The notes under the pieces are model-generated. The model had not been told where the DNA came from and did not search any database. It saw nothing but the letters and a program-made list of their open reading frames with translations. Source: Guptibacillus hwajinpoensis (lineage in GTDB: Bacteria > Bacillota > Bacilli > Bacillales > Bacillaceae_J). From it: a stretch of 45,171 nt of DNA. This document shows, one piece after another, positions 1 to 45,171 of this stretch. Made by a program: the position numbers and the translations under genes. The DNA lies in NCBI GenBank assembly GCA_016841285.1, contig JAENZK010000002.1:1-45171 (forward strand), given 5' to 3'. Numbering within the stretch: position 1 is the stretch's first letter; each line of letters opens with the position of its first letter.

Positions 1-2
1 TA

Positions 3-299
3 CGGAAAGACCTTTATCAAGCAGAAGAAGACTGGTATCAGACGTTTATTGATTTATTTACTATTAAATGGCGACCAGCCATCTCCTTGAACGTCTCAAC
101 GATTGAAAAATCAATGAAGGAGCTTAAAATTTTGGCAAAGCGGGAGGATATCGATGAAGATATTCGAGAGGAAGCCAATCAATTAATCGAAAAGCTTTAT
201 TCCTGTTTAGCCTATTACCGGTGGCTTAGTAAGCTTGTGGATAGCTTCGAATCACATGAAATATTTGAGTTTATTCCTCGACCTGATGAAACAAAGTAA
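3..299 (+). CDS. C-terminal fragment of an unrecognised protein (partial at window start)
   Basis: The frame is open from the first bases to TAA at 297-299, so about 98 residues of the C-terminus are visible; the first internal start-like codon (TTG at 87) has no ribosome site in front of it, so the gene begins outside the window. The fragment is hydrophilic, helical and acidic, with many Glu, Lys and aromatic residues, no membrane segment and no motif I recognise. It ends directly before a strong terminator hairpin, consistent with the last gene of its transcript. Function unknown. Confidence 0.6.
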   Translation, partial: RKDLYQAEEDWYQTFIDLFTIKWRPAISLNVSTIEKSMKELKILAKREDIDEDIREEANQLIEKLYSCLAYYRWLSKLVDSFESHEIFEFIPRPDETK

Positions 300-300
300 C

Positions 301-342
301 AAAAAGCACTTTCGCCTTTTTTGGGAGCGAAGGTGCTTTTTT
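301..342 (+). terminator. Bidirectional rho-independent terminator
   Basis: GCACTTTCGC (306-315) pairs with GCGAAGGTGC (327-336) with one G-U pair, flanked by A5 on the left and T6 on the right. It ends the rightward gene stopping at 299 and, read leftward, the gene stopping at 355. Confidence 0.85.
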
Positions 343-354
343 GTTATTACTATC

Positions 355-1776
355 CTATTTCTCCTTCTGACGAATCTCATTTAAGCGGTGCAGCCAATCC
401 TGATAATACTGCTTTTGAGATTCAACACCGTATTTAGCAGTGATTGTCTTCCATTCTTGTGAAGTCTTTTGTAAAGCTTCCTCTGGAGAAAGTCGGCCAA
501 TTAACGCAAGGCCAATATTACGATCAAGACTTTGCATATAATCCCAGCTACCTGGAATTATTAAATCTATATTTGTATTTATAAAGCTATTGTAGCTTGT
601 ATCTAGAAAATGCTGGTTTTCCTCTTCGGAAGCAAAAGGACCTTTCCCTTCTGCAATAAAGTGGCTTTCACGATAGGGTTCCGTACCCGTCTCGTATGAA
701 TTAATAGCCCGTTTACTGACTTCCTTTGAAGTAACATACTCGATAACATCCCAAGCCTTGTCCGGATCCACACTATCCTTTGAAATTGCAAGCACTCTAC
801 CAAGGAAGCTTCCACCATGCGGTGCTTCGGGCAAACCTCTCGGTAATAACGCCCAGTCCACCTTGCCAGCCACTTGCGATTTCCAGGCCTTCTCATCATA
901 CGAGAAGCGTGCCGTATCACTCCATTGCACAATCATAGCAGCCTTTCCCTGAAGAAAGGCGTTGTTCAAATCCGTCCAATCCAACATCGCATCAGGTAAA
1001 GTATCGCTTTTTGATAACTCTATTAGGTCCGTTAAAGCTTCCACTCCAATTTCCGAATCAATAAGCGGCTCCATATCCGAGTCGAAATAGGCCCCACCCA
1101 TTGATAAAAATCGCTCAACAAACCAAATATAACGCATACCCTCACCATTTAAGATAGCAGTCCCGTATAAATCGGTTTTTCCGTCCCCGTCAAGATCACG
1201 CGTTAAAAACTTGGCAATTTGATCATGCTCCTTCCATGTACTCGGTGCTTTAAGATCTACTCCAAATTTCTTTTTATATTCTTCATTATATCGCTGGAAA
1301 ATGTCCCTTCGATAAAATAATAGATGTGTATCACCATCGTAAACCATTCCGTAATCATGTCCATCATATTTCATAAACATATTGCGAAATACAGGTAGAA
1401 TGTCACTTACATGATCCTCCGTCAGATATGAATCGATAGGAAGCAGCATGTTTCTTTCAACGTAAAGAGGAATTTTTACCGGAAAAATAATATAAATATC
1501 ATACTTTTCTTCTGTAGCAAAAAGAAATTGCTCTAGGTTTTCTGTAATCCGCTCCGGATAACTATAGCTAAGTCGTACGCCAAATCTTTTGGCAATTTCC
1601 TCTTCTTCCATTTTAAATAAAGACATCGTATTGGGGCCATCGCCGACTATTTTTAAAACGGGTAAATTACTGGTTTCCTGACCTTTTTCATTAACAGGAC
1701 TTATTGTATTATTTCCGTCACACCCTGCTAATGACACTACTATTATTAATAAGGGAATGACCCATAATAATTTCAT
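355..1776 (-). CDS. Extracellular solute-binding lipoprotein, sugar ABC type
   Basis: A 473-residue family 1-like solute-binding protein. The N-terminus is a lipoprotein signal (KLLW, hydrophobic core, lipobox LAGC), so it should be anchored outside the membrane. An Asp-rich loop (DLDGDGKTDLYG) typical of sugar-binding members of this fold lies near residue 200. An upstream in-frame start at 1815 exists, but the ATG at 1776 has AAAGGAGAGG at proper spacing and begins the signal peptide. No permease or ATPase gene is nearby; instead it lies 108 bp downstream of a sensor kinase and response regulator in the same direction with no obvious terminator between, so it may serve as a ligand-sensing accessory for the kinase or feed a transporter encoded elsewhere. 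The ligand cannot be told from sequence. Confidence 0.85.
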   Translation of the reverse strand: MKLLWVIPLLIIVVSLAGCDGNNTISPVNEKGQETSNLPVLKIVGDGPNTMSLFKMEEEEIAKRFGVRLSYSYPERITENLEQFLFATEEKYDIYIIFPVKIPLYVERNMLLPIDSYLTEDHVSDILPVFRNMFMKYDGHDYGMVYDGDTHLLFYRRDIFQRYNEEYKKKFGVDLKAPSTWKEHDQIAKFLTRDLDGDGKTDLYGTAILNGEGMRYIWFVERFLSMGGAYFDSDMEPLIDSEIGVEALTDLIELSKSDTLPDAMLDWTDLNNAFLQGKAAMIVQWSDTARFSYDEKAWKSQVAGKVDWALLPRGLPEAPHGGSFLGRVLAISKDSVDPDKAWDVIEYVTSKEVSKRAINSYETGTEPYRESHFIAEGKGPFASEEENQHFLDTSYNSFINTNIDLIIPGSWDYMQSLDRNIGLALIGRLSPEEALQKTSQEWKTITAKYGVESQKQYYQDWLHRLNEIRQKEK

Positions 1777-1884
1777 TGTTTCAACCGCCTCTCCTTTATT
1801 ACCTAAATTATACATTTAATATAGGAGATGACATCTTATCATTTATAATATTACTAAAATTGTCGAATTAATTCTCAACCGTCA

Positions 1885-3294
1885 TTATTTTGGTAGTCTA
1901 ATTGTAAAAATTGTTCCTTGTTCAGTACTTTCCTTTAATAGCAAATCCCCACCAAGCGCTTTGGCCATCATTTTACTAAAGGCCAATCCTAAGCCTAAGC
2001 CGCGGACTTTATGCTTTTTATTATTCCCACGAAAAAATCTTTCGAAAATGAAAGGCTGCTCCTCTTCTGGTATTCCTGTTCCATTATCTTTTATATCAAT
2101 ACCAAAATATAAGTCCATTTCATAAACGCTGACCTCAATCGAACAATTCCCTGAACACGCTTGCTTCGCATTATTCAAAAGGTTCATGATGATTTGCTGT
2201 AATCTAAGCGGGTCTGTGGAAATCATAATAACATCAGTTGGTAATATTGTTTTAAGCTCAATCGTTTCCTCCTGAACAAGTTCCCATTGGTGTAAAATTT
2301 CCTGCAGACATTTTCCTAAATTAGTGGCCTCACTAGAAATCCTTACCTTCCCTGCTGCAAATGTATTAAAATCAAGCAAATCTTCAACCATCTTTTGCAG
2401 CTTTGCCACCTCTTTTTGACTAATATTTAAAAATTCTTTTGCATCCTTACCCGTTACAACATCATCCTTTACAGCTTGGATTAATCCACTTATGGCTGTA
2501 ACCGGTGTTTTTAATTCATGGGTTACTCCCGCTAGAAGCTCTGTTCGTAATGATTCGAGTTGCTGTAGACGGGTGGCCATTTCTTTAAAGGAATATAATA
2601 GTTCATACATTTCCTTCTCTTTTACTTTCTGATCAAGTTTTATATCATAATTCCCATGGACAATTTGCCCAGCAGAATGAGCCACATTGCTAATTGGTTT
2701 TAACAACTTCTTTAACAAAAAGTAAATTACCGCCCAACCTAAAAGGGCCAAACTGCTAAGCATAATAAACATCAACTTTAGTTCTTCCGGGCTGCGCTTA
2801 ATCTCATTTTCTTGTAAAAGGATTAACACCCAGCCAATACGTTTATTACTTTTTATAATTTCTTTTGTCACAAGATAAAAATCTTCTCCTCTGGAGATCG
2901 AAACCTTTTGTACATTTTTATTATTAGAATGAGCTATGATTTCATTGAAGTTAAACATCGAGTAAAACTTATCTTTCATCCCGTAAACAATGTTCCCATT
3001 TTCATCAGCAACATAAATGAGCGGTTTTCCTTCTAATTTTAAAAAGCGGAAACGATCATCAATGACCCTTTGTAAATATAAATTGGGCAGTACAAGCCCA
3101 TCCCAATCTGTAATTCTTCCTGCAATTTCTTCTGCCGTCATTTCTAATATATCTAGGCGTTTTTCTGTTGCAGTATGTCTGATCCAAAGCGTAGAAATAA
3201 CTCCTATAATAATTAAGCCGATGCATAATGTTAGAAAATAACGTGTTGTCCAATAGCGAATAAGGGAAGGCCGTTCATCATTTTTCTTTAACAC
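1885..3294 (-). CDS. Sensor histidine kinase with extracytoplasmic domain
   Basis: A 469-residue membrane kinase. Two membrane segments (about residues 18-38 and 173-195) enclose an extracytoplasmic domain of roughly 130 residues. A HAMP linker follows, then the H-box with phosphoacceptor His259 (GVTHELKTP), N-box (NLLNNAKQA), G1 (DNGTGIP), F-box (FERFFRG) and G2 (GLGLGL). All catalytic boxes look intact. It starts with GTG and overlaps the response regulator by 17 bp, so the two are translationally coupled. The neighbouring solute-binding lipoprotein is an attractive candidate partner of the sensory domain; this is inference. Confidence 0.92.
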   Translation of the reverse strand: MLKKNDERPSLIRYWTTRYFLTLCIGLIIIGVISTLWIRHTATEKRLDILEMTAEEIAGRITDWDGLVLPNLYLQRVIDDRFRFLKLEGKPLIYVADENGNIVYGMKDKFYSMFNFNEIIAHSNNKNVQKVSISRGEDFYLVTKEIIKSNKRIGWVLILLQENEIKRSPEELKLMFIMLSSLALLGWAVIYFLLKKLLKPISNVAHSAGQIVHGNYDIKLDQKVKEKEMYELLYSFKEMATRLQQLESLRTELLAGVTHELKTPVTAISGLIQAVKDDVVTGKDAKEFLNISQKEVAKLQKMVEDLLDFNTFAAGKVRISSEATNLGKCLQEILHQWELVQEETIELKTILPTDVIMISTDPLRLQQIIMNLLNNAKQACSGNCSIEVSVYEMDLYFGIDIKDNGTGIPEEEQPFIFERFFRGNNKKHKVRGLGLGLAFSKMMAKALGGDLLLKESTEQGTIFTIRLPK

Positions 3295-3964
3295 TGAATT
3301 GATACCCCAATCCTCTTAAAGTTTTTATTTCTCCTTCTGTTTCCGGCCAATTGGATACCATCTTTCTTATTCTTTTTATTGCCAAATCTACAGCCCGGTC
3401 GCTGCCCTCAAAATCAATTCCCCAAACATACTCAATTAGTTGCTCTCTCGTGAAGGTTTGATTCGGGTGCTTTGCCAAAAACAAAAATAAAGATAAATCA
3501 CGAGGTGGGAAGGTTAACTCAATCCCATTTAAAAAGACTGCATGGGCTTGAAAGTCTATCTTTAAACTACCGTAATAAACGATTTGATCATTTTCGATAA
3601 TTTGAGTAGAGCGGCGCAACACAGCGGTCACCCTAGCAACAACCTCTTCGCCTATAAATGGTTTTGATAAGTAATCATCCGCACCTTGGTTAAAGCCGTT
3701 CAACTTATTATCAATATCTCCGAGCGCTGTCAGCATGATAACTGGAATAGAGCTTCGTTCCCGTATATATTGCAATACACTCCATCCATCTAGATCTGGA
3801 AGCATGACATCTAATAAAACCAACAATGGCTTGTCATGTTCAAACTTTTCTATTGCTTCTTTTCCACTAAAAGCCTGCAATACACTATAGCCATTTTTCT
3901 CTAGATAGGCCTTTAAAACAATAGAAATAGCAAGTTCATCTTCAACAACTAAAATCGTTTTCAA
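3278..3964 (-). CDS. OmpR/PhoB-family response regulator
   Basis: A 228-residue regulator with an N-terminal receiver domain (acid pocket Glu8/Asp9, phosphoacceptor Asp52 in LLDVMLPD, Thr79, Lys101) and a C-terminal winged-helix DNA-binding domain (about 130-225; RELTFP-like start and TLRGLGYQF end). It starts with TTG behind GAGGGAG and is first in an operon with the kinase. The DNA just upstream carries several TTGACA elements at 11-bp phase, as expected for a site bound by dimers of this family, which suggests autoregulation. Confidence 0.93.
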   Translation of the reverse strand: MKTILVVEDELAISIVLKAYLEKNGYSVLQAFSGKEAIEKFEHDKPLLVLLDVMLPDLDGWSVLQYIRERSSIPVIMLTALGDIDNKLNGFNQGADDYLSKPFIGEEVVARVTAVLRRSTQIIENDQIVYYGSLKIDFQAHAVFLNGIELTFPPRDLSLFLFLAKHPNQTFTREQLIEYVWGIDFEGSDRAVDLAIKRIRKMVSNWPETEGEIKTLRGLGYQFSVKEK

Positions 3965-3990
3965 TTAGACTCCCTCATTTACTTTTACTA

Positions 3991-4037
3991 TGTCAATATG
4001 TCAATCATAACATTTTAGTATGTCAAGTAAATGTCAA
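3991..4037 (-). promoter_or_regulatory. PhoP/OmpR-like direct-repeat operator upstream of the response regulator
   Basis: Read on the minus strand, TTGACA occurs at 4037-4032, 4026-4021 and 4004-3999, with a weaker element at the intermediate 11-bp position, and once more at 3996-3991. Starts at 4037, 4026 and 4004 are spaced 11 and 22 bp. Hexamers repeated with 5-bp gaps are the known layout of PhoP/PhoB-type boxes. Some of these hexamers may also act as -35 elements. The most upstream copy overlaps the U-tract of the preceding gene's terminator. Confidence 0.55.
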
Positions 4038-4065
4038 AAAAAGAGGCAACCTAACCGGCCGCCCC
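4036..4065 (-). terminator. Rho-independent terminator of the globin gene
   Basis: On the minus strand GGGGCGGCC pairs with GGTTGCCTC (nine pairs, three of them G-U) around a five-base loop, followed by T7. It lies 15 bp beyond the stop of the globin-domain gene. Confidence 0.8.
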
Positions 4066-4080
4066 TTACATAGAAATTCT

Positions 4081-4557
4081 TTAGTTTTTTATACGCATTT
4101 GATCATATTGTTCCAGGCAAACTTTCGTGTCAAATAAAATCCGCTTTGCAAATGCATGATAAATATCAAGACCATTTTCTGTCTGACTGCAAAATTTATA
4201 AACTCCATCCAAATAGACATTTACCCCTGCTAAAAACCACTCAGGCTTTAGACCAATTCTAAAATGGGTTTTCCCTATTTTTTGGATAAACATGATATAT
4301 AATTCATCAATGTTTCTTGAAAACAAATGATTAAAATAGATGGTTTGTAATTTTGTTAAACGGTCAAACGTTGTAAATTCAATAACAATATTGGATAAAG
4401 CTTCGTTTTTTAAAATTCTTGAGTAAAAATCTACAACTACCTCATTCGCATATTTTTCAAAAAAATCTTTTTGGTTATGTAGAAGCTCTAAATGCTCATC
4501 TTTTAAGCCAATATAGTTAATAATGTCGTTCCATTTTGAATCAACTTGTATAGTCAC
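4081..4557 (-). CDS. Stand-alone globin sensor domain (HemAT/protoglobin type)
   Basis: A 158-residue protein that consists only of the globin fold found at the N-terminus of globin-coupled sensors such as HemAT. The signature around the proximal haem ligand is clear: KTHFRIGLKPEWFLAG, with His98 as probable iron ligand. HemAT itself carries a C-terminal chemotaxis methyl-accepting domain; here the protein ends right after the globin domain, so any output must go through a partner or it acts in O2/NO binding. Start is GTG behind GAGGAT. It has its own terminator and a TATAAT-like -10 at 4598-4593, so it is probably monocistronic. Confidence 0.85.
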   Translation of the reverse strand: MTIQVDSKWNDIINYIGLKDEHLELLHNQKDFFEKYANEVVVDFYSRILKNEALSNIVIEFTTFDRLTKLQTIYFNHLFSRNIDELYIMFIQKIGKTHFRIGLKPEWFLAGVNVYLDGVYKFCSQTENGLDIYHAFAKRILFDTKVCLEQYDQMRIKN

Positions 4558-4687
4558 TTAAAGACACATCCTCAAAAAACTTAACTATCTTTATTATAGC
4601 TAAGGATTCTTGGGATTAAAACTAGTATTTAAAAATAACATAGTTTTTGCTATATTCATATATTTTACTGTAAATATAGTATAAACC

Positions 4688-5131
4688 TTATTTTGTATTA
4701 AATAATTCCTCAATATTAGCAACTACTTGTTCATCAGGTTTGAAATAAATATCATCTACATAACTTGGATAAAATTCATAAACCATCTTTTTACCTTCAT
4801 ATAATTTCACCCAATAAGTCCAGCCTGATCTTTTCTCTTGGTTGATATCCGGAGTAAAATAGGCATCTCCCATATTTTTTATAAAACTTGATACTTGATC
4901 AGGGTCTTCAAACGTTTTCTCTTCTCCTGTTTCACCACTTTTAATTGTGATTTTGTCCACGCCCGCAAAGTCCTGGTTCGCCAAATCCATTAAAGTATAT
5001 GGTTTAAGTTCAATTTCTCGTGGTGCCTCTTCTGATGAGCAAGCACTCATTACAAAGAAAACAAGAAATACAGGGACTAAACACATTCCTTTTAAAAAAT
5101 TAAGTATACTGAAGCTAAATTTTTTCTCCAT
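4688..5131 (-). CDS. Small lipoprotein of unknown function
   Basis: A 147-residue protein with a Lys-rich start, a long hydrophobic stretch and lipobox MSAC, so a membrane-anchored lipoprotein. The mature part (about 110 residues) is acidic, beta-rich in look, with many aromatic residues (GWTYWVKLYEG, EFYPSYVDDIYF). I do not recognise a named family. Start ATG with GAGGATGTGAAG upstream. It is a single gene between the globin and the nitronate monooxygenase-like gene. Confidence 0.7.
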   Translation of the reverse strand: MEKKFSFSILNFLKGMCLVPVFLVFFVMSACSSEEAPREIELKPYTLMDLANQDFAGVDKITIKSGETGEEKTFEDPDQVSSFIKNMGDAYFTPDINQEKRSGWTYWVKLYEGKKMVYEFYPSYVDDIYFKPDEQVVANIEELFNTK

Positions 5132-5213
5132 TTCTTCACATCCTCTACTGTTTCGATATGCACTTATTAATTTACTACTGATTTTCTATTAATGCAAAAC
5201 CAAAAAATAAAGA

Positions 5214-5241
5214 AGGTTGTCTTAATTAATAAAGACAACCT
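5214..5241 (-). terminator. Rho-independent terminator of the nitronate monooxygenase-like gene
   Basis: Perfect 10-bp arms AGGTTGTCTT (5214-5223) and AAGACAACCT (5232-5241); on the minus strand the stem is followed by a T-rich tail. Confidence 0.85.
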
Positions 5242-5250
5242 CCGAAAATA

Positions 5251-6234
5251 TTAGCTTAACACTACATTGTTTTGATCGATTGCAAGGGCCTGCTGGCATT
5301 CTTCCATAACGTTTTCTATTATTTGCTTTACAGGTAAGATCTCTTTAACTTCACCAACCCTGGCACCGGCAAATACTAGACCCGTTTCAACATCACCTTT
5401 TACAGAACGCTTTAATGAATCTAGTGTACAGAACTGGTAGGAACAATTTTTTAGACAATCATAGCAATGGTCGATTTTAACCTTGCCACCATCACGAATC
5501 ATTCCAAGGAATGTATTTTTAATCGCTCTACCTTGTAACCCTACTGTTGTTTTAACTAACTCTAAATCTTCAACTGTAGCATCTATATACTTTTGTTTAA
5601 ATGACATTGGGGCATCACATTCCACACTTGCAACAAACCGAGTTCCCATTTGTACACCGGCAGCTCCCATTTTCATTGCTTTGGCTACATCAGCACCTGT
5701 CATAATACCGCCAGCCGCAAGTACTGGAATTTTAACCGCTTCTAGAACCTCCGGTAAAATATCAAACAATGGCCGATCTGTACCAAGGTGCCCACCAGCC
5801 TCATGGCCTTCTACTACAACAGCTGCAGCTCCCAATCTCTCAGAAAGCCTAGCTACCTTAGCCGAAGAGACGATAGAAATAACCGGAACATTATATTCTC
5901 TTCCCCATGCATACATATCCCTAGATATGCCGGCACCTGAAATAATAAAGTCTACCTTTTCTTCCATGGCTGCTTTCATTTTTTCAGCAAAATCATTCAT
6001 AGCAAACAGGACGTTAACTCCAATATAGCCTTTCCCATTTGTCAGTTCTCGGGCTTTTCGAATATGATATCTCATTTCTTCTGTCTCAATGCCTGTACCG
6101 GAAATAATTCCGACTCCACCGGCGTTTGCAACAGCTGCAGCTAGTCCGCTTAGAGAAATAGCTACACCCATTCCGCCTTGGAAAATTGGAACACTAGGTT
6201 TGATATGTGCGATTTGTAATTTTGGAATTCCCAA
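5251..6234 (-). CDS. Nitronate monooxygenase / FabK-like FMN enzyme
   Basis: A 327-residue TIM-barrel flavoprotein of the 2-nitropropane dioxygenase family. Seen: an N-terminal GGMGVAIS motif, VVVEGHEAGGHLG in the middle (substrate/FMN region), AAGGI and MGTRF phosphate-binding loops. These enzymes oxidise alkyl nitronates such as propionate-3-nitronate with FMN, while the related FabK reduces enoyl-ACP; sequence alone does not decide. The C-terminal part has a Cys cluster, C-x2-C-x3-C-x4-C (CYDCLKNCSYQFC), unusual for a plain flavin enzyme and possibly a metal site. Start is TTG behind a GGGG ribosome site. Monocistronic with its own terminator. Confidence 0.85.
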   Translation of the reverse strand: MGIPKLQIAHIKPSVPIFQGGMGVAISLSGLAAAVANAGGVGIISGTGIETEEMRYHIRKARELTNGKGYIGVNVLFAMNDFAEKMKAAMEEKVDFIISGAGISRDMYAWGREYNVPVISIVSSAKVARLSERLGAAAVVVEGHEAGGHLGTDRPLFDILPEVLEAVKIPVLAAGGIMTGADVAKAMKMGAAGVQMGTRFVASVECDAPMSFKQKYIDATVEDLELVKTTVGLQGRAIKNTFLGMIRDGGKVKIDHCYDCLKNCSYQFCTLDSLKRSVKGDVETGLVFAGARVGEVKEILPVKQIIENVMEECQQALAIDQNNVVLS

Positions 6235-6330
6235 ATAAAAGACCCCATTTCAAAAGATGATATCTACACTACCTTTAGCGTATCAGAGCCTTCTATTTTT
6301 TAATATAAACAAATGTCATGTTTTCAAAAA

Positions 6331-6357
6331 AAAAAGGTGTCAGAACGACACCTTTTT
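6331..6357 (-). terminator. Bidirectional terminator
   Basis: AAAAAGGTGTC (6331-6341) and GACACCTTTTT (6347-6357) form a perfect stem with a five-base loop; it follows the stop of the small gene ending at 6368. Confidence 0.85.
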
Positions 6358-6367
6358 CGATTTAAGT

Positions 6368-6613
6368 TTATATTTGAAATTCCGGATCATTAGTGGATTT
6401 CTGCTGTTGCTGCTGTTGCTCGGTTTGCAGCTGTGATTGCACCTGGCTGATTAATGTTTGTGCTTGAGCGATTTCGTTGGACGCTTGTTTTAACGCCTCC
6501 CCACATAGGACCGTATTAGCCGCAGATTGTTCAATCGCTTGGGTAATTGAATCCTTTGCAAGGGATGAAACTGCTTCCGCCTGTTTTAATTTATTAACAT
6601 CTACTTGTGCCAT
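6368..6613 (-). CDS. Small Gln-rich helical protein, unknown function
   Basis: An 81-residue protein starting with ATG behind a perfect AGGAGG (spacing 8). It is predicted fully helical, rich in Ala and Gln, with a Q-run near the C-terminus (residues about 66-71) and a single Cys37. No domain recognised. It is flanked by its own terminator and, upstream, by a long perfect palindrome that lies directly against the ribosome site. The good start signals and terminator argue it is a real gene. Confidence 0.7.
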   Translation of the reverse strand: MAQVDVNKLKQAEAVSSLAKDSITQAIEQSAANTVLCGEALKQASNEIAQAQTLISQVQSQLQTEQQQQQQKSTNDPEFQI

Positions 6614-6625
6614 TTGTATTTCCTC

Positions 6626-6652
6626 CTATATGTGTATTTAGTACACATATAG
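6626..6652. promoter_or_regulatory. Perfect 11-bp inverted repeat against the ribosome site
   Basis: CTATATGTGTA (6626-6636) and TACACATATAG (6642-6652) are exact reverse complements separated by five bases. On the minus strand it ends 3 bp before the AGGAGG of the small Gln-rich gene, so it is either an operator or a 5' UTR hairpin that could mask or protect the ribosome site. Confidence 0.6.
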
Positions 6653-6684
6653 AGTGCTTCATAAAAAATGTTTTATCCGCGTTT

Positions 6685-7605
6685 TTAATGAATAGATTTC
6701 TTTTTAAATCTTCCACCACGAACTTCAGCAATATCTGCTACCGCTAAAAAAGCAGAAGGATCTACTTCTTCTACAATCGACTTCAACTTTGCCTCTTCAA
6801 GACGTGAGATGACACAAAAAATAACCTTTTTATCATCACCTGTATAGGCTCCTTCACCCTTAAGATACGTGACTCCACGGCCTAAACGTGCCATTAAAGC
6901 CTCACCTATATCATGATCTTTATCACTTATAATCCAAACAGATTTAGACTGATCCAGACCTTCGATTACGATATCAATTGTTTTGAATGCAATAAAATAG
7001 GCTAAAATCGAGTACATAGCGCGATCCCATCCAAAGACAAAGCCACCACAACTAAAAATGAACAGGTTAAAAAACATAACGACTTCCCCAACAGAAAATG
7101 GAAGCTTTTTATTAATGATGATCGCAAGTATTTCCGTACCATCAAGAGAGCCGCCGTATCGAATAACGAGACCAACCCCCGTTCCGAGAACTATTCCACC
7201 AAAAACAGTTGCCAGCAAAATATCTTCAGTAAATGCTGGTACGGGATGAAAAACAGCCGTTGAAATAGACATAATGGCAATACCATATAAAGTGGAAATA
7301 GCGAAGGTCTTTCCTATTTGCTTATAACCGATAAAGAAAAAGGGAACGTTTAAGAAGAAGAGAAAGAGCCCTAAGTTCACGCCAGTCAAATGTGATAAAA
7401 TAATCGAAATACCGACAATTCCACCATCCATGATTAGGTTGGGCACAAGAAAAATTTCAAGCCCGACTGCCATTAAAACAGCACCTAAAGTTAAAAACAA
7501 AGCCCGCTTTGCCACTTTGCCTTTAGTTAATTTCTGATGCTGCAGCATGCGGTTTTTTATTTCTTCAGTTAAAGTTGCTTCAGCTGTTAATAAATCCTTT
7601 TCCAT
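6685..7605 (-). CDS. YitT family membrane protein
   Basis: A 306-residue protein: an N-terminal multi-pass membrane region (YitT/DUF161, about residues 30-215, five to six segments, with MDGGIVGIS and RYGGSLDGTEI motifs) and a C-terminal soluble DUF2179 domain (about 225-300). The family is widespread in Firmicutes; transport function is not established. A longer frame reaches 7665, but the ATG at 7605 has AAGGGGTGG at good spacing and the extra 20 residues would come from repeat DNA. The gene therefore starts just beside the palindromic element at 7651-7748. Confidence 0.88.
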   Translation of the reverse strand: MEKDLLTAEATLTEEIKNRMLQHQKLTKGKVAKRALFLTLGAVLMAVGLEIFLVPNLIMDGGIVGISIILSHLTGVNLGLFLFFLNVPFFFIGYKQIGKTFAISTLYGIAIMSISTAVFHPVPAFTEDILLATVFGGIVLGTGVGLVIRYGGSLDGTEILAIIINKKLPFSVGEVVMFFNLFIFSCGGFVFGWDRAMYSILAYFIAFKTIDIVIEGLDQSKSVWIISDKDHDIGEALMARLGRGVTYLKGEGAYTGDDKKVIFCVISRLEEAKLKSIVEEVDPSAFLAVADIAEVRGGRFKKKSIH

Positions 7606-7650
7606 CAATCCACCCCTTTTTATTAAATCAAGAAATCCGCCGGAGGCTTT

Positions 7651-7748
7651 AACTTTATTCAGCATGCCTTTAAACCCACGCTATATTAAGCACTAAATTG
7701 CATTAACCCCACCGCTTATGGAAGTGGGGACTTCTGCTGAATCAAGTT
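7651..7748. repeat. PATE/IS605-end-like palindromic element, copy A
   Basis: AACTTTATTCAGC (7651-7663) and GCTGAATCAAGTT (7736-7748) are inverted with one mismatch, enclosing 72 bp that include a CCCCAC/GTGGGG hairpin (7707-7712, 7724-7729). Just outside the left arm is CCGCCGGAGGC. The same arms and the same outside sequence recur at 24539-24636. TTTAT followed by TCAGC and subterminal hairpins resemble IS200/IS605-type ends or their non-autonomous derivatives; this identity is inference. No transposase gene lies inside. Confidence 0.6.
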
Positions 7749-7775
7749 AATTATATCACGATTTTTGTGTCATCT

Positions 7776-7841
7776 AAAAAAATAAGAACAGGCGGGATTT
7801 CTCTTTTTTTAAATAAAAGTAATTCCCCACCCATTCTTATT
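7776..7841 (-). terminator. Long-stem terminator of the GGDEF gene
   Basis: AATAAGAA (7781-7788) pairs with TTCTTATT (7834-7841) and the stem continues inward with GGCGGGATT against AATTCCCCACCC-side bases through several G-U pairs; on the minus strand T7 follows. It overlaps the stop codon of the gene ending at 7840. Confidence 0.7.
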
Positions 7842-8412
7842 AATGTTTATCTTCTTGCATAAAAACATTATTCCAAATCACTTGATTTCTTCCACTTTTT
7901 TTGGCATCAAACATCGCCTGTTCAACAGCTTTAAGAAAATGGAATGGATCCTCCCAAACAAATGGAATTTTAGTTCCAACCCCGGAACTTGTAGTAACAA
8001 AGCTTGATGTAGTTGACCCATCATGAGGAATCTGCAGAGTTTCAATGCCTTGACGAATCATTTCAGCAACCTGCAAAGCACCGTTCATATTAGTCTCGGG
8101 CAAAAGGATAATAAACTTTCCCCCTTCATACCGCGCAAGAAAATCTTCCGGTCTGTTTAGCATTCCTTTCACTTTTGATGCCACTTTTTTCAGAAGCTTA
8201 TCCCCTTCCTCAAAACCATACTGTTCGTTGAATAGAGCTAAATGATCTAAGTCTAAAATGACTAAGGAAATTGGTTCTTGCTTTCGGACGGCATTTTTCC
8301 ATTTGCGATCAAACACATCTTTAAAATATCTAAAATTTGGAAGCATAGTTAAGGAGTCAATGTAGACGAGTTGTTCAGTTTTTTCATTCACTTCATTTTT
8401 TATTTGATTCAC
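7840..8412 (-). CDS. GGDEF-domain protein with degenerate active site
   Basis: A 190-residue protein that is essentially one GGDEF domain. The metal-binding strand is recognisable (LVILDLDHLALFNEQYG, Asp54), and the fold continues to a KKSGRNQV C-terminal motif, but the signature loop reads ARYEGGKF: the GG[D/E]EF position is Glu96-Gly-Gly-Lys99-Phe. Loss of the central acidic residues should abolish diguanylate cyclase activity, and there is no RxxD inhibitory site. It has no sensor or membrane domain. It could be a c-di-GMP or GTP-binding regulator or a relic. GTG start behind AAGGGGGGAG. Confidence 0.85.
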   Translation of the reverse strand: MNQIKNEVNEKTEQLVYIDSLTMLPNFRYFKDVFDRKWKNAVRKQEPISLVILDLDHLALFNEQYGFEEGDKLLKKVASKVKGMLNRPEDFLARYEGGKFIILLPETNMNGALQVAEMIRQGIETLQIPHDGSTTSSFVTTSSGVGTKIPFVWEDPFHFLKAVEQAMFDAKKSGRNQVIWNNVFMQEDKH

Positions 8413-8564
8413 TGCGATCTCCCCCCTTTTGAAACTATTATCTAGACTTCTTTCTACTATATATTATATTACATATTTTTCTATTTAAGTTTAAACAATG
8501 TATGAACAAACATGTAACCTTTCTTATCTTTTGACGACAAACTATTATGAAGGGGGAGATAGAA

Positions 8565-9515
8565 ATGAAAATAAAAAAATTAAACACACTCACAATTGCA
8601 GCAGTAGTTTCCGGAACTTTTCTATTTCAAGTACCAACATCCGCACAATTGAATGTACCCATTGACTTACCAGCAATGCCAATGGAGCAAAGTAATCAAC
8701 AGCAAGATGTATCAAACTTCATAAAGACGTCTGGAGTCATTTCGAAAGTAATCAATGATGATGTAAAAATGCCTGAATTAATAGTTAAAAATAAGGAAAA
8801 AACAACGGAAACCCATCTGAATATTTCAAACGAAACCCTAATATTCAATAGCGGTTCCACCGAACAACTACAAATAGATTCTGTTAAAGAAGGGCAACTT
8901 ATCGATGCTTATTATGATAAGCACAAACCGATGATAATGATTTATCCACCACAAATTACGCCTGAAATTGTGATTATTAATGATGAAGACAAAATAGGAT
9001 TTGTAAAGGTAGCTTTATTTGATGAAAATTTAATTAGCTTGGACAATGAACTTAAGCTTATCATTGGCGATAAAACCATACTCTTGAATGAAAAAGGCGA
9101 AACTATCAGTGCAAATGAACTAAACGGAGAAGAATTGATTGTCTTTTACACTGTTACAACAAAAAGCATGCCTGCACAAACGACGCCAACTAAAATTATA
9201 GCTTTAACAGATCTAACTAAAAAGCATATGATAGAAGAAGCGCAATTCGCAATTGGTGATGACTACCATATGGTAAATGGAACAAAAATGATTCCGATTC
9301 GTAAAGTAGCGGAACATTTCGGCTACAAAGTCGAGTGGCAAAACGAATCACAGGCGATAGAAATTCGTAAACAGAATCGTTCATTTTTAATTTCAATTGG
9401 AAAAGAGCAATATGGCTTTAATAAGAGCCTGGGCTATTTTAAACTAGCTCCAGAAATTAAGAATAGCAAGACATACGTACCTGAAGAATTCCTTGATATT
9501 TTGAATAGAAACTAA
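8565..9515 (+). CDS. Secreted protein with copper amine oxidase N-terminal-like (stalk) domain
   Basis: A 316-residue exported protein: Lys-rich N-terminus, hydrophobic core and probable signal peptidase site near PTSAQ (residues 24-29). The C-terminal 85 residues match the stalk domain often named after copper amine oxidase N-terminus (MVNGTKMIPIRKVAEHFGYKVEW, then YVPEEFLDIL). Such domains are found on Firmicutes cell-surface proteins; they are not themselves enzymes. The middle 150 residues are beta-rich and unassigned. The ATG at 8565 has AGGGGGAG at 6 bp; the in-frame ATG at 8547 does not. Divergent from the GGDEF gene. Confidence 0.8.
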   Translation: MKIKKLNTLTIAAVVSGTFLFQVPTSAQLNVPIDLPAMPMEQSNQQQDVSNFIKTSGVISKVINDDVKMPELIVKNKEKTTETHLNISNETLIFNSGSTEQLQIDSVKEGQLIDAYYDKHKPMIMIYPPQITPEIVIINDEDKIGFVKVALFDENLISLDNELKLIIGDKTILLNEKGETISANELNGEELIVFYTVTTKSMPAQTTPTKIIALTDLTKKHMIEEAQFAIGDDYHMVNGTKMIPIRKVAEHFGYKVEWQNESQAIEIRKQNRSFLISIGKEQYGFNKSLGYFKLAPEIKNSKTYVPEEFLDILNRN

Positions 9516-9516
9516 G

Positions 9517-9553
9517 AAAAGAGGAGTGGCTTTTTAAGCCAGCTCCTCTTTTG
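9517..9553. terminator. Bidirectional terminator between convergent genes
   Basis: AAAAGAGGAG (9517-9526) pairs with CTCCTCTTTT, continued by TGGCTT against AAGCCA with one bulge. It serves the rightward stalk-domain gene and includes the last codons of the leftward antiporter gene. Confidence 0.85.
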
Positions 9554-11024
9554 TTATTCTGCCCTTTAACATTTCCCTAAGCTCATTTTTACTTTTTTTA
9601 TCGGTTAGAATATATAAAATATCCCCCTCTTTTATTTCTGTACTTCCTTTAGGGGTGACCATCCTATTCTCTCTTATAATGGCATTAATTAATACGTTAT
9701 TGGGGAAACGAATATTTTTTAATGGCTTCCCTATTAAAAAGTGATTTGGACTAACAATAAATTCAATCATTTCAGCATTTGCTTTCCCCATTGATACAAT
9801 TTCAAGTGTATGTGGTGAAGTTGGTTTCGGGATTCCTTCAAGTCCTAGCTTAGCTGCAAAATAGGAAATCGTCGATCCCTGCACTAAACACGATGTCAAA
9901 ACAACGAAGAAAACAAGATTAAAAATCAATTGACTATTTTCAATTCCAGCAACAATTGGGAATGTAGCTAGAACAATTGGAACTGATCCCCTTAAGCCGG
10001 CCCACGAAATAAATAACTTTTCCTTAAAAGTATATTTAAAAAACGGCATTGATAAGAAAACAGCAACTGGTCTTGCAACTACTAGAAGAATAATGGATAA
10101 CAACAAGCCCTTCCAAATAAGATCCCAATCCATTAACTGAGATGGGAATACTAATAATCCTAGAATAACGAACATCAATATTTGCATCATGGAAGCGAAT
10201 CCTTCATTAAAGCGAAGAATCGATTGACGATAGGTTAAATCACTATTCCCGATTATGATTGCAGCAACATAAACAGCAAGTAAACCACTTGCATGAATTA
10301 AGGCCGTAAGACTATAAATAAGGACTGCAAAACCTACTGCAAAAACCGGGTACAGTCCACTTGAATCTAAAGAAATATTATTAATGGACTTCGTTACAAG
10401 CTTTCCAGCTATATAGCCAATTAATAAACCAATACTCATTTGCCAGAAAAAGTTACCAATCAACATCCATACATTCGAATGATCAGTTGTAAGGAATTGT
10501 ATAAATGATAATGTTAAGAACACGGCCATCGGGTCGTTTGAACCTGACTCCACCTCAACAGTTGCGGACAGTTTTTCTTTAATGTTTTGTCCGGCCATTA
10601 CAGCAAATACAGCTGCTGCATCAGTAGAGCCTACTATGGACCCCAATAAAAAGGATTCCAGCCATCCTACCCCTAGGATAATCTTGGCACCGAGCGCAAC
10701 AATTGTCGTTGTAAGAGCAACCCCCAATGTTGCTAAGACAATCGAAGGATAGGCTACCTTTTTGACAGTTGTCCACTTTGTGTTAAGCCCGCCTTCAAAC
10801 AAAATAATGATTAACGCCAAAACCCCAATTAGTTGAGCTATCTTAGGATTATCAAGATAGATCCACCCGGACACATCACTCCCAAGCACCATGCCAAGCA
10901 CAATAAATAACACTAATGCCGGTACTCCCAACCTTGAGGAGAACTTGGTGGTAATAACGCCTAGAAGCAACAATATGGCTATAATTAAAATAAAATAATC
11001 GGTATTAAAATCCTGTGTAAACAT
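9534..11024 (-). CDS. Potassium/proton antiporter, NhaP2/CvrA-like with TrkA-C domain
   Basis: A 496-residue CPA1-type cation/proton antiporter. About 12 membrane segments occupy residues 8-390, with the family motifs FEGGL (near 77), GSIVGSTDAAAVFAV (near 130) and ESGSNDPMAV (ND pair of the ion site, near 160). A cytosolic RCK/TrkA-C domain follows (about 410-490; GKPLKNIRFPNN, EGDILYILTD), which in this family senses ligands and gates transport. Length fits NhaP2-type K+/H+ antiporters. ATG start behind GAGGGGGAAG. Probably involved in K+ and pH homeostasis, and it lies in the same region as a mechanosensitive channel gene. Confidence 0.88.
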   Translation of the reverse strand: MFTQDFNTDYFILIIAILLLLGVITTKFSSRLGVPALVLFIVLGMVLGSDVSGWIYLDNPKIAQLIGVLALIIILFEGGLNTKWTTVKKVAYPSIVLATLGVALTTTIVALGAKIILGVGWLESFLLGSIVGSTDAAAVFAVMAGQNIKEKLSATVEVESGSNDPMAVFLTLSFIQFLTTDHSNVWMLIGNFFWQMSIGLLIGYIAGKLVTKSINNISLDSSGLYPVFAVGFAVLIYSLTALIHASGLLAVYVAAIIIGNSDLTYRQSILRFNEGFASMMQILMFVILGLLVFPSQLMDWDLIWKGLLLSIILLVVARPVAVFLSMPFFKYTFKEKLFISWAGLRGSVPIVLATFPIVAGIENSQLIFNLVFFVVLTSCLVQGSTISYFAAKLGLEGIPKPTSPHTLEIVSMGKANAEMIEFIVSPNHFLIGKPLKNIRFPNNVLINAIIRENRMVTPKGSTEIKEGDILYILTDKKSKNELREMLKGRITKEELA

Positions 11025-11052
11025 ACTCTTCCCCCTCTAATTCAGCTTATTT

Positions 11053-11403
11053 TCAAAAAGCTAAATGAAAAGAGAAGATCTTTGACTGAAATTGTACGGG
11101 TAATAACTTTTCTCTATGTTTTATAAGTGAGATAAAGGATCTAATTAGATGTAAGATGGAAATTGGAATGGATAAACATATACTATTTTTTAATAATATT
11201 AATAGAACAGAAACTGTAGGAGTAATGCTTTTGCCTTTGTTCTTTTTGGTTAATGGGACTGCATGATCGTGACTAGTAGTCATTCCTAACATTTGAGGCG
11301 TATCTTTATATTCTATATATTTAAACCCATAACTATAAAATGGCTTTAAAGTAAGAATCATTCCTATAAAGAAAATCAGGAGTAATTTCGTGCATTTTAT
11401 CAT
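11053..11403 (-). CDS. Small membrane or secreted protein, unknown function
   Basis: A 116-residue protein with an N-terminal hydrophobic segment (about 6-24) that may be a signal anchor and a second hydrophobic stretch (about 64-92). No family recognised. A TGTTATAAT extended -10 lies at 11450-11442 on this strand. The ATG at 11403 has AAAGG upstream; an in-frame TTG at 11421 behind AGAGGTGA is an alternative start adding six residues. It is 29 bp upstream of the antiporter gene and may be co-transcribed with it. Confidence 0.5.
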   Translation of the reverse strand: MIKCTKLLLIFFIGMILTLKPFYSYGFKYIEYKDTPQMLGMTTSHDHAVPLTKKNKGKSITPTVSVLLILLKNSICLSIPISILHLIRSFISLIKHREKLLPVQFQSKIFSFHLAF

Positions 11404-11441
11404 TCATTCTATACCTTTCTTTCAATTTATTCACCTCTATA

Positions 11442-11450
11442 ATTATAACA
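11442..11450 (-). promoter_or_regulatory. Extended -10 promoter element
   Basis: TGTTATAAT on the minus strand (TG, one base, TATAAT), about 40 bp upstream of the small membrane protein gene; no convincing -35 at 17 bp. Confidence 0.4.
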
Positions 11451-11474
11451 TATTTTAATAAGAAGATTAAAAAA

Positions 11475-11617
11475 AGCGCAAGCGCCTTGCCCATCGCTGT
11501 ACAAACTGGAGGGGCTTCGACTGAGATAAAGGAAACACGGCGAGCTTGCGAGTCGATGTTGACTTATCGTAGGGAGGAGACCTGAAGTTTGCTAGGCGAT
11601 AGGCGCTGGAGCTAGAC
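11475..11617. repeat. GC-richer intergenic repeat with folded ends
   Basis: This 143-bp stretch is clearly richer in G+C than its flanks. Its ends are imperfect inverted repeats (AGCGCCTTGCCCATCGC near the left, the complement of a GCTAGGCGATAGGCGCT-type sequence near the right). Internally TTCGACT and AGTCGA, GATAA and TTATC, and GCGAG and CTTGC can pair. Sequences of this style (GCGCAAGCGCC at one end, GGCGCTGGAGCTAGAC at the other) are familiar as dispersed non-coding repeats in Bacillaceae. No ORF. It fills most of the 294-bp gap at 11404-11697. Confidence 0.55.
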
Positions 11618-11651
11618 ATTAATGTGCAAAACCTATGCTTTCTTTACTTTT

Positions 11652-11684
11652 AAAAAAAGGAACCCATTCCCAGAATGAGTTCCT
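11652..11684 (-). terminator. Rho-independent terminator of the MscS gene
   Basis: GGAAC-C-CATTC (11659-11669) pairs with GAATG-A-GTTCC (11673-11683); on the minus strand T7 follows. Fourteen bases beyond the MscS stop. Confidence 0.85.
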
Positions 11685-11697
11685 AACGGTTCCTTCT

Positions 11698-12807
11698 TTA
11701 TTGTACATCCTTTTCCCTTGCTTTTTCCTTTGTTGCGGCCTTCATCATACTTTCTGATTCCTTTGTTGTAATCAACGTTCTTGTTGGGAATGCAACTGAT
11801 ACACCCTCGGTTTCCAGGATCTCCATAATGTTAAAATTGATATCCTGCTTCACTTGTAAATACTCCGCCCAAACTGTTGTTTTTGTAAAGAAATAAAGGA
11901 AGATATCTAAACTGTTAACATTATAATTATCAAAAGTAACAAATATCGTATCCGGGTGAACACCAGGATGGTTTTTCAGCATGTCTTCTATTTTATTTAT
12001 CGTATTTTCTAGTTTTTCCTTCGGCGTATCATAAGTAACACCTAATTGGAAGGTAATTCTCCGCTTCCCCATCTTACTCCAGTTCGTAATGGCCTCGTTG
12101 GCTAACGTTGCATTCGGCACAGTAACTAATGCCTGCGCGAATGTTCTAATCTTCGTGCTTCGAAACGTGATATCTTCAACTGTTCCTTCAACGGTTGGTG
12201 TCAAAATCCAATCACCGATTGAAAATGGCTTTTCTGTAATAATAATGAGACCACCAAACAGATTCCCAAGTGCGTCCTTTGCAGCCAAGGCAACGGCTAC
12301 CCCACCAATTCCTAATCCTGCCACTAAACTATTGATATTATAGCCAAATTCTTGAAGAATAATGGTCAGACTAATAGCAACAATAATAAACCGTATCGTT
12401 TTTGATAAAAAAGGAATTAAGATTTCATCAATCTCAAAATTAAGCTTTTTATTGATCTTCATGATTGCGATGGAGCTAGCAGAAGCTACATTATATAATC
12501 CCCATGTAATCATAATAATAAGAAGGGATTTCATAATATGTACAAACGTTAGATTCCTTGGATCAATATAAGGAAAAAAACTCGCTGCCACATTAAAACC
12601 CACAATCACGAACAGCCACCCAATCGGCTTCTCAAAAGAAAGCCAAATATGCGAAAAAAGATCTGTCGGAGTCTTATGCGCTAGTTTTAAGATTAGATGG
12701 AAAATATATTTTGTAAAAACTTTTCTTAAAATAAGAAATAACAGAAATATCCCTACTGAGATCGATACTTCATATAAGAATTCATAATTAATGATTGTTT
12801 CCCACAC
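11698..12807 (-). CDS. MscS-family mechanosensitive ion channel
   Basis: A 369-residue small-conductance mechanosensitive channel homologue. Four to five membrane segments lie in residues 10-185, ending with the Gly/Ala-rich pore helix GLGIGGVAVALAAKDALGNLFGG; the cytosolic beta and alpha/beta domains follow (GTVEDITFRSTKIRT, VPNATLANEAITNWS). Length is close to B. subtilis YhdY and longer than the minimal channels. Its role would be release of solutes on hypo-osmotic shock. GTG start behind AAGGGGAG. The last 30 residues are charged and Lys/Glu-rich. Confidence 0.9.
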   Translation of the reverse strand: MWETIINYEFLYEVSISVGIFLLFLILRKVFTKYIFHLILKLAHKTPTDLFSHIWLSFEKPIGWLFVIVGFNVAASFFPYIDPRNLTFVHIMKSLLIIMITWGLYNVASASSIAIMKINKKLNFEIDEILIPFLSKTIRFIIVAISLTIILQEFGYNINSLVAGLGIGGVAVALAAKDALGNLFGGLIIITEKPFSIGDWILTPTVEGTVEDITFRSTKIRTFAQALVTVPNATLANEAITNWSKMGKRRITFQLGVTYDTPKEKLENTINKIEDMLKNHPGVHPDTIFVTFDNYNVNSLDIFLYFFTKTTVWAEYLQVKQDINFNIMEILETEGVSVAFPTRTLITTKESESMMKAATKEKAREKDVQ

Positions 12808-12878
12808 AAATAAGCTCCCCTTTTAGTTGGTATCCATATTTCGACTTTACTAGTCTAACATACAGTCCCTACTATCAT

Positions 12879-13373
12879 TCAACAAATTTGATTCTCATCA
12901 TCAATGATATAAGGAATCTTTTTGGGAGCATTTTGGATTAACTGCATAAACTGCTGGGGCATATCTATGTGTTTGAATCCATATTTAGCGTAAAGTGCAT
13001 GGGCATCAAATGTCACAAGGAGCATTCGGCGGACTGATTGAAGTTCAGGATGATTCGTAATAATACTCATCAGCCATTTCGATAATCCGATGCCTCGGAA
13101 CTTAGGAATGACAAAGACGTCACAAAGATAAGCAAATGTTGCCAGATCCGTAACAACTCGTGCAAAGCCGACCTGTACTAATGTACCGTCTGTATTTTCT
13201 TTATAAATCCCAAAGCAAAGTAACGAGTTTTCTATCGATTTCTCAACAATTTGCCGAGGTCGATCCTTCGCCCAATAGGAGTCGTTTTTTAGAAAATTAT
13301 ATATGGTATTGATATCCAATAAATTTTTATCCGTCGAAATTAGAAAATTATTTTGCCTCCATTCCGTCATCAT
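12879..13373 (-). CDS. GNAT family N-acetyltransferase
   Basis: A 164-residue GNAT fold. The acetyl-CoA site motif A is visible: LCDVFVIPKFRGIGLSKWLM (V-x-P near residue 93, pyrophosphate loop R-x-x-G-x-G/S). The C-terminal YAKYGF turn is also typical. Substrate unknown. Start ATG behind GGGAGAGGG. It lies between the MscS and MFS genes in the same direction, with a terminator separating it from the MFS gene upstream. Confidence 0.88.
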   Translation of the reverse strand: MMTEWRQNNFLISTDKNLLDINTIYNFLKNDSYWAKDRPRQIVEKSIENSLLCFGIYKENTDGTLVQVGFARVVTDLATFAYLCDVFVIPKFRGIGLSKWLMSIITNHPELQSVRRMLLVTFDAHALYAKYGFKHIDMPQQFMQLIQNAPKKIPYIIDDENQIC

Positions 13374-13400
13374 ACATCCCTCTCCCCCAATTTGAGTATA

Positions 13401-13429
13401 AAAAAAATGGCTTTTACTAAAGCCATTTT
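13401..13429 (-). terminator. Terminator of the MFS exporter gene
   Basis: AAAATGGCTTT (13404-13414) and AAAGCCATTTT (13419-13429) pair perfectly around TACT; T7 follows on the minus strand. Confidence 0.85.
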
Positions 13430-13437
13430 ACCACAAA

Positions 13438-14667
13438 TTATTTAACTATTTTGACATTTATCGAATTATTAAATAAAGGTAAGATAAAGCTCATGCCCAC
13501 AATAAACAGGATCGCGGCTGCTTCAAACATCATAACCAATGAAAATTGTTCTTTTAATATACCCGCCATACTCATTGTAACCACCATTGAACCTGTAAAA
13601 AGTGGACTTAGTATCCCATTTACTCTTCCGATAAACGCCGCTTCCGTACTTTGGATAATCCATGTATTGATACCAATATGAATACATGGCATCATAAAGC
13701 CAATAAAAAACTCAACAGCGAGTGTTAGCCACAAATTTGTTGAAAAACCTACGATCGCAATACCAATGGCGTTAGACAGCATACCAAAAGCCAGCAACCT
13801 TTGAGGAGCAACATTTTTGGCGAACATCATTATGACCGCTCCTCCAAGAATCATCCCAATTCCATTAGACATTAGTAGCCATTGCAGATTTTCCTTTGGC
13901 AATCCGAGTCTTTCTGTAATAAGAAAAATTCCAAGAGGTTGAATAAAACCAAGCCCAAGCCCAGCCCCCATAAAGCATAACCCCAGTAAACTTAAATCTC
14001 TCTTTTGCAACACATACTGTATCCCACTTTTCATTTCCTGCCATAAAGTCGTTCCACCATTGTCCTCTTCTAGTTTACGGTCTTTTGGAAGAAAACCTAG
14101 GGCAACGGCTGAAAGAAGAAAAGCAATTCCTGTGATCGCAATCGATACATTGATGCCAAAGGATTCGAACACAAATGTTCCCACAATAGGTCCTAACACC
14201 ATAAATACAGCAAATATCGTTTGATAAAACGACATCCCCTGCTGCATTTGTTCCATTGGTAAATGCATTTTAAACAACTTCAAGCCTGAAGGCTGCGAAA
14301 ATTGTGATAGGATTGCAGATATTAATGTTGCAAAAAATACAACCTGCCAAGTTCCTAATACTAGTGTAATGAGAACGGCAAATATTGATAAGGCACTTAA
14401 TACATCACACCAAACCATCGTCCTTTTTGGACTCCAGCGATCCGCAAATGTTCCACCGATAAAGGAAAAAACAAAAATCGGGGCAAATTCAGCAACAGAA
14501 ATCATGGATACAGCAAATGAATCTCCATTAGTATGTTCCATTACAAAAAGCAAGACGGCAAAGTTTCGTACCCATATACCGATTTGTAAAAATAGACCCG
14601 AAATGATGATCGCCTGAAATACACGATTTTGAAATAAACCAGACGATTTAACCTGAACTCCGTCCAA
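13438..14667 (-). CDS. MFS drug-exporter-like transporter (MefA-type)
   Basis: A 409-residue major facilitator of the macrolide-efflux/enterobactin-exporter branch, with 12 predicted membrane segments and the loop 2-3 motif GGTFADRWSPKRTM. Start: the TTG at 14667 has a consensus AGGAGG eight bases upstream. The frame continues in-phase to an ATG at 14730 with its own GGGG site, which would add 21 residues. The AGGAGG is embedded in the 3' arm of a 9-bp hairpin followed by T6, so expression is likely controlled by attenuation (see the next entries). Substrate unknown, but this control is typical of genes induced by ribosome-targeting antibiotics. Confidence 0.85.
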   Translation of the reverse strand: MDGVQVKSSGLFQNRVFQAIIISGLFLQIGIWVRNFAVLLFVMEHTNGDSFAVSMISVAEFAPIFVFSFIGGTFADRWSPKRTMVWCDVLSALSIFAVLITLVLGTWQVVFFATLISAILSQFSQPSGLKLFKMHLPMEQMQQGMSFYQTIFAVFMVLGPIVGTFVFESFGINVSIAITGIAFLLSAVALGFLPKDRKLEEDNGGTTLWQEMKSGIQYVLQKRDLSLLGLCFMGAGLGLGFIQPLGIFLITERLGLPKENLQWLLMSNGIGMILGGAVIMMFAKNVAPQRLLAFGMLSNAIGIAIVGFSTNLWLTLAVEFFIGFMMPCIHIGINTWIIQSTEAAFIGRVNGILSPLFTGSMVVTMSMAGILKEQFSLVMMFEAAAILFIVGMSFILPLFNNSINVKIVK

Positions 14668-14669
14668 AT

Positions 14670-14702
14670 AAAAAACCTCCTGTCGTAAATCTGGACAGGA
14701 GG
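14670..14702 (-). terminator. Leader attenuator hairpin covering the ribosome site of the MFS gene
   Basis: On the minus strand CCTCCTGTC and GACAGGAGG (14702-14694 and 14684-14676) form a perfect 9-bp GC-rich stem with a nine-base loop, followed at once by T6. This is a complete intrinsic terminator, but it sits before the gene and its 3' arm is the AGGAGG ribosome site for the TTG start at 14667. It can thus stop transcription and mask translation. Confidence 0.75.
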
Positions 14703-14726
14703 TAGTACAATACAATATCAAATAAT

Positions 14727-14786
14727 TCATTTATCCCCACAACAAAAGGGACACAATGACCAATGGTTTGTATCAACAATGTACAT
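14727..14786 (-). CDS. Candidate leader peptide of the MFS exporter
   Basis: A 19-codon ORF (MYIVDTNHWSLCPFCCGDK) on the minus strand begins with ATG six bases after an AGGA and stops with TGA that overlaps the ATG at 14730 (ATGA). Ribosomes ending it could restart in the frame that runs through the attenuator hairpin into the MFS gene. Position, size and overlap fit a regulatory leader; no coding evidence beyond this. Confidence 0.35.
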   Translation of the reverse strand: MYIVDTNHWSLCPFCCGDK

Positions 14787-14956
14787 ACTAATCCTATCCA
14801 GAAAATAATCGTTCTTAAAAATAGGACTATAAGATCATTGTTCCAAGGTCACCCTTCCGTTTTTGGCTATTCAAATAGTAATTTATTTTCCAATAAAATA
14901 CAAGGTGTTTTAAAATATTTCCATTAATCAAATTTTTGTTTCAACCCTTACCCTTG

Positions 14957-15646
14957 TTACCGAACAATTGTTATCTTTTCATTCTTATTTCCTTTACTAT
15001 TTTGGGGCTGGCCGAACACAATACTGCGGTCACAAATCGCATCTACATCATTTTTGTCATGTGTTACAATGATACACGTCATATTTGCCTTTTTTAGAAT
15101 TGTTCGTAGGTCCTCGCGAATGGATTCCTTTAAATCCGCATCTAAATTACTGAACGGCTCATCCATCAATAGCAATTTCGGTTTTGGAGCCAGCGCTCGT
15201 GCGAGTGCGATCCGTTGTTGTTGGCCTCCACTTAATTCATGAGGATACCGTGATTCAAATTCCTCCATTTTCACAAGCTCCAACATTTCCTTTACTCGCT
15301 CTTTTCTGTCCTTTCTTGGAAGTCGGATCAGACCGAAAAGAATATTATCTCTAACATTCATATGTGGAAACAAAGCGTAATCCTGAAATACCATCCCTAC
15401 GCCACGATCTTCTGGTTGAAGAAATAACCCTTCATCAAACACTAGTGTTTCGGCAATTTTTATCAATCCTGCTTGAGCCATTTCCAAACCTGATATTAAG
15501 CGAAGCAATGTACTTTTACCACTGCCACTTTGCCCTAAAATACCGACGATTTCCCCTTTATTCATCGAAAATGAAAAGTTTTTAATAACGGGCTCTACTG
15601 CTTTGGAGAACGAAAATGTTAGATTTTTAATTTCTAAAACAGTCAT
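14957..15646 (-). CDS. Iron(III) ABC transporter ATP-binding protein, short form
   Basis: A 229-residue ABC ATPase with Walker A (GQSGSGKST), Q-loop (VFQDYALFPHM), signature LSGGQQQR, Walker B (LLLMDEP) and H-loop (VTHD). Best fits the Fbp/Fut/CysA-like importer class, which normally has a further 100-residue TOBE regulatory domain; here the protein ends right after the nucleotide-binding domain. Its start overlaps the permease stop by 4 bp, and it is the last gene of the Fur-controlled operon, powering uptake of ferric ion. Confidence 0.88.
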   Translation of the reverse strand: MTVLEIKNLTFSFSKAVEPVIKNFSFSMNKGEIVGILGQSGSGKSTLLRLISGLEMAQAGLIKIAETLVFDEGLFLQPEDRGVGMVFQDYALFPHMNVRDNILFGLIRLPRKDRKERVKEMLELVKMEEFESRYPHELSGGQQQRIALARALAPKPKLLLMDEPFSNLDADLKESIREDLRTILKKANMTCIIVTHDKNDVDAICDRSIVFGQPQNSKGNKNEKITIVR

Positions 15647-17307
15647 TGTTTCACCTTCTTCCTATCTATTATTTGAAAGACAATTACAGACAATACACTA
15701 ATACCAATAATCATTAACGATGTAATCGAAGCTTCATAAATTTGTTCATCATTTGCGTATTGATATGTTTTTGTAGCTAATGTATCAAAGTTAAAAGGCC
15801 TTAATAACAATACCAATGGCAATTCTTTTGTAATTTCAACAAATGTTAGAATAAACCCACTTGCTAGTGCACCCTTTATTAAAGGAAGGTCTACTTTAAA
15901 GAAGGTCTTTGTAATTCCATTTCCAAGTATCCTTGACGCCTCCGTATATTTGGTCCCTACTTTTTCAAAACCAACCTCAATTGCATTAAATCCAGTTGCC
16001 ATAAAGCGAATCGCGTAACCAACAATTAACATTCCGAGCGACATACTTAGTATTAACGGTGCATTCCCTAACCCCATTTGTGAATATAGGGGTGCTAACC
16101 ATTTATCCAATGTTATAAAGACCGCTAGAACACCAATCGCAACAATGGCTCCCGGGATGGAGTAGCCTGCTGTGACAATTTTTGAGATAACAAATGAAAA
16201 CGTCGTATGTTTTCTCGAAACGTTCGCAACAATAACCGCAAAAATAAGTATTATGAACGTTGAAATAATAGCGACATATACTGTTTGATAAAGCAGTGTA
16301 ATAAACGAGTCATCCCACACTTTAGCAAAGGTTAGTTTCGCCCATGAAATTAACTGAATAAATGGAATGAAAAATCCAATTAGAAATACTCCAAAACAAT
16401 ACATGAAAGCAGCAAAGGCAGAAAAGCCTTTAAGTTTCATCGGTGTTAACGGCCGTGATTTATTGTTTACATTATAACGGCGGCGTTGTCTTAGCAGTCT
16501 TTCTAAAAAGAACAAACCTACGATAATAACCATTAACCATGCGGCCAGTCTCATCGCTGTTTGCACATCGTACATCGCAAACCACGTTTGAAAAATAGCA
16601 GTTGTAATTGTATGAATGCCAAAATAACTGGTTAAACCATAGTCACTCAAAACTTCATAGATTACTAGTACAATCCCACCGACAATTGCCGGACGTGAAA
16701 GCGGAAGTACTACCTTAAAAAAGATGGTTACCGGCTTTCTACCTAGAACCCGAGCATTTTCAATATAAGATGAGCTTTGATTTTCTAAAAAAGATTTTGT
16801 GATGATGTAAACATACGGAAATAGAAAAAAAGCGAAAACAAAAACTGCACCTTTTAGTGATGATATCGATAACAGTTCCGCATCGATTTGATAATCAAAC
16901 TTATTTCTTAATGTTGTTTGCACAACGCCCGTATAACTAAGCATTGCCTTGTAAGTATAGGCTGCAATATATGGGGGTATAGCAAGCGGCAGCATTAAAC
17001 CCCATTTGAAAAAGTTTTTAAAGGGAAAATCATAAGCGGCAACAATCCACGCTAATGTTACACCTAAAAATGCTGCTACGATTCCAGTAAAGATGACGAG
17101 GGTGAAAGTATTAAATATATAATTTTTGAGTAAATACTCCTTCATGTGGAACCAATTTTCATTCGGCTCTTGGAATAAAGTAAAAAACACAAAAAGGATG
17201 GGCAGCAGTATAACTGCCGCACCCACCATACTAATAATCCACCAACCATTTAGTTCCTTTTGAGCAAATCGCTTAACAGCTTCAGTTTTCATCTTATTTC
17301 CAACCAA
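15643..17307 (-). CDS. Iron(III) ABC transporter permease, fused double domain
   Basis: A 554-residue permease with about 12 membrane segments made of two binding-protein-dependent permease domains in tandem (roughly 60-270 and 340-545), as in FbpB. Each half has the EAA-like loop that contacts the ATPase (NARVLGRKPVTIFFKVVLP in the first; EASRILGNGITKTFFKVDLP in the second). It overlaps both neighbours by a few bases (4 bp with the ATPase, 14 bp with the binding protein gene), so all three are one translational unit. Confidence 0.9.
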   Translation of the reverse strand: MVGNKMKTEAVKRFAQKELNGWWIISMVGAAVILLPILFVFFTLFQEPNENWFHMKEYLLKNYIFNTFTLVIFTGIVAAFLGVTLAWIVAAYDFPFKNFFKWGLMLPLAIPPYIAAYTYKAMLSYTGVVQTTLRNKFDYQIDAELLSISSLKGAVFVFAFFLFPYVYIITKSFLENQSSSYIENARVLGRKPVTIFFKVVLPLSRPAIVGGIVLVIYEVLSDYGLTSYFGIHTITTAIFQTWFAMYDVQTAMRLAAWLMVIIVGLFFLERLLRQRRRYNVNNKSRPLTPMKLKGFSAFAAFMYCFGVFLIGFFIPFIQLISWAKLTFAKVWDDSFITLLYQTVYVAIISTFIILIFAVIVANVSRKHTTFSFVISKIVTAGYSIPGAIVAIGVLAVFITLDKWLAPLYSQMGLGNAPLILSMSLGMLIVGYAIRFMATGFNAIEVGFEKVGTKYTEASRILGNGITKTFFKVDLPLIKGALASGFILTFVEITKELPLVLLLRPFNFDTLATKTYQYANDEQIYEASITSLMIIGISVLSVIVFQIIDRKKVKQ

Positions 17308-18385
17308 CTTTATTAAAGATTTCTATTGCCTTCTTATTATGCTCCCCTAAAGTATCGAAATTAAGTTCTTGCATTTTGAATTCTCCCCAAGACTGGAGTA
17401 ATTCAGGTTTTTTTGCATTTGGGTTAACCGGGAATTCATAATTATTTGCTGATAAAAATTCTTGTGTCTCAACGCTTGTAATATATTCGATTAACTTAAT
17501 AGCATTATCTTTATTTTTGCTGTACTTTGTTAAACCAACTCCGCTGATGTTAACGTGAGTACCATTTGTTTCTTGGTTCGGGTAGAACACACCGATGCTA
17601 TCTGCCACTTTCACTTCTTCAGGATCTTCAGAATTTGCTAAAAGCCCAACATAATATGTGTTCATGATCGCTACATCACCAGTACCCGCTGCAATCGCTT
17701 TTGCTTGGTCACGGTCACCGCCATCTGGCTGACGAGCAAAGTTTTTCACAATGCCTTTAGCCCACTCTTCTGCTTTCTCTTCCCCGTTTAATTCAATAAA
17801 GGATGCAAGCAGTGATTGATTATACATGCTTGTTGAAGAACGAACTAATACTTTTCCAGCCCATTTATCTGTAGCTAAATCTTCATATGTAGATAAGTCC
17901 TCTGGTTTTACACGGTCCTTTGCATAAGCAATGATACGTGCTCTTGTTGCCATACCGATCCAGTTATTATCAGTATCGCGGAACTTTTCCGGAACATTTT
18001 CATTGATTACATCAGAGTTAACCGGTTGAAGAATACCATTTTGTTTTGCATTGGCAAGGACTCCACCGTCCACTGTAATGAATAGGTCTGCTTGTGAGCT
18101 TTCTCCTTCTCTCTTGATGCGCTCAATCAGCTCAGCTTCTTTCCCTTTTACCACATTCACTTTAATACCTGTTTCATCTGTGAATTTCTTGAAAATTTCA
18201 TCATCAACTTCATAATGTCTTGCAGTATATACGTTTACTTCCTGAGATTCGGTTGTTTTTGGTGCTGTATCGGAACCAGCTTCATTTTTTGGTTGTTCCG
18301 CGTTATTTGTGCCACAACCTACAAGTCCTATAGTTAGGAGTGCACTTGCAAGTAAGGGCTTCATGAATTTTCTTAATGCCATCAT
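17294..18385 (-). CDS. Iron(III) ABC transporter substrate-binding lipoprotein (FbpA/FutA-like)
   Basis: A 363-residue binding protein. Signal peptide with lipobox LVGC; the mature N-terminus has NVYTARHYEVDDEIF, typical of FutA/FbpA ferric-binding proteins, and later NTYYVG with the Tyr pair often used as iron ligands. The ATG at 18385 has AAAAGGTGG upstream; the in-frame TTG at 18403 does not. First gene of the operon, preceded by a sigma-A promoter and a perfect Fur palindrome, so it should be induced in iron starvation. Confidence 0.9.
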   Translation of the reverse strand: MMALRKFMKPLLASALLTIGLVGCGTNNAEQPKNEAGSDTAPKTTESQEVNVYTARHYEVDDEIFKKFTDETGIKVNVVKGKEAELIERIKREGESSQADLFITVDGGVLANAKQNGILQPVNSDVINENVPEKFRDTDNNWIGMATRARIIAYAKDRVKPEDLSTYEDLATDKWAGKVLVRSSTSMYNQSLLASFIELNGEEKAEEWAKGIVKNFARQPDGGDRDQAKAIAAGTGDVAIMNTYYVGLLANSEDPEEVKVADSIGVFYPNQETNGTHVNISGVGLTKYSKNKDNAIKLIEYITSVETQEFLSANNYEFPVNPNAKKPELLQSWGEFKMQELNFDTLGEHNKKAIEIFNKVGWK

Positions 18386-18439
18386 CCGTTGCCACCTTTT
18401 CAAGTTTTTTTAAATGATTTTAAATGCTTTTTAAATGAT

Positions 18440-18458
18440 AATGATAACCGTTATCATT
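18440..18458. promoter_or_regulatory. Fur box of the iron(III) transporter operon
   Basis: AATGATAAC, one base, GTTATCATT: a perfect 9-1-9 palindrome matching the Fur consensus, 55 bp upstream of the binding protein start and just downstream of the promoter -10. A further TGATAATGATAA overlap on the left side would allow two Fur dimers. Confidence 0.92.
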
Positions 18459-18470
18459 GAGATCATTTTC

Positions 18471-18499
18471 ATTTTACTTAGATTCCCTAGTTACGTCAA
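18471..18499 (-). promoter_or_regulatory. Sigma-A promoter of the iron(III) transporter operon
   Basis: On the minus strand TTGACG (18499-18494), a 17-bp spacer and TAAAAT (18476-18471). The transcription start would fall near 18464, right beside the Fur box. Confidence 0.75.
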
Positions 18500-18573
18500 T
18501 ACAATAAAGTAAAATTTTTTACTACTTTTTTATAATTAACCCATGGCAGTATGGATTATGCATAAGCATAAAT

Positions 18574-18614
18574 AAAAAAGGACACACATAATTGAATACT
18601 ATGCGCGTCCTTTT
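18574..18614 (-). terminator. Rho-independent terminator of the small membrane protein gene
   Basis: AAAAGGACGCGCATA-type arm pairs over 15 bp (two G-U) with TATGTGTGTCCTTTT on the minus strand; a T6 tail follows. Works in both directions. Confidence 0.8.
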
Positions 18615-18654
18615 CTATTAAATATAAAATATATGATAATCGACTTTTATCGAA

Positions 18655-18942
18655 CTAGAGATCAACTTTTTTCAATTTATGTAATCGTTGTTGTTTTTGT
18701 TTTTCCTGTTCTTTTCGTTTCAATCCTAATCGAATCATAAAGTCTACTAGTAACCCTATACCAAACAACCAAATACCCAAGCCAATTCCTAGCGCGAAAC
18801 TAATATGTTCGTAGGTGATCACAAAAACAGTCATGGTCCAGGCCACAATAGCGGAACAGAACACATGAAAATATTCCCTAAAATAGTAGAACTCATGATA
18901 ATGCTTTGGATGTTTAGGGAAATTAATAATTTGGGCTTTCAT
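18655..18942 (-). CDS. Small two-helix membrane protein, unknown function
   Basis: A 95-residue protein with two membrane segments (about 28-46 and 50-72), a His- and Tyr-rich N-terminus (HPKHYHEFYYFREYFH) and a very basic, Gln-rich C-terminal tail (KRKEQEKQKQQRLHKLKK), which by the positive-inside rule should be cytosolic. ATG with AAGGAGAG upstream and an own terminator downstream support a real gene. No family recognised. Confidence 0.65.
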   Translation of the reverse strand: MKAQIINFPKHPKHYHEFYYFREYFHVFCSAIVAWTMTVFVITYEHISFALGIGLGIWLFGIGLLVDFMIRLGLKRKEQEKQKQQRLHKLKKVDL

Positions 18943-19095
18943 TTTTTATTCTCTCCTTATTAGTTTGTGAAACATTTCACTTTCTATTTTCATTATACTA
19001 TCTTTTAATAGGGAGAGAGCATGCATTTCGCCATTTATCATGTCAGATTTGTGAAATAATAAAACATGATTGTACCGGGCAAGCTTAGTTCGGTT

Positions 19096-19152
19096 TGGGG
19101 ACAACGCCGCCTGTACTACTGAAATCACTTCCGCGGTATGGTGCTGTCCCCA
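19096..19152. repeat. REP-like nested palindrome
   Basis: TGGGGACA (19096-19103) and TGTCCCCA (19145-19152) are perfect 8-bp arms; inside, CCGC (19107-19110) faces GCGG (19133-19136). The GGGGACA/TGTCCCC type of palindrome is common as a dispersed non-coding repeat in Firmicutes. It is richer in G+C than its flanks and lies between two small leftward membrane protein genes. Confidence 0.5.
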
Positions 19153-19207
19153 TATGTTAGTAATACCACCTGTAATGGCCGGTTATCGATGTTTTGAAGG
19201 ATGGATT

Positions 19208-19438
19208 TTATTCACCTTTATCTTTGGTTTTTGACTCTTTTTCCGCCAATAATCGATCCAGCTTTTCCTCTATTCTGTCTAAGCGGTTCTTACTTTTTCT
19301 ACGTGTCTTTGAGATTATTAATATGAGGGCCAACGGAATCCCCAGCAATATTAAAAATGACATTAACTGAAAGATGATGTCACCTACATTAATACCAGCT
19401 TGCCCAACCTCAATCTCAAATAAAAGGAATTGCAACAT
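19208..19438 (-). CDS. DUF4083-like small membrane protein
   Basis: A 76-residue protein: a membrane segment (about 20-45), then a basic linker (KTRRKSKN) and a short helix DRIEEKLDRLLAEKE that looks like a coiled coil, ending in a Lys/Asp/Glu tail. The arrangement INVGDIIFQLMSF...RLDRIEEKLDRLL is that of the DUF4083 family. The ATG at 19438 is preferred over the GTG two codons upstream; the ribosome site is weak (AAAGAG). Function unknown. Confidence 0.65.
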   Translation of the reverse strand: MLQFLLFEIEVGQAGINVGDIIFQLMSFLILLGIPLALILIISKTRRKSKNRLDRIEEKLDRLLAEKESKTKDKGE

Positions 19439-19579
19439 GATCACTCTTTCTTTTGATTTCTAGTAGTGTGCAGCATTACCCACTTTAGAGCCTTTAGGTA
19501 GCAACCACTCCTCTTATTTTACCATTTATTTTCCTTTTTCGGCATTGGTGATTCATCGTTTTGTTAATCGAACAGGGCA

Positions 19580-19610
19580 AGACTAGACTACACTTTGAAA
19601 CAGCTAGTCT
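19580..19610. other. Isolated inverted repeat in the gap before the minisatellite
   Basis: AGACTAG (19580-19586) and CTAGTCT (19604-19610), loop 17 bases, followed on the plus strand by GGGCTGTGTTTTT. Possibly a weak terminator. Otherwise 19439-19723 shows no gene. Confidence 0.3.
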
Positions 19611-19723
19611 GGGCTGTGTTTTTGCATTATGAGGACAGGCTGACTGTTTTTCCTGTTGGTTGTGGCCGCATTTTCTTTTCCATAAGGAGAAATAAATTGT
19701 TCCCGCTGGTTAATATTTTTCTC

Positions 19724-20243
19724 TGATTTCCGCACTTAACACTTTTCCGGAGATTCAGGAATCATTGACGCTTTTTGATTCCCGCACCCTACTCTTTTCC
19801 GGCGGTCCGGGAATCATTGGCGACCTTTGATTCCCGCATCCTACTCTTTTCCGGCCATCCGGGAATCATTGGCGCTCTTTGATTCCCGCACCCTACTCTT
19901 TTCCGGCGGTCCGGGAATCATTGACACTCTTTGATTCCCACTCCCTACTCTTTTCCGGCAGTCCGGGAATCATTAACACTCTTTGATTCCCACTCCCTAC
20001 TCTTTTCCTACCATTTGGGAATCATTGACGATCTTTGATTCCCGCACCCTACTCTTTTCCTACGATCCGGGAATCATTGAGCACCTTTGATTCCCACTCC
20101 CTACTCTTTTCCTACGATCCGGGAATCATTGACGATCTTTGATTCCCACTCCCTACTCTTTTCTGGCGGTCCGGGAATCATTGACACTCTTTGATTCCCG
20201 CGCTCAACACTTTTTCTACGATTCAGGAATCAATGGAGCCCCG
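19724..20243. repeat. Tandem array of ten 52-bp hairpin units
   Basis: Units begin with TGATTCCCG or a variant at 19724, 19776, 19828, 19880, 19932, 19984, 20036, 20088, 20140 and 20192, exactly 52 bp apart with no indel. Each has 9-bp arms TGATTCCCG and CGGGAATCA, a 23-nt loop with a conserved CTACTCTTTTCC core, and an 11-nt linker. The outer units (first and last) are the most diverged; unit 6 changes both arms together (CCCA/TGGG), while others keep an unmatched ninth pair. It ends 32 bp from the stop of the PglX gene. Not CRISPR: there are no unique spacers. Confidence 0.92.
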
Positions 20244-20275
20244 TCCAAGCTAATGATCCGCTATGCAAAAACTCT

Positions 20276-23200
20276 TCATTTAATCGGAGCCACCAATCCT
20301 TCAAGCTTGCTGTAATTCACAGCAACTCCATCATCCAAGTCAATTTTAATTTTTTGTTCCGCCCGCTCGTGCAGACGCTGATAATAATCTTTTAATTCCT
20401 CTATTTTCGTATCAAGAGCCTTTAATTCCTTGTTAATCTCCTTACCCCTTATTCCACTTTCCTCCATCTCCATCAATGCCGACTTTTCCCCTTTGAGCAA
20501 TGCTAACTGTTCCTGTAAATATTCATCACGGATTCGGCCCAATATATCCGCATCATACCGGTGGATATAAACTAGACAATTAAAAACTCTTTGCTTCCCA
20601 GAGGTAAACAACCAATAAATCGGTCGTTTTTTATATACTTTAAGATGGTCTTTATAGAAGTCCTGTAAAAAATAACGGCGAAGCGCATCCCAAGGCCTTT
20701 CTCCTTTTTTCACACCAATTACACTCGCTATAAATTCAAGATTTTCTGTCAGTGTCCCCTCTCCGAAGGAAATTTTGACAAACTCCTCAAATCTTGCAAA
20801 AATGTCATCCTCTAAATGCCCTTCCGATAGAATTGGTATAATAGTGTCTTTTTTGATCACCGGATAAGTTTTATAGCTTATTTCATTAAATTCTCCACCA
20901 GCAAAAACAAGTCCAGCTTCATCCAATGAGTACCGCCCAAACATACAGCCTACTGCATATGAAATAAAGGATTTGATCTCCCTTTCTAGATTAGCCTTTC
21001 GAATCGTTACATTTTCGTCATTTACCTCAGGCGTGTATTCATTTCCTAAATCATAATTTTTAATAAATAACTCATTAATCTTCTCTTCATTAGATTTCAA
21101 CGCCGAAAACATTTTCCCACTATACCTCTTCCAATTTTCAAAAGCCTGCTCAACCATTTCCTCCGTACCTTTAAATTTCAACAATGGATGGACTCTAAAT
21201 TTCCAAGAAGTCTCATAGCTATCCCATTCACTTTTTGAAATCTTAATATTTTCCTTAGAAAGCTCTATGATTTCCTCTAAAACTACTTGGTCCTTAGGAA
21301 TCACTAATGGGAGATTGGCGATATTCCCTGGCTGAAAGTTCAATGTTGGGTTTTGAATTCTTAAAAATTCATAAGCAAGCTTGCTGCATAAAAAGGCCGT
21401 TATATAGTAAATACTTTCACCGTCCACAAAAGCCGAAGAGCCTCCCGTATCAAACAAAAACCCCCGCTCTGAATACCTGACTCCAAAGTAACTCGAGCTG
21501 ACAAAGGACCATGTTATACTTTCTTTAAAATAATATTCGGTATTGGCAATCCCAATTTTGGAATCCCTCGAAGCGTTTAGATAAGCATTAAACTCTCTAA
21601 TTTCCTTGCCATCATCCGCCCAGTTGACCACATAAAATTGATTACCATACCATTTACGATATTCGCCACCCTTATTATAAGGAAACCATTTCAGTCCACT
21701 TGCCTGGGCTTCACCCCGGTCCTTCATACCAAAACCAATTCTTCGAAAATCAACCTCATGCCATAACCGCAAAAATCGTTGATTATTACTTGTTTGCAAG
21801 CCAACCCTTGCTTTTGCAATTGTTTCTAACTTTTGTGCGTTTTCAATGACATGGATCGCTTCCGCTCCTGCCCAAAAGGAGAATGGATGCCCAGGAATCT
21901 TTTTAAAAACATTGGCATGAACACTGTAACGGTAATCGACCTCGGGATTTTTAACAGCCTCCAGCGTTTTGATAGGCTGATTGTTCACCCCTTTAAATTC
22001 AGCCAGATTAATAAATTGCCCTCGTATGCCTACCTTGTTGTTTCTTAATGTAAAAGTACAAACAGGTACAGTCGCCCCATCAAATCCCGAGTATTCAAGC
22101 AAGATCAAGCTGCTAATTTCCCTTTCTTTAATAATGCGCTTCCTTAGCCCTTCAAAGGAAGAAATGAACATCCAAACATAGGGTGTCATAAACCCAAGCA
22201 AACCGTACTCCTTTACCTTCTTAAAGCCATCTAGCATAAAAGATGCAAAAAGGTCTTTTTTACCGATCGGAAAATAAGTTTCAACATGCTCTGATAAATC
22301 CTGATTTAAATACCGATTTCCAATATAGGGTGGGTTTGTGACTAACACATCATATCGAGTTTGTAATATTTCCGCTTGTTTAAGTAAAGTTGGGATAAGC
22401 TCTATCAATTTTGATTTGGACCGCTTTTTCAATTCCCGGTATTGTTCTTTTATAAAATCATAATCGACCGAATCAATCTGCAATAAAGACCCAAGTGTTT
22501 TTGCATTATAAAATTGATCAATTAAATGCTTAACCTCCGAGAAAGCCCTTTCATTGTTTTCACCGACAAAATAAGCAATATCCTCTTCCGTTACTTGATT
22601 CGTTTCTTGCATTGAAGTAAGGTTCATTTTGAGTCGCCCATCTCGAACAGCAGTTGTTAAGAAATCCCCATCATATTGCGTCGCTTTCATCATTAACATA
22701 AAAACAGCTAAATCGTAAACACGGTCATCTATATCTGCCCCATAAAGATTATTTTCAATAATAAGCTTCGGAATCTCCTGCTTGTTATAGCTACCACACC
22801 TACAATAAATTTCATATAATATATCAAACATATAGACAAGAATATGCCCACTCCCCATTGCTGGGTCAAAGCACTTGAGCTCTTCTATTCTTAATTCAGA
22901 ATTTATATATGGTTCTAGCTTTTGTTCATAGTGATCCTCTTCATCTTGGCTTTCTATGTAAAATTCCCAATTCGCAATCAAGTCACGGTGTTCCGAATGT
23001 GACTCTATCCAGAATCGGCCCAAAGTGTTTTGTACCATATAGCGGACAATCCAATCAGGCGTAAATAGTTGGGTGGCGTATGGAATTTCAGCGGTTGTAT
23101 ATTTCTTTTTCGCTTTAATAACCCGTTCTTTTTCTTCTGCAAAATAATACTGATAGAGCCAGCCAATAATTTCAACACGGCGCCAAAGTTCTTCAGGTAT

Positions 23201-23572
23201 GATTGAAGTGTCTGTTAGTTTCGTAATAAAGGATTGTTCGTAAAGAAGTTCTTCAGGAAACAAAGACATAAGGGATATGTCATCTTTTGAAAATAGAGAA
23301 GGAAAATATTGATGTAAATCGTCGCAATTACGAAAGATTGTTTTTTTCAAAGAGTCTTCAGATGTATAGTTTGCAGTGCCAAATACCTTTTCCGGCAAAA
23401 ATCCGTTCATTTCCATAAAGCGGATTGCTATGATCCGGATAAACCATTTATAGGCCGCCTTTTCGACGATCATTGGATCAGTGATTCCGATTTGTTTTGC
23501 CTGTTTATCAATTTTTTCCTGGAGCTCCCGACTGGCATCATTTGCAAACCTCTTTATCGAATTTCGATTCAT
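20276..23572 (-). CDS. pglX: Orphan BREX-type adenine-specific DNA methyltransferase PglX
   Basis: A 1098-residue DNA N6-adenine methyltransferase. The N-terminus (AAYKWFIRIIAIRFMEMNGFLPEKVF, about 39-64) is characteristic of BREX PglX. S-adenosylmethionine motif I is FDPAMGSGH (235-243) and catalytic motif IV is NPPY (413-416); a target-recognition-like region follows (about 600-830) and a Lys/Glu coiled coil near 1010-1080. There is no nuclease motif, so it modifies rather than cuts. In BREX it marks host DNA, alongside BrxA, BrxB, BrxC, PglZ and BrxL, none of which is present within at least 15 kb on either side here. ATG behind GGTGGTGAG. A hairpin minisatellite lies directly after its stop. 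Confidence 0.88.
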   Translation of the reverse strand: MNRNSIKRFANDASRELQEKIDKQAKQIGITDPMIVEKAAYKWFIRIIAIRFMEMNGFLPEKVFGTANYTSEDSLKKTIFRNCDDLHQYFPSLFSKDDISLMSLFPEELLYEQSFITKLTDTSIIPEELWRRVEIIGWLYQYYFAEEKERVIKAKKKYTTAEIPYATQLFTPDWIVRYMVQNTLGRFWIESHSEHRDLIANWEFYIESQDEEDHYEQKLEPYINSELRIEELKCFDPAMGSGHILVYMFDILYEIYCRCGSYNKQEIPKLIIENNLYGADIDDRVYDLAVFMLMMKATQYDGDFLTTAVRDGRLKMNLTSMQETNQVTEEDIAYFVGENNERAFSEVKHLIDQFYNAKTLGSLLQIDSVDYDFIKEQYRELKKRSKSKLIELIPTLLKQAEILQTRYDVLVTNPPYIGNRYLNQDLSEHVETYFPIGKKDLFASFMLDGFKKVKEYGLLGFMTPYVWMFISSFEGLRKRIIKEREISSLILLEYSGFDGATVPVCTFTLRNNKVGIRGQFINLAEFKGVNNQPIKTLEAVKNPEVDYRYSVHANVFKKIPGHPFSFWAGAEAIHVIENAQKLETIAKARVGLQTSNNQRFLRLWHEVDFRRIGFGMKDRGEAQASGLKWFPYNKGGEYRKWYGNQFYVVNWADDGKEIREFNAYLNASRDSKIGIANTEYYFKESITWSFVSSSYFGVRYSERGFLFDTGGSSAFVDGESIYYITAFLCSKLAYEFLRIQNPTLNFQPGNIANLPLVIPKDQVVLEEIIELSKENIKISKSEWDSYETSWKFRVHPLLKFKGTEEMVEQAFENWKRYSGKMFSALKSNEEKINELFIKNYDLGNEYTPEVNDENVTIRKANLEREIKSFISYAVGCMFGRYSLDEAGLVFAGGEFNEISYKTYPVIKKDTIIPILSEGHLEDDIFARFEEFVKISFGEGTLTENLEFIASVIGVKKGERPWDALRRYFLQDFYKDHLKVYKKRPIYWLFTSGKQRVFNCLVYIHRYDADILGRIRDEYLQEQLALLKGEKSALMEMEESGIRGKEINKELKALDTKIEELKDYYQRLHERAEQKIKIDLDDGVAVNYSKLEGLVAPIK

Positions 23573-23637
23573 CTCACCACCACCCTAACTCTTGTTTCAA
23601 AGCTTGTTTGAATTTATATTTATTTTAACTTTTTCAG

Positions 23638-23674
23638 TAAAAAGAGCAAGGAAATCTGTCACGACTCCTTACTC
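23638..23674 (-). terminator. Terminator of the ymaF gene
   Basis: On the minus strand GAGTAAGG pairs with CCTTGCTC (one G-U), then T5. It is 14 bp past the stop at 23688. Confidence 0.75.
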
Positions 23675-23687
23675 TCATAATCATTGC

Positions 23688-24410
23688 CTAACTTTTAGAC
23701 GGAGCAGTAAAACCTTTAATTATATGAACATGACCGTCATTTTCAGTCGTCCTAATTTCTGCATAGTGGGTATGATAGCCATTCGGTAATTGAATGGGCG
23801 GACCTGTATACTCCTCATAGGAGTGAATATGACCGTCTTCAAACGATGTATTGCCAGAAATTTTGTGAACATGACCTTGCTGTGTTTCGATCGGTGTACT
23901 TGTTACACCTGGATGGATGTGTGTATGGCCATCCTGACAAGTCGTTGCCCCAAAGTGGGCATGTGTATGACCCGTGCCTTTTCCGTGCTTCGAACCTTGG
24001 TGTTGATGATGGTAATGATGTTGGTGTTGGTGTTGGTGTTGCCTATAAATATCCTGTTCAATCAAATTGGATTCTTCAAACCAGTTATTTTCATCTTCAC
24101 CATAATCTATCGTTTCTAGTTCATTTAAAAGCTCCCCATTTTCACGGATGGAATCTTCAATTTCATTTAAGTAATTATATGGAGCCCAACCTACACCATA
24201 AGGGTTTACGTATGATGATGGGTCTCCACCAACACTCGGATAACTGATTGAATTAGGTGAACCATACAAATCTATCCCAGGATATTGATTTCTTACTTCA
24301 TTCGGATTTGGAATCTGGTCATAGCCGTAATAAGGTTGACCATTATTATTTTGATAAACATTGGGTTGCATGCCAAAATAAGAATTTGGCATCGGGTTAT
24401 AGTAATGCAT
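23688..24410 (-). CDS. ymaF: YmaF family His-rich protein with N-terminal extension
   Basis: A 240-residue protein. The C-terminal half (about 130-238) is the YmaF domain: five or more repeats centred on GH-x-H (GHTHAHFGATT, DGHTHIHPG, QGHVHKISG, DGHIHSYEEYTG, DGHVHIIKGFT). Before it is a His/Gln tract (HQHQHQHHYHHQHQG) and an Asn/Pro/Tyr-rich N-terminus of about 90 residues with no equivalent in the short B. subtilis YmaF. The many paired His suggest metal binding. No signal peptide. ATG behind GAGGAG. Function unknown. Confidence 0.85.
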   Translation of the reverse strand: MHYYNPMPNSYFGMQPNVYQNNNGQPYYGYDQIPNPNEVRNQYPGIDLYGSPNSISYPSVGGDPSSYVNPYGVGWAPYNYLNEIEDSIRENGELLNELETIDYGEDENNWFEESNLIEQDIYRQHQHQHQHHYHHQHQGSKHGKGTGHTHAHFGATTCQDGHTHIHPGVTSTPIETQQGHVHKISGNTSFEDGHIHSYEEYTGPPIQLPNGYHTHYAEIRTTENDGHVHIIKGFTAPSKS

Positions 24411-24447
24411 TTTGACAACTCCTCTTTTTTTATAGGTGACTTTAAAT

Positions 24448-24519
24448 CAAATACACTCTGGTGTATTTGCGCCCAGATTTTAATCAAGCTTGCTTGATTA
24501 AATACCACTAAAAAATCTG
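24448..24519. repeat. Cluster of three strong hairpins
   Basis: CAAATACAC/GTGTATTTG (24448-24469, loop TCTG), TTTAATCAAGC/GCTTGATTAAA (24479-24502, two-base loop), and an enclosing pair CAGATTTT (24474-24481) with AAAATCTG (24512-24519). All arms are perfect. The cluster abuts palindromic element copy B and sits directly upstream of the ymaF gene, so it may be part of the same mobile element or of the ymaF 5' UTR. Confidence 0.6.
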
Positions 24520-24538
24520 AGGCATCCGCCGGAGGCTT

Positions 24539-24636
24539 AACTTTATTCAGCAAGGATTTGGATCCCCATTGATTTAATCACAGGCCGCCATCCATTCCAC
24601 AACTTATGGAATTATAGGCTTCCGCTGAATAAAGTT
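24539..24636. repeat. PATE/IS605-end-like palindromic element, copy B
   Basis: Perfect 13-bp terminal inverted repeats AACTTTATTCAGC (24539-24551) and GCTGAATAAAGTT (24624-24636). Same length (98 bp), same arms and same outer CCGCCGGAGGC as copy A at 7651-7748, but the interiors have diverged apart from CTTATGGAA. The remaining 24637-24816 up to the next gene shows no feature I can support. Confidence 0.65.
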
Positions 24637-24816
24637 CACTTATAACGTATGAATTGATTATCTTGTACAGCAACCCGGATAATGGCCTAATTATTGGTTT
24701 ATTACACATACCGCAAAATAAATATACATAATCAAGAAACCTTTTATCCCTCTTCATCGTCTGTATATTGAGGGTAGAAATTTTGTTTTAGTGGATTAGA
24801 ATAGTGAGGTGAAATC

Positions 24817-25296
24817 ATGGCGATTTCTTTTATTTTATTAGCGTTAGTTGGCACCATTGCTTTAATCCTATTTTTAGCGTTGGGAACAAAACGTGTGTTC
24901 AATGCAGACCAAGAGGAGAGGGAAGAAATGATTAAACAAATTTATCAATATGCAGTTGCTTTCATTACGTTAATTATGGTTATCGGCGGAGGTGTATTTG
25001 CCTTTATGTCCGCCGCAGATTACGTGTCACCAAATCCATACTATCAATCATTTGAAGAGTATAAAGATATGAAAATTAATAATTACAAATACGAAAAAGA
25101 ACCAACTGAAAAAGTTGAGTATACTGAAGAACAACTGCAGGAGCAATATGATGCAATGATAGTGCAGCAAACTGAATTAGCTAAACAGCGCGCAGTTAAT
25201 GGTTTAATCAAAAGCTTAGGTTGGATCGTTATTCCATTCCCGATCTTTGTGATCTTCCAACGTAAGATTAATCGAACTAGAAAAGATAAAAACTAG
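24817..25296 (+). CDS. Membrane protein with three predicted segments, unknown function
   Basis: A 159-residue protein: hydrophobic segments at about 4-22, 44-66 and 128-148, with an acidic, Tyr- and Glu-rich loop between the second and third (EEYKDMKINNYKYEKEPTEKVEYTEEQLQEQY) and a basic C-terminus (QRKINRTRKDKN). ATG behind GTGAGGTGA. Stand-alone with its own terminator. No family recognised. Confidence 0.7.
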   Translation: MAISFILLALVGTIALILFLALGTKRVFNADQEEREEMIKQIYQYAVAFITLIMVIGGGVFAFMSAADYVSPNPYYQSFEEYKDMKINNYKYEKEPTEKVEYTEEQLQEQYDAMIVQQTELAKQRAVNGLIKSLGWIVIPFPIFVIFQRKINRTRKDKN

Positions 25297-25326
25297 ATAC
25301 TTAAGTTAATACAAATCACTGTATAT

Positions 25327-25377
25327 GGCAGATTCCGAAAGTCTTATTAAACTTCCGGAGTCTGCCTTCTCTTTTTT
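25327..25377 (+). terminator. Rho-independent terminator
   Basis: GGCAGA-TTCCG pairs with CCGGA-TCTGCC with small bulges, followed by TTCTCTTTTTT. Ends the gene stopping at 25296. The remainder of 25378-25545 is very A+T-rich with no ORF. Confidence 0.75.
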
Positions 25378-25545
25378 AAAAAAAATAAAAATTTTACTAA
25401 ATAACAAAGTCCTCGTGAGATTTTTATTTTTTTAAATCAGAAAAAATATCCAGCCAACCCTGTTTTACGCGATAATGCACCTCTTATATTGATTTCTATT
25501 TCCTATTTATACTTTCTATTATTTTGATTTTTTTTAAAAAAATAA

Positions 25546-25574
25546 TTGACTTTTTTTAAAATTGATTTTAATAT
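25546..25574 (+). promoter_or_regulatory. Sigma-A promoter of the ureohydrolase operon
   Basis: TTGACT (25546-25551), 17-bp spacer, TAATAT (25569-25574), in a long A/T-tract region that may act as an UP element. A TATAAT at 25601 lacks a -35. Confidence 0.65.
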
Positions 25575-25629
25575 TTTAATTGTAAGGAGTACTTCATTAG
25601 TATAATTAGAGAAAGGAAGAGTGATAGAA

Positions 25630-26577
25630 ATGTCACAACAAGATTATATATACGGTAATACACCTACTTTTCTTGGCGCACAAAATTTATCAAAAAGCAA
25701 AAATATAGATGATGTAGATGCAGTAGTATATGGTATCCCTTGGGAAGGAGCAGTTACTTGGGGAGATTACACCGGTTGCGAATTGGGACCTAAAGTTATG
25801 CGTCTTTGCTCAGGAAGATATAGTGGATATTTACCTGAATTAGACCATATCGATGTTTTTGAGCATATTAAACTTGGCGATATCGGGGATATCGATGTAG
25901 TTCCAGCGGATGTTTTTGAAACCGTTCGCAGAATTGAAAATTTTGCAGAAAACCTTTGGAAGAGCGGGAAATTCATCATCGGCCTTGGCGGAGATCATGG
26001 AGTAACTTTCCCAATTGTTAAAGCGCTTACGAACACTGGTAAAAAGGTTGGCATTATCCATTTAGATGCCCATTACGACAATCTTCCTTCATGGAAAGGT
26101 GACGAATTTGCGCGTTGTAGCCCATTCAAACGTCTTTATGAATGTGAAGGGGTAAGAAATGAAAGCATCATTCATACAGGAATTCACGGTCCAAGAAACG
26201 AACCGCAAGCTGGACGAAATGCAAAAGAAGCCGGTGCAGTTACTATTACAATTAATGATATTAAAGAATCCAAGGATTTAAGAGCATTCGCTCAAGAAAT
26301 CTATCAGCAAGCAAACACTGATGTCGATTGTGTATATTTAACAATTTGTAGCGATGTACTGGATTTCGCATTCAATCCTGGTGGACCAGTCGATGGTAAC
26401 GGTTTAACATCCTATGAACTATTAACTCTTGTTCATGAAATTTGTAAACTTGGTGTGGTAGGCATGGACTTTGTAGAAGTCTATCCACAAAAAGACCATG
26501 GGTACCATTCATCCCACTTCGCTTCCTATATTGCTCTATATGCTTTAGCTGGAAATATTTTAAATAAACAAAAATAA
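25630..26577 (+). CDS. Arginase/agmatinase-fold ureohydrolase with altered metal site
   Basis: A 315-residue member of the ureohydrolase superfamily, which hydrolyses guanidino C-N bonds with a binuclear Mn (or Ni) site. Ligands seen: His123 (GGDHG), Asp146, His148 and Asp150 (DAHYD). In the last motif, which is S-x-D-x-D-x-x-D-P in arginases and agmatinases, this protein has T-I-C240-S-D242-V-L-D-F: the first Asp, which bridges both metals in arginase, is Cys, and Pro is Phe. So metal or chemistry may differ. Start: ATG at 25630 gives a normal N-terminus; GTG at 25621 is possible. First gene of an operon with a glutaminase (36 bp gap), a regulator and a transporter. Substrate unknown. Confidence 0.85.
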   Translation: MSQQDYIYGNTPTFLGAQNLSKSKNIDDVDAVVYGIPWEGAVTWGDYTGCELGPKVMRLCSGRYSGYLPELDHIDVFEHIKLGDIGDIDVVPADVFETVRRIENFAENLWKSGKFIIGLGGDHGVTFPIVKALTNTGKKVGIIHLDAHYDNLPSWKGDEFARCSPFKRLYECEGVRNESIIHTGIHGPRNEPQAGRNAKEAGAVTITINDIKESKDLRAFAQEIYQQANTDVDCVYLTICSDVLDFAFNPGGPVDGNGLTSYELLTLVHEICKLGVVGMDFVEVYPQKDHGYHSSHFASYIALYALAGNILNKQK

Positions 26578-26613
26578 AAGTAATAAAATCCTAATGAACA
26601 TAGGTGTATCGCT

Positions 26614-27597
26614 ATGAAAATATGTGAATTAGCTACCTTTGATAGAGAATTAAGTTCCTTCTTCGATCAAAAGATACCTTATTATAAAAAACAATTACAT
26701 GGTATTGGTAAATGCGCAGATTATATACCGGAGTTAAAAAAGGTGAATCCAAATTACTTGGCATGTGCACTTATGTTTCCAGATGGACAAGCTATTCTAA
26801 AAGGGGATTATACCGTCCCCTTTACTCTACAAAGTATATCAAAAGTCATTACATTTATGGCTGCCTGTATTCACTTAGGAATTTCTAAGGTTTTAGAGAG
26901 GGTTGATGTAGAACCAACCGGGGACCCCTTTAACTCCATTCTTCGTTTTGAACTAAATGAATTTAAAAAACCATTTAATCCAATGATTAACGCTGGTGCC
27001 ATAACAGTTGCGTCTTTACTTCCTGGCGTAACTCCCAATGAAAAAATTGAAAAAGTAACCCACCTACTATCTTCAATTTTAAATAAAGATGTTTCCATAG
27101 ATAAAAAAGTTTTTCAATCCGAGTGGGAAACCTCTTTTAGAAATCGAGCTTTGGCAAATTTTCTAATGGAAAATAACCTTCTTTCATCAAGTGTGGAAGA
27201 TACACTTTTTACCTATACAAATCTATGTTCTATTAAAGTTACTACTGAAGATTTAGCTAAAATTGGGCTAGTTCTTTCTCTTGATGGATTTGATCCTGTT
27301 CAAAAAACAGAGTTAATCCCTGCCCCAATTGTTAGACTTACAAAAACCCTAATGTTTACTTGCGGCATGTATAATGCATCAGGGAAATTTGCTGCTTTTA
27401 TCGGAATTCCTGCAAAAAGCGGTGTCTCAGGTGGTATACTAGGTTCTGTACCACCTTCTAAACGAAATCATCCGATTCTTGCAGATGGGTGTGGTATAGG
27501 AATTTTCAGCCCTGCAATCAATCAATATGGGAATAGTGTTAAAGGGACAAAATTATTAGAAGACTTTTTACAATTGTACAAAGTTCAAATTTTTTAA
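26614..27597 (+). CDS. glsA: Glutaminase
   Basis: A 327-residue serine-dependent glutaminase of the beta-lactamase-like fold (glutamine + H2O -> glutamate + NH3). The catalytic S-x-x-K is Ser74-I-S-Lys77 (LQSISKV); other family blocks present are ADYIPEL, EPTGDPFNS, NPMINAGAI, and KSGVSGGILG near 270. Slightly longer than usual (about 310). It lies between a ureohydrolase-fold gene and a PAS/HTH regulator, so it probably handles glutamine or a related amide in the same nitrogen pathway; a different amide substrate cannot be excluded. Confidence 0.9.
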   Translation: MKICELATFDRELSSFFDQKIPYYKKQLHGIGKCADYIPELKKVNPNYLACALMFPDGQAILKGDYTVPFTLQSISKVITFMAACIHLGISKVLERVDVEPTGDPFNSILRFELNEFKKPFNPMINAGAITVASLLPGVTPNEKIEKVTHLLSSILNKDVSIDKKVFQSEWETSFRNRALANFLMENNLLSSSVEDTLFTYTNLCSIKVTTEDLAKIGLVLSLDGFDPVQKTELIPAPIVRLTKTLMFTCGMYNASGKFAAFIGIPAKSGVSGGILGSVPPSKRNHPILADGCGIGIFSPAINQYGNSVKGTKLLEDFLQLYKVQIF

Positions 27598-27619
27598 ATT
27601 AGTTTGGTGGTGTTATAGT

Positions 27620-28261
27620 TTGGCTAAAAAAAGTGAGAACAGAGAAATATTAGAAAGCTATATTCCTATTGCGGATATGATTGTTGCAACCTTTGGTAGT
27701 AACTGTGAAGCGGTAATAGCTGATTTAAGTAATATTCAATCTTCTATTATCTACATTAAAGGTTCAATCACAAATAGACAGCTTGGGGCTCCAACGACTG
27801 AAGTTATTTTAAAAGAAATTAGGCGTCATGGCAATCAGGTGCAAGATATGCTTGGACGCACCTCACAAACGAGGGATGGAAGATTTTTGAAGACATCTAC
27901 ATCTTTTATTCGAAACAAGAAGGGCGAAGTCATTGGTTTTTTAGGAATTAACTTTGATGTCACTGCTTTTACAATGGTAAATCAAATCATTAGCGAATTT
28001 TCTATTACGAATGATCTAAATCCAATTTCACGGCCTACGAGTGAGTCTTACGCCAAGAATATCGAAGAAATATTTGAGAATCTTATTGAGAATACACTCC
28101 TTGAATTAAATATCCCTATAAGTGAGATGACAAGGGAAGATAAAGTCCACTTTGTAAAGAAATTGGACGAAAAAGGTGCCTTTCTTATTCAAGGGTCAGT
28201 TGAAAGAATTTCTGAAGTACTTGGAGTATCTAAACAAACTGTTTACAATTATTTAGACTGA
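27620..28261 (+). CDS. YheO-like PAS/HTH transcriptional regulator
   Basis: A 213-residue regulator: an N-terminal YheO-like PAS domain (about 10-120; SNCEAVIADLS, GRFLKTSTSFIRNKKGEVIGFLGINFD) and a C-terminal HTH of the DauR/HTH_22 type (about 150-213; ISEVLGVSKQTVYNYLD). This family senses small molecules, for example D-amino acid metabolism in DauR. TTG start behind GGTGGTG, 22 bp after the glutaminase. Probably the local regulator of the operon. Confidence 0.85.
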   Translation: MAKKSENREILESYIPIADMIVATFGSNCEAVIADLSNIQSSIIYIKGSITNRQLGAPTTEVILKEIRRHGNQVQDMLGRTSQTRDGRFLKTSTSFIRNKKGEVIGFLGINFDVTAFTMVNQIISEFSITNDLNPISRPTSESYAKNIEEIFENLIENTLLELNIPISEMTREDKVHFVKKLDEKGAFLIQGSVERISEVLGVSKQTVYNYLD

Positions 28262-28268
28262 TTAGCAG

Positions 28269-28300
28269 TACAGAAACATACCCATCCAGATGTTTCTGTA
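28269..28300 (+). other. Intercistronic hairpin between regulator and transporter genes
   Basis: TACAGAAACAT (28269-28279) and ATGTTTCTGTA (28290-28300) pair perfectly around a ten-base loop. There is no U-tract right behind it, so it is more likely an mRNA processing or stability element or a weak terminator. Confidence 0.5.
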
Positions 28301-28387
28301 TAAATCATAATCAGAATTTTTGGAATATTTATCCTCTACAGATTTGTTTTTATTATCTAAAATCCATAATAATAGGAGGTCCACTAT

Positions 28388-29647
28388 ATGGAACCAATAT
28401 TAAAAACAGAAACGGAAGCGGTTTCAACTACAAAGAAAACGCTTAAAGAAAGGTTAAAAGTTATTGGCCCTGGAGCGGTAATTACAGCTTCCTTTATAGG
28501 ACCAGGGACAGTTACTACTGCAACAAGAGCAGGTGCCTCTTTTGGATATGCTGTACTTTGGGCTATCCTCTTCTCTATCATCGCTACCATTGTTTTACAG
28601 GAAATGGTTGCTAGACTCGGGATCATCACACAACAAGGTTTAGGAGAAGCTATTCGTGAACAATTCTCCAATCCTATCTTAAAATTTTGCACGATTTGGG
28701 TCATGTTTATTTCGGTTACTGTCGGTTGTGCCGCTTATATATCCGGGGATTTACTTGGGACCTCACTCGGGATTTCAACACTAACAAATATCCCCGAAAA
28801 TGTTATCGCTCCAATGATTGGTGTTATCATTTTATTCTTCGGTTTAAGTGGAAGCTATAAACTAATAGAAAGAATAATGCTTGCTCTTATCGCTATCATG
28901 TGTTTAACCTTTATCACGACAATGGTAGTTGCTAAGCCAGACCTTGGTGCTGTATTCCAAGGAGCATTTATTCCATCTATTCCTACTGGTTCAATTTTAA
29001 CTATCATTGCATTAATTGGAACAACAGTTGTACCTTATAACTTTTTTCTTCACGCCTCAACTGTTCAAGAAAAATGGAAGCGCCCTCAAGATTTAAAAGA
29101 GGCACAATTAGATACGATTATCTCTATTTTAATAGGCGGACTTATTACAGCAGCAATATTAATTACCTCAGCAACAATGATTAGAGGATTAGACGTTAAA
29201 AATGTTGCTGAATTATCCCTTCAACTTGAGCCCATTTTAGGTAGCTGGGCAAAAACATTTATGAGTGTTGGTTTATTTGCAGCAGGGTTCTCCTCTGCTA
29301 CAGCCTCCCCGCTTGGTGCAGCCATTACTGCAAGCAGCATTTTTGGTTGGGATGGGTTTAAGGATAAGCGTTTTAAAATGCTCTTCTCTGCTATCATAAT
29401 TATCGGAATTACTACATCTGCAATTGGCTTTAGCCCTATGGATGTTTTGTTATTCGCGCAAGCATTAAATGGTATTCTTTTACCAGCTGTTGCAATCGTA
29501 ATCCTCATCATTATGAACAACAAAAAACGACTTGGAAAGCATATAAATACAATGAAGATGAATATAATCGGTGGAATTGTTGCCCTGATTTGTTCAGGAT
29601 TAGGAATCTATAGTTTAATAGATGCAATCAAAGCATTTCTTGGTTAA
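28388..29647 (+). CDS. Nramp-superfamily transporter lacking canonical metal-binding motifs
   Basis: A 419-residue membrane protein with 11 predicted segments and the Nramp fold. In MntH/Nramp the first segment has D-P-G-N and the sixth M-P-H-N, which bind the transition metal. Here they read Gly38-Pro-Gly-Thr41 (FIGPGTVTT) and Val215-Pro-Tyr-Asn218 (VVPYNFFLHAS). The helix breaks are kept but the metal ligands are lost, as in the divergent Nramp-related branches, so Mn2+/Fe2+ uptake is unlikely; Mg2+ or an organic cation or amine is possible. ATG behind AGGAGG. Downstream of a ureohydrolase, glutaminase and regulator, it may import their substrate; this is inference. Confidence 0.85.
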   Translation: MEPILKTETEAVSTTKKTLKERLKVIGPGAVITASFIGPGTVTTATRAGASFGYAVLWAILFSIIATIVLQEMVARLGIITQQGLGEAIREQFSNPILKFCTIWVMFISVTVGCAAYISGDLLGTSLGISTLTNIPENVIAPMIGVIILFFGLSGSYKLIERIMLALIAIMCLTFITTMVVAKPDLGAVFQGAFIPSIPTGSILTIIALIGTTVVPYNFFLHASTVQEKWKRPQDLKEAQLDTIISILIGGLITAAILITSATMIRGLDVKNVAELSLQLEPILGSWAKTFMSVGLFAAGFSSATASPLGAAITASSIFGWDGFKDKRFKMLFSAIIIIGITTSAIGFSPMDVLLFAQALNGILLPAVAIVILIIMNNKKRLGKHINTMKMNIIGGIVALICSGLGIYSLIDAIKAFLG

Positions 29648-29654
29648 TTAAGCT

Positions 29655-29691
29655 GTAATAGGTGTTGGATCAGGTATCCAACGCCTATTAC
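29655..29691. terminator. Strong bidirectional terminator between two convergent operons
   Basis: GTAATAGGTGTTGGAT (29655-29670) pairs with ATCCAACGCCTATTAC (29676-29691), 16 pairs with one G-U, loop of five. It separates the Nramp-like gene from the carbamoyl hydrolase gene. Confidence 0.85.
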
Positions 29692-30935
29692 TATTTTCTA
29701 TTCGCTAACTGTAGAATCGTCTCGTACAATACACTAGTTCCTACTCCACAGTCTTCTTTCGAGCTCCATTCTGCAGGGTTATGGCTCACCCCATCTTTTG
29801 AACGTACAAAGATCATACCGATCGGACAAAAATCTTTAAATTGCATGCCATCATGTCCCGCTCCACTTGGGAGTGTTAAAAGTGGCACTCCTACCTTTCG
29901 TAAAGAGGCTTCAATAACGGACTTGATTTCTTTGGAACAGGGAGCTGGATCTACCCTTTGCAGTGTCTCTATATTAATTTTTATACCTTCATTTTGGCAA
30001 AGACGATAGGCAAGTGATTGAATCAAGTCTTCTAGTTTGTCGCGTGTTTCTAAACTAATATCACGTAAATCAAGCGAAAACTCCACTTCACCGGGAATCA
30101 CATTTACACCGCCCGGCTTTACATTTAACTGGCCAACAGTTGCTACAGCAGGTTCACTTTTTTTAGTTTCCTCTTCTATATGTAGCATGATTTTAGTAGC
30201 AGCCATTAAAGGATCTTTTCGCATATTCATCGGTGTCGCACCTGCATGTCCAGCTTCTCCCTTTAATGTCCATCTAGTCCATAACGGACCTGCTATTCCA
30301 GAGACAAGCCCAATTGAAATATCATGATTCTCAAGAACTTTCCCCTGCTCTATGTGTAATTCAACATAGGCTTTAACAGACTCGGGATTTCTTGCAGCCT
30401 TAGAAATTTGAGTTGGATCTAGACCTGCCTTTTTCATCGCTTGTTCAATTGTTATTCCCTCGGTATCTTTATATTGAAGGTGCTCGTAGTTTAATGTTCC
30501 TGCGAGTGCTCGACTTCCAATCATTCCAAAACCAAAACGACTTCCTTCTTCATCAGTAAAAGCGATGACCTCAATCGGGTGGTCTGTTTCAATATTCTTC
30601 TCATTCATCGTTTGAACTACCTCGATACCGGCTAGAACCCCGAGGGTACCATCAAAGATCCCACCTTTTGGAACAGAGTCTATATGGGAACCCATAAGAA
30701 CTGCTGGTAAATTGCTTATACGTCCTTCCTTACGTCCAATCAGGTTTCCAACTGCATCTTCGGTTACCTTCATACCTGCCTCTACCATATAAGAAATAAC
30801 TTTATCCTTGGCTTTTCTTTCAGCCTCTGTAAAAGAAAAGCGGGTGACCCCGCCATTCTCCAACTTCCCAAATTGGCTTAATTCTTCTAATCGATTCCAT
30901 AAGCGTTCCTGATTAATGGTCATTTCCTTTATCAT
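29691..30935 (-). CDS. M20-family Zn hydrolase: N-carbamoyl-L-amino acid hydrolase / allantoate amidohydrolase type
   Basis: A 414-residue amidohydrolase of the hydantoinase/carbamoylase branch of peptidase family M20. Metal motifs: GSHIDSVPKGG, FDGTLGV (bridging Asp), TDEEGSRFG (Glu pair), HIEQGK and C-terminal GAGHDGMQF. These enzymes remove the carbamoyl group from N-carbamoyl amino acids, releasing CO2 and NH3. The start overlaps the ATC hydrolase gene by 23 bp. In that context N-carbamoyl-L-cysteine is the best guess for substrate. A second in-frame ATG lies four codons on. Confidence 0.9.
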   Translation of the reverse strand: MIKEMTINQERLWNRLEELSQFGKLENGGVTRFSFTEAERKAKDKVISYMVEAGMKVTEDAVGNLIGRKEGRISNLPAVLMGSHIDSVPKGGIFDGTLGVLAGIEVVQTMNEKNIETDHPIEVIAFTDEEGSRFGFGMIGSRALAGTLNYEHLQYKDTEGITIEQAMKKAGLDPTQISKAARNPESVKAYVELHIEQGKVLENHDISIGLVSGIAGPLWTRWTLKGEAGHAGATPMNMRKDPLMAATKIMLHIEEETKKSEPAVATVGQLNVKPGGVNVIPGEVEFSLDLRDISLETRDKLEDLIQSLAYRLCQNEGIKINIETLQRVDPAPCSKEIKSVIEASLRKVGVPLLTLPSGAGHDGMQFKDFCPIGMIFVRSKDGVSHNPAEWSSKEDCGVGTSVLYETILQLANRK

Positions 30936-31692
30936 TTCCTTTCATTTGAAAACGAAAATGGCAATCTCCTTCTTTAAGTACATAACGGTCATGGACAACC
31001 TCAAAGTTTGGATTAAATCCTTTTGCAATTGAAGGATCTATCATTTGGCAATAGAGGATTCCATATTCCCCCACGCCGTCTTTTTTCCATTGATCTGCAA
31101 AGGCACACTTTGTAAAAGTCTGTTCAATTTCTTTTGGGTGAAAATTTGTCTCGTATTCAAATAAATCACTACGGCCCATATCGTAGTTAGATAAATAATG
31201 TTCTTCTGTATTCGGCTTCCCATTTAAGGTTGCACGACGTGCAATATCCTTTCCGCGTTCTTCCCCAAATGCCCAAACACCAGCCTTAATCGCCTCTTGG
31301 CCATTTTCACCAAACTGGTCTACTACTGCTTTTGTAATATGGGCGAACAACTTTGCCATCATCGCATAGATTGTATACGGCTCAAGCCCCTCATTTTCCT
31401 GAATTTCTTTATATAACATAAAAGTTTTTTCTACATTTTCGGAGTCTCCTAAATTACTAGAAAGAAACAATGCCGTTTGGTCAATTTGGAGATCCTTTTT
31501 TCCTGTTCGCTCTTTCATTTCTATGATTTGTTCTTCAGTCAATGTTTGAATCCCTTTATTAAGTGCTAATAATCCCTCTTCACCTAAAGACTCCTTAACT
31601 GATTTAGTCAAATGAGCATATAATTTTGCTGTAATTGTAAACATTGAGACCGGTTTCAGATCTTGCGCTTCCTCTTTTATACTATTAACCAT
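30913..31692 (-). CDS. L-2-amino-thiazoline-4-carboxylate (ATC) hydrolase family protein
   Basis: A 259-residue protein with the ATC hydrolase domain in residues about 95-250 (AKLFAHITKAVVDQFGENGQEAIKAGVWAFGEERG, then CAFADQWKKDG, and a C-terminal RYVLKEGDCHFRF). In pseudomonads this enzyme opens the cyclic isothiourea ATC to N-carbamoyl-L-cysteine. Here there is an extra N-terminal segment (about 15-80) that repeats the first helices of the domain (AKLYAHLTKSVKESLGEEGLLALNKG), suggesting an internal duplication. ATG behind GAGGAGG. It overlaps both neighbours (16 and 23 bp), so the three genes are coupled. Confidence 0.85.
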   Translation of the reverse strand: MVNSIKEEAQDLKPVSMFTITAKLYAHLTKSVKESLGEEGLLALNKGIQTLTEEQIIEMKERTGKKDLQIDQTALFLSSNLGDSENVEKTFMLYKEIQENEGLEPYTIYAMMAKLFAHITKAVVDQFGENGQEAIKAGVWAFGEERGKDIARRATLNGKPNTEEHYLSNYDMGRSDLFEYETNFHPKEIEQTFTKCAFADQWKKDGVGEYGILYCQMIDPSIAKGFNPNFEVVHDRYVLKEGDCHFRFQMKGNDKGNDH

Positions 31693-32885
31693 TTAAATTC
31701 CTCCTCTTTAATATGTTGTAACGCTTGCTCCAGGTCTTGTATGATATCATTAACATCTTCTAGTCCAATAGATAGACGGACCAGCCCATCAGTGATTCCA
31801 AGAGCAAGCCTTTCTTCTTCCGGCATTGATGAATGCGTCATTGTAGCCGGATGCTGTATCAGCGTTTCCGGATCTCCTAAGCTAAAAGAAATCATAATAA
31901 ACTTCAATGCATTCAAAAAAGATTGGGCTGCTTGAAAGCCCCCTTTTACTTCAAATGATACAATCCCCCCCATGCCCTTCATATTTTTTCTAGCTATATT
32001 GAATTGAGGGTGAGAGTTTAATCCAGGATAATAGACTTTTTCAATGACATTATGTTTTTCAAGAAAAGAGGCTATTTGCTCCGCTGCCAGACAATGTTGT
32101 TTCATGCGTAAACCTAATGTTTTCAATCCACGTAATATTAAAAACGCATCCCACGCACTGAGGACCTGTCCTAAGTCCCCCATAATATTTTTGCGCATAA
32201 AATGAATCGTTTCTTCCTTGCCCACAACAAAGCCGGCCAAGACATCACCATGCCCATTTAAATACTTAGTAGCACTATGTACTACAACATCCGCCCCTAA
32301 ATCTATAGGTTTTTGTAAATAAGGTGACATAAAAGTATTGTCTACTATTAAAGGAATATTAAGTTCCTTAGTAATATTAGAAATACTGCAAATATCAAGC
32401 ACCGTTAACAACGGGTTGGATGGAGTTTCAATGTAAATAGCTTTAGTGTTCGGTTGTATTGCATCCCAAATACTGCTTAGATTTGTACAATCTACAAAAC
32501 TATAAGAAATTCCAAACCTTACACCAAGGGTTGTAAGGAATTTGTACGTCCCTCCGTATACATCCTTTGTTACAATAACATGGTCTCCATTCTGTAAAAA
32601 AGCAAGTAGAGCAGTGGATATGGCTGCCATCCCAGAGCTAACCCCAAGTGCCGCTTCACCATTTTCAAGTACAGCTATTTTCTCCTCGAGTACTTTAAGT
32701 GTGTCATTACCATATCTGCCATAATAAAAACCTTCCTGCTTACCTGAAACACTTGCAATTGCCGAATCGTGGTCTGGAAACGCATAAGCAACGGCTGGAA
32801 CAATGGGTTGAACGACTGCGCCATTTTTTCTGTTTTTAATTCCATGAATAAGGAAAGAATCCATGCTCTTAAATCCGTTACCCAT
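31677..32885 (-). CDS. PLP-dependent trans-sulfuration-family enzyme (cystathionine/methionine gamma-lyase type)
   Basis: A 402-residue Cys/Met-metabolism PLP enzyme. Seen: YGRYGNDTLKVLEEKIAVLE (subunit-interface Arg and Tyr), SSGMAAIS (phosphate loop), VDNTFMSPYLQKP, and the PLP lysine in VHSATKYLNGHGD, then LGDPETLIQHPATMTHS. Family members make or split cystathionine or release sulfide from cysteine, homocysteine or methionine; which one is not decidable here. The ATG at 32885 has AAAGGGGTG at 6 bp. First gene of the ATC hydrolase/carbamoylase operon, so a cysteine- or carbamoylcysteine-consuming lyase is likely. Confidence 0.88.
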   Translation of the reverse strand: MGNGFKSMDSFLIHGIKNRKNGAVVQPIVPAVAYAFPDHDSAIASVSGKQEGFYYGRYGNDTLKVLEEKIAVLENGEAALGVSSGMAAISTALLAFLQNGDHVIVTKDVYGGTYKFLTTLGVRFGISYSFVDCTNLSSIWDAIQPNTKAIYIETPSNPLLTVLDICSISNITKELNIPLIVDNTFMSPYLQKPIDLGADVVVHSATKYLNGHGDVLAGFVVGKEETIHFMRKNIMGDLGQVLSAWDAFLILRGLKTLGLRMKQHCLAAEQIASFLEKHNVIEKVYYPGLNSHPQFNIARKNMKGMGGIVSFEVKGGFQAAQSFLNALKFIMISFSLGDPETLIQHPATMTHSSMPEEERLALGITDGLVRLSIGLEDVNDIIQDLEQALQHIKEEEFKWLIV

Positions 32886-32930
32886 TACTATCACCCCTTT
32901 CTGAAAATCTAAAAAACTAGTAGTAAGTTA

Positions 32931-32960
32931 ATTATAAAATCTGCACTTTATATTAATCAA
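32931..32960 (-). promoter_or_regulatory. Promoter of the ATC operon
   Basis: On the minus strand TTGATT (32960-32955), 18-bp spacer, TATAAT (32936-32931). The imperfect -35 and long spacer fit an activator-dependent promoter. Confidence 0.6.
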
Positions 32961-32969
32961 ACGAATCTT

Positions 32970-32983
32970 TATAATGTATTATA
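32970..32983. promoter_or_regulatory. Candidate LysR operator
   Basis: TATAAT-GT-ATTATA palindrome about ten bases upstream of the -35 of the ATC operon promoter and 34 bp before the LysR gene; the position fits the recognition site of a divergently transcribed LysR activator. A/T-richness makes chance occurrence possible. Confidence 0.35.
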
Positions 32984-33016
32984 TGAATAAAATTAATATA
33001 TGAGGCCGGTGCAATT

Positions 33017-33886
33017 ATGACACTTATACAATTTGAAGTATTTAGAAGTATTGTTGAGCAGGGGAGTTTATCAAAAGCAGCAGAAACACTTGGGTTAACC
33101 CAATCAGCAGTTAGTCATGCTATTTCTAAATTTGAATCTGATTTAGGATTCACACTGTTAACGCGCAACCGCACGGGCATAAAACTAACGGCAAATGGAG
33201 AAAAAATTCTATTATATGTGCGTGAGATTTTAAAGTGGAATGAACAAATGATGCAAGAAGCCTCTAAGATAAATGGGCTGGAGACTGGAATAGTGAGAGT
33301 GGGGACTTTTCCAAGTGTATCTGTTCAATGGATACCACAGATCATTGAGGTCTTCTCTGAAAGCTTCCCATATATCGATATCCAACTATATGAAGGGGAT
33401 TACGATGAGATAAACCAGTGGATAATAGATGGTACTGTTGATTTTGGCTTTGTTTCATTACCTACCAGTACGAACTTTGATGTAATTCCATTAAAAAAGG
33501 ATAAACTTCTTTGTATAGTTTCAGATAAACATCCCATGAGCAGAAATGCAACGATTGAATTCTCTCATATTGAACATGAACTATTTATCATGCCTAAATC
33601 TAATATTGATAATGATGTTGCAAGGATATTAAAGCAAAACAAAATAAGCCCGAGAATCAAATATGAAATGACTGAAGACCAAGCCATTATTTCAATGGTT
33701 CAACATAATCTTGGGATAAGTATTCTCCCAGAAATGATCTTGTACCGCCTCCCCGATTCAGTTCGTGCAATACAACTAGAAGGAGACTATTATCGAACTA
33801 TCGGCATTGCGTCTCAGTCATTTAACTCAATTTCACCGGGCTCAAAAAAGTTAATTCAAACAATTAAAAATACTGTTTGTCACTAG
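33017..33886 (+). CDS. LysR-family transcriptional regulator
   Basis: A 289-residue regulator with an N-terminal winged HTH (LIQFEVFRSIVEQGSLSKAAE, LTQSAVSHAISKFE; residues 3-62) and a C-terminal periplasmic-binding-fold effector domain (about 90-288). It is divergent from the trans-sulfuration/ATC operon with a 131-bp shared control region, the usual layout for an activator of the adjacent operon. Likely inducer: a thiazoline, carbamoylcysteine or O-acetylserine-like compound; this is inference. Confidence 0.92.
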   Translation: MTLIQFEVFRSIVEQGSLSKAAETLGLTQSAVSHAISKFESDLGFTLLTRNRTGIKLTANGEKILLYVREILKWNEQMMQEASKINGLETGIVRVGTFPSVSVQWIPQIIEVFSESFPYIDIQLYEGDYDEINQWIIDGTVDFGFVSLPTSTNFDVIPLKKDKLLCIVSDKHPMSRNATIEFSHIEHELFIMPKSNIDNDVARILKQNKISPRIKYEMTEDQAIISMVQHNLGISILPEMILYRLPDSVRAIQLEGDYYRTIGIASQSFNSISPGSKKLIQTIKNTVCH

Positions 33887-33890
33887 TGAT

Positions 33891-34922
33891 TTATTTACTG
33901 TCACCTTTTTCTTTCTTGTTTTCCTTATTATTGATCTGGTACCAAACCTGTTTTAATCCATCCATTCTAAGCTCCATTATCGGCTGGGCTAAAATATAAA
34001 CTAGTTTACTTACTAGAACAAATGTAACAATAACCGCAAAGATTAATAACAGATAATACGAATGAGTTTCTTTTATGTAAGGGACAAGGTCAGTCGTTCT
34101 GAAATATCGAATGATAAAGCCGTGCAAAAGATAGACATAAAGGGTACGCGCGCCCCATTTAGAAAAGAAATACTCTTTTTTTGGAACAAAGGCAAAAAAA
34201 CTATAGATCATGATTAGACTCATACCGTAATAAAGGAGACGGATGATGCCACCTTCCCACCCTGCCCCTAATTTTTCATAGGACTTGGATCCATACATCC
34301 ATTCTTTCGGGAGATCGACAAGGACGTAGTGGATTATAAATAACATGGCGACTATTGCTACGGCCGATAACAGCTTTCCTTTATTTGAGGTCAGCTTCTC
34401 GAAATGCTCCTTTTTCATGTAAAATCCAAGTAAAAAAACTGGGAAAAGGACAAAGGTTCTTGAAAGGCTCAAGTAACCTCCAATCGCATCAATATAACCG
34501 ACAATTAACCCGATTACCACAGCCACAAGCAAGCTGTATTTGATCTTTGTAAAAACAAATAATAGCAGGTGCCAACAAAAAAGGCTTAGTAAGAACCATA
34601 ATGACCAATGCGGTTTAAAAATTGCAATCGTCAATTCGCTCTTATCGAGTAGTACGTAATAGTAAAACGAATAAATAATTTGAAAAAGGAAATACGGCAC
34701 TAAAATTTTTTTTGTAATTTTTAAAACATAGCCTGATCTTTGAAACCCTTTTGAGAAATATCCTGACACTAAAATAAATGCCGGCATATGAAATAAATAA
34801 ATGAATATATAAATTTGTTCAATGACCCTATTGCCAATAAAAGTCGTGATAAAGTGGCCAATGACAACTAGGAAAATGAGCAGAAACTTGGCATTATCAT
34901 AATAGAATTCCCGCTGTTTCAT
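33891..34922 (-). CDS. Acyltransferase 3 family membrane protein
   Basis: A 343-residue integral membrane acyltransferase with about ten segments. The family start is clear: YDNAKFLLIFLVVIGHF, with the catalytic-type His in VIGH (about residue 23), and a second YLFHMPAFILVSGYF motif. Such proteins O-acetylate exported sugars or cell wall polymers. The ATG at 34922 has GGAGG upstream and begins the conserved N-terminus; the frame extends ten codons further without a site. It converges on the LysR gene with only 4 bp between stops. Confidence 0.88.
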   Translation of the reverse strand: MKQREFYYDNAKFLLIFLVVIGHFITTFIGNRVIEQIYIFIYLFHMPAFILVSGYFSKGFQRSGYVLKITKKILVPYFLFQIIYSFYYYVLLDKSELTIAIFKPHWSLWFLLSLFCWHLLLFVFTKIKYSLLVAVVIGLIVGYIDAIGGYLSLSRTFVLFPVFLLGFYMKKEHFEKLTSNKGKLLSAVAIVAMLFIIHYVLVDLPKEWMYGSKSYEKLGAGWEGGIIRLLYYGMSLIMIYSFFAFVPKKEYFFSKWGARTLYVYLLHGFIIRYFRTTDLVPYIKETHSYYLLLIFAVIVTFVLVSKLVYILAQPIMELRMDGLKQVWYQINNKENKKEKGDSK

Positions 34923-34996
34923 TTGTAAAAAACCTCCATCTAAAACGAACACTATTAGTAGTATATATTTCCGGCTGTAAATTACAATTGTTTTTG

Positions 34997-35045
34997 AAAA
35001 AAAATGAGAGATTGGATTCGAACATACGACTCAACCTCCCATTTT
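34997..35045 (-). terminator. Terminator with tRNA T-loop-like loop
   Basis: On the minus strand AAAATGGGAGGTTG pairs with CAATCTCTCATTTT over 14 pairs (two G-U), followed by T8. The 17-base loop contains GTTCGAATC-like sequence of tRNA T-arms. It terminates the polysaccharide deacetylase gene. Confidence 0.85.
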
Positions 35046-35051
35046 AGTTTT

Positions 35052-36209
35052 TTAAATTCGGTTATCATTCCAAAAGTTGGCCATAAAGTGATGATCCGGG
35101 TCATAAGCTTTCATCACATATCCTTCATTCTGCAAAAATTCAATGATTTCCGGCAGGGCTTCTACCGTATTGGGTGAATTATGAAATAGGATAATTGGTG
35201 CGTTATTTTTTTTCTTTTGACTAGCAACCTGAGTCTCCACTGTTGAAATGATTTCTTTTGTTGTATTTTTCCAATCCTTACTATCTACATTCCAGTCCCA
35301 TACTTGAAGATTACTGCTAGCTAATAAATCTCGATAATCTTTTGTCAAATAAGGCTTGCTTCCATAAGGAACTCGAATTAACCGGCTATCAATTCCTGTT
35401 ATCCCTAATAAAGTTGCTCGTGTAGTGTTCATTTCATTTAAAAGCGATTCCGGACTATGATAGACTTTGTTTTTATCATGTGTCACACTGTGAGAAGCAA
35501 TAGTATGGTTTTCCGTTACCATACGCTGTACCTCTTCTTCAAACTTCCAAACCTTTGGCTCAATCATAAAAAATGTTGCTTTTACTTCGTATTTTTGTAA
35601 AATATCAAGAATTTGAGCTGTGTTTACATTTGGTCCATCATCAAAGGTTAGATAAGCAATTTTACTGTTATCTACCTCTTTCATTTGCTCTTCTTCGATT
35701 GCTGCTTTCCACTTTTCTTTTTCAGCTTTAATCTTTTCTTTATTATTTAGATATAGCTGTTCATTCGTTAATTGCGCAACCTCATTATGATCTAGTAATC
35801 TTGCAATTGGCCCCTCAGCATGAAAGGTTACCTCTAATTGGAAATACTCAGCAATAAATCTTAGCGGTAATAATGTCCGATCATTCACCGTTTTAACAGT
35901 AATAGGTAATTTTTCAAAAGATTCTGTTACATACATATTATCATTAATTAAAATTTTCATAGATTGATTGTCTTTAGTAACAATAACTGAGTTTTCAGTT
36001 GGATCATATAAAACTTCAGCGTTTACCGTAGTCGCCAGTGACCTTACAGGTACATAAGTAACACCCTCAAAGTTGAAAGGTTTAGCATCTGAAAACTCGA
36101 CTAGTTCATCATTTACGGCAACGAAAATGAGCGATTGGGTTGTTGCCGCCCTAGTATTCGTGCTTACTAGAAGAAAAGACAAAAGGAGTAAAATCATAAT
36201 TTTATACAT
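35052..36209 (-). CDS. Secreted polysaccharide deacetylase with N-terminal stalk domain
   Basis: A 385-residue exported protein: signal peptide (1-23, cleavage near TRA-ATT), a copper amine oxidase N-terminal-like stalk domain (about 30-120; VTYVPVRSLA, RTLLPLRFIAEYF), a charged linker and a carbohydrate esterase 4 domain (about 185-370). Catalytic motifs: TFDDGP, HSVTHD (metal His pair), RVPYGS, WDWNVDSKDW and ILFHNS. It should remove N-acetyl groups from peptidoglycan or another wall glycan. ATG at 36209 behind AGGG. The same stalk domain is in the protein at 8565-9515. Confidence 0.9.
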   Translation of the reverse strand: MYKIMILLLLSFLLVSTNTRAATTQSLIFVAVNDELVEFSDAKPFNFEGVTYVPVRSLATTVNAEVLYDPTENSVIVTKDNQSMKILINDNMYVTESFEKLPITVKTVNDRTLLPLRFIAEYFQLEVTFHAEGPIARLLDHNEVAQLTNEQLYLNNKEKIKAEKEKWKAAIEEEQMKEVDNSKIAYLTFDDGPNVNTAQILDILQKYEVKATFFMIEPKVWKFEEEVQRMVTENHTIASHSVTHDKNKVYHSPESLLNEMNTTRATLLGITGIDSRLIRVPYGSKPYLTKDYRDLLASSNLQVWDWNVDSKDWKNTTKEIISTVETQVASQKKKNNAPIILFHNSPNTVEALPEIIEFLQNEGYVMKAYDPDHHFMANFWNDNRI

Positions 36210-36329
36210 AAGCACCCTACTTTCATTAGAAATCTTTTGTAAAATAGTAAACTATACTTCTATTTTACTAGAGTTTTCTTTATGAATCTGTCACAATTTG
36301 GCGACATGGCCTTAGTTTTTCTTATAGTC

Positions 36330-36356
36330 GAGCCACAGGGTCGGGTTCTCTGGCCC
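36330..36356. repeat. REP-like palindrome, copy 1
   Basis: GAGCCACAGGGTCGGG then TTCTCTGGCCC: 27 bp that can fold by GAGCCA/TGGCCC-type pairing. Nearly identical copies are at 37359 and 43023. Confidence 0.6.
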
Positions 36357-36365
36357 ATTTCATTC

Positions 36366-36398
36366 AAAAAGCCCGCCACATCATGAAGATGGGCGGAC
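36366..36398 (-). terminator. Terminator of the MBL-fold gene
   Basis: On the minus strand GTCCGCC-ATC pairs with GAT-GGCGGGC (one mismatch and a bulge) followed by T5. Confidence 0.7.
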
Positions 36399-36436
36399 CT
36401 CTGAATTTTAAATAAATGTTTAATTTAAATAAACGT

Positions 36437-37282
36437 TTAATTAATATATTTGCCGTAGTCTGGGACAGCAATGCTGTCAAATTCCCTAGCTAACTTCTCT
36501 AAGCCTGTTGAGAGTATTTCGCCAGATATCGGTAACCCATGACCGGTTACGGCCACTGATGGTTTTAATGCCTCAAGCTTTATAACAGACTCTTTGGCCG
36601 ATTTCCAATCAGGAGTTAAGTACCTCGGTGGACCATTTACTTCAAGCTCCTGTGTAAAAACTTTATAAAGTGAATCCTGTTTTACAGTAACAAAGGCATC
36701 CCCGGCGATTAAAGCTCTATCTGAATCCCTGAAAAAAGAGACATGTCCTTGGGTATGCCCTGGTGTATGGATCCAGCGGAAACCCTCCATATAAGGAACA
36801 CTCCCATCCGCTGGGAGTGGTTTAACATGGCTCCCCAAGTTGATTGGCTCATTTGGGAAAAGTGGTGACATTTTCGCCACCATCCCCCCTTCAACTGTCG
36901 AATCAGGGTCCGGATAACTCATTTGACCTGTCAGAAATGGTATTTCTAATTCATGAGCATAAACCGGAACCTGCCAATGGTCAATCAATTCAATAATGGC
37001 CCCTACATGATCAAAGTGCCCATGGGTTAAAATAATGGCTTTTGGACGCTTACCTGCACCAAATTGTTCTTCTGTTACAGAAATAATTTCATCCGCTGAG
37101 TCCGGCATCCCGGCATCAACTAACACAAAGTGATCAGTACCGGAATTTCCAACAAATATGAAATTCACAATTTGGATCGTCTGACAAAATATGTCCGGCA
37201 ATACCTGTATTCCAACGCCACTCCCAATCGAAGTAGCTGGAATAAACTTATAATCACTGCCATAGCTCATTTCTTTTTCCAT
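36437..37282 (-). CDS. MBL-fold metallo-hydrolase
   Basis: A 281-residue metallo-beta-lactamase-fold hydrolase. The zinc motif THGHFDHVG is present (H-x-H-x-D-H, about residues 86-91), with further ligands in TPGHTQGHVSF and AGDAF, and a terminal TGHG. Members include glyoxalase II-like thioesterases, lactonases and others; the substrate is not evident. ATG near AACGGGGGGTTATC ribosome site. Flanked by REP-like palindromes on both sides. Confidence 0.87.
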   Translation of the reverse strand: MEKEMSYGSDYKFIPATSIGSGVGIQVLPDIFCQTIQIVNFIFVGNSGTDHFVLVDAGMPDSADEIISVTEEQFGAGKRPKAIILTHGHFDHVGAIIELIDHWQVPVYAHELEIPFLTGQMSYPDPDSTVEGGMVAKMSPLFPNEPINLGSHVKPLPADGSVPYMEGFRWIHTPGHTQGHVSFFRDSDRALIAGDAFVTVKQDSLYKVFTQELEVNGPPRYLTPDWKSAKESVIKLEALKPSVAVTGHGLPISGEILSTGLEKLAREFDSIAVPDYGKYIN

Positions 37283-37358
37283 GATAACCCCCCGTTTGTT
37301 TAATCTGTTTTAACTTATTATCCCTCCAAACGGGATTGCTATTAGTTAATTTGGGGGA

Positions 37359-37385
37359 GAGCCACAGGGTCGGGTTCTCCGGCCC
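37359..37385. repeat. REP-like palindrome, copy 2
   Basis: Same 27-bp sequence as copy 1 with a single change (TTCTCC for TTCTCT). It ends 2 bp before the odhB stop and may double as the odhAB terminator. Confidence 0.6.
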
Positions 37386-37386
37386 A

Positions 37387-38658
37387 CTATCCCTCTAACA
37401 ATAAATCTTCTGGGCTTTCTAATAGTTCTTTCACCTTCACTAGGAATTGGACAGCGTCTTTGCCATCAATGATTCGATGGTCATAGGATAGCGCAACATA
37501 CATCATCGGTCTAACTTCAACTGTATCCTCCTCATCGATCACAACTGGACGTCTTTGAATTTTGTGCATGCCTAGTATACCTACTTGCGGTGCATTTAGA
37601 ATTGGTGTTGAATAAAGTGAACCGAATGTGCCGCCATTTGTTATCGTAAAAGTCCCACCTTGCAAATCTTTTAATCCAAGTGTTTTAATTCTAGCCTTTT
37701 CTGATAAAATTCCGATTTCCTTTTCAATGCCCGCAAAGCTTAATCGGTCTGCATCACGGACTACCGGTACCACTAAACCATCGTCAGTTGAAACAGCAAT
37801 ACCAATATCGTAAAATTTCTTGATCAGGATTTCATCACCTTGGATTTCCGCATTTACAAACGGAAATTCTTTTAAGGCCCCTATAACTGCTTTTGTAAAA
37901 AAGGACATAAACCCAAGCTTAACACCATGTTTTTTATTAAAGGATTCTTTACGACGATTTCTTACATCCAAAATTGCCGTCATATCAACTTCATTGAAAG
38001 TTGTTAGCATGGCCGCGTTGTGTTGTGCTTCCAATAATCTAGTTGCAATAGTTTGGCGGCGTCTTGACATTTTCACTCTTTCAATCCGCTCTTCTTTTTC
38101 ACTAACATTAACTTTATTAATTTGACTTCCATTCGAAGGCTCCACTTGTTGTTTTTTCTGACTGTAAGCCTCAATATCCTCTACTCTTACTCTTCCAAGT
38201 GGATCCTTATAAGGTACATCACTCAAATCAATATCCAATTCCCTTGCCTTTTTTCTTGCTGCAGGTGAAGCGATTATAATATTTTTTAATGTCTTATCTT
38301 TTTCGTTTTCACTTTCATCTTTAGACTGCACTATTTCGACTTTTTCTTGAATTTGCTCCTCGATTTTCGATGTTGTAGGGTCTTGACTTGCCTCTTGGTC
38401 TGTTGCCTTTGACTGAGATTCATTCTCACCTAAAGTCGCAATGACTTGCCCAACTTGAACAGTATCCCCAGGGCTGAATAAAAGTTGTTTGATTACACCG
38501 CTCTCTTCACTATTAATTTCCACATTAATTTTATCTGTTTCAAGTTCAACAATAGGTTCCCCTTTTTGTACAGAATCTCCCACTTGTTTTAGCCATGTTG
38601 CAATGGTTCCCTCTGTCAGTGATTCAGCAAGTTCTGGTACTTTTATTTCAATCATCAT
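37387..38658 (-). CDS. odhB: Dihydrolipoyllysine succinyltransferase, E2 of 2-oxoglutarate dehydrogenase
   Basis: A 423-residue E2 subunit. Order: lipoyl domain (1-75, lipoylated Lys43 in [11 protein letters not shown]), an acidic/Lys-rich linker, the E3-binding domain (about 125-160; [19 protein letters not shown]), and the catalytic domain (190-420; [10 protein letters not shown] with catalytic His near 394). It transfers succinyl from E1 to CoA in the TCA cycle. The ATG overlaps the odhA TGA by 2-3 bases, so the two are translationally coupled. Confidence 0.96.
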
Positions 38659-41522
38659 TCGTTCCCACCTTTCCCGTACTGTAACGCTTCATGAATGATC
38701 ATTGCTTGTTCCTGTTTATGAATATCAGGATCACCTGTTGATGGACTTGAACGTTTAGGACGACCGATATATCCGATTTCTATATGTTTTGCTGCGACTT
38801 CTGACAAATATGGTTCTTCGAAAGTCCATGATCCCATATTTTGCGGCTCCTCTTGTACCCAAATCACTTGTTCAAGATTCGGAAAACGTTCAATTAGATT
38901 TCCAACTTCTTTTTTCGGAAATGGATAAAGTTGTTCAACACGAGCTATATGCAATGATTCTACTTGTTCACTTGAAAAGTTCTCTAGTTCTACTGCTAAA
39001 TCAACAGCTACTTTACCACTACAAAGGATAAGTCTCTTCACTTTTTCTGTGTTATTTCCTGTCCCATTTTGTTCAAAGAGTGGCAGGAATTTACCGTTAG
39101 TTAGCTCAGAGCCTGATGAACCCGTATGCGGGTGACGAAGTAAGCTCTTTGGTGTCATGATAATAAGAGGCCTAGCCGAATCCGTACCTGCCAATAATGC
39201 TTGCCTTCTTAAAATATGAAAATATTGAGCAGCGCTTGTTACATTAGCGACAATCCAATTGTTTTCTGCTGATAATTGAAGGAAACGCTCTAGTCGTGCA
39301 CTTGAATGCTCTGGTCCTTGTCCTTCGTATGCATGAGGCAGCAGCATAACAAGACTCGATTTTTGTCCCCATTTTGCAAGTCCTGAAGAAATAAATTGAT
39401 CAATAATGACCTGGGCTGCATTTACGAAGTCACCAAATTGAGCTTCCCATATTGTAAGTGCTTCTTGCGCTTTCACACTATAGCCGTATTCATATCCAAG
39501 CACAGCGGCTTCCGATAACGGGCTATTAAAAATAGAGAAGGACGCCTTCGCTTCAGGAATGTAATGCAATGGGACAAATCTTTCGTTTGTTTTATTGTCA
39601 TGAAGTACAAGATGACGATGGGCAAATGTGCCCCGCTCACTATCCTGTCCCGTTAACCGGATTGGTTTTCCATCCTCTAAAATGGTTGCAAAAGCTAATG
39701 TTTCAGCTAATGCCCAATCTACTTTATTTCCTTCCTCTAATGCTGTTTCCCTTCTTTTTAAGATTCGCTCCAGTTTAGGGTAGACATTAAAATTTTCCGG
39801 CCAATTTAATAAGTTTTTATTAATTGTTTTTAATTGTTCAGCTGAAACTGATGTATCGATATTTGGAACACCTTCAAGGACAATTTTCGGAACTAACGGA
39901 TTTTCCTTTTGGTTGTTCTCTGCCTCAATAAATTTTTCATAAATTTGTTGAAGTTTTTGCATAAAGTCTTCCGCTTTTGGTTGAACCTCTTTTTCTGACA
40001 GTATTTTTTTGGCAATTAAATCTTTACCATATAATTCAGCCATTCTTTCATGTTTGTTAATCATTTCGTATAGCTGTGGTTGAGTGACAGTAGGATCATC
40101 CATTTCGTTGTGACCATATCTTCTGTAGCCAATTAGATCGATTAATATATCCTTATTAAACTTTTTACGATATTCATAGGCAAAAACAATGACAGCAAGA
40201 CACCTTTCGGGATCCTCTGCATTCACATGAATAATTGGAATTTCATAGCCCTTTGCCAAGTCGCTCGAATACTTTGTAGACCGGGAATCTTCATAGTCCG
40301 TCGTAAAGCCAAGCATGTTATTAGCGATAATGTGAATAGTGCCTCCTGTTTGATAACCTTTTAGATTATTTAAATTTAATGTTTCAGCTACAACCCCTTC
40401 ACCTGGAAATGCGGCGTCCCCATGAATTAACACACTTAATGACTTCTCTTTGTCTTGCTTCGGTAAACCAGCCATTCCTCGATCTTCCTGGGAAGCACGG
40501 GTAATGCCTTGTACAACCGGATTCACAAATTCCAAATGACTCGGATTATTAGCTAGGCTAATATGAATCGTATGGTTCGGCCCCTCATTGATATCGCGAT
40601 CCGCGCCGAGATGATATTTCACATCTCCTGACCAACCAAAATTTATGCCCCTTGAACCTTCGGATGGAATAAGATCTTTATTTGGCGAATGATGAAATTC
40701 TGAAAAAATAAGTTCATATGGTTTCCCAAGCACATGGGCTAATACATTTAAGCGGCCGCGGTGTGCCATTCCGATCATAATATTCTCTATTTTGACCTTG
40801 CTGCTTTCTTCGATTAACTTATCAAGCATCGGCACTAGCATATCTAGCCCTTCTATTGAGAACCTTTTTTGGCCAACAAAAGTTTTGTGCAAAAATTTCT
40901 CAAAGCCATCGACTTGAATTAACCGCTCCAACAATTTTGTTCGCTCACTATTAGAAAACGGTATGTCAATTCGTTTATTTTCAATATAGTCTTCTAACCA
41001 TTTTCGCTCTTCCTCATCATGAATATGTTCAAATTCATAAGCAATCGTTTGGGTGTAAATAGATTTTAAATATTCATAAGCCTTCCAGCCGTTTTGAATA
41101 TGGGATGGCGCATCTTTCCAAAGCCACGATACGGGCATTTGCTCTAAATCTTCTTTTTTCAGATTATAGTTTTCTATATTTAAAATACCAACGTCTGTTG
41201 TTCGATCTTTTTGTGGCCCCTTTAACGGAACAATATCTGCCGCTAAATGTCCCAAAGTACGGATATTCTTCAACAACTTCCATCCTGCGGAAATTTTATT
41301 GACGTCCATCTGCTCGTTTCGTTGTGATTCTGACGCTTTGTTAGGTCTTGTTACAGCTACTGATGTATCTTTGGGTGGTGGTGCTCCAACCTCATCAAAT
41401 AAGGTTTTGATCGTTGGGTCCACCTTATCCGGATTTTCAATATATTTTTCATATTGCTCATAAAGATAGGCGATATTTGGACCATAAAACTGTTCCCATA
41501 CCTGTTGTTGATTATTTTTCAT
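38655..41522 (-). CDS. odhA: 2-oxoglutarate dehydrogenase E1 component
   Basis: A 955-residue thiamine diphosphate-dependent decarboxylase, close to the usual 940-950. N-terminal WEQFYGPN block, active-site His in [21 protein letters not shown] motif [12 protein letters not shown]...NNMLGFTT, and the C-terminal transketolase-like part ([28 protein letters not shown]). ATG at 41522 lies 9 bases after GGGAG; an in-frame ATG at 41531 abuts that site and is less likely. First gene of odhAB, the TCA-cycle step from 2-oxoglutarate to succinyl-CoA. Confidence 0.96.
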
Positions 41523-41701
41523 AACCCTCATCTCCCGAATGAGATTTAAAATTAGATTAGATTGTTCTCGTTTGCTCGATCTTTGGGTATTGCTTTTAAA
41601 AGTTTTCTATATCTAAAGTATAGTAACCTTTGCCGAAGACATCCTTGACGGAAATCAATTTTTAAAGAATTGTATTTTAAATGGGGGTGAATAAAATTTT
41701 A

Positions 41702-41730
41702 TTGTAAGTAGAGTGAATTTTTTGTAAAAT
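41702..41730 (+). promoter_or_regulatory. Promoter of the NERD-domain gene
   Basis: TTGTAA (41702-41707), 17-bp spacer, TAAAAT (41725-41730), 32 bp before the start codon. Confidence 0.5.
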
Positions 41731-41761
41731 TACATAAAATAATGAAGGAGGTTGTTGTCGT

Positions 41762-42685
41762 GTGATCATGAAGCACCGCTGTGAATCAAAGGAATTGTTA
41801 CTGTTTCGCTCCTTGCATGTTCGTATGAATTTGATGGAAAAAGAATTAACTTACTACACGAATCTTGAAAAAGGTTTTGAAGGCGAGCGGTATTTCGACG
41901 AACGATGGGCCAAACACCTGTCAGATGATTGGATCATCCTGAACGATTTAACATTTGAAGTGAATAATACCGTATTCCAAATTGATTCCACTTTTATTTG
42001 TAACCAAGCAATTTATCTTTTTGAAATTAAAAATTACGACGGTGACTACTATATTGAAAATAAAAAGTGGTATTCCAAGATAACCAATAAGGAAATAAAA
42101 AATCCAATACACCAAATTGACCGCAGCGGGTCACTATTCCGTCGAATCCTCCAAGAACTTGGATACAATGTAAGTAAGATCTCCATTGAATATTATGTCA
42201 TTTTCGTAAACTCCGAATTCCATCTATATCAAGCACCAATTGATCACCAACTCATATTTCCAGCACAAATTAATCGTTTTATGGACAAGCTTTACTCGAA
42301 GCCACTCCCACAACTAATTGACGCAAATTTCAAGCAAGCAGAACAACTATTGTCAGTTCAACTAATAGAATCTCCCTACAGTCGATTACCGGAATATAGC
42401 TATGATAATCTGAAAAAAGGGATCATGTGCAGCAATTGCCGTTCTTTGATTCATAAAATTTCAAATAAAAATCTAGTTTGTACTAGGTGCGGGCATAGAG
42501 AGGGGATTGAATCCGCAATATTAAGAAGCATTAAGGAATATAAGTTGCTGTTTCCAAAGAGGAGGGTGACTACAAACAACATTCACGATTGGTGTAAAAT
42601 AATTAACTCAAAAAAGCTCATTCGTCGGATTCTTTCAACAAACTTTAAAGCGCAAGGGATTGGTCGATCAACTTTTTATATTTAA
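41762..42685 (+). CDS. NERD (nuclease-related) domain protein with zinc ribbon
   Basis: A 307-residue protein. Residues about 38-155 are the NERD domain: KGFEGERYFDERW, then QIDSTFICNQAIYLFEIKNYDGDYY, which carries the Asp and E-x-K of a PD-(D/E)xK-like nuclease site. A C-terminal zinc ribbon follows (CSNC near 221 and CTRCG near 240) and then a short basic helical domain. NERD proteins are presumed to act on nucleic acid; biological roles are poorly known. GTG start ten bases after AGGAGG. A 51-bp minisatellite follows the stop by 100 bp. Confidence 0.85.
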   Translation: MIMKHRCESKELLLFRSLHVRMNLMEKELTYYTNLEKGFEGERYFDERWAKHLSDDWIILNDLTFEVNNTVFQIDSTFICNQAIYLFEIKNYDGDYYIENKKWYSKITNKEIKNPIHQIDRSGSLFRRILQELGYNVSKISIEYYVIFVNSEFHLYQAPIDHQLIFPAQINRFMDKLYSKPLPQLIDANFKQAEQLLSVQLIESPYSRLPEYSYDNLKKGIMCSNCRSLIHKISNKNLVCTRCGHREGIESAILRSIKEYKLLFPKRRVTTNNIHDWCKIINSKKLIRRILSTNFKAQGIGRSTFYI

Positions 42686-42748
42686 TAAAGTGCCACTATG
42701 GAGTTAGCGCTTGTTCTGGAATGGCTACCTGATAATACATGGAGAGTT

Positions 42749-42771
42749 GGCCCCTTTAGTTACCAGGGGCC
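42749..42771. other. Hairpin after the NERD gene
   Basis: GGCCCCT (42749-42755) and AGGGGCC (42765-42771), perfect 7-bp GC-rich stem without a U-tract. It lies between the NERD stop and the minisatellite. Confidence 0.5.
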
Positions 42772-42784
42772 GCTCCTAGAGTGG

Positions 42785-43022
42785 TTTTCGGGCGCAAAGT
42801 ATTCCTTTAATGACCGAGAACCACTTCTGTGCTGGCTTTCGGGCGCTAAGTATTCCTTTAGTGACCGAGAACCACTTCTGCGCTGGTTTTCGGGCTCTAT
42901 AAATTCCTTTAGTGACCGAGAACCACTTCTGCGCTGGTTTTCGGGCTCTATAAATTCCTTTAGTGACCGAGAACCACTTCTGCGCTGACTTCCGGGCTCT
43001 AAATATTCCTTTAATGACCTAA
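42785..43022. repeat. Tandem array of 51-bp hairpin units
   Basis: Units start at 42785, 42836, 42887, 42938 and 42989, exactly 51 bp apart; the fifth is cut by a REP-like element. Units 3 and 4 are identical over almost all positions. Each has arms TGGTTTTCGG and CCGAGAACCA (ten pairs, one G-U), a 22-nt loop with the core ATTCCTTTAGTGA and a linker CTTCTGCGC. As 51 is a multiple of three, both strands stay open as 17-residue repeats, but there is no ribosome site or codon evidence for translation. Confidence 0.88.
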
Positions 43023-43049
43023 GAGCCACAGGGTCGGGAACACTGGCCC
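43023..43049. repeat. REP-like palindrome, copy 3
   Basis: GAGCCACAGGGTCGGG then AACACTGGCCC; same family as 36330 and 37359, with three changes in the centre. It replaces the right half of the last minisatellite unit. Confidence 0.55.
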
Positions 43050-43101
43050 CTCCAAAAAGCACCTGTCTCCGGGCAACCACCCGCCCAAACTATCGGATCA
43101 C

Positions 43102-43779
43102 CTACTCAATCCACTTCACTACATCCTCAAATGGTCGGCGGGTTTTCAGACTTGGTTCGTTTACACGATATCCGAAGGCTGCCATTACTGATAAACCAAA
43201 GTGGCCATTTTCAGTTATACCTTCTTCATTTAGGAGTTGATTCATCTTCTCGATATCAAAGCCTTCGATTGGGCAGGAGTCTATTCCGATTTGTGCTGCG
43301 GCTGTCATCATATTCCCAAGGGCGATGTAGGTTTGTTTGCATGCCCAATCAAATAATGGGCGATCACCATCAAGTAGTTTAAAATCTGACTTTTGGAATT
43401 CTTCGATTCTTCCTAGGTATCGGCTCATATGTTCTTCCGGCATTTGTTTTACATTAATAAAATGGTTTCTAAAGTAGTCTGAATTGTAAATAAGGTCCAT
43501 TTTGGTTCTGGCTAAAAATAATACAAAATGACTGGCTTCTGGAAGCTTGCCGAACGCGCCCCACGATGCATTTTTAATTTTTTCTCGAAGTTCTTGGTTT
43601 TGTACGACAACGAAGCGCCAAGGTTCTGTTCCAAATGAACTTGGAGATAATCGACCAGTTTCTAAAATGAATTTAAAATCATCTTCCGAAATCTTTTTGT
43701 TTGGATCAAATTGTTTTGTTGCATGTCTGAAGTTATAGGCTTTTATAATTTGTTCTTTCAATTGCTCTTTCTCGCTCAA
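43102..43779 (-). CDS. Nitroreductase-family NAD(P)H oxidoreductase
   Basis: A 225-residue FMN enzyme of the nitroreductase fold (similar in size to B. subtilis YfkO). Seen: the phosphate-binding FRHATKQFDPNKKI start, RLSPSSFGTEPWRFVVVQ (FMN contact) and the C-terminal SVMAAFGYR...TRRPFEDVVKW. It should reduce nitro compounds, quinones or flavin with NAD(P)H. TTG start behind AGGTGGG. Convergent with the NERD gene across the minisatellite. Confidence 0.9.
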   Translation of the reverse strand: MSEKEQLKEQIIKAYNFRHATKQFDPNKKISEDDFKFILETGRLSPSSFGTEPWRFVVVQNQELREKIKNASWGAFGKLPEASHFVLFLARTKMDLIYNSDYFRNHFINVKQMPEEHMSRYLGRIEEFQKSDFKLLDGDRPLFDWACKQTYIALGNMMTAAAQIGIDSCPIEGFDIEKMNQLLNEEGITENGHFGLSVMAAFGYRVNEPSLKTRRPFEDVVKWIE

Positions 43780-43971
43780 TTTTTTACACCCACCTATTTA
43801 AAAAATTCATAACATAACCCATCCTTATTATACCTGCTATTCCATTTTTAATTAAACATTTGATTAAAGTATTGAAGTCTAGCTTATTCATTCAAATAAA
43901 AGTACATATTTACAAAAAATGGGGAGATTTTAATAAATAATAAAGTTAACTTGTTATTGGAGGTAACTCTC

Positions 43972-44976
43972 GTGGAAGATAAAATGAACATTCCTTTAAC
44001 AGCGGCAGAACAGTCCGCCCTGTGGACACAATATATGAATGATACTTTAGCAACATGTGTAAATCGTCATTTTTTAGAGAAGGTGGAAGATGCGGAAGTT
44101 CGTCCTATTATTGAGTGGACATTAGAAACCGCTATAGAAAATATTTTATTAATGAAGGATATTTTTAAAAAGGATAACTTCCCCGTCCCTATAGGGTTTA
44201 ATGACCAAGATGTAAATGTAACAGCCCCAAAACTTTTTTCAGATTCATATAAACTTTCGTATTTACGGCATATGTCGATTATTGCGTTGGGTGCAAGTGG
44301 TTCAGCCTTGGGGCTCGCAACCCGGAAGGATATTGTTGCATTTTTTAAAAGGATATTAGAAAAAGCCATTCAATTGCAGGATTTGACTCGTGATTTAATG
44401 TTAAAGCAAGGTACATATATAAAGTCACCCATACTATCACTTCCAGATAAGGTGGAGTTTGCGGAAACCCAACAATATCTTGCAGGATTTTTTGGAAAAA
44501 AGAGAGCTTTCACTTCTATCGAGGTTACTCATTTATTTTATAATATTCAAACGAATGCAATTGGAAAAGCACTCATTACTGGATTCGCTCAAACAACTGA
44601 GCGGAAAGAAATTAAGGATTTCTTCATAAGGGGCAAAGACATTGCCCAAAAACATATTGAAAGTTTTGGCGCCTTTTTACAAGATGAAGATTTACCTGTA
44701 CCAATGACATGGGATGCCCATATTTCCGATTCAACAGTGCAAGTTTTTTCAGATAAGTTATTAATGTACCATGTTATGGCGATGATCGCTTCTGGTATTG
44801 GATTTTATGGGGCAGCTATGGCGGCAAGCCCTAGAAGGGATTTAGCCATAAAGTATGCAACTTTAATTCCGGAGATTTCGTTATATTTAGAGGATGGCGC
44901 AAGCCTAATGATAAAGAACGGTTGGATGGAAGAGCCTCCACAAGCTAACGACCGGGACAAACTTATAAAAAAATAA
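43972..44976 (+). CDS. DUF3231 family protein
   Basis: A 334-residue protein made of two similar halves of about 165 residues: each begins with an SALWTQYMNDT/HLFYNIQTNAIGK-type helix, carries a (F/L)P-V-P (NFPVPIGF; DLPVPMTWD) turn, and ends with a hydrophobic GASGSALGLATRKDI / GFYGAAMAASPRRDL stretch. This duplicated four-helix arrangement is DUF3231, common in spore-forming Bacillaceae; function unknown. GTG at 43972 is preferred because GGAGG lies eight bases upstream; the upstream TTG at 43951 lacks a site. Confidence 0.85.
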   Translation: MEDKMNIPLTAAEQSALWTQYMNDTLATCVNRHFLEKVEDAEVRPIIEWTLETAIENILLMKDIFKKDNFPVPIGFNDQDVNVTAPKLFSDSYKLSYLRHMSIIALGASGSALGLATRKDIVAFFKRILEKAIQLQDLTRDLMLKQGTYIKSPILSLPDKVEFAETQQYLAGFFGKKRAFTSIEVTHLFYNIQTNAIGKALITGFAQTTERKEIKDFFIRGKDIAQKHIESFGAFLQDEDLPVPMTWDAHISDSTVQVFSDKLLMYHVMAMIASGIGFYGAAMAASPRRDLAIKYATLIPEISLYLEDGASLMIKNGWMEEPPQANDRDKLIKK

Positions 44977-44985
44977 CGAAAATGG

Positions 44986-45016
44986 AAAAACGACTGAAAA
45001 CAACAGTCGTTTTTTA
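44986..45016 (+). terminator. Rho-independent terminator of the DUF3231 gene
   Basis: AAAAACGACTG (44986-44996) and CAGTCGTTTTT (45004-45014) form an 11-bp stem followed by T's. Confidence 0.88.
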
Positions 45017-45075
45017 ATGATAAAATAAGGATATTATTCCCACCCAAAGATAAATATTGAAAGGAAGGATACAGT

Positions 45076-45171
45076 GTGCTTAAGAAATTCACAATAACCA
45101 CTAGCAAACGTGATCAAATTATTGATATTACAGACAAAGTTCAAGATTTTATAAAAGAAAATAATTTTCAA
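45076..45171 (+). CDS. YjbQ-family protein, N-terminal part (cut by window end)
   Basis: GTG at 45076 follows GGAAGGA at 8 bp and opens a frame running to the window end (32 residues: KKFTITTSKRDQIIDITDKV...). This N-terminus is typical of the YjbQ/UPF0047 family, annotated as secondary thiamine-phosphate synthase in some members. Only about a quarter of the usual 130-140 residues is visible, so the call rests on N-terminal resemblance. Confidence 0.65.
   Translation, partial: MLKKFTITTSKRDQIIDITDKVQDFIKENNFQ

Follow-up and report, generated by a model that had tools for sequence, protein, structure and literature searches.

A 52-bp palindromic tandem array of Guptibacillus hwajinpoensis and the geometry, placement and possible role of its satellite class

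Satellites with a 52-nt repeat were reportedly the subject of an earlier study by Subirana and Messeguer, in J Bacteriol 202:e00229-20 of 2020. Constant repeat length without constant sequence has been unexplained since the class was first described. The available text of a later survey (Subirana and Messeguer 2021, PMC8161180) describes 4029 tandem repeats from 176 Bacillus genomes, 1886 of them 51 to 53 nt long; the 52-nt repeats are constant in size and variable in sequence, are called species specific, and are proposed to serve either a protein that forms polymers along DNA and depends on a uniform repeat size, or the production of small RNAs. In the accessible part of PMC8625621, such repeats are reported to be transcribed in B. 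coagulans, on the basis of RNA-seq. Another described system is that of the enterobacterial REP and BIME-2 elements: as far as the available texts go, BIME-2 is reported to bind DNA gyrase in E. coli (PMC2817692, PMC3733652), and REP sequences lie mainly between unidirectional and convergent genes (PMC3733652).

Here, we analyzed a tandem array in a window of 45,171 nucleotides from Guptibacillus hwajinpoensis (assembly GCA_016841285.1, contig JAENZK010000002.1, positions 1 to 45,171, forward strand) and found it to be a member of the published 52-nt Bacillus satellite class. That class is delimited by repeats of 51 to 53 nt, at least four copies and at least 60% equal-length units, and the window array has ten units with all steps of 52. 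Several equal-length families per genome are likewise found in the source genome, and the short signal accompanied by its reverse within one repeat is supplied by GGGAATCA and TGATTCCC. The resemblance to the class, as set out in the available text of PMC8161180, thus covers a period of 51 to 53, variable sequence, several families and mostly 4 to 10 copies.

Anatomy and neighbors of the window array

Tandem Repeats Finder placed the array at 19720-20201 with period 52, 0% indels and a score of 626; the top score for any period of at least 20 was 54 in 100 mononucleotide-shuffled versions of the 4 kb around it. Read unit by unit, the array belongs to arm family A and occupies 19724..20243 (no strand assigned), with ten unit starts counted from 19724 and every step exactly 52 bp, which confirms the ten indel-free units described in an earlier note on this DNA. 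Pairwise identity among the ten units ranged from 0.62 to 0.94 (mean, 0.81) and was at least 0.79 among the inner eight; the end units are the most diverged, the last matching the consensus at 0.71, so that the divergence of up to about a third claimed previously is correct and comes from the end units.

The family A unit consists of GGGAATCA-N11-TGATTCCC followed by a 25-bp spacer. This tightest pairing forms a 27-nt box that spans the unit boundary chosen in the earlier note; the inverted arms recognized there are real, but the hairpin drawn from them, TGATTCCC and GGGAATCA around a 25-nt loop, is the looser pairing. Eight perfect boxes lie on the plus strand between 19809 and 20199, one per 52 bp (19809-19835, 19861-19887 and so on to 20173-20199), and an imperfect ninth, AGGAATCA...TGATTCCC, can be read from the sequence at the left end (19757..19783, plus strand). 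In the eight units used, identity was 1.00 for the arms, 0.76 for the loop and 0.82 for the spacer, in line with the claim that the arms are kept better than the linker, with the qualification that units were selected by arm resemblance, which favors the arms. Both irregularities of pairing that had been pointed out are present: the unit at 19984 carries CCCA...TGGG where others carry CCCG...CGGG, a paired change, and the units at 19932, 20088 and 20140 have CCCA opposite CGGG, an unmatched pair. When two window units were folded as RNA on both strands, the GGGAATCA/TGATTCCC hairpin appeared in all four folds, of which one was clearly better than shuffled sequence (z, −3.9; the others, −1.4, −1.1 and −0.6).

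The array is non-coding, 52 not being a multiple of three and its position being between reading frames; a mechanically called 58-aa ORF (20139-20315, plus strand) overlaps its end, with no evidence of a gene. No Rfam family matched the window at its gathering score, and no viral contig matched a 25-base piece of the unit exactly. To the right lies a minus-strand gene for a PglX/type IIG restriction-methyltransferase of 1098 aa (20276..23572; PADLOC PglX, 1226.6 bits, and REase_MTase_IIG, 1077.8 bits; Pfam Eco57I), whose 3′ end faces the array, with the stop codon 33 bp away. Among the five neighboring proteins scanned around PglX, none was another Pgl or BREX component. Next downstream of the array in the PglX direction is a small ORF, mechanically called, of 78 aa with a GTG start (19208..19444, minus strand), and the array is therefore flanked by two co-directional reading frames. 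A link to PglX, behind whose gene the earlier note had placed the array, was not supported: flanking genes vary from array to array.

A second array of the same class lies at 42782..43019 (no strand assigned), with period 51, 4.7 copies and arms CCGAGAACCA-N9-TGGTTTTCGG, between convergent genes for a NERD-domain protein and a nitroreductase-family protein. The window also holds, at 19097-19151, a lone 55-bp inverted repeat, GGGGACA...TGTCCCC, with a REP-like look; this was the sole instance in the window and in 57 fetched stretches of the same genome.

Arms, step and dyad within the genome and across genera

We analyzed 16 arrays with GGGAATCA-N11-TGATTCCC in the source genome, and Tandem Repeats Finder, run on the fetched contigs, returned period 52 for all 16. 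Arrays of 51 to 53 bp with other arms are also present, and the genome carries both family A (GGGAATCA) and family D (GTCCGAA) arrays. Searched with free gaps (5 to 30 and 12 to 40), the arm pattern matched in tandem 50 and 53 times across the 4.55-Mb genome and its reversed control not at all, and the single GGGAATCA/TGATTCCC hairpin occurred 69 times (control, 0). Neither the Tandem Repeats Finder result nor the free-gap counts use the period. The free step lists gave 52 nearly throughout, the exceptions being a few steps of 51, one of 103 and one of 56, the last of which (L099) spans an assembly gap of N.

In the 16 family A arrays, identity within arrays and between their consensuses was 0.961 and 0.947 for the arms, 0.760 and 0.580 for the loop, and 0.786 and 0.393 for the spacer (0.289 when shuffled), where a unit was required to have at most 4 mismatches in 16 arm bases and the next unit exactly 52 bp on, a definition that favors arms and period. 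Since arms agree at 0.947 between arrays and spacers at 0.393, arms and length are retained as the remaining sequence diverges, and the constraint on spacing and inverted arms suspected from one array was recovered across 16, all of period 52.

The step was also seen in samples taken blind to the arms. In 355,618 bp of the source genome (every twelfth contig, with few exceptions), arrays with a period of at least 30 had periods of 38, 45, 52, 52, 52 and 53, and none carried GGGAATCA. In 400 kb of genome G313, six arrays had period 52 and one had period 51; a sample of 299 kb drawn from 20 genomes yielded one array of 52 and two of 53. The limited sequence sampled from G001 and G002 contained no 52-bp array, and the arm search found D arrays in both of these genomes. 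The 52-bp ruler is thus independent of the arms.

Of the 397 genomes of the order, 6, in six families, had family A arrays. Family A arms also occur in ten named genomes of the GTDB collection, including Neobacillus, Peribacillus and Bacillus; three of these appear, by their matching coordinates, to be carriers G034, G085 and G246, which are of the same order as the source genome. Of the collection stretches, 30 of 47 (ten Bacillus-like genomes) were used; the 17 left out have other spacings and include three Pseudomonas stretches with 39-bp arrays as well as L029, which has two 52-bp arrays. L222 and L267 were dropped as the same array as L171. Arm D, GTCCGAA-N-TTCRGAC, was more widespread, with arrays in 29 of 397 genomes, 14 of 135 genera and eight families, and reached 266 and 249 matches per genome, whereas the reversed control gave 1 match in each of 2 genomes. 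Its distribution is patchy, with presence and absence inside one genus (g64, g22, g86 and g12); in g64, D arrays were found in nine sampled species but not in G219. D arms can also be found in Table 1 of PMC8161180, in B. oceanisediminis and B. alkalitelluris. Only a few arrays represent arm families C and E, and a TGTC-N19-GACA box is restricted to 5 of 250 genomes of the class and so is not universal.

With gaps left free, the loop measured 11 in 185 of 188 family A hairpins and 288 of 292 family D hairpins. Spacers of family A were 25 (212), 24 (60) or 26 (6) of 280, and those of family D, whose arms are one base shorter per side, were 27 (310), 26 (29) or 28 (7) of 353. A scan for eight-pair arms over all loop lengths put even loops at the shuffled level and odd loops above it, and in 24 published consensuses the odd-loop excess amounted to up to 10 arrays with at least 7 pairs, about 0.1 being expected. 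Among 16 arrays not chosen by arm, 11 had an odd-loop palindrome of at least 7 pairs (one also an even one) and 5 had none. A base-centered dyad, typically of 27 nt, is the rule for arrays that have a dyad, and not all have one. At L099:3548-3820, L101:3483-3652 and L055:191-623, 52-bp arrays without a clear palindrome lie beside palindromic ones, and therefore the period outlasts the palindrome.

The 11-nt loop of arm D has a polar consensus of about GTnGnnnCAGG in several genera (e.g., L275 and L243), which a plain hairpin does not explain. Pseudomonas oryzihabitans and a relative (L042, L053 and L054) contain period-39 palindromic arrays with arms GTGATTCC(C)/(G)GGAATCAC, a second fixed ruler, this one in a different phylum. 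A contig labeled uncultured Bacteroidales (L029) holds two unlike 52-bp arrays next to each other, one of them GGGATCAC-N12-GTGATCCC with an even loop and the other without a clear palindrome; either the class extends beyond Bacillota or the contig is mislabeled.

Placement relative to genes and covariation of the arms

Array sites are not distributed like other intergenic gaps. We found 33 convergent, 40 co-directional and 3 divergent gene pairs at 76 array sites, compared with 130, 571 and 220, respectively, at 921 other intergenic gaps of at least 60 bp. Convergent pairs are enriched (OR, 4.7; P = 4.5e-9) and divergent pairs avoided (3/76 versus 220/921). These counts depend on simple ORF picking, and thresholds of 80, 100 and 150 aa gave convergent ORs of 3.8, 4.7 and 4.0, with a weaker divergent deficit at 150 aa (P = 0.07). 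The convergent excess recurred in stretches picked without regard to arms (6 of 12 sites versus 97 of 609; P = 0.007). Arrays begin at a median of 95 bp past the stop codon (n = 106), and at co-directional sites they lie a median of 174 bp ahead of the next start (n = 40). A crude custom detector placed terminator-like hairpins at 44 of 106 array-side 3′ ends and 240 of 561 others; a terminator role was not supported, such hairpins being as frequent before arrays as elsewhere.

Comparison of 144 arrays by their flanking proteins showed both flanks and the array to be common to G306/G326 and to Neobacillus DY30/N. niacini F8; others had one flank in common. In the sister genomes L032/L065 and L245/L274, the array occupies the same convergent site, with the arms kept and the spacers changed. 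The earlier note had envisaged that a unit scattered at random intergenic sites, with no constant neighbors and no covariation, would be a generic dispersed repeat. The unit is indeed dispersed and has no constant neighbor, but its placement is non-random, with convergent gene pairs favored.

No strand preference is consistent across families. For arm D, the array strand showed no preference relative to transcription, whether judged by loop polarity (14 versus 11) or by C-A/T-G asymmetry (12 versus 13), counts that include a few arrays fetched twice. For family A, the GGGAATCAAA strand was the sense strand in 10 of 11 clear-polarity arrays between co-directional genes, by a hand count that set aside two mixed L048 arrays.

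We then considered whether the two arms change together. A tandem set of TGTC-N19-GACA boxes, comprising the first-listed box of each of 11 arrays, has only its outer four base pairs fixed; in its six inner pairs, double-change cells numbered 13 versus 6.2 ± 1.8 when shuffled, and the covariation score was 0.309 versus 0.119 (0/500 shuffles), falling to 0.04 to 0.17 after a slide of 1 to 3 columns. The result held on all five measures (0/500, and 6/500 for pairs changed on both sides), with pairs 9 and 10 formed in only 6 of the 11 arrays. A 14-box set, of which four boxes were hand-picked, scored 0.459 versus 0.130, and one of its five measures, pairs changed on both sides, was not above the shuffles (217/500). 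In G525, four arrays have four different inner arms, and since one sequence-specific protein would hardly read them all, pairing or shape is the likelier target.

In 52 D-arm consensuses, the search pattern fixes all but one of the seven arm pairs (C-G in 30, C-A in 22); covariation was detected at outer offsets 1 to 4 (P = 0.0005 to 0.016) and neither at pair 5 nor in the loop. Family A behaved otherwise: there are hardly any compensated changes, mismatches are retained, for instance CT in 16 of 71 units with no polarity, and one-sided changes comprise 34 G-T and 26 A-C, no G-T excess. Covariation, the check that the earlier note had proposed, is thus observed at the level of the class, in the inner pairs of the 11 arrays, but hardly in the GGGAATCA family, as its author had suspected.

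Possible function and comparison with known systems

The DNA helix has 10.4 bp per turn. A base-centered inverted repeat of about 27 bp plus a spacer of 25 ± 1 would therefore set successive repeats five helical turns apart. The reading that we put forward, tentatively and by analogy with BIME-2, is that the arrays may be DNA-level platforms for a putative factor, located between transcription units and with their repeats in phase at five helical turns. Arms and geometry, whose conservation we observed, would be under purifying selection; the dyads, or hairpins if extruded, would lie together on the same side of the helix and act at the DNA level; a putative protein or topoisomerase complex would be held between transcription units, chiefly where transcripts converge; and the bound complex might absorb supercoiling or insulate neighboring units, in the manner of BIME-2, which is reported to bind gyrase in E. 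coli. Several observations argue against such a platform. Five of the 16 arrays not chosen by arm lack a clear palindrome, as do those in L099, L101 and L055; the family A polarity (10/11) is what an RNA reading would predict; the covariation fits an RNA hairpin equally well, and family A is almost without compensated changes; a 3′-side preference would be expected of any insertion that spares promoters; and transcription is reported in B. coagulans in the accessible part of PMC8625621.

We rank a DNA platform first, a satellite without cell function second and an RNA element third because arm D is strand neutral, because there is no G-T excess, and because of odd centering with a five-turn step, which is natural for DNA and pointless for RNA. 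A self-propagating or neutral satellite would need the arms and the 52-bp step only for its copying machinery, through slippage at hairpins or a nuclease or recombinase acting on single-stranded hairpins, and would persist harmlessly behind genes. The many arrays per genome, the patchy presence (arm A in 6/397 genomes, arm D within a genus), homogenization inside arrays (spacers, 0.79 within and 0.39 between), the diverged end units of the window array and the avoidance of divergent promoter regions, which any tolerated insertion would show, all suit this explanation. It is nevertheless somewhat doubtful: spacers hardly related between arrays do not look like recent copies, although the arms and the length have been preserved; the convergent excess stands against the sum of all other sites and not only against divergent ones; and the Y1 (HUH) transposase family is not needed, since carrier G089 has none. 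We consider it unlikely that the arrays are instead strings of hairpins in 3′ untranslated RNA, serving as a bidirectional terminator, an exonuclease barrier or a source of small RNAs. Covarying stems, the hairpin in RNA folds, family A polarity relative to co-directional genes, a location behind genes at a median of 95 bp from the stop codon and the transcription described for B. coagulans (PMC8625621, available part) are what such an element would show, but arm D is oriented independently of transcription in both counts, the C-A mismatch that it retains would become G-U only in RNA of the opposite strand, which is not favored, family A has 34 G-T against 26 A-C changes, 3′ ends beside arrays do not lack terminators, an RNA hairpin requires neither an odd loop nor a step of 52 nt, and Rfam, at gathering scores, had no match in the window.

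Two further explanations appear far less probable. REP/BIME elements proper, mobilized by a RAYT (Y1) transposase, would likewise be palindromic, intergenic and present in many copies with alternating inverted arms, and the REP placement given in the available text of PMC3733652 is similar; nevertheless, we found no association with Y1 over 21 genomes (domain in 12/13 carriers and 7/8 others, and none in carrier G089), and no GTAG or CGTC tag was present in the eight perfect boxes of the window when each was extended by one flanking base, which makes this origin very unlikely. A CRISPR-like array, with its palindromic repeat and spacer at regular steps, is the most improbable of all: spacers within one array repeat each other (0.79 identity), what would be the "repeat" changes from array to array, there are many arrays per genome, and the available text of PMC8161180 likewise rejects CRISPR.

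Returning to the DNA platform, a broader and more speculative version of it is that the 52-bp satellites might be one structural system shared across Bacillota, in which pairing and not sequence is kept and a putative factor reads shape and spacing; the arrays would then be, in effect, a chromatin or supercoil boundary element with frozen geometry and free sequence, a generalization that we regard as possible rather than probable. The window array is ordinary as an object, its class being known, and the problem that the class poses is now better defined. A base-centered dyad, an 11-nt loop or an equivalent one, a 25 ± 1 spacer, a covarying stem, convergent placement and arms shared across genera turn the satellites into a defined object, so that arrays can be synthesized with intact or disrupted pairing and with native or altered phase, and binders pulled down. 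The arms found across genera offer a probe for the putative factor, by comparison of carriers and noncarriers of one genus.

With respect to the published account, whose available text states that there is no sequence conservation, the arm motifs described here are common to several genera. In the accessible main text of PMC8161180, the words convergent, intergenic and hairpin and the stem palindrom- do not occur, and relative to that text we add the base-centered palindrome, arms across genera, compensatory changes, convergent enrichment and the retention of arms over spacers. The likeness to enterobacterial BIME-2 and REP elements lies in extragenic palindromes with alternating orientation, in arrays and behind genes (PMC2817692 and PMC3733652, as far as available); the 52-bp arrays differ in having no Y1 link, a fixed step and arms that vary between arrays. 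The 20- to 21-nt satellites of Bacillus and other bacteria (PMC8161180, available text) also combine constant size with variable sequence, and they do so at another length and in other species, with two helical turns instead of five.
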